From: Bacillus sp. FSL H8-0547
GTDB lineage: Bacteria > Bacillota > Bacilli > Bacillales > Bacillaceae
Length of the DNA stretch: 64,000 nucleotides
NCBI GenBank assembly: GCA_038002745.1
Contig: JBBODD010000001.1
Location: 3,906,001 to 3,970,000 of the forward strand
Reading direction: 5' to 3'
Below are positions 1 to 64,000 of this stretch, piece after piece. How positions within the stretch are numbered: position 1 is the first letter of the stretch; each line of letters opens with the position of its first letter. The position numbers and the translations under genes are program-made. Under the pieces are notes generated by a model, which saw nothing but the letters and a program-made list of their open reading frames with translations, was not told where the DNA came from and did not search any database.

Positions 1-1
1 G

Positions 2-277
2 GATATTGGCAGGCACAATGCCCTTGATAAGCTTTACGGCTATTGCTTAAAAAACGCCATCAGCACAAGAGGGAAAATTCTTGTTTTCAGCGGAAGAATA
101 TCCTCTGAAATTCTTCTCAAAACCGCAAAAATCGGCTGTGAAATCGTGCTTTCAAAATCAGCTCCGACAACGCTTGCACTTAATCTGGCTGAGGAGCTTG
201 GGATTACAGCCGTTGGATTTATCCGGAACTGTTCATTAAATATATATACACATTCCAATAGAATTAAGATTTTATAG
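2..277 (+). CDS. fdhD: FdhD, sulfurtransferase for formate dehydrogenase (C-terminal part)
   Basis: The reading frame is open from the left edge and ends at TAG 275-277, giving about 91 residues of a C-terminus. It contains DIGRHNALDK, FSGRISSEI, SKSAPTTLAL and GFIRN, all typical of the FdhD family. FdhD proteins pass sulfur from a cysteine desulfurase to the molybdenum cofactor of formate dehydrogenase. The catalytic Cys-X-X-Cys loop lies upstream of the window and cannot be checked. The gene ends 15 bases before moaA, and a molybdenum formate dehydrogenase follows at 3.9 kb, so the context agrees with the family assignment. Confidence 0.9.
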   Translation, partial: DIGRHNALDKLYGYCLKNAISTRGKILVFSGRISSEILLKTAKIGCEIVLSKSAPTTLALNLAEELGITAVGFIRNCSLNIYTHSNRIKIL

Positions 278-292
278 AAGGGAGGAAAATTA

Positions 293-1294
293 ATGATCCT
301 GGATTCACTGGACAGGCCGTTAAGAGATTTGCGCATATCTGTTACAGACAGATGCAATTTCCGCTGCAGCTACTGCATGCCAGAACATCTTTTCGGAAAA
401 GATTATCCTTTTTTATCATCTGACCGCATTCTCACATTTGAAGAGATTCATAGACTGGCTGAGATCTTTGCTTCACTCGGCACGCAGAAAATCCGCCTTA
501 CAGGAGGCGAGCCTCTTCTTAGAAGAGAACTTCCGGTACTGATTGCCATGCTTAGAAATGTCGACGGAATAGACGACATCGGACTGACCACAAACGGGTC
601 ATTATTGAAAACGTTTGCCTCGGAGCTTGCTGAAGCAGGATTAAAGAGAGTAACGGTGAGTCTTGATGCGCTGAATCCAGATCTCTTTTTATCCATGAAT
701 GGCAAGAGAGGTGAAGCAGCCCAGGTACTGGGAGGAATTGAGGCAGCGGCAGGAGCCGGCCTTTCTGTGAAAATAAACATGGTTGTCCAAAAAGGTGTAA
801 ATGAGACGGAAATTCTGCCCATGGCTTCTTTTTTTAAAGAAAAAGGACACACGCTGAGGTTCATCGAATATATGGATGTCGGCAATGCAAACGGGTGGGA
901 GCTCTCTCAAGTGGCATCAAAGCAGGAAATACTGCAGGTGATTGAGGATAAATACCCTCTTAAAGCGATACCGCCGGCATATCCGGGCGAGGTTGCCTCA
1001 AGGTATGAATACATGGACGGTTCCGGTGAGATTGGCGTCATTTCATCAGTGACGGATTCTTTTTGTTCCACGTGCTCCAGGGCCAGAATTTCAGCTGAGG
1101 GAACTCTTTACACATGCTTGTTTGCTTCAAAAGGCCATGACTTAAGATCTTTGCTTCGTTCAAATATAGATGACGCAATGCTAAAAGCAGAGATTGCGAA
1201 TGTCTGGAATCTCCGCCATGACCGTTATTCAGATGAACGGATGAATAAAAAAGAAGCGAGACATAAGATTGAAATGTCCCATATAGGAGGGTAG
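293..1294 (+). CDS. moaA: GTP 3',8-cyclase MoaA
   Basis: Radical SAM enzyme of the first step of molybdopterin synthesis, turning GTP into 3',8-cyclo-7,8-dihydro-GTP with MoaC. The protein has 333 residues, the normal length. The radical SAM cluster motif CNFRCSYC is at residues 21-28, the SAM-binding GGEP at 71-74, and the second, substrate-binding 4Fe-4S cluster has Cys258, Cys261 and Cys275. The C-terminal Gly-Gly that the family needs for catalysis is present (HIGG end). ATG at 293 follows a good GGGAGG site. It is the first complete gene of a close-packed moa/moe run; moeA begins two bases after its stop. moaC and moaB are not in the window. Confidence 0.97.
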   Translation: MILDSLDRPLRDLRISVTDRCNFRCSYCMPEHLFGKDYPFLSSDRILTFEEIHRLAEIFASLGTQKIRLTGGEPLLRRELPVLIAMLRNVDGIDDIGLTTNGSLLKTFASELAEAGLKRVTVSLDALNPDLFLSMNGKRGEAAQVLGGIEAAAGAGLSVKINMVVQKGVNETEILPMASFFKEKGHTLRFIEYMDVGNANGWELSQVASKQEILQVIEDKYPLKAIPPAYPGEVASRYEYMDGSGEIGVISSVTDSFCSTCSRARISAEGTLYTCLFASKGHDLRSLLRSNIDDAMLKAEIANVWNLRHDRYSDERMNKKEARHKIEMSHIGG

Positions 1295-1296
1295 CC

Positions 1297-2577
1297 ATGA
1301 TCGAAATAAGAACCCCAATCCCAGTCTCAGAAGCTGTAAGTCTAGTAATGGCTCATGCCGTTCGCGGCGGCGCGGAACATATTCCTCTTGAGGAGTCTTA
1401 CGGCCGATTTCTCGCACAAGATCTCATTGCAGATCATGATGTTCCGCCGTTTGACCGCTCCCCCTATGATGGATATGCTGTCAGATCTGTTGATACAGCA
1501 GGACTCTCAGGAGAAAAGAGAGCAGCCTTTCAAGTTGTTGGAGAAATCGGTGCCGGATCTGTCTTTGAAGGGGAAATCGGATACATGCAGGCAGTAAGAA
1601 TTATGACCGGCGCCAAGCTGCCTGAAGGGGCTGATGCCGTTGTGATGCTCGAGCTGACAAAACCTCTTGATGGGTCAAAAGTGGAATTAAAGAGAGAGAT
1701 GAAGCAGGGCGAAAACATTTCATTCCGGGGAGAAGATACGAGGAGCGGTACAGTCCTTGCTGAAAAGGGCTCTTTCATTACACCGGGACTATCAGCCCTT
1801 CTGGCAGCGTTCGGGTATGCAAAAGTTCCCGCTGCTAAAAAACCGGTTATTGGCGTTCTTACAACAGGGAGCGAGCTTCTGAATCCTGATGAACCCCTAG
1901 AGGACGGAAAAATCCGCAACAGCAATACATATATGCTCCTCTCCCAAATTGAACGGGCAGGAGGAGAACCTCTTTACCTTGGCAAATTCAGCGATGACCT
2001 TGATCAGTGCACAGAGGCCGTTCAGCACGCGCTCTCAAAAGTGGATGTGCTGCTGACGACAGGCGGAGTTTCTGTCGGTGACTATGATTATTTGCCTGAT
2101 ATTTATAGAAGAATTGGCGCATCCGTCCTCTTTAATAAAGTCGCCATGAGACCCGGAAGCGTAACGACAGTGGCTGAACACCGCGGGAAGCTCCTCTTTG
2201 GTCTTTCGGGAAATCCTTCAGCCTGTTTCGTCGGTTTTGAACTGTTTGTCAGGCCCGTGATCAGGTTCTGCTGCTTCAGCAGAAAGCCCCACATCAGAAA
2301 AGAAAAAGCCGTTTTAGGAACGCATTTTGAGAAAGCAAATCCCTTTACAAGATTTGTTCGCGGAACCATCGTTTATGAAGACGGAGTTATAAAAGCCGTG
2401 CCGTCAGGATTCGATAAGTCAAGTGCCGTATCTTCGCTGGCTGATGCGAATGCCCTGATCGTGCTTCCGGGCGGAACAAGAGGATATAAAGCAGGAATGA
2501 TGACGGACATTCTTTTGCTGGACGATCAAAAGGGAAGTGAATGGCCTTGGGTGAACAACGCGCCATCCTGCAGATAA
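1297..2577 (+). CDS. moeA: Molybdopterin molybdenumtransferase MoeA
   Basis: Inserts molybdate into adenylated molybdopterin to make active Mo cofactor. The 426-residue protein has the MoeA N-terminal region (VPPFDRSPYDGYAVR near residues 48-62), the MoCF-binding fold with TTGGVSVGDYDYLPD, and the LSGNPSA motif that contacts the pterin. ATG 1297 is preceded by AGGAGGG. The last 36 bases overlap mobB in another frame, which suggests coupled translation. The C-terminal tail is slightly extended and reads through the mobB start; I see no sign of a frameshift. Confidence 0.96.
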   Translation: MIEIRTPIPVSEAVSLVMAHAVRGGAEHIPLEESYGRFLAQDLIADHDVPPFDRSPYDGYAVRSVDTAGLSGEKRAAFQVVGEIGAGSVFEGEIGYMQAVRIMTGAKLPEGADAVVMLELTKPLDGSKVELKREMKQGENISFRGEDTRSGTVLAEKGSFITPGLSALLAAFGYAKVPAAKKPVIGVLTTGSELLNPDEPLEDGKIRNSNTYMLLSQIERAGGEPLYLGKFSDDLDQCTEAVQHALSKVDVLLTTGGVSVGDYDYLPDIYRRIGASVLFNKVAMRPGSVTTVAEHRGKLLFGLSGNPSACFVGFELFVRPVIRFCCFSRKPHIRKEKAVLGTHFEKANPFTRFVRGTIVYEDGVIKAVPSGFDKSSAVSSLADANALIVLPGGTRGYKAGMMTDILLLDDQKGSEWPWVNNAPSCR

Positions 2578-3077
2578 CAGGCTTTCAGAATTCAGGAAAG
2601 ACCGCCGTGATGGAACAGCTGATCAAAAAGGCACACAATGAAGGCTATAAGGCTGGGACAATCAAACATCATGGCCACGGCGGAACTCCTGATCAGATCG
2701 TGAAAGAAAAGGACAGCGGGAAGCATTTAATGGCCGGCTCAAAGCTTGCAGGAGTTGAAGGAGGCGGCGTTCTTCAGCTGTCGCTTGGATCTGGATCATG
2801 GACGCTTGAAGAACTGCTGAAGATCTACAGCATGCTTGATTTGGATCTCATTTTAATTGAAGGCTATAAACATGAACTGTATCCAAAAGCAGTGTGCATA
2901 CGAAACGAACAGGACCTGAGTCTCCTTGAACTAAATGGAATTGTTTGTGTCATTGCGGATAAGAAGGAAATGGTTCATACAAGTGTGCCTGTTTTCAGTT
3001 TTCATGATGAGGAGCATCTCTATTTGGATTTTTTAATGAAGGTTGTGAAAAAACAGTATGAATCAAAGTCTATTTGA
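2541..3077 (+). CDS. mobB: Molybdopterin-guanine dinucleotide biosynthesis protein MobB
   Basis: Small GTP-binding adapter of 178 residues, thought to help MobA-dependent formation of the guanine dinucleotide form of the Mo cofactor used by formate dehydrogenases. The P-loop GFQNSGKT is at residues 14-21, and ILIEGYK, typical of MobB, lies in the middle of the protein. The start ATG lies inside moeA with AGGGA just upstream. The C-terminus overlaps moaE by 20 bases. No mobA is visible in this window. Confidence 0.94.
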   Translation: MALGEQRAILQITGFQNSGKTAVMEQLIKKAHNEGYKAGTIKHHGHGGTPDQIVKEKDSGKHLMAGSKLAGVEGGGVLQLSLGSGSWTLEELLKIYSMLDLDLILIEGYKHELYPKAVCIRNEQDLSLLELNGIVCVIADKKEMVHTSVPVFSFHDEEHLYLDFLMKVVKKQYESKSI

Positions 3078-3528
3078 ACTAACAGAAAAGCCGATATCAG
3101 CAGAAGAAACGGCAAACAAAGTAGCAAACCGAAATGCCGGTGCCATTACCCTATTTATCGGAACGGTTCGCGAAATGACAAATGGAAAGAGAACGCTGTT
3201 TCTGGAATACCAGGCATATAAGCCGATGGCAGAAAAAATGCTCATGCAAATCGGAAAAGAAATAAGTGAAAAATGGCCGGGGACAGCAGCAGCCATTACA
3301 CACAGAACCGGCAGGCTCGAGATTTCAGAAGCGGCTGTCGTCATTGCCGTTTCATCCCCTCACCGAAAGGCCGCCTATGAAGCCAATGAATATGCGATTG
3401 AGCGGATAAAAGAAATCGTCCCTATTTGGAAAAAAGAGCATTGGGATGACGGTACGGAATGGATCGGGAACCAGCTTGAGACTGTTTCCTACCCGGAAGG
3501 CAAAACGGGGAAAGGAGAGCTTGCATGA
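3058..3528 (+). CDS. moaE: Molybdopterin synthase catalytic subunit MoaE
   Basis: Large subunit of molybdopterin synthase; it receives sulfur from the MoaD C-terminus and forms the dithiolene of molybdopterin. 156 residues, normal length. The family motifs LFIGTVRE, FLEYQAY, HRTGRLEISEAAV and PIWKKEHW (the last with the catalytic lysine region) are all seen. It starts within the end of mobB and its TGA overlaps the ATG of moaD, so the two synthase subunits are translationally coupled. Confidence 0.97.
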   Translation: MNQSLFELTEKPISAEETANKVANRNAGAITLFIGTVREMTNGKRTLFLEYQAYKPMAEKMLMQIGKEISEKWPGTAAAITHRTGRLEISEAAVVIAVSSPHRKAAYEANEYAIERIKEIVPIWKKEHWDDGTEWIGNQLETVSYPEGKTGKGELA

Positions 3529-3758
3529 TTACCATTCTTTTTTTCGCCCATCTTGGGGACCAGGCCGGAGAAAGCAGCGTTCAAATGCAGGCTGCCGGCA
3601 TGACTGCAGGTGAAATGAAAGAGGTTCTCTCTGAAACATACAGGCTTAAGGGCATTCATACGGCGATGATTGCAGTGAATGAAGAATTTGCAGATGACAG
3701 CACCGTGCTGCATGATGGAGATACGATCGCCTTTATACCGCCTGTGAGCGGCGGGTAA
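3525..3758 (+). CDS. moaD: Molybdopterin synthase sulfur carrier subunit MoaD
   Basis: Ubiquitin-like sulfur carrier of 77 residues ending in Gly-Gly (PPVSGG), the tail that is adenylated and thiocarboxylated. ATG overlaps the moaE stop by four bases (ATGA). The gene closes the Mo-cofactor run: an intrinsic terminator starts at its stop codon. The E1 enzyme that would activate it (MoeB type) is not adjacent. Confidence 0.95.
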   Translation: MITILFFAHLGDQAGESSVQMQAAGMTAGEMKEVLSETYRLKGIHTAMIAVNEEFADDSTVLHDGDTIAFIPPVSGG

Positions 3759-3784
3759 ACCCGGGAACATGCCCGGGTTTCGTT
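3757..3784 (+). terminator. Intrinsic terminator after moaD
   Basis: Perfect inverted repeat AAACCCGGG / CCCGGGTTT with a short loop followed by T-rich sequence. It starts at the moaD stop codon and separates the moa genes from the formate dehydrogenase unit. Confidence 0.85.
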
Positions 3785-3795
3785 TACTTTTATTC

Positions 3796-3809
3796 AGTAA
3801 GCGCTTTCA
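3796..3809. promoter_or_regulatory. Possible CcpA (cre) site upstream of formate dehydrogenase
   Basis: AGTAAGCGCTTTCA (reverse TGAAAGCGCTTACT) resembles the catabolite responsive element TGNAANCGNTNNCA except at one end. It lies 78 bases before the dehydrogenase start, where a repressor site would make sense. This is inference from a single short match. Confidence 0.35.
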
Positions 3810-3886
3810 GATAATTGCCGAAAAGGAATTCAAACGATGGAAAAAGAAATACAGAGAGAGAGGTTTCTTAGAAAGGAGAGGTTCTT

Positions 3887-6853
3887 TTGTCTGAAAAACA
3901 GTTTATTCAAGTGAATAAGCGGAAGGTTTATGCTGATGAAAACCAATCAGCACTTCAGCTGTTAAAAAGTCAGGGGACAGACGTTCCTTCCGTTTGCTAC
4001 CACGAGAGTCTTGGGCCGATTGAGACGTGCGACACATGCCTTATTAAAGTGAACGGTGAATTTAGAAGAGCCTGTTCAACTGAGATACATCCAGGAGATG
4101 TATTGGACACAGAATCTCCCGAGGTGAAAGAAGCACAGCTCATCGCAATGGACAGAATTCTGCACAATCATGAACTGTACTGTACGGTTTGCGACTACAA
4201 CAACGGAGGATGCGATATACATAATACGGTAAAAGCGATGAAAATCAATCATCAGAGCATTCCTTTTACTCAGAAACCTTACAAAGAAGATATGTCCAAT
4301 CCATTTTACAGATATGATCCTGATCAGTGCATTCTGTGTGGAAGATGTGTGGAAGCGTGCCAGAACGTTCAAGTAACAGAAACGCTTTCCATTGACTGGG
4401 AGCGAGAGAAGCCCCGTGTCATTTGGGACAACGATGTTCCCATTAATGAATCTTCATGCGTCTCCTGCGGCCACTGCTCAACTGTGTGTCCGTGCAATGC
4501 CATGATGGAAAAAGGCATGCTGGGGGAAGCTGGTTATCTGACTGGTATCAGCAAACAGACTCTCCGTCCCATGATTGAACTGACGAAAAATGTGGAAACC
4601 GGCTACGGCTCTATTCTCGCCATTTCGGATATGGAATCTGCGATGAGGGATGAGAACATCAAGAAAACAAAAACGGTTTGCACCTATTGCGGAGTCGGAT
4701 GCAGCTTTGACATTTGGACAAAAGACCGCAAGATCCTTAAAGTGGAACCCCATCCGGATGCTCCTTCAAACGGAATCTCCACATGCATCAAAGGAAAGTT
4801 CGGCTGGGATTTTGTAAACAGTGAAGAACGGCTGACAAAACCCTTGATTCGAGAAGGAAACCACTTCAGAGAAGCAGAATGGGATGAAGCTCTGTCCCTG
4901 ATTGCAAAAAAATTCACTGAAATTAAAAGTGAGTACGGTCCGGATGCTCTGAGCTTCATCAGCTCTTCCAAATGTACGAATGAAGAATCGTATCTGATGC
5001 AAAAGCTTGCAAGAGCTGTAATCGGGACGAATAACATTGATAACTGTTCCAGGTACTGTCAGACTCCGGCCACAATGGGACTTTTCCGCACAGTCGGGTA
5101 CGGCGGCGACTCTGGAACAATCAAAGACATTGAAGGGGCAGAACTGGTCCTGATCATCGGCTCGAACACTTCTGAATCGCATCCTGTATTATCAACCAGG
5201 GTTAAGCGGGCCAACAAGATGAACAGTCAAAAGCTGATCGTGGCGGATCTCAGAAAGCATGAAATGGCAGAGCGGTCTGATCTGTTTATCCAGCCTGCTT
5301 CCGGAACGGATCTTGTGTGGCTTTCAGCTGTAACAAATTACATGATTGAACAGGGATGGGAAGACCGCCAGTTTCTTAAAAATAGAGTCAATGGATTTGA
5401 AGACTACCTCTCAAGTATCAAGAAATTCACGCTTGATGAAGCAGAAAAGCTTTCAGGAATTTCGAAAGAGCAGATGATTCGAATCGCAAAAATGATTCAC
5501 GAAGCGGAAAGCACGGTTGTCCTGTGGGCCATGGGCGTGACGCAGCACTCAGGCGGAAGTGATACAAGCACGGCCATTTCAAATCTGCTTCTTGTAACGG
5601 GCAACTATGGCAGACCTCATACCGGCGCGTATCCGCTGAGAGGCCATAACAATGTCCAGGGGGCAAGCGACTTCGGCAGCATGCCTGACCGGCTGCCGTC
5701 CTACGAAAAAATAACGGACGATACTGTCAGAGAAAAGTACGAGAGAGCCTGGAGAGTGAAACTTCCTGCCGAGCCAGGCCTCAACAATCATGAAATGGTT
5801 GCCGGCATTCATCACGGCAGTGTAAAAGCGATGTATTTAAAAGGGGAAGAAATGGGTGTAGTGGACTCTAATATGAACTATGTTCATGCTGCTTATGAAA
5901 AGCTCGACTTTTTTGTTGTGCAGGATTTATTTCTTTCAAAAACGGCTGAATTTGCAGATGTTGTCCTGCCGGCAAGTCCAAGTCTTGAAAAAGAAGGGAC
6001 CTTCACAAACACAGAAAGGAGAGTTCAAAGACTCTACGAAGTGCTGGAACCTCTCGGAGATTCTAAACCTGACTGGAAGATCATTATGGATGTTGCCAAT
6101 CAGCTTGGCGCAGGCTGGACCTATGATCACCCTTCAGACATTATGGCAGAAGCAGCACAGCTTGCTCCTCTTTTTGCAGGAGTCACTTACGAACGTCTTG
6201 AAGGCTACAGCAGTCTTGTCTGGCCGGTAAAGCCGGACGGTACAGATACACCCGTCCTCTTTTTGGATGAGTTTCCTTTTCCGGACGGCAAGGCGCGCCT
6301 TCATCCGGTGGAATGGACAAGACCGGTTGAATTTGACGAAGAATTTGACATCCATGTAAACAACGGCCGTCTGCTGGAACATTTCCATGAAGGCAATATG
6401 ACATACAAATCCGAAGGGATTACATCTAAAACACCGCGGACCTTCCTTGAAGTTTCACCAGAGCTCGCTTTGGAGCGGGGAATAAAAGACGGCTCTCTTG
6501 TAAGACTCATTTCACCGTATGGAAAGGTGAAAGTGCAGTGCATCGTAACAGAAAGGGTGAAGGGGAAAGAAGTTTACTTGCCGATGAATGACTCCGGGGA
6601 GGCGGCGATCAATCTGATTACAAGCAGCTATGCCGATAAAGATACAGATACCCCTGCCTATAAAGAAGTGAAGGCCAAGCTTGAAGTTCTTGAGACAGAA
6701 GGAGTGAATCCTCTGCCGCGGACAAACTTCCGTTTTGGCCATCCAAATCCGCAAAGAGGCGTTGAAGTTGAACGAAAGTGGAAACGAAAAGATTACGTGT
6801 TTCCGGGAGACCTTGTTCAAAAGGAGGGGAAAAGCAGTGGCAAAAGCGACTAA
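3887..6853 (+). CDS. Formate dehydrogenase alpha subunit (FdhF/YjgC type)
   Basis: Cytoplasmic molybdenum formate dehydrogenase of 988 residues, oxidising formate to CO2. In order: [2Fe-2S] domain (Cys37, 48, 51, 63); His/Cys-ligated 4Fe-4S (His95, Cys99, 102, 109); two 4Fe-4S ferredoxin clusters (Cys148-158 and Cys191-201); then the molybdopterin oxidoreductase domain with its own cluster (Cys265, 268, 272, 300). The Mo-ligating residue is Cys391 in NCSRYCQTP, so it is not a selenoprotein; the residue after it is Gln392 where many formate dehydrogenases have His. TTG start at 3887, supported by GAAAGGAGAG seven bases upstream. It overlaps the DUF1641 gene by 17 bases, the YjgC-YjgD arrangement of Bacillus. 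The electron acceptor subunit is not encoded nearby. Confidence 0.93.
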   Translation: MSEKQFIQVNKRKVYADENQSALQLLKSQGTDVPSVCYHESLGPIETCDTCLIKVNGEFRRACSTEIHPGDVLDTESPEVKEAQLIAMDRILHNHELYCTVCDYNNGGCDIHNTVKAMKINHQSIPFTQKPYKEDMSNPFYRYDPDQCILCGRCVEACQNVQVTETLSIDWEREKPRVIWDNDVPINESSCVSCGHCSTVCPCNAMMEKGMLGEAGYLTGISKQTLRPMIELTKNVETGYGSILAISDMESAMRDENIKKTKTVCTYCGVGCSFDIWTKDRKILKVEPHPDAPSNGISTCIKGKFGWDFVNSEERLTKPLIREGNHFREAEWDEALSLIAKKFTEIKSEYGPDALSFISSSKCTNEESYLMQKLARAVIGTNNIDNCSRYCQTPATMGLFRTVGYGGDSGTIKDIEGAELVLIIGSNTSESHPVLSTRVKRANKMNSQKLIVADLRKHEMAERSDLFIQPASGTDLVWLSAVTNYMIEQGWEDRQFLKNRVNGFEDYLSSIKKFTLDEAEKLSGISKEQMIRIAKMIHEAESTVVLWAMGVTQHSGGSDTSTAISNLLLVTGNYGRPHTGAYPLRGHNNVQGASDFGSMPDRLPSYEKITDDTVREKYERAWRVKLPAEPGLNNHEMVAGIHHGSVKAMYLKGEEMGVVDSNMNYVHAAYEKLDFFVVQDLFLSKTAEFADVVLPASPSLEKEGTFTNTERRVQRLYEVLEPLGDSKPDWKIIMDVANQLGAGWTYDHPSDIMAEAAQLAPLFAGVTYERLEGYSSLVWPVKPDGTDTPVLFLDEFPFPDGKARLHPVEWTRPVEFDEEFDIHVNNGRLLEHFHEGNMTYKSEGITSKTPRTFLEVSPELALERGIKDGSLVRLISPYGKVKVQCIVTERVKGKEVYLPMNDSGEAAINLITSSYADKDTDTPAYKEVKAKLEVLETEGVNPLPRTNFRFGHPNPQRGVEVERKWKRKDYVFPGDLVQKEGKSSGKSD

Positions 6854-7376
6854 GACCATTGTCCGGCAGGAAATATCGGACGAAGAAAAAAGAAGCCGGG
6901 AGTTAAGAGAAATTGAAGATGCCTTGATCACTCATAAAGAAGTGATCAAGGACACACTTGAAGTCCTTGATCATATGCAGGATAAGGGCATTCTCTCGCT
7001 CATGAAAGGACTTTTTGGCCAGGGGGACAAAGTCCTGGACATACTTGTGAAAACCGCTGACAACAAAGAAACGGCAAATACCATAAAAAATCTGCTTCTG
7101 ATGACTGGTGTTTTGGGCATGATTAACGTCAAACAGCTTGAGCCGTTCTTAATGAAAGTGAACGCCGGAATTGCAAGAGTGGCTGAAAACAAAGAAACGA
7201 ACGAAAAAACGGGCTATTTCGATCTCGCGAAATCTCTCAAAGACCCTGAAGTGAACCGGGCAGTTACCCTGCTCCTTACCTTTTTAAAGGGAATGGGGGA
7301 AGAAACGCAGCATGTAGAGAAAGGGACCAGGAGCAAAGAGGATCAGGCACGGTATAAAGATCAGACATTGGAATAA
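6837..7376 (+). CDS. DUF1641 protein (YjgD-like), formate dehydrogenase partner
   Basis: 179-residue protein of the DUF1641 family, with the conserved segment KETANTIKNLLLMTGVLGMI. Genes of this family regularly follow formate dehydrogenase genes in Bacillus; their role is not established, perhaps assembly or electron transfer. I chose GTG at 6837 because AAGGAGGGG lies seven bases upstream and the start overlaps the dehydrogenase end; earlier in-frame codons have no such site. The middle is helical and the C-terminus strongly charged. Confidence 0.85.
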   Translation: MAKATKTIVRQEISDEEKRSRELREIEDALITHKEVIKDTLEVLDHMQDKGILSLMKGLFGQGDKVLDILVKTADNKETANTIKNLLLMTGVLGMINVKQLEPFLMKVNAGIARVAENKETNEKTGYFDLAKSLKDPEVNRAVTLLLTFLKGMGEETQHVEKGTRSKEDQARYKDQTLE

Positions 7377-7385
7377 AGGTTTTTG

Positions 7386-7413
7386 AGACAGGAGGGTTTT
7401 TCCTGTCTTTTTT
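7386..7413 (+). terminator. Intrinsic terminator after the formate dehydrogenase unit
   Basis: GACAGGA / TCCTGTC hairpin followed by six T, ten bases after the DUF1641 stop. Confidence 0.8.
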
Positions 7414-7549
7414 GATTAAGAAAGCCGGCTCTGGGCATTCTAACAAAGATATAATGCCACATTCTTCACAGGAAATTTTTCTTATTAATAAGGATATTTT
7501 TGGATGAAAATGGTATAATTTACACAAAAAGGCAGGAGTGGTCATCCAT

Positions 7550-7696
7550 ATGGATCAAAAACCAATGCATTACGATGGAAGCATTCAGGCAGAAAATGAA
7601 AATGGAGCTGCAGGTGCTGCAGAAGATCTGCAAATTACCGATGAAATGAGAAAAAATCTTGGATTTAATCCATACTTTATTGAAAAAAATGAATAG
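7550..7696 (+). CDS. Small acidic protein, unknown function (48 aa)
   Basis: I do not recognise this gene. ATG 7550 has GGCAGGAG upstream and the frame ends at TAG 7694. The 48-residue product is hydrophilic, rich in Glu, Asn and Ala, without Cys or membrane segment, and ends GFNPYFIEKNE. An extended -10 TGGTATAAT lies at 7511-7519, and an intrinsic terminator follows directly, so it looks like a complete single-gene transcription unit. The sequence style resembles small sporulation-associated proteins of Bacillus, but that is a guess. Confidence 0.6.
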   Translation: MDQKPMHYDGSIQAENENGAAGAAEDLQITDEMRKNLGFNPYFIEKNE

Positions 7697-7701
7697 ACAG
7701 C

Positions 7702-7736
7702 AAGGACTTGATCATTCAATCAAGTCCTTTTCTTTT
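7702..7736 (+). terminator. Intrinsic terminator after the 48-aa gene
   Basis: AAGGACTTGAT / ATCAAGTCCTT hairpin with a CATTCA loop and a following T-rich run. Confidence 0.85.
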
Positions 7737-7744
7737 AAAAACCC

Positions 7745-7773
7745 TTACTAATTGAACCATGTTCTAAATAATA
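7745..7773 (+). other. Replication terminator (Ter) site 1, RTP-type
   Basis: ACTAA at 7747 followed by the core CCATGTTCTAAATAATA at 7757-7773. The B. subtilis Ter consensus as I remember it is KMACTAANWNNWCTATGTACYAAATNTTC; this site keeps ACTAA, ATGT and YAAAT at the right spacing. It lies 260 bases upstream of rtp, as Ter sites do in B. subtilis. The strong-binding half is on the right, so by the known polarity it should stop forks moving leftward. Confidence 0.75.
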
Positions 7774-7840
7774 AATAAAGGTTTAAATAAAAGAACTAAA
7801 AGGACAAAATAGCTATCAGCAAAAGAACACCGGGAGAAAC

Positions 7841-7869
7841 ATTCTTCTTAAACTATGTTCCAAATAATC
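7841..7869 (+). other. Replication terminator (Ter) site 2, RTP-type
   Basis: Core CTATGTTCCAAATAATC at 7853-7869 in the same orientation as site 1, 96 bases downstream. It matches the consensus core at 14 of 17 positions, and the differences (TTC for TAC, AAT for NTT) are shared with the other sites in this window, suggesting a lineage-specific consensus. The upstream half (7841-7852) matches ACTAA poorly. Predicted to stop leftward forks. Confidence 0.7.
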
Positions 7870-7991
7870 AATGATAAATATAAACACGTGCCCAAATTTC
7901 AGTATAGCCTTCATTTTAATCTCGCCCAAGTATTTAAAAGGGTCAAAAGTCTTATTTTCCCTTAAGATGCAGGAATTTCTTATAAAACATT

Positions 7992-8020
7992 GAATAGTTA
8001 GAACATGTAAAACAAAAAGG
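7992..8020 (-). other. Weak opposed Ter-like site 3 at the rtp ribosome site
   Basis: On the minus strand the core reads ACATGTTCTAACTATTC (8008 down to 7992), 13 of 17 to the consensus, but the second half-site is not recognisable. It touches the rtp Shine-Dalgarno sequence, so binding here could equally serve autorepression of rtp, which is known in B. subtilis. If functional as Ter it would stop rightward forks. Confidence 0.4.
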
Positions 8021-8031
8021 AGATGTCTTCA

Positions 8032-8400
8032 ATGGGCGAGAAGAGAAGTGCCAGCGGGTTTTTGCTGAAGCAAAGAGCCTTTTTAAAGCTTTATATGATT
8101 CGAATGACAGAGCAGGACAGACTCTACGGCCTGAAGCTTCTTGATGTTCTGCGCGATGAGTTCAGAATTTACGGATACAGGCCAAATCATTCAGAGGTTT
8201 ACAAGTCCCTGCACGAACTGATCGAGGACGGCATTCTTAAACAGGTCAAGCGGAAAAAAGAGGGGATGAAGCTTCAGGAGGTTGTGTATTATCAATTCGA
8301 GGATTACGAAAAAGCAAAGCTATATAAAAAGCAGCTGAAAACAGAGCTTGACAGATGCCAAAAACTGCTCGGAAAAGCGCTTCAGGATAATTACACATAA
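8032..8400 (+). CDS. rtp: Replication termination protein RTP
   Basis: 122 residues, the exact length of B. subtilis RTP, and nearly collinear with it: FLLKQRAFLKLYM, RLYGLKLLDVLR, NHSEVYKSLHEL, DGILKQ, KLQEVVYYQF and YKKQLKTELDRCQKLL are all family blocks. RTP is a winged-helix dimer; two dimers bind a Ter site and stop the replicative helicase from one side. I start at ATG 8032, nine bases after AGGAG; the ATG at 8023 is directly against that site and unlikely. Three Ter-like sites lie within 290 bases upstream and a terminator follows. The gene places the window at the chromosome terminus. Confidence 0.97.
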   Translation: MGEKRSASGFLLKQRAFLKLYMIRMTEQDRLYGLKLLDVLRDEFRIYGYRPNHSEVYKSLHELIEDGILKQVKRKKEGMKLQEVVYYQFEDYEKAKLYKKQLKTELDRCQKLLGKALQDNYT

Positions 8401-8429
8401 GAGAGAATCCGCGAGAGGATTCTCTCTTT
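8401..8429 (+). terminator. Intrinsic terminator after rtp
   Basis: GAGAGAATCC / GGATTCTCTC hairpin immediately after the rtp stop, then TTTG. Confidence 0.8.
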
Positions 8430-8494
8430 GTTTCATCTTGTCTGCTGTTGGGTTATGATAAGAAGTGAATTGGAAGTAATGGAGGATATGAACT

Positions 8495-9094
8495 ATGCTG
8501 CAAAGTAAAATGAAAACGTATATCCAGCATCTGATTGATGAAAAACCGGATGCAATTGGAATCTATACCACTGAAAAAATGTATGCAGAAAAGAACGGTT
8601 TTCTGCCAGAGCACGTGAAACTTGAGGAACCTGATCTTCCCCGTTTTGCAGAAGCGTACCTTGAGCGCGTAAACAAGGAAACAGAGGAGCTGATCTCCGC
8701 TGAGAACCCTGAATCCTTCCTTAAGGAAAAAGGTTCATATGCAAGAGTGAACAAGTCGGAATTCATCTATATTGAATCTGACTGGTTCGACTATGTCGGG
8801 GCAGAAAACATTTCTTTTGAGCATGATGACGTGTTTTCAACTTATAAGTTCCTGCTTGGTTTAAAATATAAAAAGGCTAAAGGAACAGCGCTAAAAGAAT
8901 ACTTCTTGCAAAAGGCCGGGGGTAATTCTGAAAAATTCGAGGTTCTTTTCAATGATAAGGACGGAATGTGGGATGTTAATTTTGACTGCAGCTTGCTCGC
9001 GGACTTCAGCGAAGAAGATGCACTTGAGGAAATTTTTGAAAAGCTTTACAGCTTTCTTTTTCAGCTTGCAGAAGCATTAGAAAAAAATGAATAG
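8495..9094 (+). CDS. Conserved hypothetical protein, 199 aa
   Basis: I do not recognise the family. ATG 8495 stands nine bases after GGAGG. The product is acidic and soluble, with no signal peptide, transmembrane segment or cysteine cluster (a single Cys near residue 165). It contains aromatic-rich stretches such as FIYIESDWFDYVG and GMWDVNFDCSLLADF and ends in a Glu-rich helix. It is a single-gene unit bounded by terminators, between rtp and the haem cassette. Base composition is like the host core genes, not like the AT-rich cassette that follows. Confidence 0.75.
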   Translation: MLQSKMKTYIQHLIDEKPDAIGIYTTEKMYAEKNGFLPEHVKLEEPDLPRFAEAYLERVNKETEELISAENPESFLKEKGSYARVNKSEFIYIESDWFDYVGAENISFEHDDVFSTYKFLLGLKYKKAKGTALKEYFLQKAGGNSEKFEVLFNDKDGMWDVNFDCSLLADFSEEDALEEIFEKLYSFLFQLAEALEKNE

Positions 9095-9106
9095 ATAAAC
9101 TTTGTT

Positions 9107-9134
9107 AAAACCTGCAGCCATGCAGGTTTTTTCT
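9107..9134 (+). terminator. Intrinsic terminator
   Basis: AAAACCTGCA / TGCAGGTTTTTT hairpin 13 bases after the preceding stop. Confidence 0.85.
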
Positions 9135-9174
9135 TTTCATTGTTCAATAAAATTCAGTTCAAATGTCATTTACT

Positions 9175-9194
9175 GTTCATCTTCCGTTCATATT
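9175..9194 (+). promoter_or_regulatory. HssR-type direct repeat upstream of hrtB
   Basis: GTTCATCTT-CC-GTTCATATT is a 9-base direct repeat with a 2-base spacer. As I recall it, the HssR operator of Staphylococcus aureus hrtAB is GTTCATATT-N2-GTTCATATT, so only one base differs. A -10-like TATAAA follows at 9200. Position just before the efflux genes and a linked HssRS-like pair downstream support the call. Confidence 0.8.
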
Positions 9195-9241
9195 CGATTT
9201 ATAAACTATGGATGTCGAGATGAGATGGGAGGAAATGAAAG

Positions 9242-10276
9242 ATGAATATTGCTTGGAAAGAAATCAAGAAAAATAAAGTAAGGTTTTTGATTTTAAGTTC
9301 AATTGTTTTTCTCGTTAGTTTATTAACATTTATCATATCTGGTTTGGCAAATGGATTATCGCAAGACAATGCCGCCCTCATTAAAGATTTGCCAAAAGGG
9401 CATTTTTATATGAATAAAGACGCAGAAGAAACTTATAACCTATCAAAAATAGACAGTGATATACAAAAAGAAATACTAAACAAACAAAAAGATGCTGTGG
9501 CATTTTCTATTCAAATGGGTTTTCTAAATGACAAGGATGACAAACAACAAAGCGTCGCCTTTGTTACATCCACTGATTCAAAGTTATTTAGTAATGTTAA
9601 AGATGGAGAAATAATTTTAGATAGCTCATTGAAGAATAAAGGTATAAAAGTTGGAGATGCCTTAACTAATCATCAATTTAGTGGCGAGTTTATCGTAAAG
9701 GGTTTTGTTGATCAAAAGAAATATAGCCATACCCCAGTTGCTTATATAAACATGAAGAATTATCAAGAAATGTATCGAGTGATGGAAATGCAATTGATTT
9801 TTATGCCAGGAGGAGATTCTTCACAAGAAGTTACTGGCTTACAATCATTTTCAACCGAAGATTTCCTCGATACAATTCCAAGTTATAATGCAGAACAGAT
9901 GTCTTTAAATATGATTGTGTGGTTTTTGGTTGTCATTAGCGGAATGTTGTTTGCTATCTTTTTCTACATGATGAACGTTCAAAAAATTGGTTTATACGGT
10001 ATTTTAAAAGCAATCGGTATGAAAACAAGCAGACTATTTAAAATGATGTGGACACAAATGCTTTTTATTACAATCATTGCACTTACTTTGTCTATTACAC
10101 TCAGCCAAGTTTTTAATATGGCTGCACCTGAAGGAATGCCTTTCCATTTAACCTTTGAAGCAACAGTACAATTATCTGTCATTTTCCTGATTATTGGTTT
10201 TATCGGAGCTACACTATCAGGTATACAAATCCAAAAAATCGAACCTTTACAAGCAATACAGCAAGGAGAGGCTTAA
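9242..10276 (+). CDS. hrtB: HrtB-like haem efflux ABC permease (FtsX family)
   Basis: 344-residue membrane protein: a first transmembrane helix at about residues 16-38, an extracellular domain of about 180 residues, then three helices in the C-terminal part. This is the four-helix FtsX/MacB permease plan. The start (MNIAWKEIKKNKVRF), the SGLANGLSQDNAALI stretch and YNAEQMSLNMIVW match the layout of S. aureus HrtB (about 350 residues), which removes toxic haem from the membrane. ATG 9242 follows GGGAGG. hrtA begins after one base. Codon use is visibly more AT-rich than in the surrounding genes, suggesting acquisition. A related antimicrobial-peptide exporter is the alternative, but the HssRS pair makes haem more likely. 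Confidence 0.82.
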   Translation: MNIAWKEIKKNKVRFLILSSIVFLVSLLTFIISGLANGLSQDNAALIKDLPKGHFYMNKDAEETYNLSKIDSDIQKEILNKQKDAVAFSIQMGFLNDKDDKQQSVAFVTSTDSKLFSNVKDGEIILDSSLKNKGIKVGDALTNHQFSGEFIVKGFVDQKKYSHTPVAYINMKNYQEMYRVMEMQLIFMPGGDSSQEVTGLQSFSTEDFLDTIPSYNAEQMSLNMIVWFLVVISGMLFAIFFYMMNVQKIGLYGILKAIGMKTSRLFKMMWTQMLFITIIALTLSITLSQVFNMAAPEGMPFHLTFEATVQLSVIFLIIGFIGATLSGIQIQKIEPLQAIQQGEA

Positions 10277-10277
10277 T

Positions 10278-10964
10278 ATGACAATATTTACACTTGATGA
10301 AGTAAGAAAAACATTTACTAATGGTGAAGTAGAGGAAGAAATACTAAAAGGAATTAACCTGTCTCTTAAAGAAGGAGAGGTAACAGCATTAGTGGGTGCC
10401 TCAGGCTCTGGTAAAAGTACACTCCTTACAATAGCTGCAGGACTGCAGCCTGCATCAAATGGGCACGTTATATTTGATGGTAAGAATATGACTGCTATGA
10501 GTTCTGAACAGGTTCGAAAAATACGGGCAAGCAAATTTGGTTTTGTCTTTCAGTTTGCTCATCTTGTTCCTTTTCTCACAGTTGAAGAACAACTCATGCT
10601 GATGCTGGAGGTTTCTGAATCAAAATTAAGGAAACATGAACAAAAAAGAGAAGTTAATAGGATCCTAAAACTAGTTGCAATGGATCATCGGAAAAATGCT
10701 TATCCATCTTCATTATCGGGTGGCGAGAAACAGCGAGTTGCAATTGCTCGTGCAATGATCCATAAACCTAAAATTCTCTTCGCAGATGAACCAACTGCAA
10801 GCCTGGATTCAAAAAGGTCTAAGGACGTTATGTCGTTAATTCGAGAGTTAACTAAAACATTAAATATTACTACATTGATGGTTACCCATGATGAAGAGAT
10901 GCTTTCATACGTTGACCATGTCATCAAAATGAGTGATGGAATGGTTTTGCAAAACGGAAATTGA
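10278..10964 (+). CDS. hrtA: HrtA-like haem efflux ABC ATPase
   Basis: 228-residue LolD/MacB-type ATPase. Walker A GASGSGKST at residues 40-48, signature LSGGEKQR at 146-153, Walker B ILFADE at 166-171, and the switch His in VTHDEE. It should energise the FtsX-type permease encoded one base upstream. ATG 10278 follows AAGGAGAGG; the frame is open further upstream inside hrtB, but those codons lack a ribosome site. Confidence 0.85.
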   Translation: MTIFTLDEVRKTFTNGEVEEEILKGINLSLKEGEVTALVGASGSGKSTLLTIAAGLQPASNGHVIFDGKNMTAMSSEQVRKIRASKFGFVFQFAHLVPFLTVEEQLMLMLEVSESKLRKHEQKREVNRILKLVAMDHRKNAYPSSLSGGEKQRVAIARAMIHKPKILFADEPTASLDSKRSKDVMSLIRELTKTLNITTLMVTHDEEMLSYVDHVIKMSDGMVLQNGN

Positions 10965-11002
10965 AAGCTGGAGGACACATTAATTTAAGTAAAATGTAAA
11001 TG

Positions 11003-11038
11003 AACAGCCTGCATATTTCTACGGGGCTGTTTATTTGT
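11003..11038 (+). terminator. Probable weak terminator between hrtA and hssR
   Basis: AACAGCC / GGCTGTT pairing with a 15-base loop followed by TATTTGTTATTATTT. It would separate the haem-induced efflux genes from the regulator genes. Confidence 0.45.
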
Positions 11039-11110
11039 TATTATTTACTGAATGTACATTTAATGGTAAAAACTAATATTTTGATTAAATTAAAAATAGG
11101 GGAATACAAA

Positions 11111-11791
11111 ATGACAACCATTCTAATTGTAGATGACGATATCAATATTTTACAGCTGGTAAATATCCACTTATCCGAAGCTGGATATAAAGTATTTCAA
11201 GCAAAAGACGGTACTGAAGCGTTAGGAGTTCTTAATAGAGAAACATGTGATTTAGCAGTAGTGGACGTGATGATGCCTTTTATGGATGGTTATGCATTAA
11301 CAAGGGAGATTCGAAGGGATTATGATCTACCAGTGATCCTTTTAACAGCCAAGAATCAAATTGAGGATAAAGAAGAAGGATTTAAATCAGGGACGGATGA
11401 TTATCTGGTCAAGCCATTTGAACCAAAAGAATTACACTTTAGAATTGAAGCTTTATTGCGACGATATGATAAACACTCAGATGAATTTATCATTCGCTTA
11501 GGAAATACAACGATAAATAAAAAAAACTATGAGGTTCAGATTGGGGATCGAACAATTCTTTTACCCTTAAAGGAATTCGAACTACTGTATTTTCTGGCTC
11601 TCCATTCTATGCAAGTATTTTCTCGTGATCACCTAATAGAACATATTTGGGGTTTGGATTATGAAGGGGATGAACGAACTGTTGATGTTCATGTGAAAAG
11701 GTTAAGGGAACGTTTTTCTAAATTGACGGATGATTTTCAAATTAAGACAGTGCGTGGAGTTGGATATGCGCTGGAGGCAAATCGCAGATGA
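11111..11791 (+). CDS. hssR: HssR-like response regulator (OmpR family)
   Basis: 226 residues. Receiver domain with the acidic pair Asp9/Asp10, phospho-acceptor Asp52 (VVDVMMP) and Lys in VKPFEP; C-terminal OmpR-type winged helix (VDVHVKRLRERF, VRGVGYAL). S. aureus HssR has about the same length and, as I recall, the same acceptor Asp52. ATG 11111 follows AGGGG. Its TGA overlaps the ATG of the kinase gene. It probably activates hrtBA through the direct repeat at 9175. Confidence 0.87.
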   Translation: MTTILIVDDDINILQLVNIHLSEAGYKVFQAKDGTEALGVLNRETCDLAVVDVMMPFMDGYALTREIRRDYDLPVILLTAKNQIEDKEEGFKSGTDDYLVKPFEPKELHFRIEALLRRYDKHSDEFIIRLGNTTINKKNYEVQIGDRTILLPLKEFELLYFLALHSMQVFSRDHLIEHIWGLDYEGDERTVDVHVKRLRERFSKLTDDFQIKTVRGVGYALEANRR

Positions 11792-13167
11792 AATCTCTAT
11801 ATGTGAAGTTTGTTGTCATTACTATTGGAATTATGATTTTTAGCGGAATCTTTGCTTTTTTACTCTCCAATACGTATTATCAACAAAAATTAAAACCTTA
11901 CAATGATCAAAAAAATACAAAAATCGCATTAGATATTGCTGAATTTGCCGAGAACCATCCCGATATAAATCTTAAAGATTATTTGGATAATATCTCTTCC
12001 ACTGGGTATCAAATTTTCTTGGTTGACAATTTTGGAAATGAATTTTATTTTGGTGCACCTTTTAGGGAAAATACTCTGTCTAATTCCGCTAAAGAACAAG
12101 TATTAAACGGTGATATTTTTCATGGCATTCTAAATTTTCCACAGGAAACATTCGTCACTGGTTTTTTTGCAAACGAATTGAAGAATACGATTGGTGTACC
12201 GTTAACTCATAATAAGGAAAAGTATGCTCTCTTCCTTAGACCGGATATTAAACTCCTTTTTAACGAGATGCATATTTTATTTGCGTGGATGCTTGCATTA
12301 ATAATTATTATCAGTATCGTTATGGTTCTTTTTACTGCAAAATATTTAGTGAATCCAATCTCAAAACTTACAACAGCCACAAAGTCACTGTCTAATGGGG
12401 ATTTTAATGTTGACCTTGATATTACTCGTCATGATGAGTTAGGAGAGCTTTCACGTAGTTTTTTACGAATGGCAAGTAAACTGGAACAAATGGATGATAT
12501 GAGGAAAGAGTTCATTTCAAATATTTCTCATGATATACAGTCACCGCTATCCAATATAAAAGGATATACAAACCTATTGGAAAGTGAATCAATAAGTCCA
12601 GAAGAAAAAAGCAATTACATTTCTGTCATCAATGGAGAAATTAAAAGGCTCTCTACATTAACGAAACAATTACTACTTCTTGCTTCGTTAGATCGCGATG
12701 AGGATATCATGAAAAGAAAGCCATTTAATGTTGGGGAGCAAATGAAGGAACTGGTGAAAAGCTATCAGTGGCAAATGGGTGAAAAAGGTATTACGCTCAG
12801 TTTTACATTACCAAATGTGGAAATCGTCGGGGACCCTTCTTTACTTAATACGGTTTGGGATAATCTGTTAACCAATGCCATCAAATACAATAAATCAAAT
12901 GGCAGTATTGACATATCGATTGAAGAGAAAGAAAAATCTGTATTGGTAACCTTTGAAGATACGGGGATCGGGTTGAATGATGAAGAGAAAGAAAAAATTT
13001 TTGATCGTTTTTATCGAGTAGATACCGCACGGACGCGTTCAGTTGAGGGAACAGGATTGGGACTATCCATTGTTGCTGCTATTGTTAAACTGCATGGTGG
13101 ACTGATTCATGTGAAGAGTATGGAATATGAAGGAACGATCTTTGTTGTTGAATTGCCTTTAAGGTAG
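11788..13167 (+). CDS. hssS: HssS-like haem sensor histidine kinase
   Basis: 459 residues: helix 1 at about 8-27, extracellular sensor to about 162, helix 2 at about 163-184, HAMP, HisKA with His248 (SHDIQSPL), then N box, G1 (EDTGIGL) and G2 (GTGLGLSI). The sensor contains FGAPFRENTLS, VTGFFANELKNTIGV and FLRPDIKLLFNE, which line up with S. aureus HssS as I know it, where the phosphorylated residue is His249. This is the strongest evidence that the four-gene cassette senses haem. It overlaps hssR by four bases. Confidence 0.88.
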   Translation: MKSLYVKFVVITIGIMIFSGIFAFLLSNTYYQQKLKPYNDQKNTKIALDIAEFAENHPDINLKDYLDNISSTGYQIFLVDNFGNEFYFGAPFRENTLSNSAKEQVLNGDIFHGILNFPQETFVTGFFANELKNTIGVPLTHNKEKYALFLRPDIKLLFNEMHILFAWMLALIIIISIVMVLFTAKYLVNPISKLTTATKSLSNGDFNVDLDITRHDELGELSRSFLRMASKLEQMDDMRKEFISNISHDIQSPLSNIKGYTNLLESESISPEEKSNYISVINGEIKRLSTLTKQLLLLASLDRDEDIMKRKPFNVGEQMKELVKSYQWQMGEKGITLSFTLPNVEIVGDPSLLNTVWDNLLTNAIKYNKSNGSIDISIEEKEKSVLVTFEDTGIGLNDEEKEKIFDRFYRVDTARTRSVEGTGLGLSIVAAIVKLHGGLIHVKSMEYEGTIFVVELPLR

Positions 13168-13220
13168 TATTATCTTTTATTTATTTCATGCATGATCATT
13201 GAAATCACTCGGCAAGAGAA

Positions 13221-13312
13221 AGCGCCTAGATTCTCTGTAAGAACAAATCCGAACTTTTATTCCCGATTCATATCTGCCTATCGAATCTGAGCAAGCTGCT
13301 TCAACTTTTGTT
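13221..13312. repeat. Dispersed intergenic repeat, copy A
   Basis: Contains AGCGCCTAGATTCTCTGTAA followed by GAACAAATCCG, and later TATCTGCCTATCG-ATCTGA-CAAG. The same blocks occur at 40968-41085. This copy is more degraded: the right outer arm (AAGCTGCTTCAACTTTTG) no longer pairs well. It fills the gap between hssS and the next gene. Confidence 0.7.
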
Positions 13313-13375
13313 TTTAGGCGTTCACCCATCCGTCTCTGTTACATATGTTAACAGAAAAGGTGAGAGGATGATTGG

Positions 13376-14443
13376 ATGAGCAGAAAACCGCTTCATTACT
13401 TCCCCTGCGGCAATACAGCGAAGGGCTACTACAGTCTGTACGAATCCGTACTGGAGGGCATAAATCAGGTGTTCTTATTAGAAGGCGGGTCAAGAAGGGC
13501 AAGGTCTTCATGTATGCAGTCTGTCAGTGAAACTCTGACAGCGAACGGGGAATCACTCGATATCCTCCACTGTCCATTTCATCCGGATTGGCTGGAAGGG
13601 CTGCTTATAACCAATAAGGGAATTGCTCTTTTAGATTGCGACGTGTCAGAAATCAGGAAATTTGTTTCTGCCGATGCCATCCAGGTGATTGTTATGGAGA
13701 CTGAAAACAGCCAATTGCTGTCTGCAGATCGCAAAGGCGAACTTACAGCAAGAGTGGCTGCTGAATATGAAAAGGCATATGCAGCTTTTTCTGCCTCCCT
13801 AAAAGCTCATGATGATATAGAGGATATATATATTTCACAAATGGACTTTTCAGAAGCAGATCAATTGGCACAGCGTTTGATTCAAACCTTTTACGGAGAA
13901 CAGACTGCAGGTAAAACCGCAGTGGTCAAACACCGTTTTTTGGGAGCAGCCACCCCGGATGGAGCGGCAGATTTTGTCCCAAATCTGACAGCAGACATAG
14001 ATAAGCGCTATTTTATAAAAGGCAGAGCAGGATCTGGAAAATCAACGATGCTGAAAAAGATCGCCTCTGCAGGAGCAGACAAAGGGTTCGACGTGGAAAT
14101 TTATCACTGCGGTTTTGACCCGAACAGTCTTGATATGGTCATTTTGCGCGAGCTTGGACTTGCGATTTTTGACAGTACGGCCCCGCATGAATATGAACCG
14201 GAAAAAGAGTCGGATGAAATAGTCGATATGTATGATTTGTGCATTGCACCAGGAACGGATGAGGCCTTTTCTGCTGAAATTGACCGAACGACTCAAGCCT
14301 ATAAAGACAAAATGAAAGATGGAATATCGTATCTTTCTAAAGCTAAAAGCCTGCTTGAGGAGCTTGAGAGAGGAAAGGGCTGTGCGGCTGAAGGACAATT
14401 CGATAGGGTCTGCAGCATCATCATTTCTGAAATGACTGGATAA
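13376..14443 (+). CDS. P-loop ATPase with a decayed first and an intact second nucleotide site
   Basis: 355-residue soluble protein resembling a Bacillus ATPase family with two tandem P-loop halves. The second half has a normal Walker A, FIKGRAGSGKST (about residues 220-231). The first half keeps the family lead-in YFPCGNTAKGYYSLYES but where a P-loop is expected it reads LEGGSRRARSS, without the Gly-Lys. ATG 13376 has GAGAGG seven bases before. It is followed by a terminator. The function of the family is not known to me; pairing of one active and one inactive site suggests a regulatory or structural use. Confidence 0.75.
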   Translation: MSRKPLHYFPCGNTAKGYYSLYESVLEGINQVFLLEGGSRRARSSCMQSVSETLTANGESLDILHCPFHPDWLEGLLITNKGIALLDCDVSEIRKFVSADAIQVIVMETENSQLLSADRKGELTARVAAEYEKAYAAFSASLKAHDDIEDIYISQMDFSEADQLAQRLIQTFYGEQTAGKTAVVKHRFLGAATPDGAADFVPNLTADIDKRYFIKGRAGSGKSTMLKKIASAGADKGFDVEIYHCGFDPNSLDMVILRELGLAIFDSTAPHEYEPEKESDEIVDMYDLCIAPGTDEAFSAEIDRTTQAYKDKMKDGISYLSKAKSLLEELERGKGCAAEGQFDRVCSIIISEMTG

Positions 14444-14446
14444 GAA

Positions 14447-14481
14447 AAAACCTGGAGCCCTTTAACAGCTCCAGGTTTTTT
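14447..14481 (+). terminator. Intrinsic terminator
   Basis: AACCTGGAGC / GCTCCAGGTT hairpin followed by TTTTGGTT, just after the ATPase gene. Confidence 0.88.
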
Positions 14482-14564
14482 GGTTATTGAAATGGAAAGC
14501 AGTCGCCCATAAAACCGTTCTTTAAAACGAATTATTTAAAAACATGCTTCAGGAGGGTCATAAT

Positions 14565-14726
14565 ATGGGCAAACAACATACAGAACAGAAAGTAAGAGAG
14601 CTCGTCATGACTGCCTCACGTTCAGATAAAACAAAGGATGAATTCAGAGTCTTTCTTCAATGGAAAAAACTGCAGTCTGAAGTAAAAAAACAAGCTGATG
14701 AAACGTTCAGATCCATGATGAAATAA
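14565..14726 (+). CDS. Small basic protein, unknown (53 aa)
   Basis: ATG 14565 follows AGGAGGG with good spacing; the frame could open at 14544, but the ribosome site lies inside that extension. The product is short, charged and helical (many Lys, Glu and Gln), with no membrane segment or cysteine. I do not recognise it. It is a lone small gene followed by a T-rich stretch and then the convergent gene at 14740. Confidence 0.6.
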   Translation: MGKQHTEQKVRELVMTASRSDKTKDEFRVFLQWKKLQSEVKKQADETFRSMMK

Positions 14727-14739
14727 TCGGGATCTTTTT

Positions 14740-15042
14740 TTATCCTTTTTTTCTTTTTGAGATTTCTTCTGTCACGATAAATGCCAAGTCATCATTTCCG
14801 AACAGTGACAGGACGCCAAGCAGGGTATGATCAGGTATTTCTCCTGCTTCCTCTTTCGGGACAGTGAGCTCGATTGCCTGTTTTAATTCGGCATTTTCAA
14901 TTTGGTCAGGGTATGCACGCGCATACAGCTCTGCAGGATCCAGATCATTGTTTACGCACCACTGCGCAAAGACAAGGACCATCATTTGCTCATCCCGCTG
15001 ATAGTTGCGGATGATTTGTTCTTGCGTTTCTTTCGAATTCAC
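14740..15042 (-). CDS. Conserved hypothetical protein, about 100 aa
   Basis: Acidic soluble protein with the stretches MMVLVFAQWCVNNDLDP and TLLGVLSLFGNDDLAFIVTEE; family not recognised. The start is uncertain: the only good ribosome site (TTAGGAG) is seven bases before GTG 15042, just after ATG 15048, while ATG 15084 has none. It has no membrane segment. It is convergent with the 53-aa gene and shares the short T/A-rich spacer with it. Confidence 0.7.
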   Translation of the reverse strand: MNSKETQEQIIRNYQRDEQMMVLVFAQWCVNNDLDPAELYARAYPDQIENAELKQAIELTVPKEEAGEIPDHTLLGVLSLFGNDDLAFIVTEEISKRKKG

Positions 15043-15163
15043 ATTCATGCTCCTAACTGTTAAATATTCTCCATCACTCATCATATCACATGCAGAAGCC
15101 TCATAAGGATAAGTTTTCAGAGCATAGGAATGTAATAAGGCTCAAAAGAGGGAGGAATGCCGC

Positions 15164-15727
15164 CTGAATCTGTCAGAAAGAATCACCTTTATCCTGGATG
15201 GCGTAAAAACAGCTACAGAGGAAGAGCTTTATAAAGCTCTGATTCAATTAAACATTCACAAAGAGGAGCTGATGCCTCTCATAAAAGACGACAGGAGCAA
15301 ACCCTATTACAGAAAACTTCTTTATAAAAATGAACAGCTTGAACTGCTTGTCATGAACTGGTCTGACCTTGAGTGTGCTCCTCATGACCACGGGCATTCA
15401 TTCGGGTGGATACAGGTCATAAGCGGTGTGTCCAAAAATACAGTGTATAAGGTAAAAGGCGAAGCACTTCCTTATGAACTCTTCACAGAACTAAAAAGAG
15501 AAGGAAAGACTTTTTTTGCACCAAAATTCGGCATACACAAAATGGCTGAGGCCGGCAATACTGGACTGATTACCCTTCATCTGTACGCACCGCCTATCAC
15601 GGGCATGAAAGTGTACGATTTAGAGAAGTGCGCAGCCTGTGTGGTTTCGGATGACTGCGGAGCATGGTGGCCGGATGACCTCAGGCAACAAGTGAAAGAA
15701 ATAAAGCTTAAGAGCGCTGCAGACTGA
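15164..15727 (+). CDS. Cysteine dioxygenase family protein (probable CTG start)
   Basis: Iron-dependent thiol dioxygenase of the cupin fold, converting cysteine (or a similar thiol) to the sulfinate. The iron-binding motif HDHGHS lies in ECAPHDHGHSFGW and the third ligand in FGIHKM; the C-terminus carries a CAACVVSDDCGAWWPD block. The first ATG in frame (15272) would cut off about 36 residues that look like the family N-terminus. GGGAGGA at 15150-15156 is seven bases before CTG 15164, so I take CTG as the start. A nearby ATG at 15157 is in the wrong frame, so a one-base error or frameshift is the alternative. Confidence 0.8.
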   Translation: MNLSERITFILDGVKTATEEELYKALIQLNIHKEELMPLIKDDRSKPYYRKLLYKNEQLELLVMNWSDLECAPHDHGHSFGWIQVISGVSKNTVYKVKGEALPYELFTELKREGKTFFAPKFGIHKMAEAGNTGLITLHLYAPPITGMKVYDLEKCAACVVSDDCGAWWPDDLRQQVKEIKLKSAAD

Positions 15728-15745
15728 GTCTGCAGCGTTTCATTT
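15714..15745 (+). terminator. Intrinsic terminator overlapping the dioxygenase stop
   Basis: CGCTGCAGA / TCTGCAGCG hairpin with CTGAG loop, followed by TTTCATTTT; the stop codon lies in the loop. Confidence 0.8.
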
Positions 15746-15774
15746 TGGGTATAACTATAAAGAGGTGATTAAAC

Positions 15775-16092
15775 ATGAGAGTTTTCTTCCATACAGCTGT
15801 TCTTTTTCTAACTGGATTCTTCCTGTATGCTGCTTGGACAGGCTTTATAGAAAAAGAATTAACGGTTAACACGCTCAGTGGAGAAATCATGGAAAAAATC
15901 CGGGAAGATTCAATTGCAGAAACTGGAATAAACGTTCAAAAAAAGGCTGTGTATATGATAAGGTTATCAACCGGGAAGGTGTTTGCCGTTTCGTCATCTG
16001 TTTTTGAACGGGTTGAAAAAGGAGAAAACGTGCAGTTTGCTGAAAAAGACAGCCATTTTTACCTGATTGACGGCCGTAAAATCATTTATTAA
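15775..16092 (+). CDS. Small membrane-anchored protein, unknown (105 aa)
   Basis: An N-terminal hydrophobic helix (residues 3-22) is followed by a hydrophilic domain rich in charged residues and beta-prone stretches. ATG 15775 follows AGAGGTGAT. It has no cysteine and no recognised domain. It is likely exported and anchored at the membrane. Neighbours give no functional hint. Confidence 0.65.
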   Translation: MRVFFHTAVLFLTGFFLYAAWTGFIEKELTVNTLSGEIMEKIREDSIAETGINVQKKAVYMIRLSTGKVFAVSSSVFERVEKGENVQFAEKDSHFYLIDGRKIIY

Positions 16093-16170
16093 AAACGGTA
16101 GCAATCCTATGCGCCAATATGAGATAATACATAAGTTGTTTAAAAAACAAGAATATAGGAAGTGTAATTT

Positions 16171-16545
16171 ATGATAAAAATCGATATACCAAGATCAGAC
16201 GTTGTACTGACAAGAAACCCCGTAAAAGGACAGCCTGTAGAAGCTCCTCTTAGCAGCGAATACGGCTTTACAGATTACAACAGAATTCCCCGCGATAAAG
16301 GCGGAATTTTTATGTTTTTTAATATTAATGATGAGCTTTTGTTTGTAGGAAAAGCACGCAAGCTTAGACAGCGCATTAAAAAGCATTTTGAGGATCAGGT
16401 TTCTCCGATTAAAGATCACCGCGATGAAGTGCACGAAATTGCTGTTTGCATCGTTGAAAGCCCAATGGAACGCGAAATTTACGAAACGTATCTGATCAAT
16501 GAGCTTCAGGCGAAATATAATGTTGAGAAGGTTTTTTATAAATAA
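16171..16545 (+). CDS. GIY-YIG nuclease-like protein (YurQ type)
   Basis: 124-residue protein with a single GIY-YIG fold as in the N-terminus of UvrC: GGIFMFFN takes the place of the GIY strand, LLFVGKARKLRQRIKKHF is the YIG strand with its Arg helix, and Glu in MEREIYETYLIN is the metal-binding acid. The canonical tyrosines are changed to Phe. B. subtilis YurQ is of this type and size. Cellular role unknown. ATG 16171 follows AGGAAGTG. Confidence 0.75.
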   Translation: MIKIDIPRSDVVLTRNPVKGQPVEAPLSSEYGFTDYNRIPRDKGGIFMFFNINDELLFVGKARKLRQRIKKHFEDQVSPIKDHRDEVHEIAVCIVESPMEREIYETYLINELQAKYNVEKVFYK

Positions 16546-16554
16546 GGAAAACAG

Positions 16555-16581
16555 ACATCCGGCGGAGCTGGATGTTTTTTT
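16555..16581 (+). terminator. Intrinsic terminator
   Basis: ACATCC / GGATGT stem with extra GC pairing in GGCGGAGCT and a run of seven T, ten bases after the preceding stop. Confidence 0.75.
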
Positions 16582-16667
16582 ATTTTTAAGAAAATAAAGA
16601 TAGGCGATTTCAGGAGATTGTCTTATGATAATAGAAGATCAACTATTTAGTGAGGCGAAATATCTTG

Positions 16668-17921
16668 ATGGTCACTTATTTCCGGGGTTTTAAAACAGAC
16701 TACGGCTCTTACAGCAGAAACGTTAAATTGGCCATTATGGCTAACATTCTCATTCAGATTGGAATGGGTATTTTTATGACCCTATATAACCTGTACTTGA
16801 AAGACCTTGGGTACAGTGAACAGACCAATGGAAACGTCATTGCTCTGACTGCACTTGCTCAGACACTCTTTCTTGTTCCTGCAGGTTTTCTTAGTGATCG
16901 AAAGGGAAGGAAGAACATGATGGCTGTCGGGGCCGCTCTTTCTGCTGTTCTGATGATAGGCAGGTCTGTTATGGAATGGGAGTTGCTCTTACTTATATTC
17001 GCATTTGGCAGCGGTATTTTTATGTCTTTCATTCAGGTGTCCATGATTCCTTGGCTCGCTGAAAATTCAACTGAAAAAGAAAGAAGCAAGCTTTTCAGTT
17101 TTCATTTTGCCGTTATGATGGCAGCCAGCGTCATCGGCAATCTTGCGGGCGGAGTCCTGACCGACCTCTTTACATTTGCGGGCATAAATTCCACAGACAG
17201 CTTGAGACTGACCCTGCTGATTGGAAATGCTGTTTACCTGGCCGGACTCTTTCCTGTCATTCTTATGAAAGAAGAAAGAAAATGCCAGAGTCCTAAAAAG
17301 CAAAAAGAAACAGGGGACGGCAATCAAAAGTGGAAGCTGGTCATCCTCTTTGTTGGCGCACAGGCCATCATCGGGATTGGGTCAGGTTTAGTCATACCGT
17401 ACTTAAATCTGTATTTTGCAGACCGGTTTGACATTTCCTTTTCTGCCATCGGAATCATCCTTTCGCTCGGTCAAGGCGCAACAGCGGTCGCGATGCTGAT
17501 TGGACCTGCCATTGTCAGCAAAATGGGAGAAGTAAAGGCGGTTGTCCTGCTGCAGCTGCTGTCCCTGCCATTTTTGCTGATCACAGGCTTTACAACAAAC
17601 ATTTATCTTGCCGTCATCGGATTCCTATTCCGCCAGGCGCTGATGAACGCAGGCAATCCGATTCAAACCTCCCTCATGATGAAAAAAGTGCCGGATCATC
17701 AGAAAGGAATCGCAAATTCTTTAAGCCAGATGGCTTTTTCATTCGGCTGGGCGGCGATGGGTCCTGTGTCTGCTTATGTTGTCGCTGAATATGGCTCCTA
17801 TTGGGGATATGCCAATGTTTTCAGCCTGACCGGCATCATATACCTGGCAGGCGCCATTTACTTTTACATCGTGTTTAAGGAAGAAAAAACAACTGTGGTT
17901 CAAAAAAGAGCTGCTGTCTGA
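16668..17921 (+). CDS. MFS transporter
   Basis: About 417 residues with twelve predicted helices. The motif between helices 2 and 3 is GFLSDRKGRKNMM, the classic MFS motif A, and a charged central loop (KCQSPKKQKETGDG) separates the two halves. Substrate cannot be told from sequence. The start is uncertain: GAGGCG at 16652 best serves TTG 16665 or ATG 16668; the GTG at 16650 has no site. It is not in an operon with the peptide locus 700 bases downstream, from which the DUF1292 gene and a terminator separate it. Confidence 0.85.
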   Translation: MVTYFRGFKTDYGSYSRNVKLAIMANILIQIGMGIFMTLYNLYLKDLGYSEQTNGNVIALTALAQTLFLVPAGFLSDRKGRKNMMAVGAALSAVLMIGRSVMEWELLLLIFAFGSGIFMSFIQVSMIPWLAENSTEKERSKLFSFHFAVMMAASVIGNLAGGVLTDLFTFAGINSTDSLRLTLLIGNAVYLAGLFPVILMKEERKCQSPKKQKETGDGNQKWKLVILFVGAQAIIGIGSGLVIPYLNLYFADRFDISFSAIGIILSLGQGATAVAMLIGPAIVSKMGEVKAVVLLQLLSLPFLLITGFTTNIYLAVIGFLFRQALMNAGNPIQTSLMMKKVPDHQKGIANSLSQMAFSFGWAAMGPVSAYVVAEYGSYWGYANVFSLTGIIYLAGAIYFYIVFKEEKTTVVQKRAAV

Positions 17922-17994
17922 GCTGTATTTCTGCAAGTAAGAAATGGTATAATAAAATGCATGCAAGAAGAATGCTTGAAAGGGGTTCAAAAAC

Positions 17995-18270
17995 ATGGAA
18001 CCAATTGAAATTGGAGAAATCTTCACAATTAGCGACGAGAACAACCAGGAGCACGAGGTAGAGGTGCTTGGCGTGCTGACTGTAGAAGGTTCAGAATACG
18101 TTGCAGTAGGGTTTGTGGAAGAAATTCAGGAAGACACAGATGAAGATATCGATATTTACTTCTTAAAGGTAGATGAAGAAGGCGATTTTTCTGCGATTGA
18201 AACAGACGAAGAATTCGACAAAGTGTCGTCTGCATTTGACCAAATGATGGAAGAAGAAGAGTCAAACTAA
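17995..18270 (+). CDS. DUF1292 protein
   Basis: 91-residue very acidic protein of the DUF1292 (YrzB-like) family: EIGEIFTISDENNQEHEVEVLG followed by an acidic tail ending MMEEEESN. Function unknown. ATG 17995 follows AAAGGGG, and an extended -10 (TGGTATAAT, 17945-17953) lies upstream. A terminator closes the unit. Confidence 0.85.
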   Translation: MEPIEIGEIFTISDENNQEHEVEVLGVLTVEGSEYVAVGFVEEIQEDTDEDIDIYFLKVDEEGDFSAIETDEEFDKVSSAFDQMMEEEESN

Positions 18271-18283
18271 TACATACCCGGAG

Positions 18284-18312
18284 CCGTCTGCTTGAGTGCA
18301 GGCGGTTTTTTT
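18284..18312 (+). terminator. Intrinsic terminator after the DUF1292 gene
   Basis: CCGTCTGC / GCAGGCGG hairpin with TTGAGT loop and a run of seven T. It isolates the peptide locus downstream from upstream transcription. Confidence 0.88.
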
Positions 18313-18511
18313 ATGCGAAAAAAGTCGGAATAGCGCAGGCAGAAAGAATCATTTTTACTGTGAAAACAACTATACTGACATAAATAATTCTCGGAGTATT
18401 CTAGTTGTCCAACAAGAAGATATTGGTATTTTCCAACATTTTTTCTATTCTTATTTTGACGTAAGCTTTAAAAACAGGTAAAAAGTCACAATAAACAAAA
18501 TAAATCAAATA

Positions 18512-18540
18512 TTGACATAATTCCCACCATTTCTTACTAT
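18512..18540 (+). promoter_or_regulatory. SigA-type promoter of the peptide locus
   Basis: TTGACA at 18512-18517, a 17-base spacer and TACTAT at 18535-18540: a near-consensus vegetative promoter in a very AT-rich stretch. Transcription would start near 18547, about 55 bases before the peptide ATG. Between the previous terminator and this promoter (18313-18511) I see no gene and no clear operator. Confidence 0.75.
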
Positions 18541-18601
18541 TACATTATAATTCAATATTTACATAAATATGGATTAAATAAAAACAGGGGAGGCTGTCAG
18601 G

Positions 18602-18664
18602 ATGAAGAAAATTAAAATCAAAAAAGTTGAAAAGCTGGTTGCTCTTGTAAACCATCACGCGTAA
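18602..18664 (+). CDS. 20-residue putative modified-peptide precursor
   Basis: ATG 18602 is eight bases after AGGGGAGG, an unusually strong ribosome site. The product is MKKIKIKKVEKLVALVNHHA, then TAA. The first 16 residues are a basic, amphipathic leader-like segment; NHHA is the only part with modifiable side chains. It is followed by a hairpin and then by two enzymes that each start with a PqqD-like (RiPP recognition) domain, the usual context of a ribosomally made, modified peptide. There is no signal peptide. The function is inferred from context only, and the coding status rests on the promoter, ribosome site and neighbours. Confidence 0.72.
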   Translation: MKKIKIKKVEKLVALVNHHA

Positions 18665-18669
18665 TGAAT

Positions 18670-18712
18670 AAAAGGCTTTAGGACAAGCATCAGAGTCCCT
18701 AAAGCCTTTTTT
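18670..18712 (+). terminator. Hairpin between peptide gene and modification genes (partial terminator)
   Basis: GGCTTTAGG-AC / GT-CCCTAAAGCC stem followed by TTTTTTA. It begins six bases after the peptide stop and ends 24 bases before the E1 gene. Such a hairpin usually gives high peptide expression with limited read-through into enzyme genes. Confidence 0.8.
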
Positions 18713-18735
18713 AGTATAAGGGAGCTGAAAAACAG

Positions 18736-19875
18736 ATGAAACCTGTCTTAAAAACCATTTATACGCCAATCATCGTATTTGAAGGCAAAGTTCAGATCGG
18801 CAAAGAGGATGGCAATCTTGAACTTGAGGATCTTGATGGAAGTGTCCAGCACCTGCTGAACCTGATGGACGGTACAAGAAATACAATTGAGCTGGCAAAT
18901 GAAATGAACATAGATCATGCAGATTTACTTGAAATACTGAATGACCTGGATGAATATGGACTTGTTGAAGATGCTTCAGCAATCGAACACACATGTCTAA
19001 GTGAAAATGAACTGGAAAGGTACAGATCAAATCTCAACTACTTTTCCAATTTTTCAACCTTGAAGAGAAGCAGATTCACTTACCAGGAGACCTTAAAAAA
19101 TACAACGGTTGCCTTGCTTGGACTCGGAGGCTTTAGTTTAACAGCAGCTGCACTTGCAGGGATGGGAACCGGCAGAATTATAGGCCTTGATTATGATTCG
19201 GTTGAACTCAGCAACCTTAACCGCCAGTTTCTATACTGTGAGGACGACATTGGGAAACTTAAAACAGAGGCTTCAAGCAATCGCTTAAAAAAGATTAACA
19301 GTGAAATTGATGTTGATGTACATAATGTGAAAATTGAAGATGCAAAAAGTCTGCTGCCGGTAATAAAGGAAGCGGATATTGTCATTAACGGGATCGATCA
19401 GCCAAGCATTTTATCTACAAGATGGGTGAATTTTGCCTGTGTCAAATTAGGCAAGCCTTACATTCTTGGAGGCATTGGACACACGAGTATTATTCTCCAA
19501 AAATATGTTCCTGGTGAAGAAAACGGGTGCTTTGATTGCTATTTGATGAACAGTTTACGGGAAGCACCAGAATTTATCCACCAGCTGAAAGCGGTTTACG
19601 GAGCTTCTTTTCAAAAGAGAAACACAGCTTTTGCTCCTAATATTGCCATGATTACTGGTCTGGTAACAAATGAACTGGCTAAACAAATTGCGGGATATGA
19701 AAGAGCCGAGAATCAATCTTCGTCTCTTGAAATCAGCAGTCTATCATTTGAACGATTATCTGAAACTCTATGGAAAAAAGCATCGGGCTGTCCGACGTGC
19801 AATGGCCATATGAACTCAGATGAGCCTGCAGAACTGAATATAATTCTGGAATTATCTAAAGAAAGCAGGGTCTGA
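18736..19875 (+). CDS. E1/ThiF-like adenylating enzyme with N-terminal PqqD-like domain
   Basis: 379 residues. Residues 1-85 look like a PqqD-like peptide-binding domain (EDLDGSVQHLLNLMDGTRNTIELA and a winged-helix end). The E1 domain has the nucleotide loop GLGGFS (129-134), acidic LDYDSVE (151-157), Arg163 in NLNRQF, GIDQP (219-223), and the two structural zinc pairs Cys265/Cys268 and Cys352/Cys355. All key residues of ATP-dependent carboxylate activation are kept. The ordinary partners (ThiS, MoaD) are absent here; the only adjacent small protein is the 20-aa peptide. Members such as MccB adenylate a peptide C-terminus, so the terminal carboxylate or an acidic side chain of the peptide is the likely target. 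ATG 18736 follows AGGGAG. The M50 gene starts directly after its stop. Confidence 0.85.
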   Translation: MKPVLKTIYTPIIVFEGKVQIGKEDGNLELEDLDGSVQHLLNLMDGTRNTIELANEMNIDHADLLEILNDLDEYGLVEDASAIEHTCLSENELERYRSNLNYFSNFSTLKRSRFTYQETLKNTTVALLGLGGFSLTAAALAGMGTGRIIGLDYDSVELSNLNRQFLYCEDDIGKLKTEASSNRLKKINSEIDVDVHNVKIEDAKSLLPVIKEADIVINGIDQPSILSTRWVNFACVKLGKPYILGGIGHTSIILQKYVPGEENGCFDCYLMNSLREAPEFIHQLKAVYGASFQKRNTAFAPNIAMITGLVTNELAKQIAGYERAENQSSSLEISSLSFERLSETLWKKASGCPTCNGHMNSDEPAELNIILELSKESRV

Positions 19876-21075
19876 ATGAATATAACATTAGATTCTAAAG
19901 TAACGGCAAAGCTTTCTGTTCAGGCAGACGGAGAAGAATTTACAGTCGGAGACCCAGTCAGCGGTACATTTATCCGGGTCCCGTATGAAGCTGTTCACAT
20001 CATTCATATGCTGGACGGTGTCAGAACGCTGAACGAAATTTCTGAACAGCTGAGAAAAGAACAAATGGATGCGGATGTTTTAGATTTTGTCGAAATTCTG
20101 CATGAGCTTGAGTTGATCTATTCGATTGACGGGAAGGTCTTTTTAATTCCGCCTGATGAAAAACCTGTCAGCAGATCTCTTTCTGCTGCAGCTTCCTTCA
20201 TTTTTCATCCGATCAGTCAAGTATGTTATGTCCTGTTTTTTCTTCTCAGTATTGGTATGATTGCAGGTATTCCTGAATTGCGTCCTGACTACAAAGATTT
20301 TTGGGCTGCAGAAGCAACAGGGCTAAGTCTTTTGTTATTATTTTTCATTTCCTGGCCGCTGACCATTCTTCATGAACTGGGCCATTATTTAGCTGCTTTA
20401 AGACTTGGTATACCGGTTAAATTTAATTTGAGTCTGAGATTTTACTGGCTTGTGGTCGAAGCAGATATGACAGGGCTCTGGTCAGTTTCCAAGCAGAAAA
20501 GGTATTTGCCCTATGCTGCAGGAATGGCTATTGATTCTTTTCTTCTTTTTTTATCATTAGCCGGTCAGATGACGGCTGCAGGATTTGCCTTGAAGCTTTT
20601 GAAAATGATTACGCTGCTTCTTGTGATGAGATTTGCCTGGCAGCTTTTAATTTTTCTGCGGACAGATATTTATTTTCTGATCATGAACAAACTTAACATG
20701 CCAAGCCTCCATGGATATGCAAAAGAAATAATCACGGGGTATATGCGGAAAAAAGATCGTGCCGAAAGCCTGAAAGAAGAATTATCCGAAAAAGAAATGT
20801 CCTATGTTAAAAGCTTTGCATCATGTTACCTTATTGGCGGCATCATTGCAGCAGGACTACTGTTCTTGTATAGTCTGCCAGGGCTTTACATGCTGCTGAA
20901 GCAGACAATGGTGCAGCTTTCCGTCTATTCTTTAAACAGCTTGCTATTCTGGGACGGCATCATTACACTGGCTGTCTTATCTGTAAATGCTGTGATTTGG
21001 GGCATTGGTGCAGTAAGTAAATATAAAGGAAGCAAAACGGGTACACTACCTATTAGCTCAAATGAAGCGACTTAA
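19876..21075 (+). CDS. M50-family membrane metalloprotease with N-terminal PqqD-like domain
   Basis: 399 residues. Residues 1-92 repeat the PqqD-like theme (VPYEAVHIIHMLDGVRTLNEISEQL), then several transmembrane helices (about 115-131, 148-165 and more). HELGH at 166-170 is the zinc motif of site-2 type intramembrane proteases, and Asp220 in GMAIDSF is a candidate third ligand. Such proteins occur in peptide-modification loci, where they may cut the leader or take part in export. The gene begins at the base after the E1 stop, with no gap, so the two are co-translated. A terminator follows. No ABC exporter or immunity gene is adjacent. Confidence 0.82.
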   Translation: MNITLDSKVTAKLSVQADGEEFTVGDPVSGTFIRVPYEAVHIIHMLDGVRTLNEISEQLRKEQMDADVLDFVEILHELELIYSIDGKVFLIPPDEKPVSRSLSAAASFIFHPISQVCYVLFFLLSIGMIAGIPELRPDYKDFWAAEATGLSLLLLFFISWPLTILHELGHYLAALRLGIPVKFNLSLRFYWLVVEADMTGLWSVSKQKRYLPYAAGMAIDSFLLFLSLAGQMTAAGFALKLLKMITLLLVMRFAWQLLIFLRTDIYFLIMNKLNMPSLHGYAKEIITGYMRKKDRAESLKEELSEKEMSYVKSFASCYLIGGIIAAGLLFLYSLPGLYMLLKQTMVQLSVYSLNSLLFWDGIITLAVLSVNAVIWGIGAVSKYKGSKTGTLPISSNEAT

Positions 21076-21105
21076 ACATGCAAAGAGCCACTTGCATGTT
21101 TTTTT
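21074..21105 (+). terminator. Intrinsic terminator closing the peptide locus
   Basis: AAACATGCAA / TTGCATGTTT hairpin with an AGAGCCAC loop and a T run, overlapping the M50 stop codon. It shows that cdsA downstream is a separate unit. Confidence 0.85.
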
Positions 21106-21236
21106 CATTGGTCTGGCAGGATGATTATTTATGAAAATCGAATTAAAATCACCTTTTCAAAGAATTGTTTTTCGTTTTTCCTTTCTTTATAGTACAATCA
21201 ATTAATGGAAAAAAAGATAAGGAAGTGTAGCAAAGA

Positions 21237-22022
21237 ATGAAAGAACGTGTGATTACAGGCATCATTATCTTAATTCTGTTTATGATTCCCTTTTATGTAG
21301 GGGCATTCTGGTTTACTTATTTGGCACTGATTTTGGCCATTATCGCCTTTCATGAATTAACGACCATTATAAAAATCAGAAAGTACGGCACGAAGTATTT
21401 TGTGGGAATTATCGGGATTATCCTTTTGTTCCTGCCGCTGCTGCCGTTTCTGAATGTGACATTTGAAATCATTCAGATTAAAGTGCTGCTGGCACTGGTA
21501 TTGTTTTTCTTAACCTCAACAATCTTTAACATTGAATATTCCATTGAAAAAGCAGGCACACTCCTGATTGGTGTCCTGTACATCGGATTTGGATTTGTGT
21601 TTTTAGCTGAGGCAAGAATTGATGAAGGCTTAATTTGGACCCTCGCCGTACTGATTTCTATCTGGGCAACGGATTCAGGCGCGTATTTCGTCGGGAGAAA
21701 ATTCGGCAAACGAAAACTTGCGCCAAATGTGAGCCCGAATAAAACCATTGAAGGGTCTGTCGGAGGAATTATCATTGCTCTGATCATAGGTTTGGTTATG
21801 CAGGCAAGTTTCCATCCATTTGCATCTTACGGAGAAACGCTTATGCTGATTTTCGTCGTGTCCATTGCCGGTCAGGTAGGAGATCTCGTCGAATCTGCTT
21901 TGAAACGTCACTTTAAAGTGAAGGATTCCGGAAAGCTATTGCCGGGTCATGGCGGTATTCTGGATCGTCTTGACAGCTGGATCTTTGTTTTCATCGGGTT
22001 GAAGCTGGTTGGACTGATCTAA
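21237..22022 (+). CDS. cdsA: Phosphatidate cytidylyltransferase
   Basis: Integral membrane enzyme making CDP-diacylglycerol from phosphatidate and CTP, the branch point of phospholipid synthesis. 261 residues, about eight helices. The CTP transferase signature is complete in the C-terminal part: SALKRHFKVKDSG, LLPGHGG and LDRLDS. ATG 21237 follows AAGGAAGTG. It is monocistronic here, outside the usual uppS-cdsA-dxr cluster, so it may be a second copy or a replacement of the standard gene. Confidence 0.92.
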   Translation: MKERVITGIIILILFMIPFYVGAFWFTYLALILAIIAFHELTTIIKIRKYGTKYFVGIIGIILLFLPLLPFLNVTFEIIQIKVLLALVLFFLTSTIFNIEYSIEKAGTLLIGVLYIGFGFVFLAEARIDEGLIWTLAVLISIWATDSGAYFVGRKFGKRKLAPNVSPNKTIEGSVGGIIIALIIGLVMQASFHPFASYGETLMLIFVVSIAGQVGDLVESALKRHFKVKDSGKLLPGHGGILDRLDSWIFVFIGLKLVGLI

Positions 22023-22039
22023 AAAAGCTATAAAAATAG

Positions 22040-22080
22040 AAATCCCCCAAGAAGTCGAGTTTGACTTTTTGGGGGATTTC
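22040..22080. terminator. Bidirectional terminator between cdsA and the oxidoreductase
   Basis: Long hairpin AAATCCCCCAA...TTGGGGGATTT with T runs on both strands, shared by the two convergent genes. Confidence 0.9.
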
Positions 22081-22085
22081 TTTAT

Positions 22086-23207
22086 CTACTCTTTCAATGC
22101 AGCCTTAATTGGATAATCCGCTAAATCGATTTCGGGTTCTAAACCAAGAGCAAGTCTTGCAAGCTCAAGCCCAAGGTAAGGACCCATCGTCAGTCCGGAT
22201 GCGCCTAAACCATTTGCAGCAATAATCCCTGACCATTCGGGAATCCGCCCGATGACCGGCAAAAATCCTGGTGTGAACGGTCTGAACCCGGTTCTTGCCT
22301 CCAGAAATGTGCATTCTTCAAGTCCTGGCGCGACATTCACGGCTTTAGAAAAGACATCAAGCATTCCACCCGCTGTCACTCGCGTATCATAGCCGTTCAC
22401 ATCGTCCTCATGTGTGGCGCCTGCCACAATCCTTCCATCATCAAATGCCAGAAGATAATGATTGGCAGGGGGCATAAGAACGGGCCAGTCTGAGGTCTGC
22501 TCGGTTTCCATTTTAAAATGGGCAATCTGCGCTTTCTGATAGGTAACCTGAAAATGGATGCCAAGAGGCTGAAGCAGCTCATTTGCCCAGGCACCCGCAC
22601 AGACAATGACTTCATCCGCTTCAATTTCTTTTCCATTCACACTGGCACCTGAAACCCGGCCATGCTGAAAAATAAGGGCCGCCTCGCCTTCAATCAGCTC
22701 TGCACCATTTTTCCGGGCAGCACGGATTAACGCATCCCTCAGAGCTCTGCCATCTACCCGTGCGGCTCCTTCTACAAGAACAGATAAATACTCATCTGAC
22801 AGGAGAGGGAACATTTCTTTTGTTTCTTCTTTCGTCAGTGGTGTAATGTCTCCAATTTCTGGAGCATCCTGTTTTCTTTTTTCCGTACGCACCATGATTT
22901 TTTCAATTTTCTCCGGGTCCTGCTGAAGAATGAGAGCGCCGACCCGCTTATAGCCAGTGCTGGTTTCACCGTCCTGTTTGAGCCCATTAATCAGCTCGGG
23001 ATAATAGCGGGCGCCCTTTTTAACAAGCTGATACCAGGCTTTATTTCGTCTTTGTGAAACCCAGGGGCAGACAATGCCGGCCGCTGCGTCTGTCGCCTGA
23101 CCTGCGTCTTTGCGGTCAATCACTGTCACCTGCGCTCCAAGTTTTGATAAATGATAAGCTGCGGAAGCACCCAAAATGCCGGCCCCGATTACAGCAATTT
23201 TCTTCAT
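22086..23207 (-). CDS. FAD-dependent amine/amino-acid oxidoreductase (DAO family)
   Basis: 373-residue flavoprotein with an N-terminal dinucleotide-binding motif (GAGILGASAAYHLSKLG, then an acidic strand end VIDRK) and the DAO C-terminal block ARTGFRPFTPGFLPVIGRIPEWSG. The length and plan fit glycine/D-amino-acid oxidase-like enzymes such as ThiO or DadA; the substrate cannot be read from sequence. It has no thiamine neighbours. ATG 23207 follows AAAGGATG. It is one of the few minus-strand genes in the left part of the window. Confidence 0.85.
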   Translation of the reverse strand: MKKIAVIGAGILGASAAYHLSKLGAQVTVIDRKDAGQATDAAAGIVCPWVSQRRNKAWYQLVKKGARYYPELINGLKQDGETSTGYKRVGALILQQDPEKIEKIMVRTEKRKQDAPEIGDITPLTKEETKEMFPLLSDEYLSVLVEGAARVDGRALRDALIRAARKNGAELIEGEAALIFQHGRVSGASVNGKEIEADEVIVCAGAWANELLQPLGIHFQVTYQKAQIAHFKMETEQTSDWPVLMPPANHYLLAFDDGRIVAGATHEDDVNGYDTRVTAGGMLDVFSKAVNVAPGLEECTFLEARTGFRPFTPGFLPVIGRIPEWSGIIAANGLGASGLTMGPYLGLELARLALGLEPEIDLADYPIKAALKE

Positions 23208-23304
23208 ATGTATCTCATCCTTTGCTTCAATTCCACTTATGCACCTATCTCATTATAAAAGAGCATAGGATAAAGTATCAAATCTGATGAAAGCGGGGTG
23301 CAGC

Positions 23305-24258
23305 ATGTATCAAGCTGACTATACTGCGATTATTTCACCATTTTTGCCTGCAGGTGCTTATGTGCTTGAAATAACAGAACCTGCGATGCGCAAGGCGGTG
23401 CTCGCTGCTGATTTTGATGGCGATCATGCTCTGGAGGTGGCAGCCGCCTACAGATTCCAAAACGATGATTATGTGCTCATATTGAAACATGGAGCACAAG
23501 GTTGGTTTCCAGCAGGACACTTTCAAGGAAAAAGTCGTTATTTCATGGACTTTTACAAGGAAGAAGCAAGATTTGTAGCTGCAGAGGCAGTCGGGGATGT
23601 CACAGGAGACGGCATACAGGATACCGTTTTTTTGACGGCATCACAGACGCCTGACAGCCCATTTCTGCAGAACATCACTCTTCAGATTAGAAACGGAGCA
23701 ACTGGGCAGGTTGAGAAAATCCCGCTCAAAGAAAATGCAGGATATGACCCGACCGTATTTTTAGGAGATTTTACGGGAGATAAAAAAGACGATATCCTCG
23801 TCATCATTAATACCGGAGGAAGCGGAGGCCTCATTTATGCTTATATATACACCTATGAAAAAGGACAATATAAACTGATATTTGATGATGAATCATTCAA
23901 CAAATCAAACACCTATACCGTTACTTACCTTGATCAGTTTAAAGCAAGGGTGACAAGCGCAAATCCCCCGAAAAAATACCTGCTTGATCTTCAGTATAAA
24001 GGAAAAGAGTATTTGAGTGAAATCTATAACAGCGACAGGACACTGAAAGAGCCTGTTGAAGGGTGGGTCGCGCCGCTTTCGGGACTGTACCCTGTCGATT
24101 TTGAGCGCGACGGCATTTATGAACTGGACACCTATCAGAACGTTGCAGGCAGATACAGCGCTGATGGTCTGGGGTACATGATGAATGTTCTGAAATGGGA
24201 TGGCACATCTTTTAAAACAGACCGGCAGAGTATTGCTGTGTTTGGGGAAGAAACATAA
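23305..24258 (+). CDS. VCBS/FG-GAP-like repeat protein
   Basis: 317 residues with several acidic loop repeats of the beta-propeller type: DFDGDHALEVAA, DVTGDGIQDTVFL, DFTGDKKDDILV and DFERDGIYELDTY. These DxDGD-type loops bind calcium in integrin-like propellers. No signal peptide is evident with the start chosen (ATG 23305, after GGGGTG); ATG 23287 has no ribosome site. Function unknown. The 52-bp tandem repeat follows immediately. Confidence 0.7.
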   Translation: MYQADYTAIISPFLPAGAYVLEITEPAMRKAVLAADFDGDHALEVAAAYRFQNDDYVLILKHGAQGWFPAGHFQGKSRYFMDFYKEEARFVAAEAVGDVTGDGIQDTVFLTASQTPDSPFLQNITLQIRNGATGQVEKIPLKENAGYDPTVFLGDFTGDKKDDILVIINTGGSGGLIYAYIYTYEKGQYKLIFDDESFNKSNTYTVTYLDQFKARVTSANPPKKYLLDLQYKGKEYLSEIYNSDRTLKEPVEGWVAPLSGLYPVDFERDGIYELDTYQNVAGRYSADGLGYMMNVLKWDGTSFKTDRQSIAVFGEET

Positions 24259-24303
24259 GAAAAGCGGAACAGGCTGTAAAGATACGACAGTTAGATAAAT
24301 ATT

Positions 24304-24580
24304 GCAGCACTATCGTGACTTCCCGCACCCAAGTTTATTTTGTTAAACGCGGTTCGCAGCACTATATTGACTTCCTGCACTCGAGTTTGTGCTGTTAAAC
24401 CAGCTTTGCACCACTTACATGACTTCTGTACCCGAGTTTCTGTTGTTAAACGATGTTTGCAACACTTACGTGACTTCCTGCACCGGAGTTTGTGTTGTTA
24501 AACCACCTTTACAGCACTAACGTTACGTCCTGCAAGCTAATTTGTGCTGCTAAACCAGCCATGCATGACCGCAGCACTTA
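24304..24580. repeat. 52-bp tandem repeat, five to six degenerate units
   Basis: Units begin with GCAGCAC-like sequence at 24304, 24356, 24408, 24459, 24511 and 24571, so the period is 51-52 bases for the first five; the last is set back by about eight extra bases. A unit reads roughly GCAGCACTTACGTGACTTCC, then TGCACCCGAGTTTGTG, then TTGTTAAAC plus a variable tail. Units differ at 15-25 percent of positions. The array fills the 386-base gap and shows no open frame or CRISPR-like spacing. Confidence 0.85.
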
Positions 24581-24601
24581 GCTGAATCGGCCGTTTAGCT
24601 A

Positions 24602-24640
24602 AAAAAAAAGAGAGCTGAATTTTTATCAGCTCTCTTTTAA
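24602..24640 (-). terminator. Intrinsic terminator of the cupredoxin gene
   Basis: AAAAGAGAGCTGA / TCAGCTCTCTTTT hairpin with an A run on the left, giving a T run for minus-strand transcripts; it can also work from the other side. Confidence 0.8.
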
Positions 24641-24644
24641 AGTA

Positions 24645-25094
24645 TTAATCCACAACAATATAAGCAATCATCGGTGCACCCTGGCCATGGCGGGAGTGCG
24701 TATCACAAATTAGACGGTAGGTTCCTTCTTCATCAAATTTTAAAGGAATGACCGCTTTTTCACCTTTTTTAACCACGCCTTTTATGTCTGTTCCTTCAAT
24801 CCTGAAGGGATGTTCCGCGCCGTTTACTCCGTGGATGGTCAACGTAACGTTTTCACCTTTCTGAATCGTAATGGAGCCTGGATCAAAACGATACGCTTCA
24901 ATTTTTCGACCGTCATCTGTTTTAGATGTGAATTCTCCGGTCACCATATGGATTTCTGCCTTTTTGTCTGTATGCTGTGCGGAAAGGACCTCAGCTGCAT
25001 CTTGATTCAGATAAAACCAGCTTCCGGAGCCAATGAGAGCAAACAAAACAGCAGCAATCACAATCCATTTCTTCTTTATGACGATAAATTTCAT
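24645..25094 (-). CDS. Membrane-anchored cupredoxin
   Basis: 149 residues: an N-terminal helix (residues 9-28) anchors an extracellular single cupredoxin domain. The type-1 copper ligands appear as His95 (EHPF), Cys130, His133 (or His136) and Met142 in the ICDTHSRHGQGAPM block, so electron transfer or copper handling is plausible. It resembles plastocyanin-like or subunit II-like domains rather than a full oxidase. ATG 25094 follows GGGAGGG. Confidence 0.82.
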   Translation of the reverse strand: MKFIVIKKKWIVIAAVLFALIGSGSWFYLNQDAAEVLSAQHTDKKAEIHMVTGEFTSKTDDGRKIEAYRFDPGSITIQKGENVTLTIHGVNGAEHPFRIEGTDIKGVVKKGEKAVIPLKFDEEGTYRLICDTHSRHGQGAPMIAYIVVD

Positions 25095-25170
25095 AGTTTC
25101 CCTCCCAGAGCAGTACTTACCATACTATATGCCCGTCCGGGGGAAACTTGTCTGCTGTTTTTTAAGCGCA

Positions 25171-25202
25171 AAAAAGGATGTCTCGCAGCAGACATCCTTT
25201 TT
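25171..25202 (-). terminator. Intrinsic terminator of the 90-aa gene
   Basis: AAAAAGGATGTCT / AGACATCCTTTTT perfect hairpin with CGCAGC loop, directly at the 3' end of the minus-strand gene; symmetric, so it may also protect against upstream reading. Confidence 0.88.
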
Positions 25203-25203
25203 G

Positions 25204-25476
25204 TTAATCTTCTGTTAAAAATTCAGGTGAGAACAAATTATATGCATCTTCTTCCTCATCCATTTCCCGATCAGCTTCAGAGTATGTTCTCCTCCTGCGG
25301 TTCAGCTCTCTGAATTCAGCTTCGAGGAAATCAGCCTGTTCGTGTGAGAGTTTGATTGTCACTTCATTTTTATTATCATCTGCTGCTTTAAGCAGAACAT
25401 AACTGTCTGCAAAATGCCTCAGCGTCACATTGCTTAATGTTATTTGCATTTTATCAAGTTCATACCTTGCTTTCAT
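25204..25476 (-). CDS. Conserved small hypothetical protein (90 aa)
   Basis: Soluble charged protein; the first 60 residues are beta-rich (MQITLSNVTLRHFADSYVLLKAAD), followed by an Arg-rich patch (RELNRRRRTY) and an acidic tail (EMDEEEDAYNLF). The family is not recognised. ATG 25476 follows GGAGG on the minus strand. Monocistronic, with its own terminator. Confidence 0.68.
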   Translation of the reverse strand: MKARYELDKMQITLSNVTLRHFADSYVLLKAADDNKNEVTIKLSHEQADFLEAEFRELNRRRRTYSEADREMDEEEDAYNLFSPEFLTED

Positions 25477-25677
25477 GAAAAAAAGACCTCCAGTGGCCGA
25501 TATTGGTTATCTCTTTTAGTTTATCGGTTTCATCTGAAAAGCACAATAGACCGGCGGGAAATGGACAAAGTGTAAGAACTTCAATGGAATCCTTTTACAT
25601 TTAGAAAAATGAAAAATGCTCTGATATCCTATAGTATTAAGACAGAATATTCTACTACTTTCACAGGAGGGTCATAC

Positions 25678-26928
25678 ATGCCTGAACAGACACTGACCAT
25701 CAATAAAACCCGATTAGAAGAAAGAATTCATACACTCGCTGAAATCGGAAAGATTGGCGAAACCGGGGTTTCGAGGCTTGCCTTGTCAAAGGAAGATAAA
25801 CTTGCAGTTGAAACAGTCAAAGGCTGGATGGAGGAAGCAGGCCTTACAGCACGGATTGATCACTTTGGAAATCTGATCGGCAGACTCGAGGGGAAAAGAG
25901 CTGAAGCACCTGTCCTTATGCTCGGGTCCCATATTGATTCACAGCCGTATGGCGGAAGATTTGATGGAGTCATCGGTGTTCTTGGGGCAATCGAAGCCGT
26001 CCAGACATTGCAGGAGAACTCGTTTATTCCCGAAATGCCAATCGAAGTTGCTGCTTTTTGTGATGAAGAGGGAGCACGCTTTAATAAAGGGTTATTTGGT
26101 GTGAGAGGGATTCTCGGCAAACTTGAAGAAGGAGAACTTGACCGGAAAGATAAAAACGGCATGACACGGAGGGATGCGCTGCTTTCATTCGGATGTGATC
26201 CCGAGCGCTTTAAGGAGTCAGAGTACGCCTCCGGAAGCATTTCAGCCTATATTGAGCTGCACATTGAACAGGGACCTGTCCTGGAAGCGAAGGATGCACC
26301 CGTCGGTATCGTAACAGGCATTTCGGGCCCGTTATGGCTGACAGTTGAGCTTGAAGGCTTTGCAGGCCACGCCGGATCTGTGCCCATGCATATGAGACAG
26401 GATGCTTTAGTTGGAGCGGCAAAGGTCATCGTTGCCCTGAATGATCTCGCTTCAGAAGATCCATCTGCACCTACTGTCGGAACCGTCGGGAGCTTAAAGG
26501 TTTTTCCTGATTCGCGTAATATCATACCTGAAAAAGTGATGTTTACGGTGGACCTCAGGGATATTCAAATGGAAAGGAGAAATATCATAGAAAATCAGTT
26601 GAGAAAACGGCTGCATCTGATCTGCGAGGATCACGGACTGACATATACCGTATCTGAAGACACAAATAGTGAACCGCGCTATTGCTCGGAAGACATTATG
26701 GATATTATGAGGGCAGCGAGCAAAGAGATCGGTCTGAATGCGCCTGAACTGATGAGCGGACCGTTTCATGATGCGCTCGCGATGTCTTATGAATGTGACT
26801 ACGGGATGATTTTTGTCCGCTGCAAGGACGGCATCAGCCATAATCCGAAAGAATATTCAACGATGGAAGATATTTCGCTTGGAACAGAGCTGCTGTACAG
26901 GACAGCCTTAAAAATGGCAGTGAAATAA
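25678..26928 (+). CDS. M20-family amidohydrolase (N-carbamoyl-L-amino acid hydrolase / allantoate amidohydrolase type)
   Basis: 416-residue zinc hydrolase of the AmaB/AllC group. Motifs in order: GSHIDSQPYGGRFDGVIG (zinc ligands), FCDEEGARF, ELHIEQGPVLE, HAGSVPM of the dimerisation/lid domain, and PFHDALAMS near the end. This set of spacings marks hydrolases of N-carbamoyl amino acids, ureido compounds or allantoate; which one cannot be decided. ATG 25678 follows ACAGGAGGG, and the open frame upstream has no ribosome site. No purine or hydantoin genes are nearby. Confidence 0.87.
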   Translation: MPEQTLTINKTRLEERIHTLAEIGKIGETGVSRLALSKEDKLAVETVKGWMEEAGLTARIDHFGNLIGRLEGKRAEAPVLMLGSHIDSQPYGGRFDGVIGVLGAIEAVQTLQENSFIPEMPIEVAAFCDEEGARFNKGLFGVRGILGKLEEGELDRKDKNGMTRRDALLSFGCDPERFKESEYASGSISAYIELHIEQGPVLEAKDAPVGIVTGISGPLWLTVELEGFAGHAGSVPMHMRQDALVGAAKVIVALNDLASEDPSAPTVGTVGSLKVFPDSRNIIPEKVMFTVDLRDIQMERRNIIENQLRKRLHLICEDHGLTYTVSEDTNSEPRYCSEDIMDIMRAASKEIGLNAPELMSGPFHDALAMSYECDYGMIFVRCKDGISHNPKEYSTMEDISLGTELLYRTALKMAVK

Positions 26929-27007
26929 CCAAAGCAGTCTATTTTTCTTTTTGACTAAACATTCTGAACCCATCATAATCAAGGCTATACTCTTGATGGG
27001 ATGGTGG

Positions 27008-27754
27008 ATGGAATTGAAAAAGAAAACAGCTGTATCCTGGAGCGGAGGGAAAGACGGATGCATGGCCCTTCATAAACTTGCAGCCGAGGGGCATGAAATC
27101 GCATGCCTTATAACGACGGTTCCGGCTGAAACAGGAAGAACATTCGGGCACGGAGAGAAAATAGATGCGATCAAACAGCAAAGTCTTGCTCTTGAAATAC
27201 CAGTGCATTTTATATCATGCACCTATGAAAGCTATACGGATCACTTTATCGGTGCGCTGAAAGAGTTGAAGGAGCAATACTCCTTTACAGCTATTGCTTT
27301 CGGCGACCTTTATTTGGACGAGCACCGGGAGTGGGGAGAAAAAGCTTCGGCCGAAGCAGGTCTTGAACCGCTTTACCCTTTATGGATGGAAAAAGAGAAC
27401 GCTATACTTGCACTTCAGCAGTTTGCAGACAGCGGATATAAAGCCGCTGTAATCAGAGTCAGAGATGACAAACTCGATCCATCCTGGCTCGGAATGGAGG
27501 TTAATCAGCCATTCATCGACCGCGCCTTAAATACAGACATCTGTCCGATGGGAGAGGCTGGTGAATACCATACATTCGTCTATGACGGGCCGCTGTTTAC
27601 AAAAAAAATCGACATTACGTTCGGGAATGTTCTTCAGTTGGAAACGACAAAAAGACTCGAGCTTGAGAAAACCAAATTAAGAGAAAAAACGACAAATCAA
27701 AAAAATCTTGATGACTTTTCCAGTTTTATAGATTACAATGAACAAAAAATATGA
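27008..27754 (+). CDS. DUF71/diphthine-ammonia ligase-like ATP pyrophosphatase
   Basis: About 248 residues with the PP-loop SWSGGKDGCMAL at the N-terminus and the family motifs FGDLYLDEHREW and GEAGEYHTFVYDGPLF. Archaeal and eukaryotic relatives amidate diphthine. Bacteria lack diphthamide, and bacterial members have been proposed on genome context to act in B12 metabolism; here the gene lies directly before the cobalamin riboswitch and operon, which agrees. It is not under riboswitch control, being upstream of it. Start uncertain: ATG 27008 preferred, 26996 possible. Confidence 0.8.
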   Translation: MELKKKTAVSWSGGKDGCMALHKLAAEGHEIACLITTVPAETGRTFGHGEKIDAIKQQSLALEIPVHFISCTYESYTDHFIGALKELKEQYSFTAIAFGDLYLDEHREWGEKASAEAGLEPLYPLWMEKENAILALQQFADSGYKAAVIRVRDDKLDPSWLGMEVNQPFIDRALNTDICPMGEAGEYHTFVYDGPLFTKKIDITFGNVLQLETTKRLELEKTKLREKTTNQKNLDDFSSFIDYNEQKI

Positions 27755-27761
27755 TTCTTTT

Positions 27762-27912
27762 AAAGTGCCTGAATACTCAGGATAATAGGGAAGCCGGTGG
27801 AAATCCGGCGCAGCCCCCGCTACTGTAAGCGCAGATTGAACTGAATCGCCACTGACTCTAATGTCGGGAAGGCTCAGTATTAAGATGAAGCGCAAGCCAG
27901 GAGACCTGCTTT
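27762..27912 (+). ncRNA. Cobalamin (adenosylcobalamin) riboswitch
   Basis: All conserved blocks of the AdoCbl riboswitch are seen in order: GGGAAGCCGGTGGAAATCCGG, GCAGCCCCCGCTACTGTAAG, CGCCACTGACTC, GGGAAGGC and the B12 box AAGCCAGGAGACCTGC ending near 27909. A terminator hairpin follows 76 bases later, so the switch probably acts by premature termination before cobO, lowering uptake and synthesis genes when B12 is plentiful. Confidence 0.95.
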
Positions 27913-27987
27913 AATTGATTTTTGCTTGTTTTTCGGTGGGAAGAACGAGTCAGGACCCCTGTATGCGTTACTTCACTATGCTTATTT

Positions 27988-28020
27988 AGGCCTTGACTGT
28001 CTTCAGTCAGGGCCTTTTTA
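27988..28020 (+). terminator. Riboswitch expression-platform terminator
   Basis: AGGCCTTGACTG / CAGTCAGGGCCT hairpin with TCTT loop, then TTTTTA, 30 bases before the cobO start. Its position between aptamer and coding region marks it as the regulated terminator. Confidence 0.85.
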
Positions 28021-28049
28021 TATTGGTAAAAAAGATGGGAGATGGATGT

Positions 28050-28598
28050 ATGGCGATGAAAAACGAAAAAGGAAGAGTGCTTGTCTACACAGGCAATGGA
28101 AAAGGAAAAACGACAGCTGCAATCGGTCTTGCTGTGCGGGCTGCAGGAAGACAAATGAGCGTTTCCATTCTGCAATTTATTAAATCTCCTGAGCGGACAT
28201 ACGGCGAGAGAACAATTTTAAATGCTTTGCCCGGAGTCAGTATTCAGCAGCTCGGTGCCGGATTTACCTGGACCAAAACACCTGAGATTCACCGGGAAGC
28301 TTTAAAACAGGCTTGGATAACAGCGAAAGAAACCATTCTGAGCGGGGAAAGCGATGTTGTCATTCTTGACGAAATCAATAATGCCCTTGCCATTCAGACC
28401 TTTCCTGTGGACGATGTTCTTCCTCTTGAAGACGTCATTTTGACCATTCAAAACCGTCCCCCTCATGTCCACCTTGTCCTGACAGGCAGAAACGCCAAAA
28501 GAGAAATCAGGGAAATAGCTGATCTCGTCTCTGTGATCGATGTTGAAAAGCATTATTACGATGAAGGTGTCGACGCCATATATGGAATTGAATATTAA
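28050..28598 (+). CDS. cobO: Cob(I)yrinic acid a,c-diamide adenosyltransferase
   Basis: ATP:corrinoid adenosyltransferase of the CobA/CobO/BtuR family, adding the upper 5'-deoxyadenosyl ligand. 182 residues; P-loop GNGKGKTT near the N-terminus, VVILDEINNAL as Walker B, and the C-terminal block LVLTGRNAKREIREIADLVSVIDVEKHYYDEGV. I start at ATG 28050, eight bases after GGGAG; two further in-frame ATG codons flank it. It is the first gene of the riboswitch-controlled operon, and its end overlaps cobQ. Confidence 0.94.
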   Translation: MAMKNEKGRVLVYTGNGKGKTTAAIGLAVRAAGRQMSVSILQFIKSPERTYGERTILNALPGVSIQQLGAGFTWTKTPEIHREALKQAWITAKETILSGESDVVILDEINNALAIQTFPVDDVLPLEDVILTIQNRPPHVHLVLTGRNAKREIREIADLVSVIDVEKHYYDEGVDAIYGIEY

Positions 28599-30099
28599 AG
28601 AAAATGGAAAGAAAAAGGCGCTCAGACTCATGATCCAGGGGACTCATTCGGATGCGGGCAAAAGCATTCTGACAACCGCACTGTGCAGGATTTTCAAGCA
28701 GGACGGGTATAAAACTGCTCCCTTTAAATCACAGAACATGGCACTGAACTCATACATAACAAAAGACGGCAAAGAAATCGGCAGAGCCCAGGGAGTTCAG
28801 GCAGAAGCAGCAGGAATTGAAGCTGACACGGATATGAACCCAATTTTAATTAAACCTTCAGGGGAGATGGAATCTCAGGTGGTTTTTCACGGCAGACCAT
28901 TTGCTGTCATGAACGCCGCAGTCTACCGGGAAGACTTTTTCAGACTTGGACTTGAAGCGATTAAAAAATCGTTGCACAAGCTGCTGACGAACTATGACGC
29001 GGTTGTAATCGAAGGGGCGGGTTCACCTGCTGAAGTTAATTTAAATGACAGGGAGCTCGTCAACATGCGCGTTGCAGAGATTGCTGATGCACCTGTTTTA
29101 CTAGTGGGAGACATTGATAGAGGGGGTGTTTTTGCAAGCCTTGTCGGAACGCTTCAGCTCCTTCAGGAAAAAGACCGAAAACGGGTTGCCGGAGTCGTTA
29201 TTAATAAATTCAGGGGAGATCTCACCCTGCTTGAACCGGGGCTCCAATGGTTTGAGGAGTACACGGGAATACCCGTTGTTGGTGTTGTCCCGTATATACC
29301 AGATCTTGAAATCGATGGTGAAGACTCCCTCGTCCTCAATCAGTACTCCCGAGGCACAAATCTTGAGGGAGATTTGGATGTCGCAGTTATTGCATACCCA
29401 AGACTGTCTAATTTTACGGATATTGATCCTCTGAGACTGGAAGCTGATGTGAATATCCGGTATGTCCGAAAAGCATCAGAATTCGGCCGGCCGGATCTGA
29501 TTATTCTTCCAGGTAGTAAAAATACAGCTGAAGATTTGCGATTTCTAAAGGAGACCGGCCTTTTTGACAGAGTGCTGTCTGCTTACAAAAATGGCACCCA
29601 AATCATGGGGATATGCGGCGGGTATCAGATGATGGGAGAAAAACTGTCTGATCCAGAAGGCGTTGAATCCGGTATTAGAGAACAGGACGGGCTTGCCATT
29701 TTCCCTGTTTCAACTGTCCTGTATGCGGATAAGAAAACCGTTCAGACGGAAGGACCTTGTGCCGTCCCGGGATATGAGGGTGTTTCTCTTTCAGGTTACG
29801 AGATACACATGGGACAAACTTTGCTGTCTGATGACCCATCACCATTTTCAATCCAAAAAGGGACCGGTGAAGGGTACGCAAAAGAAAACGCAATGGGAAC
29901 CTACTTGCACGATGTGTTTCACAATGATGCATTCAGATGGCGCTTTTTGAACAGGCTCCGCAGCAAGAAAGGGCTGCAGCCGATTGAGCGCTCGCTCTAC
30001 TTTCGCGAATTGAAAGAAAGAGAATTTGACAGACTTGCAGATCATGTAAGAGCTGCACTGGATTTAGATAAAATCTATGAAATCATGAAAAGGAGGTGA
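28582..30099 (+). CDS. cobQ: Cobyric acid synthase CobQ/CbiP
   Basis: Glutamine-dependent amidation of the four remaining side chains of adenosyl-cobyrinic diamide. About 505 residues: N-terminal dethiobiotin-synthetase-like ATPase domain (MIQGTHSDAGKSILTTALCR), then a type-1 glutaminase-like domain with the catalytic Cys in MGICGGYQMMG and His in GTYLHDVFHND. ATG 28582 overlaps cobO by 17 bases; ATG 28630 is an alternative. No cbiA or ring-synthesis genes are present in this operon, so cobyric acid precursors must come from elsewhere in the genome or from uptake. Confidence 0.93.
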   Translation: MELNIKENGKKKALRLMIQGTHSDAGKSILTTALCRIFKQDGYKTAPFKSQNMALNSYITKDGKEIGRAQGVQAEAAGIEADTDMNPILIKPSGEMESQVVFHGRPFAVMNAAVYREDFFRLGLEAIKKSLHKLLTNYDAVVIEGAGSPAEVNLNDRELVNMRVAEIADAPVLLVGDIDRGGVFASLVGTLQLLQEKDRKRVAGVVINKFRGDLTLLEPGLQWFEEYTGIPVVGVVPYIPDLEIDGEDSLVLNQYSRGTNLEGDLDVAVIAYPRLSNFTDIDPLRLEADVNIRYVRKASEFGRPDLIILPGSKNTAEDLRFLKETGLFDRVLSAYKNGTQIMGICGGYQMMGEKLSDPEGVESGIREQDGLAIFPVSTVLYADKKTVQTEGPCAVPGYEGVSLSGYEIHMGQTLLSDDPSPFSIQKGTGEGYAKENAMGTYLHDVFHNDAFRWRFLNRLRSKKGLQPIERSLYFRELKEREFDRLADHVRAALDLDKIYEIMKRR

Positions 30100-30103
30100 A
30101 AAA

Positions 30104-31153
30104 ATGATAGATGTTTATCAGATTATTGATGCAATTAAACCAGTAAACAAAGCGAAAGGACAGGAGGCAGAAGCTTATATACAAACGCTGACTAAACCTG
30201 TAAACAGTTTAGGAGAAATAGAACGTTTGGCTGTTCAACTGGCTGAAATGACGGGAGAGTTAAAACCCGATATTTCCCCTCCAGGCGTGATTGTCTTTGC
30301 TGCCGACCACGGGGTTGCTGAAGAAGGAATATCTGCTTATCCCCAGGAAGTGACAGGGCAAATGGTCAGGAATTTCTTAACGGGCGGAGCTGCGATTAAT
30401 GTGTTCACAAAACGTGTAAAAGGGTTTCTTGAAATCGTAGACGCAGGCGTCAAAACAGATATACCCGGTGTCAGAGCGGAGAAAATCGGATACGGCACAA
30501 AAAATTTCGCAGCTGAACCTGCTATGTCGCGAAAAGATGCACTAAGGAGCATTCAAATGGGAATGACCCTTGCGGAAGAAACCATTGAAAAGGGTGCAAA
30601 GCTGCTGATTCTCGGTGAAATGGGCATTGGCAACACAACGTCAAGCAGTGCCATAGCAGCTGCACTTACCGGAATCAAGCCTGAACATCTGACTGGAAGA
30701 GGCACAGGAATTAAGTCGAAGCAAATTGCGTTCAAGTCCGAAATCATCCGCAGGGCGCTCGAGCTTCACAGGCCGGATCCAAGTGACCCGATTAATGTTC
30801 TTTCAAAGGTTGGAGGATTTGAAATCGGCGCCATGACAGGAGCCATGCTGTATGCTGCTTACCGCAGAATCCCTGTGCTCCTGGACGGTTTTATATGCAC
30901 CACAGCAGCCCTTTTAGCTGCACACATATGTGAACATGCAAAAGACTATATGATTGCCGGCCACTTATCCGTTGAACCCGGTCATCTCCTGATTTTGAAT
31001 AAACTCGGAAAAAAACCGCTTGTATCAATGGGTCTTCGGCTTGGGGAAGGGACTGGAGCTGTTCTTGTCTTTCCTTTTGTCCAGGCAGCTTCAGACATGA
31101 TAAAAGGAATGGCCACCTTTGATGCAGCATGTGTTTCAAAAGAACATAGGTAA
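30104..31153 (+). CDS. cobT: Nicotinate-nucleotide--dimethylbenzimidazole phosphoribosyltransferase CobT
   Basis: Activates the lower ligand base to alpha-ribazole phosphate. 349 residues, standard length. Motifs: FAADHGVAEEGISAYP, LGEMGIGNTTSSSA, LLDGFICTTAALLA, and GLRLGEGTGAVLVFP with the catalytic Glu. ATG 30104 follows a perfect AAAGGAGGTG. It starts five bases after cobQ. Confidence 0.95.
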   Translation: MIDVYQIIDAIKPVNKAKGQEAEAYIQTLTKPVNSLGEIERLAVQLAEMTGELKPDISPPGVIVFAADHGVAEEGISAYPQEVTGQMVRNFLTGGAAINVFTKRVKGFLEIVDAGVKTDIPGVRAEKIGYGTKNFAAEPAMSRKDALRSIQMGMTLAEETIEKGAKLLILGEMGIGNTTSSSAIAAALTGIKPEHLTGRGTGIKSKQIAFKSEIIRRALELHRPDPSDPINVLSKVGGFEIGAMTGAMLYAAYRRIPVLLDGFICTTAALLAAHICEHAKDYMIAGHLSVEPGHLLILNKLGKKPLVSMGLRLGEGTGAVLVFPFVQAASDMIKGMATFDAACVSKEHR

Positions 31154-31183
31154 GAAAAAAGTCAAATAAAGGCGGAAAAATCT

Positions 31184-32158
31184 ATGAAATCGACTACATA
31201 TTTTACCCGAATAAGCCTGATCCTGGTGCTTCTTGCAGGCATCCTCACAGGATGTGCACAGGGAGATCAAACAAAGCCGGCAGGCGGACAGACAGAACAG
31301 GCTGAAAAACAAGATGCCTCCTATCCAGTTACGGTCACAGATGATGCAGGAAACGAAATAACGCTTGAAGAAAAGCCGGAGAAAATCGTCTCCCTGCTTC
31401 CAAGCACGACGGAAATCCTTTTCGCTCTCGGACTTCAAGATGAAATTGCCGGAGTATCCGATTATGACAATTACCCAAAAGAAGCTGCACAAAAAGAAAA
31501 AGTCGGTGCTCAGGACATGAATGCAGAAAAAATCATTGCCCTTCAGCCTGATCTTGCTTTTCTGCAGGAGTACCATGCACAAAATCACGGCGAAATCATC
31601 AAGCAGTTTGAAGCTGCCGGCATAAAGGTTTTTATCGTTGGTTCACAGACTTCATTTGATCAGGTTTACACGGCGATCAGAACGATTGGAAAAGCAACAA
31701 ACACTTTGGACGAGGCAGACAGGATCATAAAAGACATGGAAGAGAAAGTTGCTTCCATAAAAGAAAAAGCCAAAGAAGTAAAAAACCCAAAACGCGTCTG
31801 GATTGAAGTGTCGCCTCAGCCTGAAATCTACACGACAGGCAAAGGAACCTTCATGAACGAAATGCTTGAAATGATCGGCGCAGAAAACGTTGCAGCTTCT
31901 GAAGAAGGCTGGGTCAAAATGGATGAGGAGAAAATCGTCAGCAGCAATCCGGACACCATTATCACAACGTATGGCTACTATGTTGAAAACCCTGCAGAGC
32001 AAGTCCTTTCAAGAAGCGGGTGGAACTCCATTAAAGCCGTACAGTCGAAACAGGTATTTGATGTAAACAGTGACCTGGTTACCCGTCCGGGACCGCGTCT
32101 TGCGGATGGAGCTGAAGAGCTTGGCAGACTTATCTATCCAGACATCTTCAAAAAATAA
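31184..32158 (+). CDS. btuF: Cobalamin ABC transporter substrate-binding lipoprotein BtuF
   Basis: 324 residues. Signal peptide with lipobox LLAGILTGC (lipidated Cys near residue 24), then a Gln/Lys-rich linker and the two-lobed periplasmic binding fold: KIVSLLPSTTEILFALG, GVSDYDNYP and ALQPDLAF. The motif SLLPSTTEIL is typical of corrinoid-binding proteins and less so of siderophore ones. Located just before the permease and ATPase genes. Its 3' end overlaps the permease start region. Confidence 0.92.
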   Translation: MKSTTYFTRISLILVLLAGILTGCAQGDQTKPAGGQTEQAEKQDASYPVTVTDDAGNEITLEEKPEKIVSLLPSTTEILFALGLQDEIAGVSDYDNYPKEAAQKEKVGAQDMNAEKIIALQPDLAFLQEYHAQNHGEIIKQFEAAGIKVFIVGSQTSFDQVYTAIRTIGKATNTLDEADRIIKDMEEKVASIKEKAKEVKNPKRVWIEVSPQPEIYTTGKGTFMNEMLEMIGAENVAASEEGWVKMDEEKIVSSNPDTIITTYGYYVENPAEQVLSRSGWNSIKAVQSKQVFDVNSDLVTRPGPRLADGAEELGRLIYPDIFKK

Positions 32159-33182
32159 AAAATGGCTCTTAATGATTGGTGCTATCTGCTTTGCAGCATG
32201 CAGCATCCTGTTAGGGGTTTTGGCCGGGGCGGTTCAAGTAACCGTCCCTGATATTTTAACTATTCTTGCCGGCAAGATCTTTCATGTACCGCTGTATGAC
32301 GGGGAGCAGAGCACAGAAATGATCATCTGGGAAATCAGGTTTTCAAGGGTGATGCTTGCCTTTTTTGTTGGAGCCTCCCTTTCTTTGGCGGGAGCCGCTT
32401 TCCAGGGACTGCTGCAGAACCCGCTTGCAGATCCGTATACAATCGGTGTATCTTCAGGTGCTTCGCTTGGGGCAGTTATCATTATCTTTTTCCAGATTCA
32501 GCTGACATTCTTAGGCAGTTACACGCTCCCGGTAATCGCTGTCCTTTTCGGAATGATTACCCTGCTCATTGTTTTTGCTCTCACACAGCTTGCAAGCGGA
32601 AAGCTGACGAATGAAACCATTATCCTTGCAGGCATTATTGTCTCTTCCTTTATCAGCGCCTTTATCTCACTGCTGATTGCCCTCGTTCCGCGTGAGGACA
32701 TCAGTCAAATTCTCTATTGGATCATGGGAAGTGTCTCTATGAGAGGATGGGGACATGTCCAGCTGATTTTCCCCTTTTTTGTGATAGGCGCACTGATGAT
32801 CCTCTATCATTACAGGGAGCTGAACAACCTGGCACTTGGTGAGCAGTCTGCACAGTTTGCAGGAATGAATGTAAAAAGGAAGAAAACGATCATTCTAATA
32901 GCCGCGTCGATTCTTACAGGGAGCGCCGTTGCGGTTTCAGGAGCCATCAGCTTTGTCGGTCTTGTCATTCCTCATCTCGTGAGACTGCTTGCAGGGCCAA
33001 ACCACCGGCACGTTCTCCCGCTGTCTATGCTGATTGGCGGCGGATATCTGGTGCTTGCAGATTTGCTTGCAAGATCCATCATTTCACCGAAGGAGCTGCC
33101 AATCGGTGTGATCACAGCCCTGATCGGCTCACCGATCTTTACTTTTTTGCTGGTGAAAAACCGGAAGCAAAAGCACGGATGA
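32121..33182 (+). CDS. btuC: Cobalamin ABC transporter permease BtuC
   Basis: About 353 residues with ten predicted helices of the FecCD family; the landmark LQNPLADPYTIGVSSGA and the ATPase-contact region SGAISFVGLVIPHLVRLLAGPNHR are present. Start uncertain: TTG 32121 has GGAG nine bases upstream within btuF; ATG 32106 and ATG 32172 are alternatives. It overlaps btuF by at least 38 bases unless the last start is used. Partner of btuF and btuD. Confidence 0.92.
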   Translation: MADLSIQTSSKNKKWLLMIGAICFAACSILLGVLAGAVQVTVPDILTILAGKIFHVPLYDGEQSTEMIIWEIRFSRVMLAFFVGASLSLAGAAFQGLLQNPLADPYTIGVSSGASLGAVIIIFFQIQLTFLGSYTLPVIAVLFGMITLLIVFALTQLASGKLTNETIILAGIIVSSFISAFISLLIALVPREDISQILYWIMGSVSMRGWGHVQLIFPFFVIGALMILYHYRELNNLALGEQSAQFAGMNVKRKKTIILIAASILTGSAVAVSGAISFVGLVIPHLVRLLAGPNHRHVLPLSMLIGGGYLVLADLLARSIISPKELPIGVITALIGSPIFTFLLVKNRKQKHG

Positions 33183-33198
33183 GAAAGGAGGAGGCACT

Positions 33199-34509
33199 AT
33201 GCTGCAAGTTAAAAACCTTTCAGGAGGCTATGATGTCAAAAGAACAGTCATCCATGATCTTTCCTTCACCATTAAGAAAGGTGATTTCCTGGCGCTGGCA
33301 GGACCAAACGGAAGCGGAAAGACGACTGTGATCCGCTTAATCATGGGAGCGCTGCCTGTAAGTCATGGCGACATCTTTTTAGATGGAAAAAAGCTTTCAT
33401 CCTACTCGCAAAAAGAACTTGCCAGAAAAACAGCCGTCATGACGCAGGAAAATCAATCAGGGCTTGATTTCACAGCAGAGGAAATCGTGATGCTCGGGAG
33501 ATACCCTCATCAAAAAGGCATGTTTTTTAAAGAACATTCTGATGCAGACAGGAAAGCGTCTGAAAAAGCGATGAAACAGACGGCTGTCTGGCAGTACAGA
33601 AAAAGACCTTTTCAGGCATTAAGCGGCGGAGAAAAGCAGCGTGTGCTTCTTGCAAAAGCTCTCGCACAGGAGCCTGAGCTTCTGCTGCTCGATGAGCCGA
33701 CAAACCATCTGGATATGAAACATACAAAAGAGCTTCTTGAACTTCTGAAAACCCTGCAGAAGGAAATGAATCTGACCATCCTGGCCATCCTTCATGACTT
33801 GAATCTTGCCTCGCTTTATGCAGATCAAATTGCATTGCTGGACCGGGGTATGCTTGCAGGTTGCTACACTGGACTAAAAAAAGAAAATGAGCAAACGTTC
33901 TCGGACGTTTATGACCTTTCTCTTCACTTTTCGTCCCATCCTGCTGCTCCCAAGCCGCACATTACTTTATCGCCGGATTACCTGCAAGGGAAAAGGAGCG
34001 ATTTGCTTTCAGCGCTGCATATTGACCAGGGAAATCCTCCAATCATTACGATGGAACAGCCATTTCGAATGCTGACAGCTGGACCAAACGGCAGCGGCCT
34101 GCACTGGTCCAGCCGTCTGGAAATATACGCAGGTCAGAAAGAAACAGCCGGACAGCTTATCCTGTGGTCACTTGGAAACAACATTTTCATCTGCAATCAT
34201 AAAAGGGTCCCTGATCACTTTATCAAAAATGAGTCAATGCACACGTTATGCATGATTTTTTCCTATTCGGACAGCATGCTGACTGCTGCCCTTTTAACAG
34301 ATGCTGCAGTCAGCGACAGCGGTCTTATGAATCTTACTCTTAAGCTGAATGCGGGGATAACTAGACTGTCTCCGGACGCAGAGCCTGAACTTGCGGCAGG
34401 AGCCTATAGCAGCAGCAAACCGGATGATCCTTCCGTCATGCAGGCTGCTGATGCGCTGATCATGAAAGCCTTGAAAAGACTGGAGAATTCCCTTGCAGCC
34501 ATTTGCTGA
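33199..34509 (+). CDS. btuD: Cobalamin ABC transporter ATPase BtuD with C-terminal extension (YvrA type)
   Basis: 436 residues. The ATPase part (1 to about 245) has Walker A GPNGSGKTT at 35-43, signature LSGGEKQR and Walker B LLLLDEPTNHLD. The remaining 190 residues are not part of a normal ABC ATPase; B. subtilis YvrA also carries such an extension. Segments such as RMLTAGPNGSGLHWSSR and SYSDSMLTAALLTDAAVSDSGLMN recall adenosylcobinamide amidohydrolase (CbiZ) domains fused to BtuD in some bacilli, but the similarity I can see is weak. ATG 33199 follows AAAGGAGGAGG. Its end overlaps cbiB by 17 bases. Confidence 0.9.
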   Translation: MLQVKNLSGGYDVKRTVIHDLSFTIKKGDFLALAGPNGSGKTTVIRLIMGALPVSHGDIFLDGKKLSSYSQKELARKTAVMTQENQSGLDFTAEEIVMLGRYPHQKGMFFKEHSDADRKASEKAMKQTAVWQYRKRPFQALSGGEKQRVLLAKALAQEPELLLLDEPTNHLDMKHTKELLELLKTLQKEMNLTILAILHDLNLASLYADQIALLDRGMLAGCYTGLKKENEQTFSDVYDLSLHFSSHPAAPKPHITLSPDYLQGKRSDLLSALHIDQGNPPIITMEQPFRMLTAGPNGSGLHWSSRLEIYAGQKETAGQLILWSLGNNIFICNHKRVPDHFIKNESMHTLCMIFSYSDSMLTAALLTDAAVSDSGLMNLTLKLNAGITRLSPDAEPELAAGAYSSSKPDDPSVMQAADALIMKALKRLENSLAAIC

Positions 34510-35479
34510 ACATACTCTATTACTGGTGGCAGGGAGTGTGCTGCTGGACTTGATAATTGGCGATCCAAAATGGCTGCCTCATCCGGTCATCCTATTTGGT
34601 AAGATCATCCGCACAGCAGAGAGGACACTGAACAAAGGTTACTGCAGAAAAGGAAAAGGAATCATGCTTGCCGTTTGTTTGCCGGCAGCTGTATTTATCA
34701 CAGCAATGATTCTTCTAAAGTGGCTTTATTCCATCCACTACGCAGCAGGCTTGTGTGCAGAGGTTTATTTGATTTCTACAACTTTGGCAATCAAAGGACT
34801 GAAGAAAGCTGCACTGGAGGTTTACACGCCTCTTGCTGCAGGCAATCTTTCAGAAGCGCGAAAAAAACTGAGTGAGATCGTGGGTAGAGATACCGCCGAT
34901 TTGCCCTCCGGTGAAATCACAAGGGGAGCTGCGGAAACAGTAGCCGAAAACACAGTTGATGCTATCATAAGTCCGCTCGTATTTGCCATTGTTGGCGGAG
35001 CACCGCTTGCCCTTGCCTACAGGGCAGTAAATACACTGGATTCTATGGTTGGCTACAAAAATGTGCGATACCGTGATTTTGGCTTTGGTTCCGCAAGACT
35101 TGATGATCTTATGAATCTTTTTCCTGCAAGGCTTTGCGCCTTATGCATGTGGGTAGGCAGTTTTTTTGTCAGGGGAATGAAAAGAAGAAATGGCTGGCAG
35201 ATCACATGGAGGGATGCCAAAAAGCATCCAAGTCCTAACAGCGGCTGGCCGGAGGCGATGACTGCAGGACTGCTCGGCATTCAGCTTGGGGGAACAAATA
35301 CGTATTCAGGAACGGTTTCACATCGTGCAAAGCTCGGTGATGCACAGTCGAGTCTCTTACCGGTCCATATCAAACAATCAATACATATCATGAACGGTGC
35401 CTGGATTGTGTTACTTGCAATCTATCTTTGCTTGTTCATGTTAAGGAGGATATACTATGTGGCCGCAGCATGGGGGTAA
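34493..35479 (+). CDS. cbiB: Adenosylcobinamide-phosphate synthase CbiB
   Basis: Membrane enzyme joining cobyric acid to aminopropanol (phosphate). 328 residues, hydrophobic, with the family motifs LLDLIIGDPKWLPHPV, GRDTADLPSGEITRGAAETVAENTVDAIISPL, AVNTLDSMVGYKN and SPNSGWPEAMTAGLLG. TTG start at 34493 is seven bases after GGAG inside btuD. Its end overlaps the cobD start by 23 bases. Named cobD in some nomenclatures. Confidence 0.94.
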   Translation: MQPFAEHTLLLVAGSVLLDLIIGDPKWLPHPVILFGKIIRTAERTLNKGYCRKGKGIMLAVCLPAAVFITAMILLKWLYSIHYAAGLCAEVYLISTTLAIKGLKKAALEVYTPLAAGNLSEARKKLSEIVGRDTADLPSGEITRGAAETVAENTVDAIISPLVFAIVGGAPLALAYRAVNTLDSMVGYKNVRYRDFGFGSARLDDLMNLFPARLCALCMWVGSFFVRGMKRRNGWQITWRDAKKHPSPNSGWPEAMTAGLLGIQLGGTNTYSGTVSHRAKLGDAQSSLLPVHIKQSIHIMNGAWIVLLAIYLCLFMLRRIYYVAAAWG

Positions 35480-36521
35480 TTCATCTGCCATTCAGAATCT
35501 GCTGACAATGAAAGGAATTGAAGCGGGCAGTAACATGCTTGATTTCAGCGCCAATCTAAACCCGCTTGGCATCCCTGATACCGTCCTGCAATCCATGCAG
35601 AACAGCCTCCTTCAAAAAATCACAGTTTATCCTGATCCTTCTTATACAGAGGAAAGAGGAATGCTGGCTTCTTTTGAAGGCGTGAAGATGGAAAGAATTT
35701 GGCTTACTAACGGCGGTGCGGAAGCTATTTTTTTAGTTGCACAGTTATTTAAAGGGAAACGTGCCGGTATCTTTCAGCCGGCCTTCAGCGAGTATGAGCG
35801 GGCATGCAGCATCCATCAGCTTCACATAAAACACTTCAGCTATGAGGATCTAAAAGATTCTGAAGCTTTCATCCAGGATACCGACCTATTATTTCTATGC
35901 CGCCCAAACAATCCTACAGGAGAGATGGTTCCTGAAGATAAGATTGTCAGATTGCTTGAAACAGCAAAACAGACTGGTCAATATGCAGTCGTTGATGAAG
36001 CTTTTGTCCATTTTTCTGACTCTAGTCTTGCTCATTTACTGGGAGCATTTCCAAACCTCATCCTTTTGAGATCATTGACCAAAATCTTTGCCGTGCCGGG
36101 CATCCGGCTTGGTTATGTGCTTGCACATGAGCAAATCATACGAAAGCTTGCGTCCCTTTCAGTCCCTTGGAGCGTTAATTCTATAGCTCTTTCCGTCATA
36201 CATGCGCTTCCGAAAACAAAGGACTTTCTGATTGCAGCAAAAGCATGGCTGAGGGAGGAATGGCAGTTTTTAAGAGGTGAACTCCTGGAGATGAAGTTTC
36301 AGGTGTCTGATACAGAAGTAAATTTCTATTTGCTCCGAGATCCGCTTCTTCAAGATCATGAACCGCTTCTGCTGTTTCTTGCAGGAGAAGGAATACTGGC
36401 AAGGCACACGGTTAATTTCCCGCTGATTGAAGGGAGCGCTCTTCGGCTCGCTGTCCGGACGAGAGAGGAAAACATGCTTTTGCTTAAAGCGTTAAGAAAA
36501 TGGAGAAATACGTCATGTTGA
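35457..36521 (+). CDS. cobD: Threonine-phosphate decarboxylase CobD
   Basis: PLP enzyme of the histidinol-phosphate aminotransferase fold making (R)-1-amino-2-propanol phosphate, the linker in the nucleotide loop. 354 residues; FSANLNPLGIP near the N-terminus, CRPNNPTGEM, VVDEAFVHFSD, and the PLP lysine in RSLTKIFAVPGIRLGY. ATG 35457 follows AAGGAGG. It begins within cbiB and ends within cobU, consistent with tight coupling. Confidence 0.92.
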   Translation: MWPQHGGNSSAIQNLLTMKGIEAGSNMLDFSANLNPLGIPDTVLQSMQNSLLQKITVYPDPSYTEERGMLASFEGVKMERIWLTNGGAEAIFLVAQLFKGKRAGIFQPAFSEYERACSIHQLHIKHFSYEDLKDSEAFIQDTDLLFLCRPNNPTGEMVPEDKIVRLLETAKQTGQYAVVDEAFVHFSDSSLAHLLGAFPNLILLRSLTKIFAVPGIRLGYVLAHEQIIRKLASLSVPWSVNSIALSVIHALPKTKDFLIAAKAWLREEWQFLRGELLEMKFQVSDTEVNFYLLRDPLLQDHEPLLLFLAGEGILARHTVNFPLIEGSALRLAVRTREENMLLLKALRKWRNTSC

Positions 36522-37072
36522 CATTTATTTCAGGAGGAGCCCGGTCAGGTAAAAGCAGGCTCGCTGAACAAATGGCAGCGGACGCCGCAGGGGACAGGAA
36601 GCCATTTTATATGGCCACTGCCTTGAAAAGCGAAATGCCAGAACGCATTTCCATTCATCAGCTGGACAGAGGAAACAGGTGGATAACAATCGAAGAGCCG
36701 CTGCACATAGACCTGGCAGCCGGAAATCTTCCTGATTCAGCTGTTGTTTTAATTGACTGTCTGACAGTCTGGACAAGCAATGTCATGTTTTCAGAGCATT
36801 TGTCTATTGAGGAGACAGCAGCCCGTTTCAACAACCTGCTGAGCATTTCTAAAAGAAAGAACCTTAATCTGTATCTAGTATCAAATGATGTAAATGAAGG
36901 AATTCCTTTAAAAAACAAAGGAATAGATCACTATATTCAATGTCTTGAGTCGGTTCATAAACTAGCTGTCCATGCGGCGGATGATGTTTATGAAGTCCTA
37001 TGCGGCCTGCCGGTTGTCTGGAAAAAAGATGGTCAATACCCTGAAGGGATCTGGGGAGGAAATAATCAATGA
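36515..37072 (+). CDS. cobU: Adenosylcobinamide kinase / guanylyltransferase CobU
   Basis: 185 residues. P-loop GGARSGKS near the N-terminus, YMATA (the stretch holding the nucleotide-accepting region), LIDCLTVWTSN, and the late block VSNDVNEGIP where the usual form is VSNEVGxGIVP. Phosphorylates adenosylcobinamide and transfers GMP. I start at ATG 36515 (eight bases after GGAG); an in-frame ATG lies at 36500. Its stop overlaps cobS by four bases. A second CobU-like gene lies at the operon end. Confidence 0.9.
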   Translation: MLTFISGGARSGKSRLAEQMAADAAGDRKPFYMATALKSEMPERISIHQLDRGNRWITIEEPLHIDLAAGNLPDSAVVLIDCLTVWTSNVMFSEHLSIEETAARFNNLLSISKRKNLNLYLVSNDVNEGIPLKNKGIDHYIQCLESVHKLAVHAADDVYEVLCGLPVVWKKDGQYPEGIWGGNNQ

Positions 37073-37827
37073 AACAAGTCTTTCACGGAGGAATTCTTGC
37101 TCTGCAGTTTTTGACGAGAATACCGCTCAAGATCGAGTGCGGCACGGATGAAAAAACACTAAAGTGGGCTTTGCGTTTTTTTCCTGGTTCGGGGCTAGTC
37201 ATAGGAGCCTGCATGTTTGTGCTTTTTCAGCTGCTGAATGATATCCTGCCAGTTTCCATGTTGGCGCTCCTGCTGATCAGTGTCTGGGTTTACTTATCAG
37301 GCGGGCTTCATCTTGATGGCGTCATGGATGTTGCAGACGCAGCTGGATCAAATGGTGATGTTGAGAAGAAAAGAGAGATTTTAAAAGATTCACGTGCAGG
37401 CAGTTTTGCCGTGCTGGCCGTGATTTTTTTATTGGGCTGGAAACTGTTGATTGTGCACAATTTGCTTCCCCTGGACCAAACAGGCATGTATCTGATTGTC
37501 ATTCCCATACTTTCACGATTTCAGGTCCTTATGCATCTGTATGGGTTTAAAGCTTTTCAGACTGGCGGAATGGCATCCTTCTGGAAACAGCATCTTTCAA
37601 TGAAAGAACTGATCATTGCCGCATGCTGGCTCCTTCCATTTATGGCGTTCAATTGGATAGTCGGCCTGATGTTTCTGCTGCAGATTCTTTTTTGTTTTCT
37701 TTTCGGCCGGTGGTCACAAAAGCAGTTTGACGGAATAAACGGAGACACTGCAGGTGCCTCTATTGAGGGGGCAGAAATTTGGAATCTGGGCGTACTGTAC
37801 AGCTTTTTCTTATTCGGCATGGTTTGA
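37069..37827 (+). CDS. cobS: Cobalamin synthase CobS
   Basis: Integral membrane enzyme joining adenosyl-GDP-cobinamide with alpha-ribazole (phosphate). 252 residues; the acidic motif GGLHLDGVMDVADAAGS in the N-terminal half and DSRAGSFAVLAV after it mark the family. It overlaps cobU by ATGA and the cobC start by 49 bases. Confidence 0.95.
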   Translation: MKQVFHGGILALQFLTRIPLKIECGTDEKTLKWALRFFPGSGLVIGACMFVLFQLLNDILPVSMLALLLISVWVYLSGGLHLDGVMDVADAAGSNGDVEKKREILKDSRAGSFAVLAVIFLLGWKLLIVHNLLPLDQTGMYLIVIPILSRFQVLMHLYGFKAFQTGGMASFWKQHLSMKELIIAACWLLPFMAFNWIVGLMFLLQILFCFLFGRWSQKQFDGINGDTAGASIEGAEIWNLGVLYSFFLFGMV

Positions 37828-38396
37828 CGCAATGGAATGCTGAAAGAAAGTATTTAGGACACAGCGATATTCCGGTGAATAGCCGTTCTCTGGAGGACTA
37901 TTTTCCATTAAAAAATGTTATGCATCAATACGGCACTCGAAAGGTGTATTCAAGCGACCTCCTCAGATGCAGGGAAACAGCAGCCTTTCTTTTTCCCAGC
38001 CAGCCGGTAACATATGATGCCCGCCTCAGAGAACTCCATTTCGGGGAGTGGGAAGGCAGGACGTATGAAGAGCTGAAACATTGCAGCATATATTCCTCCT
38101 GGCTCGACAACTGGGAAAGCACCGGCCCTCCAGGCGGAGAAACAGGCATTTCATTTCAGGAGAGAGTATCGTCTTTTTTAAGAGAATTTCTTGAAGGAGA
38201 ACTTGATTCAGCAGTAATCGTCACACACGGAGGAGTGATCAGACAGATTGTCTCTTCTTTTCTGAACACTCCGGATTTTTGGCACATCTCGGCACCATTT
38301 GGTAAAGCAGTCATTTTAAACGCTGAAGAAAGGGAGGAGGGATGGACGTGCATCTCATTATCGGAGGAGCCTGCAGCGGGAAAAGAGCATTTGTGA
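37779..38396 (+). CDS. cobC: Alpha-ribazole phosphatase-type histidine phosphatase CobC
   Basis: 205-residue histidine phosphatase-fold enzyme: FLIRHGLTQWN carries the phospho-accepting His, FGEWEGRTYEEL is the typical second block, and VTHGGVIR holds the second catalytic His. It would dephosphorylate alpha-ribazole phosphate or adenosylcobalamin phosphate. TTG start 37779 is nine bases after GAGGGG inside cobS. The CobU-like gene begins within its end. Confidence 0.88.
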   Translation: MESGRTVQLFLIRHGLTQWNAERKYLGHSDIPVNSRSLEDYFPLKNVMHQYGTRKVYSSDLLRCRETAAFLFPSQPVTYDARLRELHFGEWEGRTYEELKHCSIYSSWLDNWESTGPPGGETGISFQERVSSFLREFLEGELDSAVIVTHGGVIRQIVSSFLNTPDFWHISAPFGKAVILNAEEREEGWTCISLSEEPAAGKEHL

Positions 38397-38752
38397 AAAG
38401 CAGATGGCCCCATGCAGCATGGATTACGGCTTACAGCGGAGATCATATGCCTGATTGGAAAAAGGTCGATGATGGTCCTCTTGTTCTTGAAGGCTTTGAA
38501 CAATGGATTGAGAAAGAGGATCTGACCGATTTAAAGGAAGTTAGAACACAATACAGCGGATTTTTAAATGAACTGCTTGAACGGAAACAGGAAACCATCA
38601 TCATCATGCTTGAAGTCGGTAAAGGGATTGTGCCGGTCTCTGAGAACGAAAGACGCCTGAGAGATGTAATCGGATGGATCCAGCAGGATGCCGCTGCGCT
38701 ATGCACGGATGTTTACAGCGTGTGGCATGGACTTGTAAAGAAGGTAAAATAA
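38342..38752 (+). CDS. Short CobU-like P-loop protein, second copy in the operon
   Basis: 136 residues. An N-terminal P-loop (LIIGGACSGKRAF) and a C-terminal block EVGKGIVPVSENERRLRDVIG followed by DVYSVWHGL match the CobU family; the usual CobU acceptor region with the C(L/M)T motif is shortened. Strikingly, this small protein keeps the canonical EVGKGIVP motif that the full-length CobU at 36515 has changed. The two may divide the kinase and guanylyltransferase functions or work together. ATG 38342 follows GGGAGGAGG. It is the last gene of the operon. Confidence 0.75.
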   Translation: MDVHLIIGGACSGKRAFVKSRWPHAAWITAYSGDHMPDWKKVDDGPLVLEGFEQWIEKEDLTDLKEVRTQYSGFLNELLERKQETIIIMLEVGKGIVPVSENERRLRDVIGWIQQDAAALCTDVYSVWHGLVKKVK

Positions 38753-38958
38753 GAGGCTTTGTCCCTTTTTTTATTTTGAAAAATTTAGTATCTAAACGTT
38801 ATGAGTTTCGTATATAATCTTCATTGTGATTATTCTTTATAAATTCTTAAAGGGGATTAAGACCGGAGCACGAATAAGTATGACGTCACTTGTCTTAGTT
38901 TCTGCAGAAACGGAAATCATGTAAAAGACTTACATTAAGCTTGAAAGGCATGATATGT

Positions 38959-40236
38959 ATGGAAAACAGTTTGACTGAAGCCATGCCGGCAAAAGGCACG
39001 CCTTCAGGAAATTTATTCAAAAACCGGATCGTTCTTGCGATCATGGGATCCAACTTCCTGCTGCAGCTCGGAATCTGGATACGGAACTTTGCCATTTTAC
39101 TGTATGTAACAGAGCTTACGAATAACGATCCTGTCTATGTGTCGCTTATTTCCATTGCCGAGTTTGCACCAATCTTTATTTTTTCCATCATCGGCGGAAC
39201 GTTTGCTGACAGATGGAAACCGAAACTGACGATGGTCTGGTGTGACGTACTGTCCGCTGTATCGATCTTTGTTGTTTTATTAACTCTTGTATACGGGTCA
39301 TGGCACGCGATTTTCTTTGCAACGCTCGTATCCGCCATCCTGTCACAGTTTTCAATGCCATCGGCGATGAGACTGCTCAAACAGCACGTTCCTGAAGACC
39401 AGCTGCAGTCAGCAATGGCTATTTTCCAATCACTGATGGCTGTTTTTATGGTAATCGGTCCTGTCATTGGCACCATTGTGTACCAATCATACGGCATTTA
39501 CACATCCATTATTGTCATGGGCGTCATGTTTCTGCTGTCCGCTGCTGTTCTGACGTTTTTGCCCCGCGATCTTGAAAAAGTCAAATCAGATGACGAAACA
39601 AGCTTTAAAAAGGAACTTGCAGACGGATTCCGTTATGTCATCGGCAAAAAAGTTCTGACGACAATGGGCGGAGTGTTTGCGGTTTGCGGTCTTGCTGTCG
39701 GCTTGATTTCGCCGCTGATGATTTTTATTACGATTGAAAATCTCGGTCTGACGAAAGACTACCTGCAGTGGCTGATTATGGCCAATGGAATCGGGATGCT
39801 TGCCGGAGGGGGAATTGTCATTGCCTTCTCAAAGAAAATTTCACCGCAAAAGCTGCTTGCTTTAGGTATTTTCTCAAGCATGATTTTCACCATCAGCATC
39901 GGCTGGTCCACAAGCTTTCCGCTGACAATCGGCCTGCAGCTGCTTAACGGATTTTTCTTCCCGTGCATTCACATCGGCATCAACACGCTGATCCTAAAAA
40001 ATACAGATGAAGCATTTGTCGGCCGCGTCAATGGGGTTCTCAACCCGCTCTTCATGGGGATGATGGTTGCAGGCATGTCGCTGTCGGGACTATTAAAAAC
40101 TCCGCTGACGCTTTCAGGCGTTTATACTGTATCCGGCATTTTGTTCCTGCTTGGCACGATGCTGATCATGCCGCTGTTCAAATTGAAGGATGAGAACGTG
40201 ATTGCCCAGCAGACCGTTCAAGTTAAAGAAAGCTGA
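38959..40236 (+). CDS. MFS transporter
   Basis: About 425 residues, twelve predicted helices, with GGTFADRWKPKLTM as motif A between helices 2 and 3. It resembles drug or macrolide efflux-type MFS proteins, but the substrate is unknown. I start at ATG 38959 (AAAGG upstream); TTG 38941 and ATG 38950 are also in frame. It is a single gene with its own terminator; the 206 bases upstream contain no further gene. Confidence 0.85.
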   Translation: MENSLTEAMPAKGTPSGNLFKNRIVLAIMGSNFLLQLGIWIRNFAILLYVTELTNNDPVYVSLISIAEFAPIFIFSIIGGTFADRWKPKLTMVWCDVLSAVSIFVVLLTLVYGSWHAIFFATLVSAILSQFSMPSAMRLLKQHVPEDQLQSAMAIFQSLMAVFMVIGPVIGTIVYQSYGIYTSIIVMGVMFLLSAAVLTFLPRDLEKVKSDDETSFKKELADGFRYVIGKKVLTTMGGVFAVCGLAVGLISPLMIFITIENLGLTKDYLQWLIMANGIGMLAGGGIVIAFSKKISPQKLLALGIFSSMIFTISIGWSTSFPLTIGLQLLNGFFFPCIHIGINTLILKNTDEAFVGRVNGVLNPLFMGMMVAGMSLSGLLKTPLTLSGVYTVSGILFLLGTMLIMPLFKLKDENVIAQQTVQVKES

Positions 40237-40249
40237 TTCTGTCTCTAAA

Positions 40250-40280
40250 AAACTCTCTGTTCATGGAGAGTTTTTTTATT
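40250..40280 (+). terminator. Intrinsic terminator
   Basis: AACTCTC / GAGAGTT hairpin followed by seven T, after the MFS gene. Confidence 0.85.
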
Positions 40281-40353
40281 TAAGGATTTGTGCAGGAATT
40301 CGTTTATGCGGCACGAAAGAGAGTAGTGTATGCAATAAAAAGGAGGAATTTCC

Positions 40354-40878
40354 ATGTCAGTAAATAAGAGTGCCGCTACTGTTGCTTCAAGAGTTGAGGG
40401 GAAAGAACTTATTATTGAAAGAATGTTTAACGCTCCAAGAGAACTTGTTTTCAGAGCATACGCCGAACCTGATCTGCTTGCAGCCTGGTGGGGTCCTAAA
40501 GGGTGGAGTACTGCAAACAAACGGTTTGAATTTGAGCCTGGCGGCGTCTGGCATTACTGCATGCGCTGCGAAGACAAAGACCAGGGTGACTTTTACGGCA
40601 TGGAATCATGGGGAATTGCCACCTACAAAGAAATTTCGGTTCCTGAGAAAATTGTTTATGTGGATGCATTTTCAGATGAAACAGGCGTGGTTTCAGAGCA
40701 AATGCCGGAAATGGTGATTACGATGGTCTTCGAAGATCATGGTGACACAACAAAACTAGTCGTCAAATCCCAATTCGCAACTGAGGAAGAACTTAAAAAG
40801 GTGACAGAAATGGGCGTAGTAGAAGGAATGTCATCACAATTTGAGTGTCTTGACGAACTGCTCGCTACATTGAAATAA
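40354..40878 (+). CDS. SRPBCC (AHSA1-like) domain protein
   Basis: 174 residues forming one START-like helix-grip domain of the AHSA1 group: LIIERMFNAPRELVFRAYAEPDLLAAWWGPKGW near the start and a long C-terminal helix (EGMSSQFECLDELLATL). Such proteins bind hydrophobic ligands; the real ligand is unknown. ATG 40354 follows AAAGGAGG. Monocistronic. Confidence 0.88.
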   Translation: MSVNKSAATVASRVEGKELIIERMFNAPRELVFRAYAEPDLLAAWWGPKGWSTANKRFEFEPGGVWHYCMRCEDKDQGDFYGMESWGIATYKEISVPEKIVYVDAFSDETGVVSEQMPEMVITMVFEDHGDTTKLVVKSQFATEEELKKVTEMGVVEGMSSQFECLDELLATLK

Positions 40879-40886
40879 ACAGTGAG

Positions 40887-40911
40887 AAAAGCTGCTTCTG
40901 CGGCTTTTTTC
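40887..40911 (+). terminator. Intrinsic terminator
   Basis: AAAAGCTGC / GCGGCTTTTTT hairpin with TTCT loop, ten bases after the SRPBCC stop. Confidence 0.8.
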
Positions 40912-40967
40912 TTGTTTAAGAAATTATAAAGAATAATAGGCTGTGGAAAACATAACAAAGTTATCAT

Positions 40968-41085
40968 CGTCCAGCTCCAGCGCCTAGATCCTCTGTCAGA
41001 ACAAATCCGTCAAAAAAGTCAAAACCGGACTTTTCCGCCGGATTCTTATCTGCCTATCGGATCTGACCAAGGCGCTTGCGCTTTT
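40968..41085. repeat. Dispersed intergenic repeat, copy B
   Basis: GTCCAGCTCCAGCGCCTAGATCC at the left and GGATCTGACCAAGGCGCTTGCGCTTTT at the right form outer arms (AGCGCC / GGCGCT, GATCC / GGATC); an inner pair AAATCCG / CGGATT flanks the centre. Copy A is at 13221. Elements with the words CCAGCTCCAGCGCCTAG and GGCGCTTGCGCTTTT are common between genes in Bacillaceae, as I remember. The folded RNA or DNA would be a long hairpin; its role is unknown. Confidence 0.8.
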
Positions 41086-41149
41086 GTTCTTTCCATCCCT
41101 TTCCTTTTAGGGTGAATACTTATAACAAAACAAATTAGGAGAAACAGCA

Positions 41150-41938
41150 ATGAGAGAACAGATTCTTGAGATTTTACATGATATAGAGGAAACAAACGAC
41201 GTTAAAGTCCTCTACGCCTGTGAATCAGGCAGCAGAGCATGGGGATTTCCTTCAAAGGACAGCGATTACGACGTGCGGTTTCTGTACATACACAAACCAG
41301 AGCATTACTTAAGCATTGACCCGGTCGGAGTAGGTTCCAACCGTGATGTGATAGAAAGACCCATCAATGATCTGCTCGATGTTTCAGGGTGGGATCTGAC
41401 AAAAGCGCTGAAGCTATTCAGAAAATCCAATCCGCCGCTCATGGAATGGATGAAGTCTCCGATTGTATACTATCGTGCCTATTCAGCCCTTGAGCGCATG
41501 GCTGAGATCCAGGACAGCGTTTTTACCCCGCAGTCTGCGATGTACCATTATTTGAACATGGCAAGCGGGAACTACAGGGACTATCTGCAGGGAAGCACCG
41601 TTAAAATCAAAAAGTACTTCTATGTGCTTCGCCCGGTGCTTGCAGCCAAATGGATTGAGGAAAAGAATGAGTTTCCGCCGATGGAATTCCAGACACTCCT
41701 TGAATTGCTGCCTGAAAGTCCTCTTAAGCAGGAGATACACACCCTGCTTGCAAGAAAAATAAAAGGAGACGAACTTGATAAAGAACCTAGAATAGATGTG
41801 ATCAATTCGTTCCTTGATGCAGAGATAACCCGGCTGAAGCTCGCTGCAGAACAATGGAAGACAGTCAAGAAGGATCCCACTGCACAATTGAATGAACTTT
41901 TCAGGGATATGCTGAAAGAAGTTTGGGATAAGCGATGA
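41150..41938 (+). CDS. RlaP/YcgL-type nucleotidyltransferase
   Basis: 262-residue protein with a DNA polymerase beta-type nucleotidyltransferase core: CESGSRAWGFPSKDSDYDV holds the GS motif and the metal-binding Asp pair (about residues 39 and 41). B. subtilis YcgL has this plan. Substrate unknown; members have been linked to RNA or small-molecule nucleotidylation. ATG 41150 follows TTAGGAGAA. Monocistronic, terminator attached. Confidence 0.85.
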   Translation: MREQILEILHDIEETNDVKVLYACESGSRAWGFPSKDSDYDVRFLYIHKPEHYLSIDPVGVGSNRDVIERPINDLLDVSGWDLTKALKLFRKSNPPLMEWMKSPIVYYRAYSALERMAEIQDSVFTPQSAMYHYLNMASGNYRDYLQGSTVKIKKYFYVLRPVLAAKWIEEKNEFPPMEFQTLLELLPESPLKQEIHTLLARKIKGDELDKEPRIDVINSFLDAEITRLKLAAEQWKTVKKDPTAQLNELFRDMLKEVWDKR

Positions 41939-41966
41939 AAAGCTCCTTTAAAGGAGCTTTTTCTTT
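41937..41966 (+). terminator. Intrinsic terminator
   Basis: AAAAGCTCCTT / AAGGAGCTTTTT hairpin right at the preceding stop codon. Confidence 0.85.
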
Positions 41967-42063
41967 TGTTTACATAGAAAAGTGCTAAAAATAGACATAC
42001 AGAACAAATGTTCGATATAATAATAATGAACCGAAAACCATTTGTACTGGAGGCTGTTATTCC

Positions 42064-43017
42064 GTGTCAGCATCTAAAAACAGGAAATGTTTGCTTGAAA
42101 GCGAAGAAGTAATCAGGCTTTACAAAGATGGTAAGAGCACCTCGGAAATTGCCAAACTGGCAGGTGTTACAGCAGGGAGCATACTTAATATCCTTTCAAA
42201 ACACGGGGTAGAAATGCGGCCGAGGGGGAGCTGGAAGAGGAAGTACAGTTTAGATGAAGGTTACTTTAAGAAATGGACACCCAATATGGCCTATATCCTC
42301 GGGTTTATACTGGCAGATGGTACGATTGCAAAGGGAACACAAAGCGTTATCATCGCTCAAAAAGAAAGCGAAATACTCGAAAGAATTAAAAAGGAACTTA
42401 AAACAATTCAACCTCTTTATAAAAATGAAAAAACCGGTGTTTTTCTTCTTAACCTCAACAGCAAAATCTTAAAAAGAGATTTAATTGAACTTCACGGAGT
42501 AACTTCAAAAAAGTCATTGACCATTGATTTTCCTGATGTTCCCGAAGAATACATGCCGCATTTTATTAGAGGTTATTTCGATGGTGACGGCAACATCTAT
42601 TCCAGAGGGTATATGGTTAGTTTTGTAGGGGGTTCACTTCCTTTTATGGAGAAATTGAAAGAAGTTTTTATCAAAGTGGGATTTGATCCTTACTTAGTTC
42701 AAAAAGATAAACATGTAAGACTTTATATAAGTGGAAGAAAAACGATCAAACTATTTTATGAGTACATTTACAATTGCAGTGACATTCACCTTAAACGTAA
42801 GTTTGATCTTTTCCCAGACAAAGATCTTGATGCTGCTGAATTAACCGACGCTCCATTAAAAGTGAACAAAAAAGCCGTACAAGACAGAAAACAAAAGTTT
42901 ATTGAAGCTTACAGAAATTCAAGCTCACTTGATAAAGCATGCAGTATTTGCGGGATAAGCAAGACAACTTATACTCAATGGATAAAAAAAGACAAGAACT
43001 TCAAAGATCAACTATAA
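42064..43017 (+). CDS. Free-standing LAGLIDADG homing endonuclease-like protein with two helix-turn-helix domains
   Basis: 317 residues. An N-terminal helix-turn-helix (EEVIRLYKDGKSTSEIAKLAG, about 15-35) is followed by two LAGLIDADG helices, ILGFILADG (78-86) and FIRGYFDGDG (167-176), both with the catalytic acid, and a C-terminal helix-turn-helix (LDKACSICGISKTTYTQWIKK). Both acidic residues are kept, so nuclease activity is possible. It is not inside a gene or visible intron. GTG 42064 follows GGAGG; codon use is more AT-rich than in the neighbours. It ends 160 bases before the dif candidate, suggesting arrival as a mobile gene at the terminus or recruitment to a regulatory role. Confidence 0.85.
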   Translation: MSASKNRKCLLESEEVIRLYKDGKSTSEIAKLAGVTAGSILNILSKHGVEMRPRGSWKRKYSLDEGYFKKWTPNMAYILGFILADGTIAKGTQSVIIAQKESEILERIKKELKTIQPLYKNEKTGVFLLNLNSKILKRDLIELHGVTSKKSLTIDFPDVPEEYMPHFIRGYFDGDGNIYSRGYMVSFVGGSLPFMEKLKEVFIKVGFDPYLVQKDKHVRLYISGRKTIKLFYEYIYNCSDIHLKRKFDLFPDKDLDAAELTDAPLKVNKKAVQDRKQKFIEAYRNSSSLDKACSICGISKTTYTQWIKKDKNFKDQL

Positions 43018-43052
43018 AGCACGGGAGATTATGATTTGGCTATCAAAAGATC

Positions 43053-43087
43053 AGAGCTACCATCTAAATTAGAGGTAGCTCTTTTTA
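43053..43087 (+). terminator. Intrinsic terminator after the LAGLIDADG gene
   Basis: AGAGCTACC / GGTAGCTCT hairpin followed by TTTTTAC. Confidence 0.85.
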
Positions 43088-43176
43088 CATTTGAAATTAA
43101 ACTAGCATTGATTAACATTATCCCAGGGGCAGGAGGGATTGAGTCTTAAAGTCTAATACCTTACTTACTTTTTTGC

Positions 43177-43204
43177 AGTAGACATAATATAAATTATAGA
43201 CAGC
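43177..43204 (-). other. dif: Chromosome dimer resolution site dif (candidate)
   Basis: On the minus strand the 28 bases read GCTGTCTATAATTTATAT then TATGTCTACT. Against the B. subtilis dif sequence as I remember it, ACTTCCTAGAATATATAT then TATGTAAACT, 21 of 28 positions agree, including the whole central TATATTATGT. It is imperfectly palindromic, as XerC/XerD sites are, lies in a noncoding AT-rich block, 0.4 kb from a Ter-like site, and at the point where gene direction flips. B. subtilis dif also lies near alsT and parEC, which are 9-15 kb away here. Confidence 0.75.
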
Positions 43205-43595
43205 TGTATTATAATAGTCATTTCCAGTCTCAAATAACAAGTAAACTTAAGTAAATGAGACAGAAAGAAAAAATAACGTCTTAGACACACTGTATCTGCC
43301 GCACGTATTTCACTATAGATTAGTAAGATTTTTTCTGCAGATCACTGAAATATTTCTATTTTAGCTGCTCATATATATTTACGCATTTTTGCAGCTGATG
43401 TTTTATTTTCGTTAGATTTAAGCTCTTGATTACGCACGTTACTCATTGAACTAATTCCAAGACTCTCTTCTTTAATTCCAGCTCAGTTTACATAACGTTT
43501 TTATGAGTGAATAATTTCTTCTGGTTCTTTTTACAACTTGCTGACGCTTTTAAACTAATGGTTATCATCTCTTATGGCTGGAGTTTGATTAGAAT

Positions 43596-43624
43596 GATTA
43601 TTTAGAACATTGTTTTATTAGTTT
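43596..43624 (-). other. Replication terminator (Ter) site 4, opposed orientation
   Basis: On the minus strand: AAACTAATAAAA followed by the core CAATGTTCTAAATAATC. ACTAA and YAAAT are kept, and the core agrees with site 1 at 15 of 17 positions. The strong-binding half is on the left, so rightward forks should be stopped. Together with sites 1 and 2 (35.7 kb to the left, opposite polarity) it forms a fork trap. Confidence 0.72.
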
Positions 43625-43664
43625 TAATATTCCACTCATTTCCAGCTGTTTTCTCTGCTAAAGT

Positions 43665-43700
43665 AAAAAACCGGCCTCTTTTCTGCAGAGAGCCGGTTTA
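43665..43700 (-). terminator. Intrinsic terminator of the glycerophosphodiesterase gene
   Basis: AAACCGGC / GCCGGTTT hairpin with an A run at the left end, giving a T run on the minus strand. Confidence 0.82.
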
Positions 43701-43705
43701 CCATC

Positions 43706-44527
43706 TTATTTTCTTGGATCAACATAATCAGGATAATCCGTAATGATTCCGTCTACACCCATCTCAAGCAGAAAATCGGCAGTTTCCTGTGTGCGAACAG
43801 TCCAGGATTGGATTTTCATGCCCTTTTCATGAACATTTGCTACTAAATCCTTTGAAACGATGCCGTAGTTTGGATTAAAGTAATCTGCATATGTGCTGAA
43901 TTCATTCAGTGCCGTATCAGTTGTATGAAGAATCGAAGATGTCAGCACACCGATTGGTACAGTTGGCAGCAGGGAATCCATCTTTTTCATCGAGTCAAAA
44001 TTAAACGACTGAACAATGATTTTTTCATTTTGAGGCTTGTCCATGTTGCGTTCCTGAAGCTCTTCAGCCACTTTTTCCTCGATTCCCGGATAAAGCTCAG
44101 GTGCTTTCAGCTCAATCAGAATGCCGGTTTTGCCTCTGTAGCGGTCAAGAATATCATCAAATGTGGGGATTTTTTCGCCAGTAAATTCTTCGCCCTTCCA
44201 GCTGCCTGCATCAAGCTTGCTGAGTTCATCATATGTAAGATCCTTTACTTTGCCGCTTCCGTCTGTCGTCCGGTCCACTGTGGTGTCATGAATGATCACG
44301 AGCTCGCCGTCCTTGCTCTGCTGAACGTCGATTTCAATATAATCCGCTTTCATCTCTACCGCTTTATCAAAGGCTGCAAGTGTATTTTCCGGAGCATAGC
44401 CTGAAGCCCCCCTGTGTGCTACATTTTCCACTTTCACCGCTGAAGCTTCTGCTGCTGACGGCTGCAATAACGGTGCTCCAAGCAATATGATGGCCATTCC
44501 CGCTCCGGCTGCCCAAGTTTTCATCAT
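43706..44527 (-). CDS. Secreted glycerophosphodiester phosphodiesterase
   Basis: 273 residues with a cleavable signal peptide (hydrophobic core AAGAGMAIILLGAPLL, cut likely after AEASA). The mature part is a GDPD TIM barrel: AHRGASGYAPENTLAAF, EIDVQQSKDGELVIIHD, and a C-terminal WTVRTQETADFLLEMGVDGIITDYPD. Hydrolyses deacylated phospholipids or teichoic-acid-type glycerophosphodiesters outside the cell (GlpQ/UgpQ group). ATG 44527 follows GAGGAG. No glp genes are adjacent. Confidence 0.9.
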   Translation of the reverse strand: MMKTWAAGAGMAIILLGAPLLQPSAAEASAVKVENVAHRGASGYAPENTLAAFDKAVEMKADYIEIDVQQSKDGELVIIHDTTVDRTTDGSGKVKDLTYDELSKLDAGSWKGEEFTGEKIPTFDDILDRYRGKTGILIELKAPELYPGIEEKVAEELQERNMDKPQNEKIIVQSFNFDSMKKMDSLLPTVPIGVLTSSILHTTDTALNEFSTYADYFNPNYGIVSKDLVANVHEKGMKIQSWTVRTQETADFLLEMGVDGIITDYPDYVDPRK

Positions 44528-44730
44528 TTCATCGTCTCCTCTGTCTTCATTTGTAAGAACAGCTTCAGTTTACTGGATGAATATGTATCCAATGTGAAAT
44601 TGAGATGTCAGAATGTTATCAATCATGTGAATCATTCTGGGAAATTTATCATGCCTTTCTTTACATACAAGTATTGGTAATCCATTACCGGTTCTCAGCA
44701 TGTTAGACTCATGACAGAGGAGTGAACACG

Positions 44731-45720
44731 ATGATGAAACATCTGCTATTGCTGTTTTCCCTTCCGTTTATGCTCAGTCTTGACCCGCTGGTATATGATA
44801 CACACTATCAAGCAAGCTATCAGTCTCCAGAAGGGATTATGTTTCTAAGCTACAGCGATAAATGGGATGAAGAAAAGTTAAAAGAACTTTATAAGGAATT
44901 GATTCAAAATAAACATGGAAAAGAGATATCTCTTCTTCAGGAAGTGCGTATTCAAGGAGATTCTTTAAACGGATCAGCGACAAAAGGAAGGTTTCACGCT
45001 CTAACAGACACAATTACCCTTTATAAGGGAGACACATATACAGATGTCTCCTCCTACAGAGATACTCTCTCACATGAATATGGGCATCATTTTGCCTATC
45101 ACTATATAAAAAGCCATCACTTTCCGTTCTCTGAGTGGAGTAAACTTAGAGGCATTGAAAATGCCCCTGTACGGTGGGATGCTTTTTGGAACTATTCTGA
45201 TGCAGATCATATGTGGTATCCTCAGGAAATCATGGCTGATGACTATGTGATGTTGTACGGTTCAGGGAGAAAAACAGACAAAAACGAAATCCTCTCAAGC
45301 AATGAGCCTTTCTATCAAATGACACAGCATGAGAACAAGGAGCTTCCTAATGTGCTTGAAAATAAGGAGCTGATTGATTATCTTGAAAAAGAAACAGGCG
45401 TAAAGGCTGACCGGGGCAGAATTCTTACAGGACCCCAATTAAAAAAGATTCAAAAAGATAAAATTACCTTTGCTGCTACCGGTCAATCACAGGTTGCCAT
45501 TAAAGCAGACATCACCTATTTCCAGGATGGGGTTGAACTGGCATCGGATGAGAAGCTGTTTATTGTCTCTAAAGGTGCTGAAACGTTTACTATCCCGCTA
45601 ACTGATGCTGCATCAAGCCTTGAAGTTACTTTTAAAATACTTGATTTACAGACCTCTGCCGGTTTTGAAACGCCGCCTGAGAAGTTCCATATAGACAGCC
45701 TGCTGTCGAAAGGACAGTAG
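44731..45720 (+). CDS. Putative secreted zinc metalloprotease
   Basis: 329 residues with an N-terminal signal-like helix (MMKHLLLLFSLPFMLSL). HEYGHH at 115-120 is a zincin motif, and EIMADDY about 50 residues later is a likely third-ligand region. The last 90 residues look like a beta-rich accessory domain. The family is not recognised beyond that. ATG 44731 is eight bases after AGAGGAG; GTG 44722 lies inside the ribosome site. It is divergent from the glycerophosphodiesterase gene; the 203 bases between hold both promoters. Confidence 0.75.
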   Translation: MMKHLLLLFSLPFMLSLDPLVYDTHYQASYQSPEGIMFLSYSDKWDEEKLKELYKELIQNKHGKEISLLQEVRIQGDSLNGSATKGRFHALTDTITLYKGDTYTDVSSYRDTLSHEYGHHFAYHYIKSHHFPFSEWSKLRGIENAPVRWDAFWNYSDADHMWYPQEIMADDYVMLYGSGRKTDKNEILSSNEPFYQMTQHENKELPNVLENKELIDYLEKETGVKADRGRILTGPQLKKIQKDKITFAATGQSQVAIKADITYFQDGVELASDEKLFIVSKGAETFTIPLTDAASSLEVTFKILDLQTSAGFETPPEKFHIDSLLSKGQ

Positions 45721-45726
45721 GCACAC

Positions 45727-45762
45727 AAAAAAATCCCTCTCCATATCGAGAGGGATTTTATC
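45727..45762. terminator. Bidirectional terminator between zincin and cydC
   Basis: AAAATCCCTCTC / GAGAGGGATTTT hairpin with A run left and T-rich right side, between convergent genes. Confidence 0.88.
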
Positions 45763-45764
45763 TT

Positions 45765-47477
45765 TTATACTAGCACCTCTTGTTCAATCTGCTTCAGACC
45801 GTAAAAATAACCTTTTCTCTCCATGAGTTCTGCATAGGATCCCTTTTCAAGAATGCGTCCTTGATCCATAACGATGATCTGATCCATCTTCTCAAGTCCT
45901 GTCAGTCGGTGACTGACGAGGATGAGTGTATTGCTGCCGGCATACTTAAATAAGGTTTCTTGAATGCTCTGCTCTGACAGGAGATCCATTGAAGCTGTTG
46001 GTTCATCAAGCAGCCACAGACCCGCTTTTTTCAGCAGGATTCTTGCAATGGCAAGCTTCTGTTTTTCGCCGCCTGACAGGTTATCGCCTTTTTCAAGAAC
46101 AGGATCATCAAGCCGTTTGTTCTCGAGTCCTGCCTCCTTCAGTGCGTGTATCAGCTCTGAGTCCTCTGTTTCTTCTTTAACAGCGATCAGCAAATTTTCA
46201 CGGATAGTCCCATAGAAAAAGTGGTTATCCTGCAGAACAATATTGCAGCTATCCCACATGCTCTCACTGCTGATGTCGGAAAGCGGCTTTTCATTCAAAA
46301 TAATTTCTCCAGCTTCCGGTTCATACATTTTCATTAACAGCATAAGCAGCGTGGATTTTCCTGAACCGGATGGTCCGACAACAGCCGTTTTTGAACCTTG
46401 CGGAAACGTGACAGTAACACCATTTAGACCGGAGCCCGCTGTGCCGTAAGAATAATGAACATTCTTTACGTGAATAGAGAACCCATCCTTTGTGATGTCA
46501 GCCTGCTTCTTTTCTTCCTGTATGACCGGCTCTTCCGGGAGTGAGTACAATCTTTTAGAAGCACGCCTGCTCTCTTCGTAATAAACTGGAAAAGCAGCCA
46601 TCGGAACAGCAAACTCAAATACATTGAGAGAAATCATCACCAGCATGGCAAGATACAGACCGTTCAGCTCACCCGCTGCTGCCTGGTAAGCCCCGAGTGC
46701 TAAAATTCCGCAGTTTATAATGACCGTAATCGCCGTGTTAATCGATTGTGTCTGATTCACCCTGTTATCTAATTGCGCCTGTTTATCGGCAAGCATATCA
46801 GACAGCCTGCGAAGCTTTTCTTCTTTTTCTGCCGTCTGTCCATAGATCTTTAAATCTCTGTATCCATAGTAAAATTCAGCCGCTTCTGATGAGAAAAGGC
46901 TTCTCATGTCCCGGACAGAGTCATCGATTTTTTTTTGAAGAAATGCAAAGTATGCCGGGATCACCATTCCTGTCAGCACCATACCAGCTAAAAGCATCAT
47001 GGCAATGGGGACGGAGTAAAACGATACAAATGCAATCGTGCTTAAAAAGACAAACAGAAAGACGACCGGGGGATAAAATACCCTCAGGAAAAAGTTCTGA
47101 AGGTTCTCTACATCCCCGACTATTCTTGAAAGCAGGTCGCCGCTCCGGTACGTATTGAAGATCCTAGGGACCATTGGTTCCAGCTTTTCATAAAAGGAGG
47201 CGCGCACATCCTTCAAAATGGTAAAGGTTGCCCTGTGGGAAACAAGCCTCTCTGCATATCTGCTGAGAGCTCTCCCAATACCCGCAAGCTTCAATAGAGC
47301 GAGCATAACTGTGAGTGTGTAAAGAGGCGGCAGCAGAGCGGCTTTTGAAATTAAGTAGCCGCTCGATGCAAATAGCGCGATTCCCGTTATACCCGCAAGG
47401 AAGCACAATAAGACTGTGAGCCAAATATCCTTTTTTTCATTCCACATTAAACGTGCAATATGAGAAATGTCTTTCAT
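45765..47477 (-). CDS. cydC: Heterodimeric ABC exporter CydDC, second subunit (E. coli CydC-like)
   Basis: 570 residues: six transmembrane helices, then an ATPase domain with Walker A GPSGSGKST, signature LSGGEKQK and Walker B LWLLDEPTAS. With its partner it exports glutathione or cysteine (thiols) or handles haem, and is needed to assemble cytochrome bd. The start ATG overlaps the cydD stop (ATGA). It is the last gene of the cyd operon. B. subtilis naming of the two ABC genes is the reverse of the E. coli-like naming used here. Confidence 0.92.
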   Translation of the reverse strand: MKDISHIARLMWNEKKDIWLTVLLCFLAGITGIALFASSGYLISKAALLPPLYTLTVMLALLKLAGIGRALSRYAERLVSHRATFTILKDVRASFYEKLEPMVPRIFNTYRSGDLLSRIVGDVENLQNFFLRVFYPPVVFLFVFLSTIAFVSFYSVPIAMMLLAGMVLTGMVIPAYFAFLQKKIDDSVRDMRSLFSSEAAEFYYGYRDLKIYGQTAEKEEKLRRLSDMLADKQAQLDNRVNQTQSINTAITVIINCGILALGAYQAAAGELNGLYLAMLVMISLNVFEFAVPMAAFPVYYEESRRASKRLYSLPEEPVIQEEKKQADITKDGFSIHVKNVHYSYGTAGSGLNGVTVTFPQGSKTAVVGPSGSGKSTLLMLLMKMYEPEAGEIILNEKPLSDISSESMWDSCNIVLQDNHFFYGTIRENLLIAVKEETEDSELIHALKEAGLENKRLDDPVLEKGDNLSGGEKQKLAIARILLKKAGLWLLDEPTASMDLLSEQSIQETLFKYAGSNTLILVSHRLTGLEKMDQIIVMDQGRILEKGSYAELMERKGYFYGLKQIEQEVLV

Positions 47478-49198
47478 CTGGCCGCCTCCTTTACTTGCAT
47501 ATGAAACATGCTGCGGTAAGACTCGGAACGGTCCAGCAGTTCCAAATGAGTCCCCTGAGCCGCAAGTCTTCCGTTTTCCATATAAAAAATAACGTCTGCG
47601 TCTTTAATTGTGTACAGCCTGTGAGCCACGGTAATCACTGATGCGTTTTCCCCAAGCTCTTTTATCGACTGCTGGAGAATCCTTTCTGTATGAAGGTCAA
47701 GGCCTGTGGTCGGTTCATCAAACAAGATGAATGCCGGTTTCTTCAGGAATGCCCTGGCTAGAGCAAGCCTTTGCTTTTCGCCTCCGGAAAGACCTCTTCC
47801 CCCTTCTCCAATGACCGTATCAAACCCGTGTTCAAGCGCTTCAATCATGGAAGCAAGTCCCGCTTTGCGGGCTGCATCTTCTATTTCCCGCCGGCTCGCC
47901 TCTTTCAGCTGGCCAATGGCAATATTTTCTGCGATTGTCCCGGAGAAGATATAGGGATGCTGAGAAATGTAAACCATCCTGCTGAACCAGCTCATTTCAT
48001 CATAAGCTGCCCTCTCTTTTCCATTTATGATCAACTCACCTTCATCAGGCTGTATCAGCCCGCTGATCAGATGAAGAAGGGTCGTCTTGCCTGATCCGTT
48101 TCTGCCGACAATGGCTGCTTTTTCAAACGGTTTAAGATGTACACCAATATCATGCAAAGAAAATGAACTGTTCTTATATGAGTAAGATGCCTTTTTCAGA
48201 TGAAGTTCAGGCGGTCCTCCGCCAGTCTCCTGATCTCCCCACACTGCAGCTTTATCCCGCTCCTCCAGTTCTTCTGCTATCAGCTTCGCAGCCCCCATGC
48301 TTCCTCTGCCTGCATGAAAGGCACTGCCATAATCTTTAAGAAGCAGGTAGAAATCAGGAACAAGAATGAGAATAAAGAAGGCAGAAAAGAATGTCACAGT
48401 CTGAAAGACAACGATCTGCAGGCCAAGTTCAAAGGCAATCAGTCCAATGCTGAGCATTGAAATAAACTCCAAGGATAGCGCTGAGAGAAATGCTACCTTC
48501 AAAACCTGCATTGTGGCATCACGGATTTCCAGACTGCTCTCTGCAATCTTGTCTTTTTGCTCCTTTGAACGTCCGAACATCTTCAATGTCACAAGCCCCT
48601 GAAGAACATCAAGAAAATGACCGGAAAATTGCGAGAGCCTCTCCATCTGCTGCTCTGCTTTATCCTTGCTTTTCCTGCCTGCAAGTGCCATGGCAAGCGG
48701 TATAAAAGGCGCTGTGACCAGCAGAATGATGCCGGAGTACACATGCTGGGTAAATACGGCAGCGGCCATCATCAGCGGAATAATTCCCGTCTGGATCATT
48801 TGGGGAATGTATGTGCTGAAATAAGGTGTTATTTCATCCACTGCATCCAGCAGTACATTTACTTTCCTGCCGGTTTGTCCGCCGGAAGAGGATAAAACAG
48901 ATTCTCTGGACATCTTTTTAAGAAGCGATGACCGTATATCTTTCTTAACGGCTGCCGCTAATGAAACGCCGGTTTTTTTGCCGAAATACATAAATCCTGC
49001 CCTGCAAAGGGACACTGCGAGCAAAATAAAAAGTTCAGGAACAACATCCCGGAAAGACGTGTCTTTTAAAAAGACGGCATCTGTGATACTGACGAACAGC
49101 CACGCCTGTGCTATAACGGCTGCACCTGTTAAAAAAGCATGCAGCCTCAAAAGCCAAATATGTTTTTTATGTTTTGACGACAGATGTTTCAGCTGCAT
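47474..49198 (-). CDS. cydD: Heterodimeric ABC exporter CydDC, first subunit (E. coli CydD-like)
   Basis: About 574 residues with the CydD-type N-terminus (AFLTGAAVIAQAWLFVSITDAVFL) and YFSTYIPQMIQTGIIPLMM, then the ATPase with Walker A GRNGSGKTT and signature LSGGEKQR. ATG 49198 is eight bases after GGAG; GTG 49201 is one codon upstream. It follows cydS by about 45 bases. Partner of cydC. Confidence 0.92.
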   Translation of the reverse strand: MQLKHLSSKHKKHIWLLRLHAFLTGAAVIAQAWLFVSITDAVFLKDTSFRDVVPELFILLAVSLCRAGFMYFGKKTGVSLAAAVKKDIRSSLLKKMSRESVLSSSGGQTGRKVNVLLDAVDEITPYFSTYIPQMIQTGIIPLMMAAAVFTQHVYSGIILLVTAPFIPLAMALAGRKSKDKAEQQMERLSQFSGHFLDVLQGLVTLKMFGRSKEQKDKIAESSLEIRDATMQVLKVAFLSALSLEFISMLSIGLIAFELGLQIVVFQTVTFFSAFFILILVPDFYLLLKDYGSAFHAGRGSMGAAKLIAEELEERDKAAVWGDQETGGGPPELHLKKASYSYKNSSFSLHDIGVHLKPFEKAAIVGRNGSGKTTLLHLISGLIQPDEGELIINGKERAAYDEMSWFSRMVYISQHPYIFSGTIAENIAIGQLKEASRREIEDAARKAGLASMIEALEHGFDTVIGEGGRGLSGGEKQRLALARAFLKKPAFILFDEPTTGLDLHTERILQQSIKELGENASVITVAHRLYTIKDADVIFYMENGRLAAQGTHLELLDRSESYRSMFHMQVKEAAR

Positions 49199-49245
49199 CA
49201 CACGGACTCCTTTATGCGTTTAAGCCTATTAAGCTTTTGCACGTT

Positions 49246-49350
49246 TTATTTTTCATAGGGCTCTTTTGCGTAAGCACCCCAGACAAATAATCCTGTAACG
49301 GTCACTGCGACAATTAGTACCGGTGCCACCATTATTAAAAAAGTCTGCAT
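49246..49350 (-). CDS. cydS: CydS-like small subunit of cytochrome bd oxidase (34 aa)
   Basis: MQTFLIMVAPVLIVAVTVTG plus a short tail, then TAA: a single transmembrane helix with a hydrophilic end (WGAYAKEPYEK). AGGAGGG lies before the ATG. Its place right after cydB and the start MQTFLIM, like the 33-residue CydS seen in the Geobacillus bd oxidase structure as I recall it, point to the third structural subunit that covers haem at the CydA side. Confidence 0.82.
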   Translation of the reverse strand: MQTFLIMVAPVLIVAVTVTGLFVWGAYAKEPYEK

Positions 49351-49360
49351 GGTATCCCTC

Positions 49361-50374
49361 CTATTTTTTGCCTTTCACATAATCGTTATCAAAAAGGAAC
49401 AGCCTCATCAGCAAGTATAACGACGGTACAAGGAGCATTAATCCTGCAAGAAATGCAAAGATGAGTGCCAGGGCCATAGTATCGTTTGTAAAGCTTGTGT
49501 AGATCGTGACGTACGGATAAAGCACATACGGCAGATGCGATGCACCGTATCCGTAAAATGCCGCCGCAAACTGCAGCATGACCAGGATAAACGAAACGCC
49601 CAAACGCTTCTTTTTCCAAATCAAATACACGGCACCCGCAAAAAACAGAAGTGATAAACCAAAAAGCCAGGACATATCCATCATCCGCTGAAAATGACCC
49701 GGATTATGCTCTCTTAAGGACACAAAAACGAGCAGGCTTGCAAGAATGGTCGGGCCGCTCCAAAACAGCGCATATTTGCGCAGAAGGTTGAAGGCACTGC
49801 TGTCTCCCGCTTTATGAGCATAAAACGTCAGAAAGCTTGCAGAAATATACAGCACACTCACTATCGCCAGAAAGACGACGGCCCACGCATACGCGCTTGT
49901 AAAGAGCTCGGCGTAATTCAGCTGCACCTCATCCCCGCTGACGTCGATAAAGCCGCCTTCAGACAGTGTAAGCACAACAGACAGTGATGCCGGAATCAGC
50001 AGGCCTGTCGCTCCATATAAAAACTGATACCAGAGACTTTCTCGGTTACCGTAGTGATGAAACGCATAATACGAACCGCGCAGGGCAATCAGAATAATGG
50101 CTATGCTTCCTGGCACGAGAAGGGCTGTACCGTAATAATAGGCAAGCGACGGAAAAAATCCGACCAATCCAATGTAGAAGAAGATCAGGAATACATTCGT
50201 CACTTCCCAGACCGGAGACAAATACCGGTTAATCACTTTTTTTACAATAGGCCCGCGTCCTGTCAGTGCAGAGTAATAATTGAAAAAACCTGCACCAAAA
50301 TCAATGGACGCTACAATAAGGTATCCGTACAAAAATGTCCAGAGCACGGTAATTCCAATCAGTTCATAATCCAT
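49361..50374 (-). CDS. cydB: Cytochrome bd ubiquinol/menaquinol oxidase subunit II
   Basis: 337 residues, eight or nine helices, the structural partner of CydA. Typical opening (TVLWTFLYGYLIVASIDFGAGFF) and PVWEVTNVFLIFFYIGLVGFFP. Part of the high-affinity terminal oxidase used under low oxygen. ATG 50374 follows AGGAGAGG, 11 bases after cydA. Confidence 0.95.
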   Translation of the reverse strand: MDYELIGITVLWTFLYGYLIVASIDFGAGFFNYYSALTGRGPIVKKVINRYLSPVWEVTNVFLIFFYIGLVGFFPSLAYYYGTALLVPGSIAIILIALRGSYYAFHHYGNRESLWYQFLYGATGLLIPASLSVVLTLSEGGFIDVSGDEVQLNYAELFTSAYAWAVVFLAIVSVLYISASFLTFYAHKAGDSSAFNLLRKYALFWSGPTILASLLVFVSLREHNPGHFQRMMDMSWLFGLSLLFFAGAVYLIWKKKRLGVSFILVMLQFAAAFYGYGASHLPYVLYPYVTIYTSFTNDTMALALIFAFLAGLMLLVPSLYLLMRLFLFDNDYVKGKK

Positions 50375-50385
50375 CTTGTCCTCTC

Positions 50386-51717
50386 CTATTTCAATCCTAA
50401 TTTTTCAAGCTCGCGCTCAGCGGGATTTGCCTTGAATGTACGGCGAAGCACAGCAACGGCTGATACAGCAAGCACCGCGTACAGGGCGATGAACAAATAC
50501 AGCATGATGTCAACGTAGCCTGATGTCGTGGCACCTTCCGCCGTTGTCATGTAGCCTCTTAAGATCCAAGGCTGTCTGCCCTCTTCTGTAAAGAACCACC
50601 CCGCTTCAATGGCAAGCATGGCAAGAGGACCCGTGCTGACAATCAGCCACAATAGAATCCGGTTCAGCTCATTAGATTTTTTCCGCCATCTCATGACCAT
50701 GTACAGGAAGGACACAAACGCCAAAAACATGCCGATTCCAACCATCAGATCAAAGAAATAATGGACAATCAGCGGCGGCCATTCTTCTTCCGGGAACTCT
50801 TCAAGCCCCGTCACCTCTGCATCCGGAGTTCCGTGCGCAAGAATGCTCAATGCGTAGGGAATCTCAAGTGCATACTTGACCTCGTTGTTTTCATCAAGGA
50901 TTCCTCCAAGAATTAATGATGCTTCTTCTGTTGTTTCAAAATGCCATTCTGCAGCAGCCAGCTTTTCAGGCTGGTACTCTGCCAAATATTTTCCTGATAG
51001 ATCGCCAATAACGGCTGTACTTATTGCACAGACAAAAGCCACAGTCATAGAAAGTCTGAGTGCTTTTTTGTAATAAACATGCTTTCTGCCCCTTAGAATC
51101 ATAAATGCGGCAATGGCAGCCAGCACACAGGCAGATGTTAAGTAGGCTGAAGACAGCACGTGCGCCATTTTTGTCGGCGTTGCCGGATTAAACATCGCAA
51201 GCAGCGGGTTTACACCAGTCAAAACTCCGTTTTCCATATTAAATCCAAGCGGAGCGTTCATAAAAGCATTCACAGTCGTAATAAAGAAACCCGATAGCGT
51301 CGCTCCGAGAGCCACCGGAATCAGCAGCAGCAAATGGTAGATTTTCTTTTTGAAGCGATCCCATGTATAAAGGTAGATACCAAGAAAAATAGCTTCAAAG
51401 AAAAATGCGAAAGTTTCCAAAAACAGCGGCAGACTGATTGTCTGGCCTGCAACCTGCATAAAGTTCGGCCACAGCAGACTGAGCTGAAGGGCTATTGCAG
51501 TTCCTGTAACAACCCCGACAGCCACTGTGATGATGTAGCCCCTTGCCCATCTCCTTGCAAGCAGATGATAATGTTCATCATTTCGCCTGATGCCAATCCA
51601 CTCTGCAAGAGCAATGAGCAGCGGCACACCTACTCCAAGTGTGGAAAAAATCGTATGAAATGCAAGTGTCAAGCCTGTCAGAATTCTGCTGTACAATACC
51701 GGATCATACTCAAACAA
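50386..51717 (-). CDS. cydA: Cytochrome bd oxidase subunit I
   Basis: 443 residues with a short Q loop as in other bacilli. Haem-ligand regions are present: the first-helix LAFHTIFSTLGVGVPLLIALAEW, KMAHVLSSAYLTSA with a conserved His, and the GRQPW motif (EEGRQPWIL) near the quinol site. Carries haems b558, b595 and d. TTG start 51717, seven bases after GGGGGGA. First gene of cydABS-cydDC. Two Rex-like palindromes lie 80-200 bases upstream, so expression probably rises when NADH/NAD is high. Confidence 0.95.
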   Translation of the reverse strand: MFEYDPVLYSRILTGLTLAFHTIFSTLGVGVPLLIALAEWIGIRRNDEHYHLLARRWARGYIITVAVGVVTGTAIALQLSLLWPNFMQVAGQTISLPLFLETFAFFFEAIFLGIYLYTWDRFKKKIYHLLLLIPVALGATLSGFFITTVNAFMNAPLGFNMENGVLTGVNPLLAMFNPATPTKMAHVLSSAYLTSACVLAAIAAFMILRGRKHVYYKKALRLSMTVAFVCAISTAVIGDLSGKYLAEYQPEKLAAAEWHFETTEEASLILGGILDENNEVKYALEIPYALSILAHGTPDAEVTGLEEFPEEEWPPLIVHYFFDLMVGIGMFLAFVSFLYMVMRWRKKSNELNRILLWLIVSTGPLAMLAIEAGWFFTEEGRQPWILRGYMTTAEGATTSGYVDIMLYLFIALYAVLAVSAVAVLRRTFKANPAERELEKLGLK

Positions 51718-51796
51718 TTTCGTTCCCCCCTATTTCACGCAATAAATAGCAGTTTATCCATTCTTTTCCTCTAATCAGGAAAATTAAAACAAGTGT

Positions 51797-51816
51797 TTGT
51801 GAATGTTTTCACATAA
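51797..51816. promoter_or_regulatory. Rex-like operator 1 upstream of cydA
   Basis: TTGTGAATGTTTTCACATAA, compared with the Rex consensus TTGTGAA-N4-TTCACAA, differs only near the right end. Rex (NADH sensor) represses cyd genes in Bacillus. It lies about 80 bases upstream of the cydA start. Confidence 0.75.
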
Positions 51817-51898
51817 ATAAATGGAATGATCTGCTTCTACTGATTAGTTTAGCCCAAATTCATCTGTAAAACGATAGAAATACATGAATTGATAAAGT

Positions 51899-51917
51899 TT
51901 GTTCACATTTTCACAAA
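51899..51917. promoter_or_regulatory. Rex-like operator 2 upstream of cydA
   Basis: TTGTTCACATTTTCACAAA, a second match to TTGTKAA-N4-TTMACAA with one central deviation, about 100 bases beyond operator 1. Several Rex sites in front of cydA are normal in Bacillus. Confidence 0.65.
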
Positions 51918-52017
51918 CTCTTCGCTGTTTTTACAGCAGGACATTTGACAAAGCCCCTATGCCTTCTCTATAAAAATTCTGCTTCCTCCCCATCTGCCGG
52001 CCTCCGCTTTTCAAAAG

Positions 52018-52054
52018 AAAAAGCACACCACTCAGAAACTGAAAGGTGTGCTTT
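52018..52054 (-). terminator. Intrinsic terminator of alsT
   Basis: AAAGCACACC / GGTGTGCTTT hairpin with an A run on its left; it serves the minus-strand alsT transcript that ends at 52093. Confidence 0.8.
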
Positions 52055-52092
52055 AGCAGTGGATGAATCCGTTAATGCTTCGTATTCAGAGG

Positions 52093-53502
52093 TTAAACCT
52101 CATCGTCTCCCCAGCATTCGGTATTTTTAAGTCCTTTGATGGAGCTTGCTTTAAATACAGGATTTTTGCCTTCTTTGCGCTGGCGTGCATAATCTTTCAG
52201 CACTTCAAATGCAATTTTTGAAAGGATGGCAATGGCAATAAGGTTCGTAACGGCCATAAGACCCATAAAGAGATCAGCCATATCCCAAATAAGCTGGAAA
52301 CCTGATACCGACCCGAAGATAACCATCCCGACTACTGCTAAACGGTAGATAAACAGAACGGTTTTGCTTCCGTTTAAAAACTCAATATTTGTTTCCCCGT
52401 AGTAGTAGTTTCCAATAACCGAACTGAATGCGAACAGCAGAATCGCTACAGCCAGGAACGTGCCTGCCCAGTCTCCGATGTGAGACTGCAAAGCTGCCTG
52501 GGTAATTTGAATACCGTCCAGCGAAGGATCCGGTGTAGTGTCAAACAGAAGAATCAGGAATGCTGTTGTGCTGCAGATGATAATCGTGTCGAAAAACACG
52601 CCTAGCGTCTGGATGAAACCTTGTTTAGCAGGGTGCGAAACGTTTGCCGTAGCAGCAGCGTTCGGTGCACTTCCCATACCCGCTTCATTCGAGAACAGTC
52701 CTCTTTTAATTCCGTTTTCAACTGCAGCGCCAATACCTCCGCCTACTGCCTGCTCAAATCCAAAAGCATTTGCAAAAATGACGGCGATGACGTTCGGCAC
52801 TTCTGTAATGTTCATAATAACAACGACAAGAGCAACAGCTATGTAGATCAGCGCCATAACAGGCACGATGATCTGGGATGCTGCAGCTACCCTTTTCAGA
52901 CCGCCGAAAATAATTAGTGCGGTGAAGACAGCCAAAATGATGCCCATAACCGTTTTATCCACAGCAAATGCACTGTCAAAAGCAAGAGCAATGGTATTGG
53001 CCTGAACAGCATTGAAAATCAGTCCGAAGCATAACGTTATTAAAACGGCAAAAAGGATGCCCATCCACCTTGCCTTCAGCGCTTTTTCCATATAGTAAGC
53101 AGGGCCTCCGCGGAATTGATCTCCGTCTTTTACTTTGTAGACCTGCGCAAGTGTGCTTTCTACAAAGCTTGAAGCCATTCCTACAAGCGCAATCAGCCAC
53201 ATCCAGAAAACCGCACCCGGTCCTCCGACGGCAATGGCAATAGCTACTCCCGCTAAATTACCGGTGCCAACCCTTGATGCTGCACTGATAAAGAATGCCT
53301 GCAGGGACGAAATGCCTCTCTTGCCTTCTTTGGATACCATTGCAGGTTCCTTTAGAAGCCTGAACATTTCGCCAAAGTAGCGGAATTGGACAAATCTTGA
53401 ACGGACTGTGAAATACAAACCAATTCCTACAAGCATATAGATCAGCAAGTATGACCACAGAATTGTATTCCCTCCGGAAATCATTCCATTTAAAAAATCC
53501 AT
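52093..53502 (-). CDS. alsT: Sodium:alanine/glutamine symporter AlsT
   Basis: 469 residues, about eleven helices, AGCS family. Motifs include ISAASRVGTGNLAGVAIAIAVGGPGAVFWMW and GLFSNEAGMGSAPNAAATA. Takes up alanine, glutamine or glycine with Na+. ATG 53502 follows AGGAGG. In B. subtilis alsT also follows parEC, and the order is the same here apart from two small genes. Confidence 0.93.
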   Translation of the reverse strand: MDFLNGMISGGNTILWSYLLIYMLVGIGLYFTVRSRFVQFRYFGEMFRLLKEPAMVSKEGKRGISSLQAFFISAASRVGTGNLAGVAIAIAVGGPGAVFWMWLIALVGMASSFVESTLAQVYKVKDGDQFRGGPAYYMEKALKARWMGILFAVLITLCFGLIFNAVQANTIALAFDSAFAVDKTVMGIILAVFTALIIFGGLKRVAAASQIIVPVMALIYIAVALVVVIMNITEVPNVIAVIFANAFGFEQAVGGGIGAAVENGIKRGLFSNEAGMGSAPNAAATANVSHPAKQGFIQTLGVFFDTIIICSTTAFLILLFDTTPDPSLDGIQITQAALQSHIGDWAGTFLAVAILLFAFSSVIGNYYYGETNIEFLNGSKTVLFIYRLAVVGMVIFGSVSGFQLIWDMADLFMGLMAVTNLIAIAILSKIAFEVLKDYARQRKEGKNPVFKASSIKGLKNTECWGDDEV

Positions 53503-53687
53503 ATTAAACCTCCTGAAAAAAATAAATTTTCTAACTTCATGTTAGGCTTCCTAACATCACAAAGTTAGAGTATATCAGAAATTGTCGTTTTGCACAGTAA
53601 AAACGAAAAAAGTTTCCACTGTTCGAATCCGTCTTTTTGCGTTATGATTATGTATATTCGATTGCACGATTTAAAAGGAGGAATGTT

Positions 53688-53996
53688 ATGAGACAGACGA
53701 TTTTTCTATTTCTCATTGTCCTTCTCCTGACCGGGGTTTCGCCGCATGTGCAGCATCATCCCGTAAAGACACCGGCTTTTGATGTTGAAGAGCATGTTCA
53801 GCTGGTTACAGCGGATAAAGCTGAATACGAGAAAATGCCTTTCAGCATGGATCAAAGCGAGTCAAGCTTGATACCTGTACTTTTAGCGGCCGCTGTGATT
53901 GCTGCTTTGTCAGCTTCAGCAGGCCTGTTCAAGAAATTTCTGCTGTCTGTTTTTTACCAGTCCTCCTATTATGGCCGTACATCGCTAAGACCCTAG
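53688..53996 (+). CDS. Small secreted or membrane protein, unknown (102 aa)
   Basis: An N-terminal hydrophobic signal (IFLFLIVLLLTGVSP), a His-rich segment (HVQHHP) and a second hydrophobic helix (SLIPVLLAAAVIAALSASAGLF, about 62-82) near the C-terminus. ATG 53688 is seven bases after AAAGGAGG; the frame upstream has no site. Probably a bitopic membrane protein. It is co-directional with the 39-residue gene that follows after 28 bases. Confidence 0.65.
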   Translation: MRQTIFLFLIVLLLTGVSPHVQHHPVKTPAFDVEEHVQLVTADKAEYEKMPFSMDQSESSLIPVLLAAAVIAALSASAGLFKKFLLSVFYQSSYYGRTSLRP

Positions 53997-54024
53997 AATT
54001 TTTTTAAAAAAGGAGGGAAATGCG

Positions 54025-54144
54025 ATGTTCTGGATGAGACTAATTATGGTGACTGGTTTTTCATTAACGGCCTTCAGTCTATTTTTGTATCAGGGAATTG
54101 AGATTATGCACGCGTTTACTGAATATTTCTCTAAAAATAAATAA
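54025..54144 (+). CDS. Small membrane protein, unknown (39 aa)
   Basis: ATG 54025 follows AAAGGAGGG. The product is one transmembrane helix (RLIMVTGFSLTAFSLFLYQG) and a short charged end (FTEYFSKNK). It is in the same operon as the 102-residue protein and is followed by the shared terminator. Not recognised; the size and plan fit small membrane proteins that modulate a partner. Confidence 0.6.
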   Translation: MFWMRLIMVTGFSLTAFSLFLYQGIEIMHAFTEYFSKNK

Positions 54145-54150
54145 GACGCA

Positions 54151-54186
54151 AAAAAGACATCCCTTTAATGAAAGGGATGTCTTTTC
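54151..54186. terminator. Bidirectional terminator before parC end
   Basis: AAAAGACATCCCTTT / AAAGGGATGTCTTTT perfect hairpin with AATG loop between two convergent units. Confidence 0.9.
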
Positions 54187-54188
54187 AT

Positions 54189-56612
54189 TTACTGGGTGAC
54201 TGGCACCCATACTTCTTTAACTGACCCGGAATCTCCCTCATCGATAAAGAAGGATCCGTTGCTGTACCTGTCATTTGCGCGCAGCTGAGCTGCGTGAACT
54301 TCTTCTGTATGCCCTTTTTCTGTCTTCAGCATCAGTTTGCTCGACTGATTGACAAGGTGCATGCCAACGACTCTGTGAGGATTGTTCTTCAGCTCTCTCA
54401 GCATAATTAATCCCCGCTTGGCTCTTGAAGTCTTTTCAAATTCTTTAAACGACATTTTCTTTGCAGCGCCCCGCTGTGTGACAATGACAATCTGTGGAAT
54501 GTTTCCTGCAGGGAAAACCGCAGCGCCTGCTACTGTATCTCCCTCTTTCAGATTCATTCCTTTTACTCCTGCTGCTCTTGCGCCCACAATGCCGACTTCT
54601 TCTTCAGCAAACCACAATCCATATCCGAACTGCGTCGCGAGGAACAGATCATCGTTTCCGGATGTCATAAATACATTGACCAACTCGTCATCGCCTTTAA
54701 GATTGACAGCCATTAACGCTTTCGAGTACCGCTGGGCCTTGTACAATTTCAGTTCGGTTTTTTTGACCATCCCGTTCTTTGTGACAAAGAGCAGGTACTG
54801 CGCGGCTTCAAAATCTTTAACAGGCATGGCCTTTATCAGCTGTTCATCCCGTTCCAGGCTGACAAGATTGGCAATATGCTGGCCGAGGTCCTTCCAGCGG
54901 ATATCAGGAATTTCATGAACCGGACAATAGATGTAATTGCCCTTGCTCGTGAACAGCAGAATGGTTTCGGTTGTATTAATGTCAAATTTCCCGAGCAGCC
55001 TGTCTGTTTCTTTCATGCCGAAATCCTGGCCGTTTGATGCAGAGTATGAACGGCTGCTCGTACGTTTGATATAGCCGTCCTTTGTTACTGTAACAATGAC
55101 GTCTTCTGACGGAATCATTACTTCAAGGTTGATTTTTATTTCCTGAATCTCATGCTGAATGACAGAGCGTCTTTGATCCGCATAGGTTTTTTTGATTTTT
55201 TTCAAATCTGTTTTGATCACCTGATACAGTTTTTTCTCATTGTTCAGGATATCAAGAAGCTGTGCTATTTTTTCATCAAGCTCTTTCGCTTCATTTTGAA
55301 GAGCCGTGATATCCGTGTTTGTTAATCTGTAAAGCTGAAGGGATACAATGGCTTCAGCCTGAATTTCTGTAAACGCAAACTTTGCAATTAAGTTATCCTT
55401 TGCATCCCGTTTGTCCTTGGATGCCCTGATAACAGCGATCACCTCATCGAGGATAGACAGGGCTTTAATGAGTCCCTCGACGATATGCTGGCGCTCTTTG
55501 GCCTTTTCAAGGTCGTATTTGGAGCGGTTTGTGATGACTTCCTTCTGATGCGAAATATAAGCATCAAGAATGGCAGGCAGCGTCATGAGTGTCGGGCGTC
55601 TGTTATGTATGGCCACCATATTAAAATTATAAGGAACCTGCAGGTCGCTGTTTTTGTACAGGTAATTCAGGATTCCCTGTGCATCAGCGTCTTTTTTAAG
55701 TTCCACGACAATCCTCATTCCGGTCCGGTCAGTTTCATCACGGACCTCAGCAATGCCGTCAAGCTTTCGCTCAATCCGGAACTCGTCCATGCGCTTCACA
55801 AGGTTTGCCTTATTTACTTCAAATGGAATTTCTGTGATGACAATCTGCTGTTTGCCGCCCCTGACGCTTTCAATCTCCGCTTTTCCCCGGATAATGACTT
55901 TCCCTTTACCAGTTTCATAAGCTTTCTTGATGCCGTCAATTCCCTGAATAATGCCTCCGGTCGGAAAATCAGGGCCGTTTATGACAGTCATGAGTTCGTC
56001 AACTGTGCAGTCCGGTTTGTCAATGCGTTTCATCACAGCATCAATGACCTCTCCAAGATGGTGAGGCGGAATGTCTGTTGCGTAACCCGCTGATATACCT
56101 GTTGACCCGTTTACAAGGAGATTTGGATACATGGCAGGCAGAACAAGAGGTTCACTGCTTGTATCATCGAAGTTCGGCACAAATTCTACTGTCCGTTTAT
56201 CGATATCCCTTAGAAGCTCAGATGCAATCGGTGAAAGACGCGCCTCTGTATAACGCATCGCAGCAGGCGGGTCGCCGTCATTGCTTCCGTTGTTGCCGTG
56301 CATCTCAATCAGGAGATTGCGCACTTTCCAGTCCTGGCTCATCCTTACCATGGCATCATAAACAGATGTGTCTCCGTGAGGATGATAATTACCGATAACA
56401 TTACCGACTGTTTTTGCTGATTTTCTGAAGTTTTTATCGTTTGTATTGCCGTCAACATGCATGGCATACAGGATTCTGCGCTGCACAGGCTTCAGCCCGT
56501 CACGGGCATCAGGCAGCGCTCGGTCCTGTATGATGTATTTGCTGTAGCGGCCGAACCTGTCACCTATCACATCTTCAAGAGGGAGATCGCGGTATTTTTC
56601 TTGTTGTGTCAT
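54189..56612 (-). CDS. parC: DNA topoisomerase IV subunit A
   Basis: 807 residues. Cleavage-religation subunit of the decatenase. Catalytic Tyr121 in AAMRYTEARL, the winged-helix motif HPHGDTSVYDAM, and the C-terminal beta-pinwheel follow. At the quinolone-determining positions it carries Thr82 and Asp86 where S. aureus GrlA has Ser80 and Glu84. ATG 56612 is three bases after the parE stop, with GAGGAATAA before it. Topoisomerase IV next to dif and Ter suits its role in unlinking sister chromosomes. Confidence 0.97.
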   Translation of the reverse strand: MTQQEKYRDLPLEDVIGDRFGRYSKYIIQDRALPDARDGLKPVQRRILYAMHVDGNTNDKNFRKSAKTVGNVIGNYHPHGDTSVYDAMVRMSQDWKVRNLLIEMHGNNGSNDGDPPAAMRYTEARLSPIASELLRDIDKRTVEFVPNFDDTSSEPLVLPAMYPNLLVNGSTGISAGYATDIPPHHLGEVIDAVMKRIDKPDCTVDELMTVINGPDFPTGGIIQGIDGIKKAYETGKGKVIIRGKAEIESVRGGKQQIVITEIPFEVNKANLVKRMDEFRIERKLDGIAEVRDETDRTGMRIVVELKKDADAQGILNYLYKNSDLQVPYNFNMVAIHNRRPTLMTLPAILDAYISHQKEVITNRSKYDLEKAKERQHIVEGLIKALSILDEVIAVIRASKDKRDAKDNLIAKFAFTEIQAEAIVSLQLYRLTNTDITALQNEAKELDEKIAQLLDILNNEKKLYQVIKTDLKKIKKTYADQRRSVIQHEIQEIKINLEVMIPSEDVIVTVTKDGYIKRTSSRSYSASNGQDFGMKETDRLLGKFDINTTETILLFTSKGNYIYCPVHEIPDIRWKDLGQHIANLVSLERDEQLIKAMPVKDFEAAQYLLFVTKNGMVKKTELKLYKAQRYSKALMAVNLKGDDELVNVFMTSGNDDLFLATQFGYGLWFAEEEVGIVGARAAGVKGMNLKEGDTVAGAAVFPAGNIPQIVIVTQRGAAKKMSFKEFEKTSRAKRGLIMLRELKNNPHRVVGMHLVNQSSKLMLKTEKGHTEEVHAAQLRANDRYSNGSFFIDEGDSGSVKEVWVPVTQ

Positions 56613-56615
56613 CTG

Positions 56616-58580
56616 TTATTCCTCCTCTGTGACGGATAAGTTTTCGTTTTCAAGAATATTTGTTTCTTCATCAAGCCCAAATGCGACATTGCTTTCAATC
56701 CATTTTCTTCTCGGCTCTACTTTGTCTCCCATAAGAGTTGTTACCCGGCGCTCAGCACGTGCAGCATCATCTATACGCACCCTGATAAGCGTTCTTGTTG
56801 CAGGATCCATCGTTGTTTCCCAGAGCTGATCAGCATTCATTTCGCCAAGACCCTTATAGCGCTGGATCATATATCCACGGCCGACTTTTTTCAGTACGCC
56901 CTGAAGTTCTTCATCAGACCACGCATACTCGATGACGGCTTTTTTTCCGGTGCCTTTGCTCACCTTGTACAGGGGAGGCAGGGCAATAAACACTTTCCCC
57001 GCTTCAATCAGCGGTTTCATATAACGGTAAAAGAAAGTAAGGATCAGCACCTGTATATGGGCGCCGTCTGTGTCGGCATCCGTCATAATGACAACTTTGT
57101 CGTAATTGCAGTCGTCCACCTGAAAATCTGCACCGACACCTGCGCCGATCGCATGAATAATGGTATTGATTTCTTCATTTTTGAAAATATCCGCAAGCTT
57201 CGCTTTTTCAGTGTTAATCACTTTTCCGCGCAGAGGAAGAACTGCCTGAAAACGCCGGTCTCTCCCTTGCTTTGCTGAGCCTCCCGCAGAGTCTCCTTCC
57301 ACCAGGTACAGTTCATTTTTCTGGGGGTTTCTTGATTGTGCAGGCGTCAGCTTCCCGCTCAGCGTCGCTTCAGACCGCTTTCGTTTCTTCCCGCTTCTTG
57401 CTTCTTCCCGCGCTTTTCTGGCAGCTTCTCTTGCCTGATAGGCCTTAATCGCTTTTCTGACTAAAAGCGTGCTCGTTTCCGGATTTTCCTCAAGAAAATA
57501 GGCAAGGTTCTCTGAAACAACAGCATCTACCGCTGATCTTGCCTCACTCGTTCCAAGCTTACCTTTGGTCTGTCCTTCAAACTGAAGAAGCTCTTCCGGT
57601 ATACGGACAGAAACTATAGCAGAGAGGCCCTCGCGTATGTCTGATCCATCAAGATTTTTATCTTTTTCTTTTAAAATGCCTGTTTTTCTGGCGTATTCAT
57701 TAAAAGCGCGTGTCATTGCGGTCTTCGATCCAGCTTCATGTGTGCCGCCGTCTTTCGTGCGCACGTTATTGACGAAAGAGAGAATATTCTCCGAATAGCC
57801 ATCATTAAACTGAAAGGCAAATTCCACTTCAATGCTGTTTTGCATCCCTTCGAAGAAAACGACGTTATGAAGGGAATCCTTTTCTTCATTAAGATAGGAT
57901 ACAAAGGCTTCAATTCCGGTTTCATAATGATAGACTTCTTTCGTCTGATTCCGGTCGTCAATCAGTTCTATTTTTAAGCCTTTTAAAAGAAAGGCTGATT
58001 CGCGTAAGCGCTCGCTTAATGTTTCTGCATTATAGGTCGTTGTACTAAAAATAACGGGATCCGGCTTGAAGTGAATAATTGTGCCCGTTTTGGCTGATTT
58101 CCCGATCTTCTCAAGCGTTGTAACTGGTTTCCCTCCATTTTCAAACCGCTGCTGATACGTAAATCCATCGCGGTGAATGGTGACAGTCACCCATTCAGAA
58201 AGGGCATTTACAACCGATGCACCTACACCGTGAAGTCCGCCGCTGGTTTTATAGCCTCCCTGACCGAATTTTCCTCCTGCATGGAGAACAGTCATGATGA
58301 CTTCCGCTGTTGGTTTTCCGAGTTTGTGCATGCCGGTTGGCATCCCCCGGCCTTTGTCTGTAACAGATATACTGTTGTCTTTATGTATTTTGACAATGAT
58401 ATGGTCGCCAAATCCGCCGAGTGCTTCATCGACGGAATTATCCACGATTTCATAAACGAGGTGATGCAGCCCTCTTGCATCCGTGCTGCCGATATACATC
58501 CCCGGTCTTTTGCGCACAGCCTCAAGCCCCTCTAATACTTGGATCGCATCATCATTGTACTCAAATTGCTGCTTACTCAA
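56616..58580 (-). CDS. parE: DNA topoisomerase IV subunit B
   Basis: 654 residues, matching B. subtilis ParE in length. GHKL ATPase with EIVDNSVDEALGG and the loop GLHGVGASVVNALS; TOPRIM with EGDSAG, PLRGKVINTEKA and TDADTDGAHI. TTG start at 58580 gives MSKQQFEYNDDAIQVLEGLE, with GGAG ten bases before; an upstream extension to 58721 is unlike any ParE. It is first in the parEC operon. Confidence 0.96.
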   Translation of the reverse strand: MSKQQFEYNDDAIQVLEGLEAVRKRPGMYIGSTDARGLHHLVYEIVDNSVDEALGGFGDHIIVKIHKDNSISVTDKGRGMPTGMHKLGKPTAEVIMTVLHAGGKFGQGGYKTSGGLHGVGASVVNALSEWVTVTIHRDGFTYQQRFENGGKPVTTLEKIGKSAKTGTIIHFKPDPVIFSTTTYNAETLSERLRESAFLLKGLKIELIDDRNQTKEVYHYETGIEAFVSYLNEEKDSLHNVVFFEGMQNSIEVEFAFQFNDGYSENILSFVNNVRTKDGGTHEAGSKTAMTRAFNEYARKTGILKEKDKNLDGSDIREGLSAIVSVRIPEELLQFEGQTKGKLGTSEARSAVDAVVSENLAYFLEENPETSTLLVRKAIKAYQAREAARKAREEARSGKKRKRSEATLSGKLTPAQSRNPQKNELYLVEGDSAGGSAKQGRDRRFQAVLPLRGKVINTEKAKLADIFKNEEINTIIHAIGAGVGADFQVDDCNYDKVVIMTDADTDGAHIQVLILTFFYRYMKPLIEAGKVFIALPPLYKVSKGTGKKAVIEYAWSDEELQGVLKKVGRGYMIQRYKGLGEMNADQLWETTMDPATRTLIRVRIDDAARAERRVTTLMGDKVEPRRKWIESNVAFGLDEETNILENENLSVTEEE

Positions 58581-58639
58581 ACGATTTAAGCTCCTTTCAA
58601 AAAAACAAGTGCCGCTGATAATAAACTGTCCCGCAAACA

Positions 58640-58653
58640 AGAACGTACGTTTG
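58640..58653 (-). promoter_or_regulatory. LexA (SOS) box at the parE promoter
   Basis: On the minus strand CAAACGTACGTTCT fits the Bacillus LexA box CGAACRNRYGTTYC at 12 of 14 positions. It covers the expected transcription start. parEC belongs to the B. subtilis LexA regulon as I remember it. Confidence 0.65.
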
Positions 58654-58658
58654 CATCT

Positions 58659-58688
58659 ATTGTATCTTACATCCGGACAGCGTGACAA
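58659..58688 (-). promoter_or_regulatory. parEC promoter
   Basis: On the minus strand TTGTCA (58688-58683), an 18-base spacer and TACAAT (58664-58659). The start would be near 58652, about 70 bases before the parE start codon. The further upstream 300 bases (58690-58998) hold no gene; I see only AT-rich sequence. Confidence 0.6.
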
Positions 58689-58998
58689 GCCTTTACCTAT
58701 TACTCTTTTTAAGTTTACCATTGATTAGAAATGACAGCGTATAAAAATAAATGCCTATGCTATATTTTATCTGCTGCCGTAAGATTCGCAAACTAAATCT
58801 TAGCAGATGTACGGCAAAATTGAAAATTTTTTGGAAAAATGTTGAATTTGCTCTCACCTTAATAGACGCGTCCGATAACAATCATTTTTATCCAGTATTG
58901 GGCTGAATCTCATCTGATATGCAAAAAAAGGGGAAAGCATTCCTCTCATAGCTATTTATCGGCCCGTTTGCCGCTGTGTTGATGGTGTGGGACGGACA

Positions 58999-59036
58999 AA
59001 AAAATCACATGGGACATGGCCCATGTGATTTTTTTA
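58999..59036. terminator. Terminator of yneT
   Basis: AATCACATGGG / CCCATGTGATT hairpin with ACATGG loop and A/T runs on both sides; its end touches the last codons of the minus-strand gene. Confidence 0.88.
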
Positions 59037-59447
59037 TTTTGTTAAAGCATGTTCAACTTTAATACAGCGGTCCATAATGACGGTATATCCTTTATTCTTA
59101 AGGAGCTTGTAGGCTTCCTCATTTACAAGCCCGAGCTGCGCCCAGAACACATCCGCGTCTGCCTCAAGAAACTCTTCTGCCACAGCCAGGAGATGTTCGG
59201 ATCTTCTGAATACATTTACAATATCAATGTGTCCGTCGATTTCTTTTAAAGAACTGACTGCTTTTACTCCCAGCACTTCTTTAACCATAGGATTTACCGG
59301 AATAATTTCATACCCTGCATCCTGCATAGCTTTGCTGACCATGTAAGACGTTCTGTCAGGCTGATCGGACAATCCTACAACAGCAATGCGCCTGCTTTTC
59401 TTTAAAATCTTGCCGATTTCTTCTCTTGATGGGATTTCTATATTCAT
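59034..59447 (-). CDS. yneT: CoA-binding domain protein (YneT/YccU)
   Basis: 137-residue Rossmann-fold protein of the CoA_binding_2 family: RRIAVVGLSDQPDRTSYMVSKAMQDAGYEIIPVNP and VFWAQLGLVNEEAYKLL. Binds CoA or a related nucleotide; its role is unknown. Placed between parE and plsY as in B. subtilis. ATG 59447 follows GGAGTG. Confidence 0.9.
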   Translation of the reverse strand: MNIEIPSREEIGKILKKSRRIAVVGLSDQPDRTSYMVSKAMQDAGYEIIPVNPMVKEVLGVKAVSSLKEIDGHIDIVNVFRRSEHLLAVAEEFLEADADVFWAQLGLVNEEAYKLLKNKGYTVIMDRCIKVEHALTK

Positions 59448-59553
59448 CTTTGGACACTCCTTTTTTGGTTTTTTCTTTTTATGACGTAGTCTTAAGTGCT
59501 AGTTACATGATAAAATAAGATTATCTATTTTTAAAGTGTTAGGAGCGGATCCA

Positions 59554-60138
59554 TTGTTCATTGCTGCCATTATTATTTTAGCTTATTTGCTGGGTTCCAT
59601 TCCTTCAGGCCTGATTGTAGGCAAAGCGGGATACGGAATTGACATCCGCGAACATGGAAGCGGCAACCTTGGAGGTACGAATACGTTTAGAACGCTTGGG
59701 GTTAAAGCCGGTTTGCTTGTTACTGCCGCAGATATTCTGAAAGGGACACTTGCAGCCTCTCTGCCCGTTCTTTTCGGATTTGAAGGTGTTCACCCGCTTC
59801 TGATTGGCGTATTCGCTGTCATCGGCCATACATACCCGGTTTTTGCAGGATTTAAAGGCGGAAAAGCCGTTGCTACTTCAGGCGGCATTTTGCTTTTCTC
59901 GGCACCGCTGATGTTTGTTACGATGCTTGCGGTCTTTTTTCTTTTCCTTTACCTGACGAAGTATGTATCTCTGTCGTCCATGCTGACGGGCATCTATGCA
60001 GTCGTCTTCAGCATCTTTTACGGTGATGTCATTCTGACGTCCGTTGTCAGTGTGCTGGCCCTGTTTGTTATATACCGCCACCGTGCAAACATTAAACGCA
60101 TTAAAGAAAAAACAGAACCTAAAGTAAAATGGATTTAA
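59554..60138 (+). CDS. plsY: Acyl-phosphate glycerol-3-phosphate acyltransferase PlsY
   Basis: Membrane enzyme starting phospholipid synthesis by moving acyl from acyl-phosphate (made by PlsX) to glycerol-3-phosphate. 194 residues, five helices; the three conserved loops are [24 protein letters not shown] and [15 protein letters not shown] start 59554 is eight bases after AGGAG; a GTG at 59536 is upstream of that site. Divergent from yneT. Confidence 0.93.
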
Positions 60139-60162
60139 AGCTGCCCCTGGCGGCTTTTTCTG
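60139..60162 (+). terminator. Short terminator after plsY
   Basis: GCTGCC / GGCGGC hairpin with CCT loop followed by TTTTTCTGTTTT, directly at the plsY stop. Confidence 0.65.
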
Positions 60163-60237
60163 TTTTCCGTAAAACGTTTTCTTTTTTGAGCACTTCGTAT
60201 ATGATGAAGGAAAAGAAACCTTTTAGGAGATACCATC

Positions 60238-61365
60238 ATGAAGAAAAAATGGATTATTACAGCCGCTGCAGCCATTGCTGCAATGGGCACAGCTGCCTTT
60301 TTCCTGGCAGCAGACCCCGCTGAAGCCCCTCAAAAGAAAGTGGAGCTTCATCAAACCATCCAGACAAAGCATCAGTCAAAATCGTTTCAGTCTGAGCTGA
60401 CATTGTCTGCAATCGGAGATATTCTCATACACGGCAGAGTATACAATGATGCAAAACAGCCTTCAGGTACATACGATTTTAAGCCCATGATCAAAGATGT
60501 AAAACCTCTGATCGGACAGGCCGACATCACATTTGCCAATCAGGAAACGATGATCGGCGGGACAGAAATCGGGCTGTCTACCTACCCTTCTTTTAACAGT
60601 CCCTTTGAGGTGATTGACGCTTTTCAGGATGCAGGGGTTGATATTGCAGGGATAGCGAATAACCACACGCTTGACAGAGGAGAAAAAGCGATATTAAATG
60701 CAACGGCGCGCTACGACGAGATTCAGATGCCTTATGTTGGCTCCTACCGCAGTCCGAAAGATGCTGAAGAGCCGAGAATCTTAAATGTCAACGGCATTAA
60801 ACTTGGATTTCTCGCCTACACATACGGAACAAACGGCATTCCGGTACCAGAAGGAAAACCCCACCTTGTGAACCTGATTGATAAGACTAAAATGAAACGG
60901 GAAATACAGGAAATGAAAAAACAGGCAGATGCGGTCATCGTCAGCATGCACTGGGGAGTTGAATATATCAGGCTCCCGAACGAAGAACAGCAGGAGCTTG
61001 CCCGTTTTTTGGCTGATGAGGGCGTTCACCTTGTCATCGGCCACCATCCCCACGTCCTGCAGCCAATGGAATGGGTAAATGGACAGGACGGGAACAGAAC
61101 TTTTGTCGTCTACTCTCTCGGAAACTTCCTTTCGGGACAAGTCAGCGACTATAAGGATATTGGCGGAATTTTCTCCATTAAAATCAGCAAAAAAGCGGAG
61201 AATGGAAACAAGCAGATCCAGCTCGATGAACCATCCTTTGAGCCGACGATTGTTGTGAGCCAGAACAATCGCACATACCGTGTAAAAGAACTGAAAAACG
61301 TCAATGCTGCCCAAAATAAAGAAATTCAGGAGCATATGTTTCAATACTTAAACCAAAGCGAGTAA
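60238..61365 (+). CDS. CapA/PgsA-type metallophosphatase-fold protein (YwtB-like)
   Basis: 375 residues: an N-terminal signal or anchor helix (WIITAAAAIAAMGTAAFFLA), then the capsule-synthesis fold related to calcineurin phosphatases: GDILIHGRVYND, FANQE, NNHTLDRG, HWGVEY and GHHPHVLQP. In Bacillus anthracis and B. subtilis such proteins belong to poly-gamma-glutamate synthesis, but the PgsBC partners are not here, so that role is open. ATG 60238 follows TTAGGAG. Confidence 0.85.
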   Translation: MKKKWIITAAAAIAAMGTAAFFLAADPAEAPQKKVELHQTIQTKHQSKSFQSELTLSAIGDILIHGRVYNDAKQPSGTYDFKPMIKDVKPLIGQADITFANQETMIGGTEIGLSTYPSFNSPFEVIDAFQDAGVDIAGIANNHTLDRGEKAILNATARYDEIQMPYVGSYRSPKDAEEPRILNVNGIKLGFLAYTYGTNGIPVPEGKPHLVNLIDKTKMKREIQEMKKQADAVIVSMHWGVEYIRLPNEEQQELARFLADEGVHLVIGHHPHVLQPMEWVNGQDGNRTFVVYSLGNFLSGQVSDYKDIGGIFSIKISKKAENGNKQIQLDEPSFEPTIVVSQNNRTYRVKELKNVNAAQNKEIQEHMFQYLNQSE

Positions 61366-61424
61366 AAAAATGCGTTTTGATTTGCTTTTTCGTGGTAAAG
61401 TATGAGAGAAGGAGTGAAGCTTTC

Positions 61425-61727
61425 ATGAAAATACATATGAGTGACGAAGCTGTAAAATGGTATCAGGAAGAAATGAACATCGAAAGCGGGGACTCTTTTC
61501 GCTTCTTTGTGAGATATGGCGGCAGCAGCACCATTCAAAAAGGTTTTTCGCTGGGTGTTGTCAAAGACTCCCCTAAAGAAGCCGGTGCCAAAACAGAGAA
61601 GAACGGCATCACGTTTTTCATCGAGGAAAGCGATGTCTGGTACTTTGATCAGAATGATCTGATTGTCGATTATGACCATGATAGAGGCGAACCTGTATTT
61701 GACTATAAAAAACCCGCAGATCAATGA
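61425..61727 (+). CDS. yneR: HesB/IscA-like protein YneR
   Basis: 100-residue protein of the HesB-like domain group without the three cysteines of true IscA carriers, as in B. subtilis YneR: FFVRYGGSSTIQKGFSLGV and the late DLIVDYDHDRGEPVFDYKK. ATG 61425 follows AAGGAGTG; the longer frame from 61377 has no ribosome site. The function is unproven. It overlaps the yneQ end in the terminator region. Confidence 0.85.
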   Translation: MKIHMSDEAVKWYQEEMNIESGDSFRFFVRYGGSSTIQKGFSLGVVKDSPKEAGAKTEKNGITFFIEESDVWYFDQNDLIVDYDHDRGEPVFDYKKPADQ

Positions 61728-61742
61728 TCCGCGGGTTTTTTC
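61707..61742. terminator. Bidirectional terminator between yneR and yneQ
   Basis: AAAAACCCGCAGATCA / TGATCCGCGGGTTTTT hairpin with A and T runs, lying over both stop codons. Confidence 0.88.
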
Positions 61743-62041
61743 TTCAGATGAAACCGCTCAATATGGCTGCTCAGCCCATTATCCTTCAGAACTCTGAGCT
61801 GCAGTTCCCCCATAAGGTCATAATGCGGCAGGTTTTTGTAGTCATGAATCCACTCTTTTTTCAGCCCGTATCTTTCTCCCCACCTGATTAGTTTGCCCAC
61901 GTCAGAACATCCTGCTTTTGTGACAGCATGCGAGTTCTTGAAGCGCGGATCCATCCAGAAATGAGTAAGAAAGGCGATTTCACCTTTTTCCACTTGCGAC
62001 TTCCACTCGTTAAGTTCGCCCCGATTTATCCCGAATGCCAA
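61721..62041 (-). CDS. yneQ: Conserved protein YneQ
   Basis: 106 residues, soluble and basic; HFWMDPRFKNSHAVTKAGC and RWGERYGLKKEWIHDY are its landmarks. Function unknown; assigned by place (between yneP and yneR as in B. subtilis) and size. TTG start 62041 with AAGGGA just inside the end of yneP. Confidence 0.82.
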   Translation of the reverse strand: MAFGINRGELNEWKSQVEKGEIAFLTHFWMDPRFKNSHAVTKAGCSDVGKLIRWGERYGLKKEWIHDYKNLPHYDLMGELQLRVLKDNGLSSHIERFHLKKKPADH

Positions 62042-62043
62042 GG

Positions 62044-62466
62044 TTATCCCTTCTTTTTCGCTTTCTCGTATGCTTTATGCCATTCAGGATAAGCTTTTCT
62101 GATTTGAATGGGTTTAAATGTGTCCTTTTTTACACACACGTGATTGGATACCGCCTGAAGAGCAAGCTCTCCCTGGGGAGTGTACATTTCGTAGCCATAA
62201 GCTACTTTAAATCCATTGTACTCTTCAATCCATGTATGGACTGTCACGGCATCTCCATATGTAAGCGGCTTTTTATAGCGGACCTGCAGGTCGATAACAG
62301 GTGAAATAACGCCCTCTTTTTCCATTTCAGCATAAGAAAAGCCAAGGTCCTGAACAAGTTTTGTTCTTCCTACTTCCATCCAGATCAGATAATTGGCATG
62401 ATAGACAACGCCCATCTGATCTGTTTCTGCATATCTTACTTCTATTTCTTTTTTTGAAACAAGCAT
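62044..62466 (-). CDS. yneP: Acyl-CoA thioesterase, hot-dog fold (YneP)
   Basis: 140 residues of the 4-hydroxybenzoyl-CoA thioesterase group: RYAETDQMGVVYHANYLIWMEVGR carries the catalytic Asp, and VDLQVRYKKPLTYGD follows. Hydrolyses acyl-CoA of unknown chain. ATG 62466 follows AGGAGAGG. Upstream of yneQ with a 2-base gap. Confidence 0.9.
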   Translation of the reverse strand: MLVSKKEIEVRYAETDQMGVVYHANYLIWMEVGRTKLVQDLGFSYAEMEKEGVISPVIDLQVRYKKPLTYGDAVTVHTWIEEYNGFKVAYGYEMYTPQGELALQAVSNHVCVKKDTFKPIQIRKAYPEWHKAYEKAKKKG

Positions 62467-62527
62467 CTAGTTCCTCTCCTAATCACACCATGAATATCCA
62501 TTATCATACCATAAGCTTTTTTTTCGC

Positions 62528-62558
62528 ACAAAAATAGAGACGGCACAGAGCCGTCTCC
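62528..62558 (-). terminator. Intrinsic terminator of tlp
   Basis: GAGACGGC / GCCGTCTC hairpin with ACAGA loop, with an A run to the left that becomes the T run of the minus-strand transcript. Confidence 0.85.
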
Positions 62559-62565
62559 TGTACGG

Positions 62566-62796
62566 TTACTTATAACCGTTTTCTCGCGCAGAAGCTTCAT
62601 CTTTAATTTCAGAACGGAAAGCCTGTATGCTCTCTTCTCTGCGCTCATTTTTTGCTTCAATGCGCGCACGTTCCTCTTCATTTGAAAATTGCAGGCTGTC
62701 CTGGGATTTATCAATGTTTTCCATTGTATTTTGAATCATGTCCTGCAATTTTTCTACGTTATCAGAGCGATCATCCGGATTTGCTTTATAGGCCAT
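62566..62796 (-). CDS. tlp: Small acid-soluble spore protein Tlp
   Basis: 76 residues; NPDDRSDNVEKLQDMIQNTMENIDKSQDS and the charged tail match Tlp, a spore-core protein made late in sporulation and degraded on germination. ATG 62796 follows AAAGGAAGTG. Expected to be SigG dependent with sspN. Same place as in B. subtilis, between sspN and yneP. Confidence 0.93.
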   Translation of the reverse strand: MAYKANPDDRSDNVEKLQDMIQNTMENIDKSQDSLQFSNEEERARIEAKNERREESIQAFRSEIKDEASARENGYK

Positions 62797-62869
62797 ATGA
62801 ACACTTCCTTTTCTAAGATGATGGAAAATGGAGCTGATTAGTTAACATAATAAAATTATGATAACTTGA

Positions 62870-63013
62870 TTACTCTCCTTTAGTCTGCATAACCTGTGCA
62901 TGTTCATTCGATTTATTTTGCATCTGTTTTCCCTTATTCCCGCCAAAGCCTCTTGACTTTGTTCCGATATGGTTCGGGGTAAAGTGGCTTTGTTTGTCAT
63001 TTGAATTTGTCAT
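62870..63013 (-). CDS. sspN: Small acid-soluble spore protein N
   Basis: 47 residues; HFTPNHIGTKSRGFGGNKGKQM and the C-terminal VMQTKGE match SspN. I start at ATG 63013 after GGAGGCGAG; an extension to 63070 has no family match. Spore-core component, probably co-transcribed with tlp. Confidence 0.92.
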   Translation of the reverse strand: MTNSNDKQSHFTPNHIGTKSRGFGGNKGKQMQNKSNEHAQVMQTKGE

Positions 63014-63079
63014 GGTCACTCGCCTCCTCTCCATTATCTTCTCCAGAGAGAAAGCGAACATGACAGCCAAGTGTTGGAT

Positions 63080-63211
63080 TTAGCTGAGCTTGTCAAGCAG
63101 ACGCTGCTCGACTCTTTCCTCAAGCTTATCAAGAGCTTCCTGATCTTTCATGAGCTCTTTTTTATTTTCGAACACTAACTCTTCAAACGTCATTTTTTTC
63201 ATTTTTCTCAT
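63080..63211 (-). CDS. FbpB-family small basic protein (43 aa)
   Basis: ATG 63211 is eight bases after GGAGG. The 43-residue product has FEELVFENKKELMKDQEALDKLEERVEQR, the pattern (x-ELV-x-NKEELxKD-x-IE-x-R) of the Fur-regulated basic protein family that helps the FsrA RNA in B. subtilis. I see no Fur box upstream, so iron control is not shown. Confidence 0.72.
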   Translation of the reverse strand: MRKMKKMTFEELVFENKKELMKDQEALDKLEERVEQRLLDKLS

Positions 63212-63282
63212 GCAGTACACCTCCATATGTATTACATCCATTATTTCCAATAATCTGTAAATTAATCGCGGATTTTTTAAAA

Positions 63283-63314
63283 AAACGAAAAAAGACTGTT
63301 CGTTATGAACAGTC
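63283..63314 (-). terminator. Intrinsic terminator of yneN
   Basis: GACTGTTCG / (T)GAACAGTC hairpin preceded on the plus strand by an A-rich run (AAAAAACGAAAAAA), directly after the yneN stop. Confidence 0.82.
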
Positions 63315-63315
63315 C

Positions 63316-63819
63316 CTACAGTTCCAGAAGTTTTTCCATCGTTTCCTTTGTCATCGCTCCTCTTGATATATTCAGTATGCTGCCTTCCTCATCAAGGAAA
63401 TAGGTCGTCGGATAGGAATAAACCTCATATTGAATGCTGACGCGGCCATCCTTATCAAGTGCCACAGGGAACGTTAATTTCCGCTTTGAAATAAACGTTT
63501 CCACATCATCGAGGCTTTTCTCGGCGTTCGTCATATTTACAGCCAGAACAACCAGTTCTTCCTTATGCTCATCCTGCAGCTTTTGCATTTCCGGCATTTC
63601 CGCTTCGCACGGCGGACACCATGTCGCCCAGAAATTCACCATTACTTTTTTGCCTTTCACATCATCAAGCGTAACGGTCTCTCCACTAAGTGTTTCCATT
63701 TCAAATTCCGGCGGTTTGTTGCCTATTTCAAGTCCTTCTTCAGGTTCTTGCAATATGGCAAACCAGACGGCATAGCCTGCCAAAAACACGAGCAGTCCTA
63801 TGGCAAGTATTCTCTTCAC
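63316..63819 (-). CDS. yneN: Membrane-anchored thiol-disulfide oxidoreductase YneN (ResA/TlpA-like)
   Basis: 167 residues: N-terminal anchor helix (ILAIGLLVFLAGYAVWFAIL), then a thioredoxin fold with FWATWCPPC (active Cys68 and Cys71) and the cis-Pro in SYPTTYFLD. A reductase outside the membrane, of the ResA/TlpA type. I start at GTG 63819, seven bases after AAGGGGG; an ATG at 63879 is upstream but lies before that site. It follows citB, as in B. subtilis. Confidence 0.9.
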   Translation of the reverse strand: MKRILAIGLLVFLAGYAVWFAILQEPEEGLEIGNKPPEFEMETLSGETVTLDDVKGKKVMVNFWATWCPPCEAEMPEMQKLQDEHKEELVVLAVNMTNAEKSLDDVETFISKRKLTFPVALDKDGRVSIQYEVYSYPTTYFLDEEGSILNISRGAMTKETMEKLLEL

Positions 63820-63934
63820 CGTTTTTCCCCCTTGGTGCATGCTTGTCTGTTTATGTATATGCTGTGCCCAAATGGACAAGTCTCTTTTTCATTAAATCAT
63901 CTCTTTTTCAAAAGAACAACTGAATTGAACAAAA

Positions 63935-63962
63935 TAAAAAAGGGCGGAAGTCCGCCCTCTTT
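63935..63962 (-). terminator. Intrinsic terminator of citB
   Basis: AGGGCGGA / TCCGCCCT hairpin with an AG centre and a plus-strand A run (T run on the minus strand), immediately after the citB stop. Confidence 0.85.
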
Positions 63963-63966
63963 ATCA

Positions 63967-64000
63967 TCAGCCTTTGATCTTCTCGCGAAGAACCATTTGA
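63967..64000 (-). CDS. citB: Aconitate hydratase, C-terminal end
   Basis: The minus strand reads QMVLREKIKG then TGA at 63969-63967, cut by the window edge. This is the end of the Bacillus aconitase CitB as I know it, and citB precedes yneN in B. subtilis. Only ten residues are visible, so the call rests on this tail and the gene order. Confidence 0.72.
   Translation of the reverse strand, partial: QMVLREKIKG

Follow-up and report, generated by a model that had tools for sequence, protein, structure and literature searches.

Gene content and organization of the locus

The window, a 64,000-nt stretch of the genome of Bacillus sp. FSL H8-0547 (contig JBBODD010000001.1, positions 3,906,001 to 3,970,000), encodes a three-gene cassette organized as one unit: a 20-codon open reading frame (ORF), an RRE-ThiF adenylyltransferase (E1) and an RRE-site-2 protease of the M50 kind, the start codon of which immediately follows the E1 stop codon without a gap (Table 1). 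As judged from its gene content, the cassette very probably makes a small modified peptide out of the 20-residue precursor.

Table 1. Features of the cassette and its flanks (positions within the window)
Feature	Position	Strand	Evidence
Candidate sigma-A-type promoter, TTGACA-17-TACTAT	18512..18540	+	10/12 consensus positions
Ribosome-binding site of the peptide gene, GGGGAGG	18588..18594	+	sequence
20-residue precursor peptide, MKKIKIKKVEKLVALVNHHA, plus stop	18602..18664	+	profile searches; 62/63 nt same in Metabacillus indicus
Putative leader, residues 1-15	18602..18646	+	cleavage point placed by alignment
Putative core, VNHHA; His18 (18653-18655) is the third-last residue	18647..18661	+	His/Tyr at -3 in 18/18 clade precursors
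Terminator- or attenuator-like hairpin with a T-run, separating the peptide gene from E1	about 18672..18712	+	folding
RRE-ThiF (E1-like) adenylyltransferase, 379 aa	18736..19875	+	Pfam, alignment, solved-structure profile match, model
RRE (winged-helix) domain of E1, about residues 1-83	18736..18984	+	PaaA match, model, hhalign
RRE-M50 (site-2-protease-like) membrane metalloprotease, 399 aa	19876..21075	+	profiles, invariant residues
RRE domain of the M50 protein, about residues 1-88	19876..20139	+	profile comparison
HELGH zinc motif of the M50 protein (residues 166-170)	20371..20385	+	H166, E167, H170 invariant in 39/39
Terminator-like hairpin behind the cassette	21074..21101	+	terminator scan

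The peptide gene has a ribosome site a few bases upstream, as the sequence-only reading of this DNA had described. The near-consensus promoter of that reading is conserved in M. indicus (92/95 nt identical over 18507-18601, vs. 80/101 just upstream), but the match is not significant alone because shuffled sequences give nearly as many promoter-like sites by scan (9.8 +/- 3.8, vs. 13 in the window). The terminator-like structure between the peptide gene and E1 is a hairpin followed by a T-run (-15.9 kcal/mol for the hairpin, computed without a shuffle control), but is not among the listings of the mechanical terminator scan; of 25 loci compared, only 11 have a hairpin linked to a T-run at -10 kcal/mol or below, and 12 lack a T-run-linked hairpin. 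A known RNA element upstream was rejected, as the sole match, Hrs13, reaches 18.3 bits where the gathering score is 52.

The E1 gene is 1048/1140 nt identical in M. indicus, and four of the five Metabacillus genus mates checked lack the cassette; the distribution is patchy and insertion-like. In the clade of the window's E1, an M50 homologue lies directly 3' of E1 at all 16 loci, and one is present in 23 of the 28 E1 loci overall. Among the five without an M50 match, three have an MFS gene in its place, L043 has an unaligned HELMH protein, and none was seen in L087. The earlier statement that there is no exporter gene is true of the window, where neither a dedicated exporter nor an immunity gene was found, but in relatives MFS or ABC transporter genes adjoin E1. 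The comparison did not take in the ThiF homologues L002 and L003 (both from the window's genome), L011 and L012. Of 20 plasmid records, two entered it through an E1 match and three more through an M50 match, and the other 15 stayed outside. In L146 and L153, E1 runs past the fetched stretch, so the upstream region lies outside view.

Two other settings for the cassette were rejected. A phage-borne origin was set aside given that a search of 50,697 phage records with E1 gave nothing at 1e-20. For anti-phage defence, the PADLOC matches to E1 are E1-E2 models that cover the ThiF part only (best 4.5e-16, starting at residue 118); PADLOC gave no match for the M50 protein, and no E2-like gene was seen adjoining E1 in the window.

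A precursor family with a conserved leader and a variable C-terminus

The 20-codon ORF is supported as a peptide gene beyond chance by profiles from which it was left out. With the peptides of the window and M. indicus withheld, the family profile places the ORF at 18602 first among the 1,937 short ORFs of the window (E 9.5e-8; next 1.1), and a profile from 11 peptides outside the window's clade again places it first (6.1e-4; next 0.16); the best background value, among 7,471 short ORFs in the flanks of the loci, is 0.95. A conserved short peptide upstream of E1 was the check named beforehand, and an ORF of one precursor family matches the profile in 26 of the 28 E1 loci, 24 of which (the window left out) had themselves supplied peptides to it; L045 and L087 lack a profile-supported precursor. 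Among further loci, L129 (a Niallia plasmid) has no candidate preceded by an SD sequence, L130, L131 and L132 each have a basic or leader-like candidate, and L133 has no convincing one.

Within the family the leader is conserved and the C-terminus is variable, and seven of the 28 loci have 2-5 tandem precursor copies. The leader stretch MKKIKIKKVEKL is the same in six loci compared by codon (window, L030, L031, L032, L084, and L085, the last with a TTG start codon) despite 2-6 nt differences per pair, all changes in the first 12 codons being synonymous; the single difference from the M. indicus peptide gene is also synonymous. The residue third from the C-terminus (-3) is His or Tyr in 18/18 distinct precursors within the clade of the window's E1, vs. 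0/11 outside it. The sequence-only reading was silent on this residue and on the insertion site.

The RRE-ThiF enzyme and the RRE-M50 protease

E1 is assigned to ThiF by Pfam (5.6e-41), and the catalytic and zinc residues noted earlier hold throughout the family: N160, R163, Q164, K176, D221, C265, C268, C352, and C355 are invariant in 26/26 aligned relatives. R163, K176, and D221 are spaced as R167, K180, and D225 of EnfB (compared by numbering, without alignment to EnfB), which are named as catalytic (PMC12250964, in excerpt). Of the solved structures, MccB is the best match to the E1 profile (6e-58); PaaA (3.9e-50) aligns with it from profile position 2 onward. The window's E1 belongs to a clade of 14 of the 26 E1s (support 100/99), and a one-residue deletion in the ATP loop is found in 14/14 clade members vs. 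0/12 others. The -3 His/Tyr rule and this deletion mark the same clade, and the signature looks new.

The PqqD-like N-termini described earlier are supported in both enzymes, for E1 by a model and the PaaA alignment and for the M50 protein by profile. Close to its N-terminus, the E1 model (pLDDT 90.3, pTM 0.87) shows three strands followed by three helices, the beta3-alpha3 order of such domains. Single-sequence Pfam matches lie under the curated cut-offs (HTH_47 3.5e-4 for E1; PqqD 1.5e-3 for M50), and the profiles of the two enzymes match each other in the N-terminal RRE stretch only (hhalign E 2.8e-5, probability 74%). Leader binding by these domains is predicted.

The M50 protein has the traits of the M50/site-2 clan, namely HExxH with a distal Asp and hydrophobic stretches; H166, E167, H170, and D264 are invariant in 39/39 aligned members, in agreement with the HELGH assignment made at first reading. 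Pfam Peptidase_M50 is matched at 1e-3 by 12 of the 39 members, the window protein itself being under the cut-off. The NCBIfam daptide_HExxH model matches 27 of the 39 at E 1e-3 or better, and the window protein scores 19.9 bits against the equivalog cut-off of 300. RRE-M50 proteins were found in two of 398 genomes sampled across the phylum, both from the window's order; relatives are also carried by actinobacterial plasmids.

M50 homologues that lack E1 likewise adjoin short leader-type peptides. Related RRE-M50s without E1 sit with a "CWWC" peptide, apparently undescribed so far, and an HD-GYP protein in 42 of 44 loci.

Comparison with known systems

RRE-ThiF RiPPs are already published (PMC12250964, in excerpt; PMC12150305), and daptide leaders are removed by the RRE-site-2 protease MpaP, an RRE-dependent intramembrane peptidase (PMC10036551, in excerpt); the earlier statement that no described class has this set of genes therefore needs correcting. 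Both kinds of enzyme are known, and their combination looks new: a literature search found no publication with an RRE-ThiF and RRE-site-2 protease pair. The locus has the traits of ThiF-like adenylyltransferase (TLAT) RiPPs, in that an RRE lies N-terminal to a ThiF domain with conserved catalytic residues, adjoining a short precursor with a conserved leader and a variable core.

Enterofaecin (EnfA/EnfB, Enterococcus) is alike in its precursor of about 20 residues (21 in EnfA), basic leader, and RRE-ThiF enzyme with the same catalytic spacing; EnfB closes its ring on the backbone N of Ile19 (PMC12250964, in excerpt), the position (-3) at which a ring is proposed here. In contrast to the Trp/Ile-rich EnfA tails and four transporter proteins, the window has His (Tyr in relatives) at -3, an RRE-M50 behind E1, and the ATP-loop deletion; in place of the (V/I)RKA-like leader and WWIVI-like end, it has IKKVEK and VNHHA, although L043 comes close (tail WWIIF). 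IndA/IndF/IndP (Streptococcus pneumoniae) is also a minimal RRE-ThiF cluster with a peptidase, in which the IndA C-terminus is linked to the side chain of an earlier residue (Trp -4), but the peptidase is M16 and the tail is NWYFI. PaaA (pantocin A) and MccB (microcin C7), the closest solved structures over either both domains, RRE and ThiF, or the ThiF domain by itself, have other precursors and other partner genes.

On the protease side, daptide MpaP/DapP, which removes the leader, is an intramembrane site-2 protease that carries an RRE at its N-terminus (PMC10036551, in excerpt). Unlike in daptides, no decarboxylase, aminotransferase, or methyltransferase directly flanks the window cassette (ORFs read), the leader motif differs, and the C-terminus is Ala rather than the invariant Thr. 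TmcP of TMcin is a site-2-clan intramembrane protease with a distal Asp that, by mutation evidence, removes a RiPP leader (PMC13252029, in excerpt), but it belongs to the DUF3267 family, its precursor has a transmembrane helix, and the excerpt does not mention an E1.

Proposed maturation and alternative explanations

We interpret the cassette as a minimal ThiF/E1-type RiPP locus with C-terminal activation, ring closure, and leader removal by M50 (probability roughly 0.6). The 20-mer would be the precursor, and E1 would adenylate its C-terminus; the acyl-adenylate would be captured inside the last residues, at or through the conserved -3 His/Tyr, closing a small ring with loss of water (predicted -18 Da). 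The M50 membrane protease would in turn receive the same leader through its RRE and cut near residue 14-15, so that a very short peptide, roughly VNHHA in the window, may be set free at or across the membrane.

The steps differ in strength. That this is a RiPP locus is highly probable from the precursor family, both enzymes with their RREs and catalytic residues, and the clade-wide -3 rule. As an account of a modified peptide, the sequence-only reading keeps its precursor and two RRE-bearing enzymes, while its C-terminal activation and leader cut are drawn by analogy: adenylation by E1 is very likely, by homology to MccB, PaaA, EnfB, and IndF, and leader removal by M50 is likely, with the score far under the daptide equivalog cut-off counted against it. 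Ring closure involving residue -3 is evenly balanced; because acylated His or Tyr side chains would be labile products, that residue may serve recognition only. Also counted against the scheme are the confinement of the strong T-run hairpin to a minority of loci, and the M50 and precursor matches missing from 5/28 and 2/28 loci.

It is highly improbable that the 20-codon ORF is merely an attenuator leader peptide governing E1-M50 expression: it precedes a T-run-linked hairpin and contains two consecutive His codons, but its leader amino acids are preserved through synonymous change, relatives have tandem copies with strongly varied tails and a fixed -3 residue, and 12 loci are without the T-run-linked hairpin. 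A different chemistry at the same locus, by which E1 couples the C-terminus to a nucleotide (the microcin C case), to an amine, or to a target protein and no ring forms, is unlikely. MccB is the best solved match, and EnfB can also amidate the activated C-terminus with amines (PMC12250964, in excerpt). E1-activated carrier proteins end in GG or G, as do clade precursors (GG in 7/18 distinct, G in 10/18), but GG is absent from the window's subgroup (HHA, HNW, HYR, HNA, HYA), the C-terminal Asn of MccA is found in 0/29 distinct precursors, and the window has no second, donor-supplying enzyme.

Concerning function, a pheromone-making cassette whose site-2 protease frees a peptide signal from the membrane fits either chemistry, and is quite possible, if short of even odds. 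The product would be very short, and the window has no visible immunity gene. L048 encodes an RNPP-type regulator (Pfam RNPP_C 1.3e-11) just behind the cassette, L049 and L034 have homologues of it, and in L035-L037 a different HTH-TPR protein lies upstream. Each regulator is, however, confined to one genus, where neighbour genes stay conserved anyway, and none is among the ORFs adjoining the window cassette; moreover, the L035-L037 regulator may sense another peptide, since its own 43-aa signal-peptide-like ORF follows, which weakens the proposal that such regulators sense the cassette product. An antimicrobial product is a more tentative suggestion, consistent with tandem, diversified precursors, patchy, insertion-like occurrence, and the antibiotics microcin C and pantocin (review), but the window has neither an immunity gene nor a dedicated exporter. 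We consider it unlikely that the cassette marks a new class of RiPPs from Bacillaceae and their relatives in which, jointly, the short-ATP-loop E1 clade uses the -3 His/Tyr to join or relay the C-terminus of 5-9-residue cores (for ThiF-type enzymes, no such linkage is described) and the RRE-site-2 protease is part of a wider maturation module that serves, as a second peptide family, the CWWC peptides tied to HD-GYP proteins with a MASE12 membrane domain, both branches yielding membrane-released peptide signals.

Implications

On the preferred reading of a minimal ThiF-type RiPP locus, these RiPPs would gain a third architecture, RRE-E1 plus RRE-site-2 protease. Comprising only three genes, with a precursor of 20 residues and a product about five residues long, the cassette would be among the smallest for peptide maturation known to us. 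The pairing of the -3 His/Tyr with the ATP-loop change offers a sharp chemical prediction. The tie of the protease family to the CWWC peptide and HD-GYP protein suggests that membrane-released short peptides, apparently undescribed, may be widespread in the order.

Cassette Organization and Genomic Context

The cassette comprises a precursor peptide gene and genes for an RRE-ThiF adenylyltransferase (E1) and a site-2 protease with a HELGH motif (M50), both very likely with a PqqD-like RiPP recognition element (RRE); re-reading of the sequence placed all three genes where the sequence-only reading had located them.

Coordinates of features in the window
Feature	Position	Strand	Remarks
Precursor peptide ORF	18602-18664	+	20 residues, tail VNHHA
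E1	18736-19875	+	RRE-ThiF adenylyltransferase
M50	19876-21075	+	RRE-site-2 protease
317-aa ORF	42064-43017	+	Presumably a free-standing LAGLIDADG homing endonuclease with N-terminal HTH (by eye)

Promoter-like sites numbered 13 in a scan vs. 9.8 +/- 3.8 in shuffles, which alone gives modest support for the promoter. A candidate hairpin lies between the peptide gene and E1. Conservation with Metabacillus indicus, a member of the same genus with an E1 93% identical to that of the window, is marked from the promoter to the stop codon: 92/95 positions are identical on the promoter side of the peptide ORF and 62/63 nt in the peptide gene through its stop codon, vs. 80/101 immediately upstream. The cassette is flanked by genes for proteins of 91 and 261 aa, which we take to be DUF1292-like and CdsA-like, respectively. 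These flanking genes lie 2,967 bp apart in the window vs. 169-206 bp in four of five other genomes of the genus (M. indicus excluded) and 844 bp in the fifth; therefore, the cassette is an accessory insertion or has been lost repeatedly. With the window's E1 as query, relatives were found in 9/80 genomes of the family (limit 1e-20), in 19/397 genomes of the order (limit 1e-35), and in four further families (2/2, 3/9, 6/34, and 1/4 genomes, overlapping the earlier set).

Precursor Peptides

Loci were compared for 28 genomic places including the window, with L034, L048, L049, and L089 being near copies. Candidate precursors were first picked by eye as short ORFs with ribosome sites, and a profile was built from 27 peptides, excluding those of the window and M. 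indicus. The conserved short peptide expected upstream of E1 was recovered in 26/28 loci (800 nt upstream of E1, E < 1e-4), and at L045 and L087 this search found no supported precursor. Because 24 of the 26 matched loci themselves contributed peptides to the profile, the fair tests are the left-out window, an outside-clade profile, and the flank background. Against the profile lacking it, the window peptide ranked first of 1,937 short ORFs (E 9.5e-8); a profile of 11 outside-clade peptides gave it 6.1e-4, with the next ORF at 0.16; and the best of 7,471 short ORFs in the loci's flanks reached E 0.95.

The leaders read MK(K)IxVKKxEKLxPT or near variants, and the tails are diverse (VNHHA, VRHNW, ICHYR, AVHNA, ANHYA, QYRPPHTS, VIPYGG, YYPYIS, ILVPPPYGG, and others), with 2-5 precursor copies in 7/28 loci. 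Six loci (one with a TTG start) share MKKIKIKKVEKL, the coding stretch of which differs by 2-6 nt per locus pair with no amino-acid change: the peptide is under selection. At L047, the precursor MKIKAKKVEKIKPTVAAGCCCCCGCC has a poly-Cys core and lies 168 nt upstream of E1, with M50 also beside it.

Enzymes and Clade Signature

Among solved structures, the top matches of the E1 profile were MccB (6e-58) and PaaA (3.9e-50), the PaaA alignment beginning at profile position 2, and structure prediction gave a confident E1 model. The nucleotide-site positions and four zinc cysteines are invariant in all 26 aligned E1s, as are HExxH and a distal Asp in all 39 aligned M50 proteins. A daptide protease model was matched by 27/39 M50 proteins at 1e-3 or better, and the window M50 scored 19.9 bits against it, below the required 300. 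The E1 and M50 profiles can be aligned to each other in the N-terminal domain only, which makes it very likely that both proteins carry the same RRE.

In the E1 tree (n = 26), the 14 E1s with precursors bearing His or Tyr at the third-last residue (-3) lie on one side of a single branch (support 100/99). The label was assigned by the peptides, and the tree was built on the enzymes. One residue of the GxGGxG loop is missing in these 14 E1s and in none of the other 12. This clade, which contains the window's E1, comprises 16 loci (two near copies were omitted from the tree), and in all 16 an M50 homologue lies directly 3' of E1. Position -3 is Tyr in 12 and His in six of the 18 distinct clade precursors, and is neither in 11/11 distinct precursors outside the clade.

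According to a review (PMC12250964) and the IndF paper, carboxylate adenylation is the first step in every studied RRE-ThiF enzyme, and capture varies: EnfB closes a ring onto the backbone N of EnfA residue -3 (PMC12250964), and IndF onto the side chain of Trp -4 (IndF paper). The invariant His/Tyr at -3 is compatible with a capture or recognition role there. No pairing of an RRE-ThiF enzyme with a site-2 protease was found in the accessible portions of the open-licence literature, including the daptide, RRE-Finder, 2025 RRE, and TMcin papers and PMC4979651; figure S1 of the IndF paper lists unexplored clusters. We class the cassette as a variant of ThiF-type RiPPs.

E1 Loci With Other Partners

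Among the other ARRANGEMENTS of E1 loci, an MFS gene takes the place of M50 after E1 in L038-L040, L043 has ABC transporter genes and a HELMH membrane protein (no Pfam match), and L046 has M50, an MFS gene, and solute-binding-protein genes. The last include a family-5 gene upstream of E1 (Pfam SBP_bac_5, 5.4e-19) and related ORFs downstream, possibly for product re-import. Upstream of E1 in L035, L036, and L037 are an HTH-TPR regulator, an ORF of 43 aa that begins like a signal peptide (VKKLTTVVAAILLTLGF...), and 4-5 tandem precursors, in that order; this arrangement looks like quorum control of the cluster via a separate pheromone.

A Sporosarcina plasmid carries ThiF and ABC genes. In three actinobacterial plasmids, a ThiF gene adjoins a site-2-protease-like gene, annotated as such in Nocardia (L131) and recognized by similarity in Actinacidiphila (L132) and Streptomyces, where it is annotated 'hypothetical'; the L131 and L132 pairs constitute an actinobacterial branch. 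Upstream ORFs of two of the three plasmids contain a leader-like RRL[DE]..ETT stretch. The ORFs upstream of the pair in L131 and L132 end in ...RRLDKKETTGLPCSGNGAS and ...RRLERVETTNSPCANAS, respectively.

RRE-M50 Loci With a CWWC Peptide

RRE-M50 homologues occur at 60 places in 58/397 genomes of the order, vs. 19/397 for E1, the E-value limits differing (1e-15 vs. 1e-35). Of 44 such places without a known E1 (L090-L109, L134-L157), 42 have an ORF like MKIRKLKKIKTTCWWC with a short varied tail just upstream of RRE-M50, plus an HD-GYP homologue; the remaining two have E1. The first 20 loci all have the HD-GYP homologue, and none has E1. The peptide (consensus MK[IV][RK]KL..[VI]K.TCWWC plus varied tail) is encoded between the HD-GYP protein and RRE-M50, and this family is apparently undescribed, no paper on a CWWC peptide of Bacillus having been found in the open-licence literature. 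In Pfam scans of two HD-GYP proteins, each gave MASE12 plus HD; a neighboring histidine kinase at L091 gave MASE12 as well. The arrangement is a candidate peptide-sensing circuit. The CWWC loci support a view of RRE-M50 as a maturation protease for peptides of ~20 residues, with or without E1.
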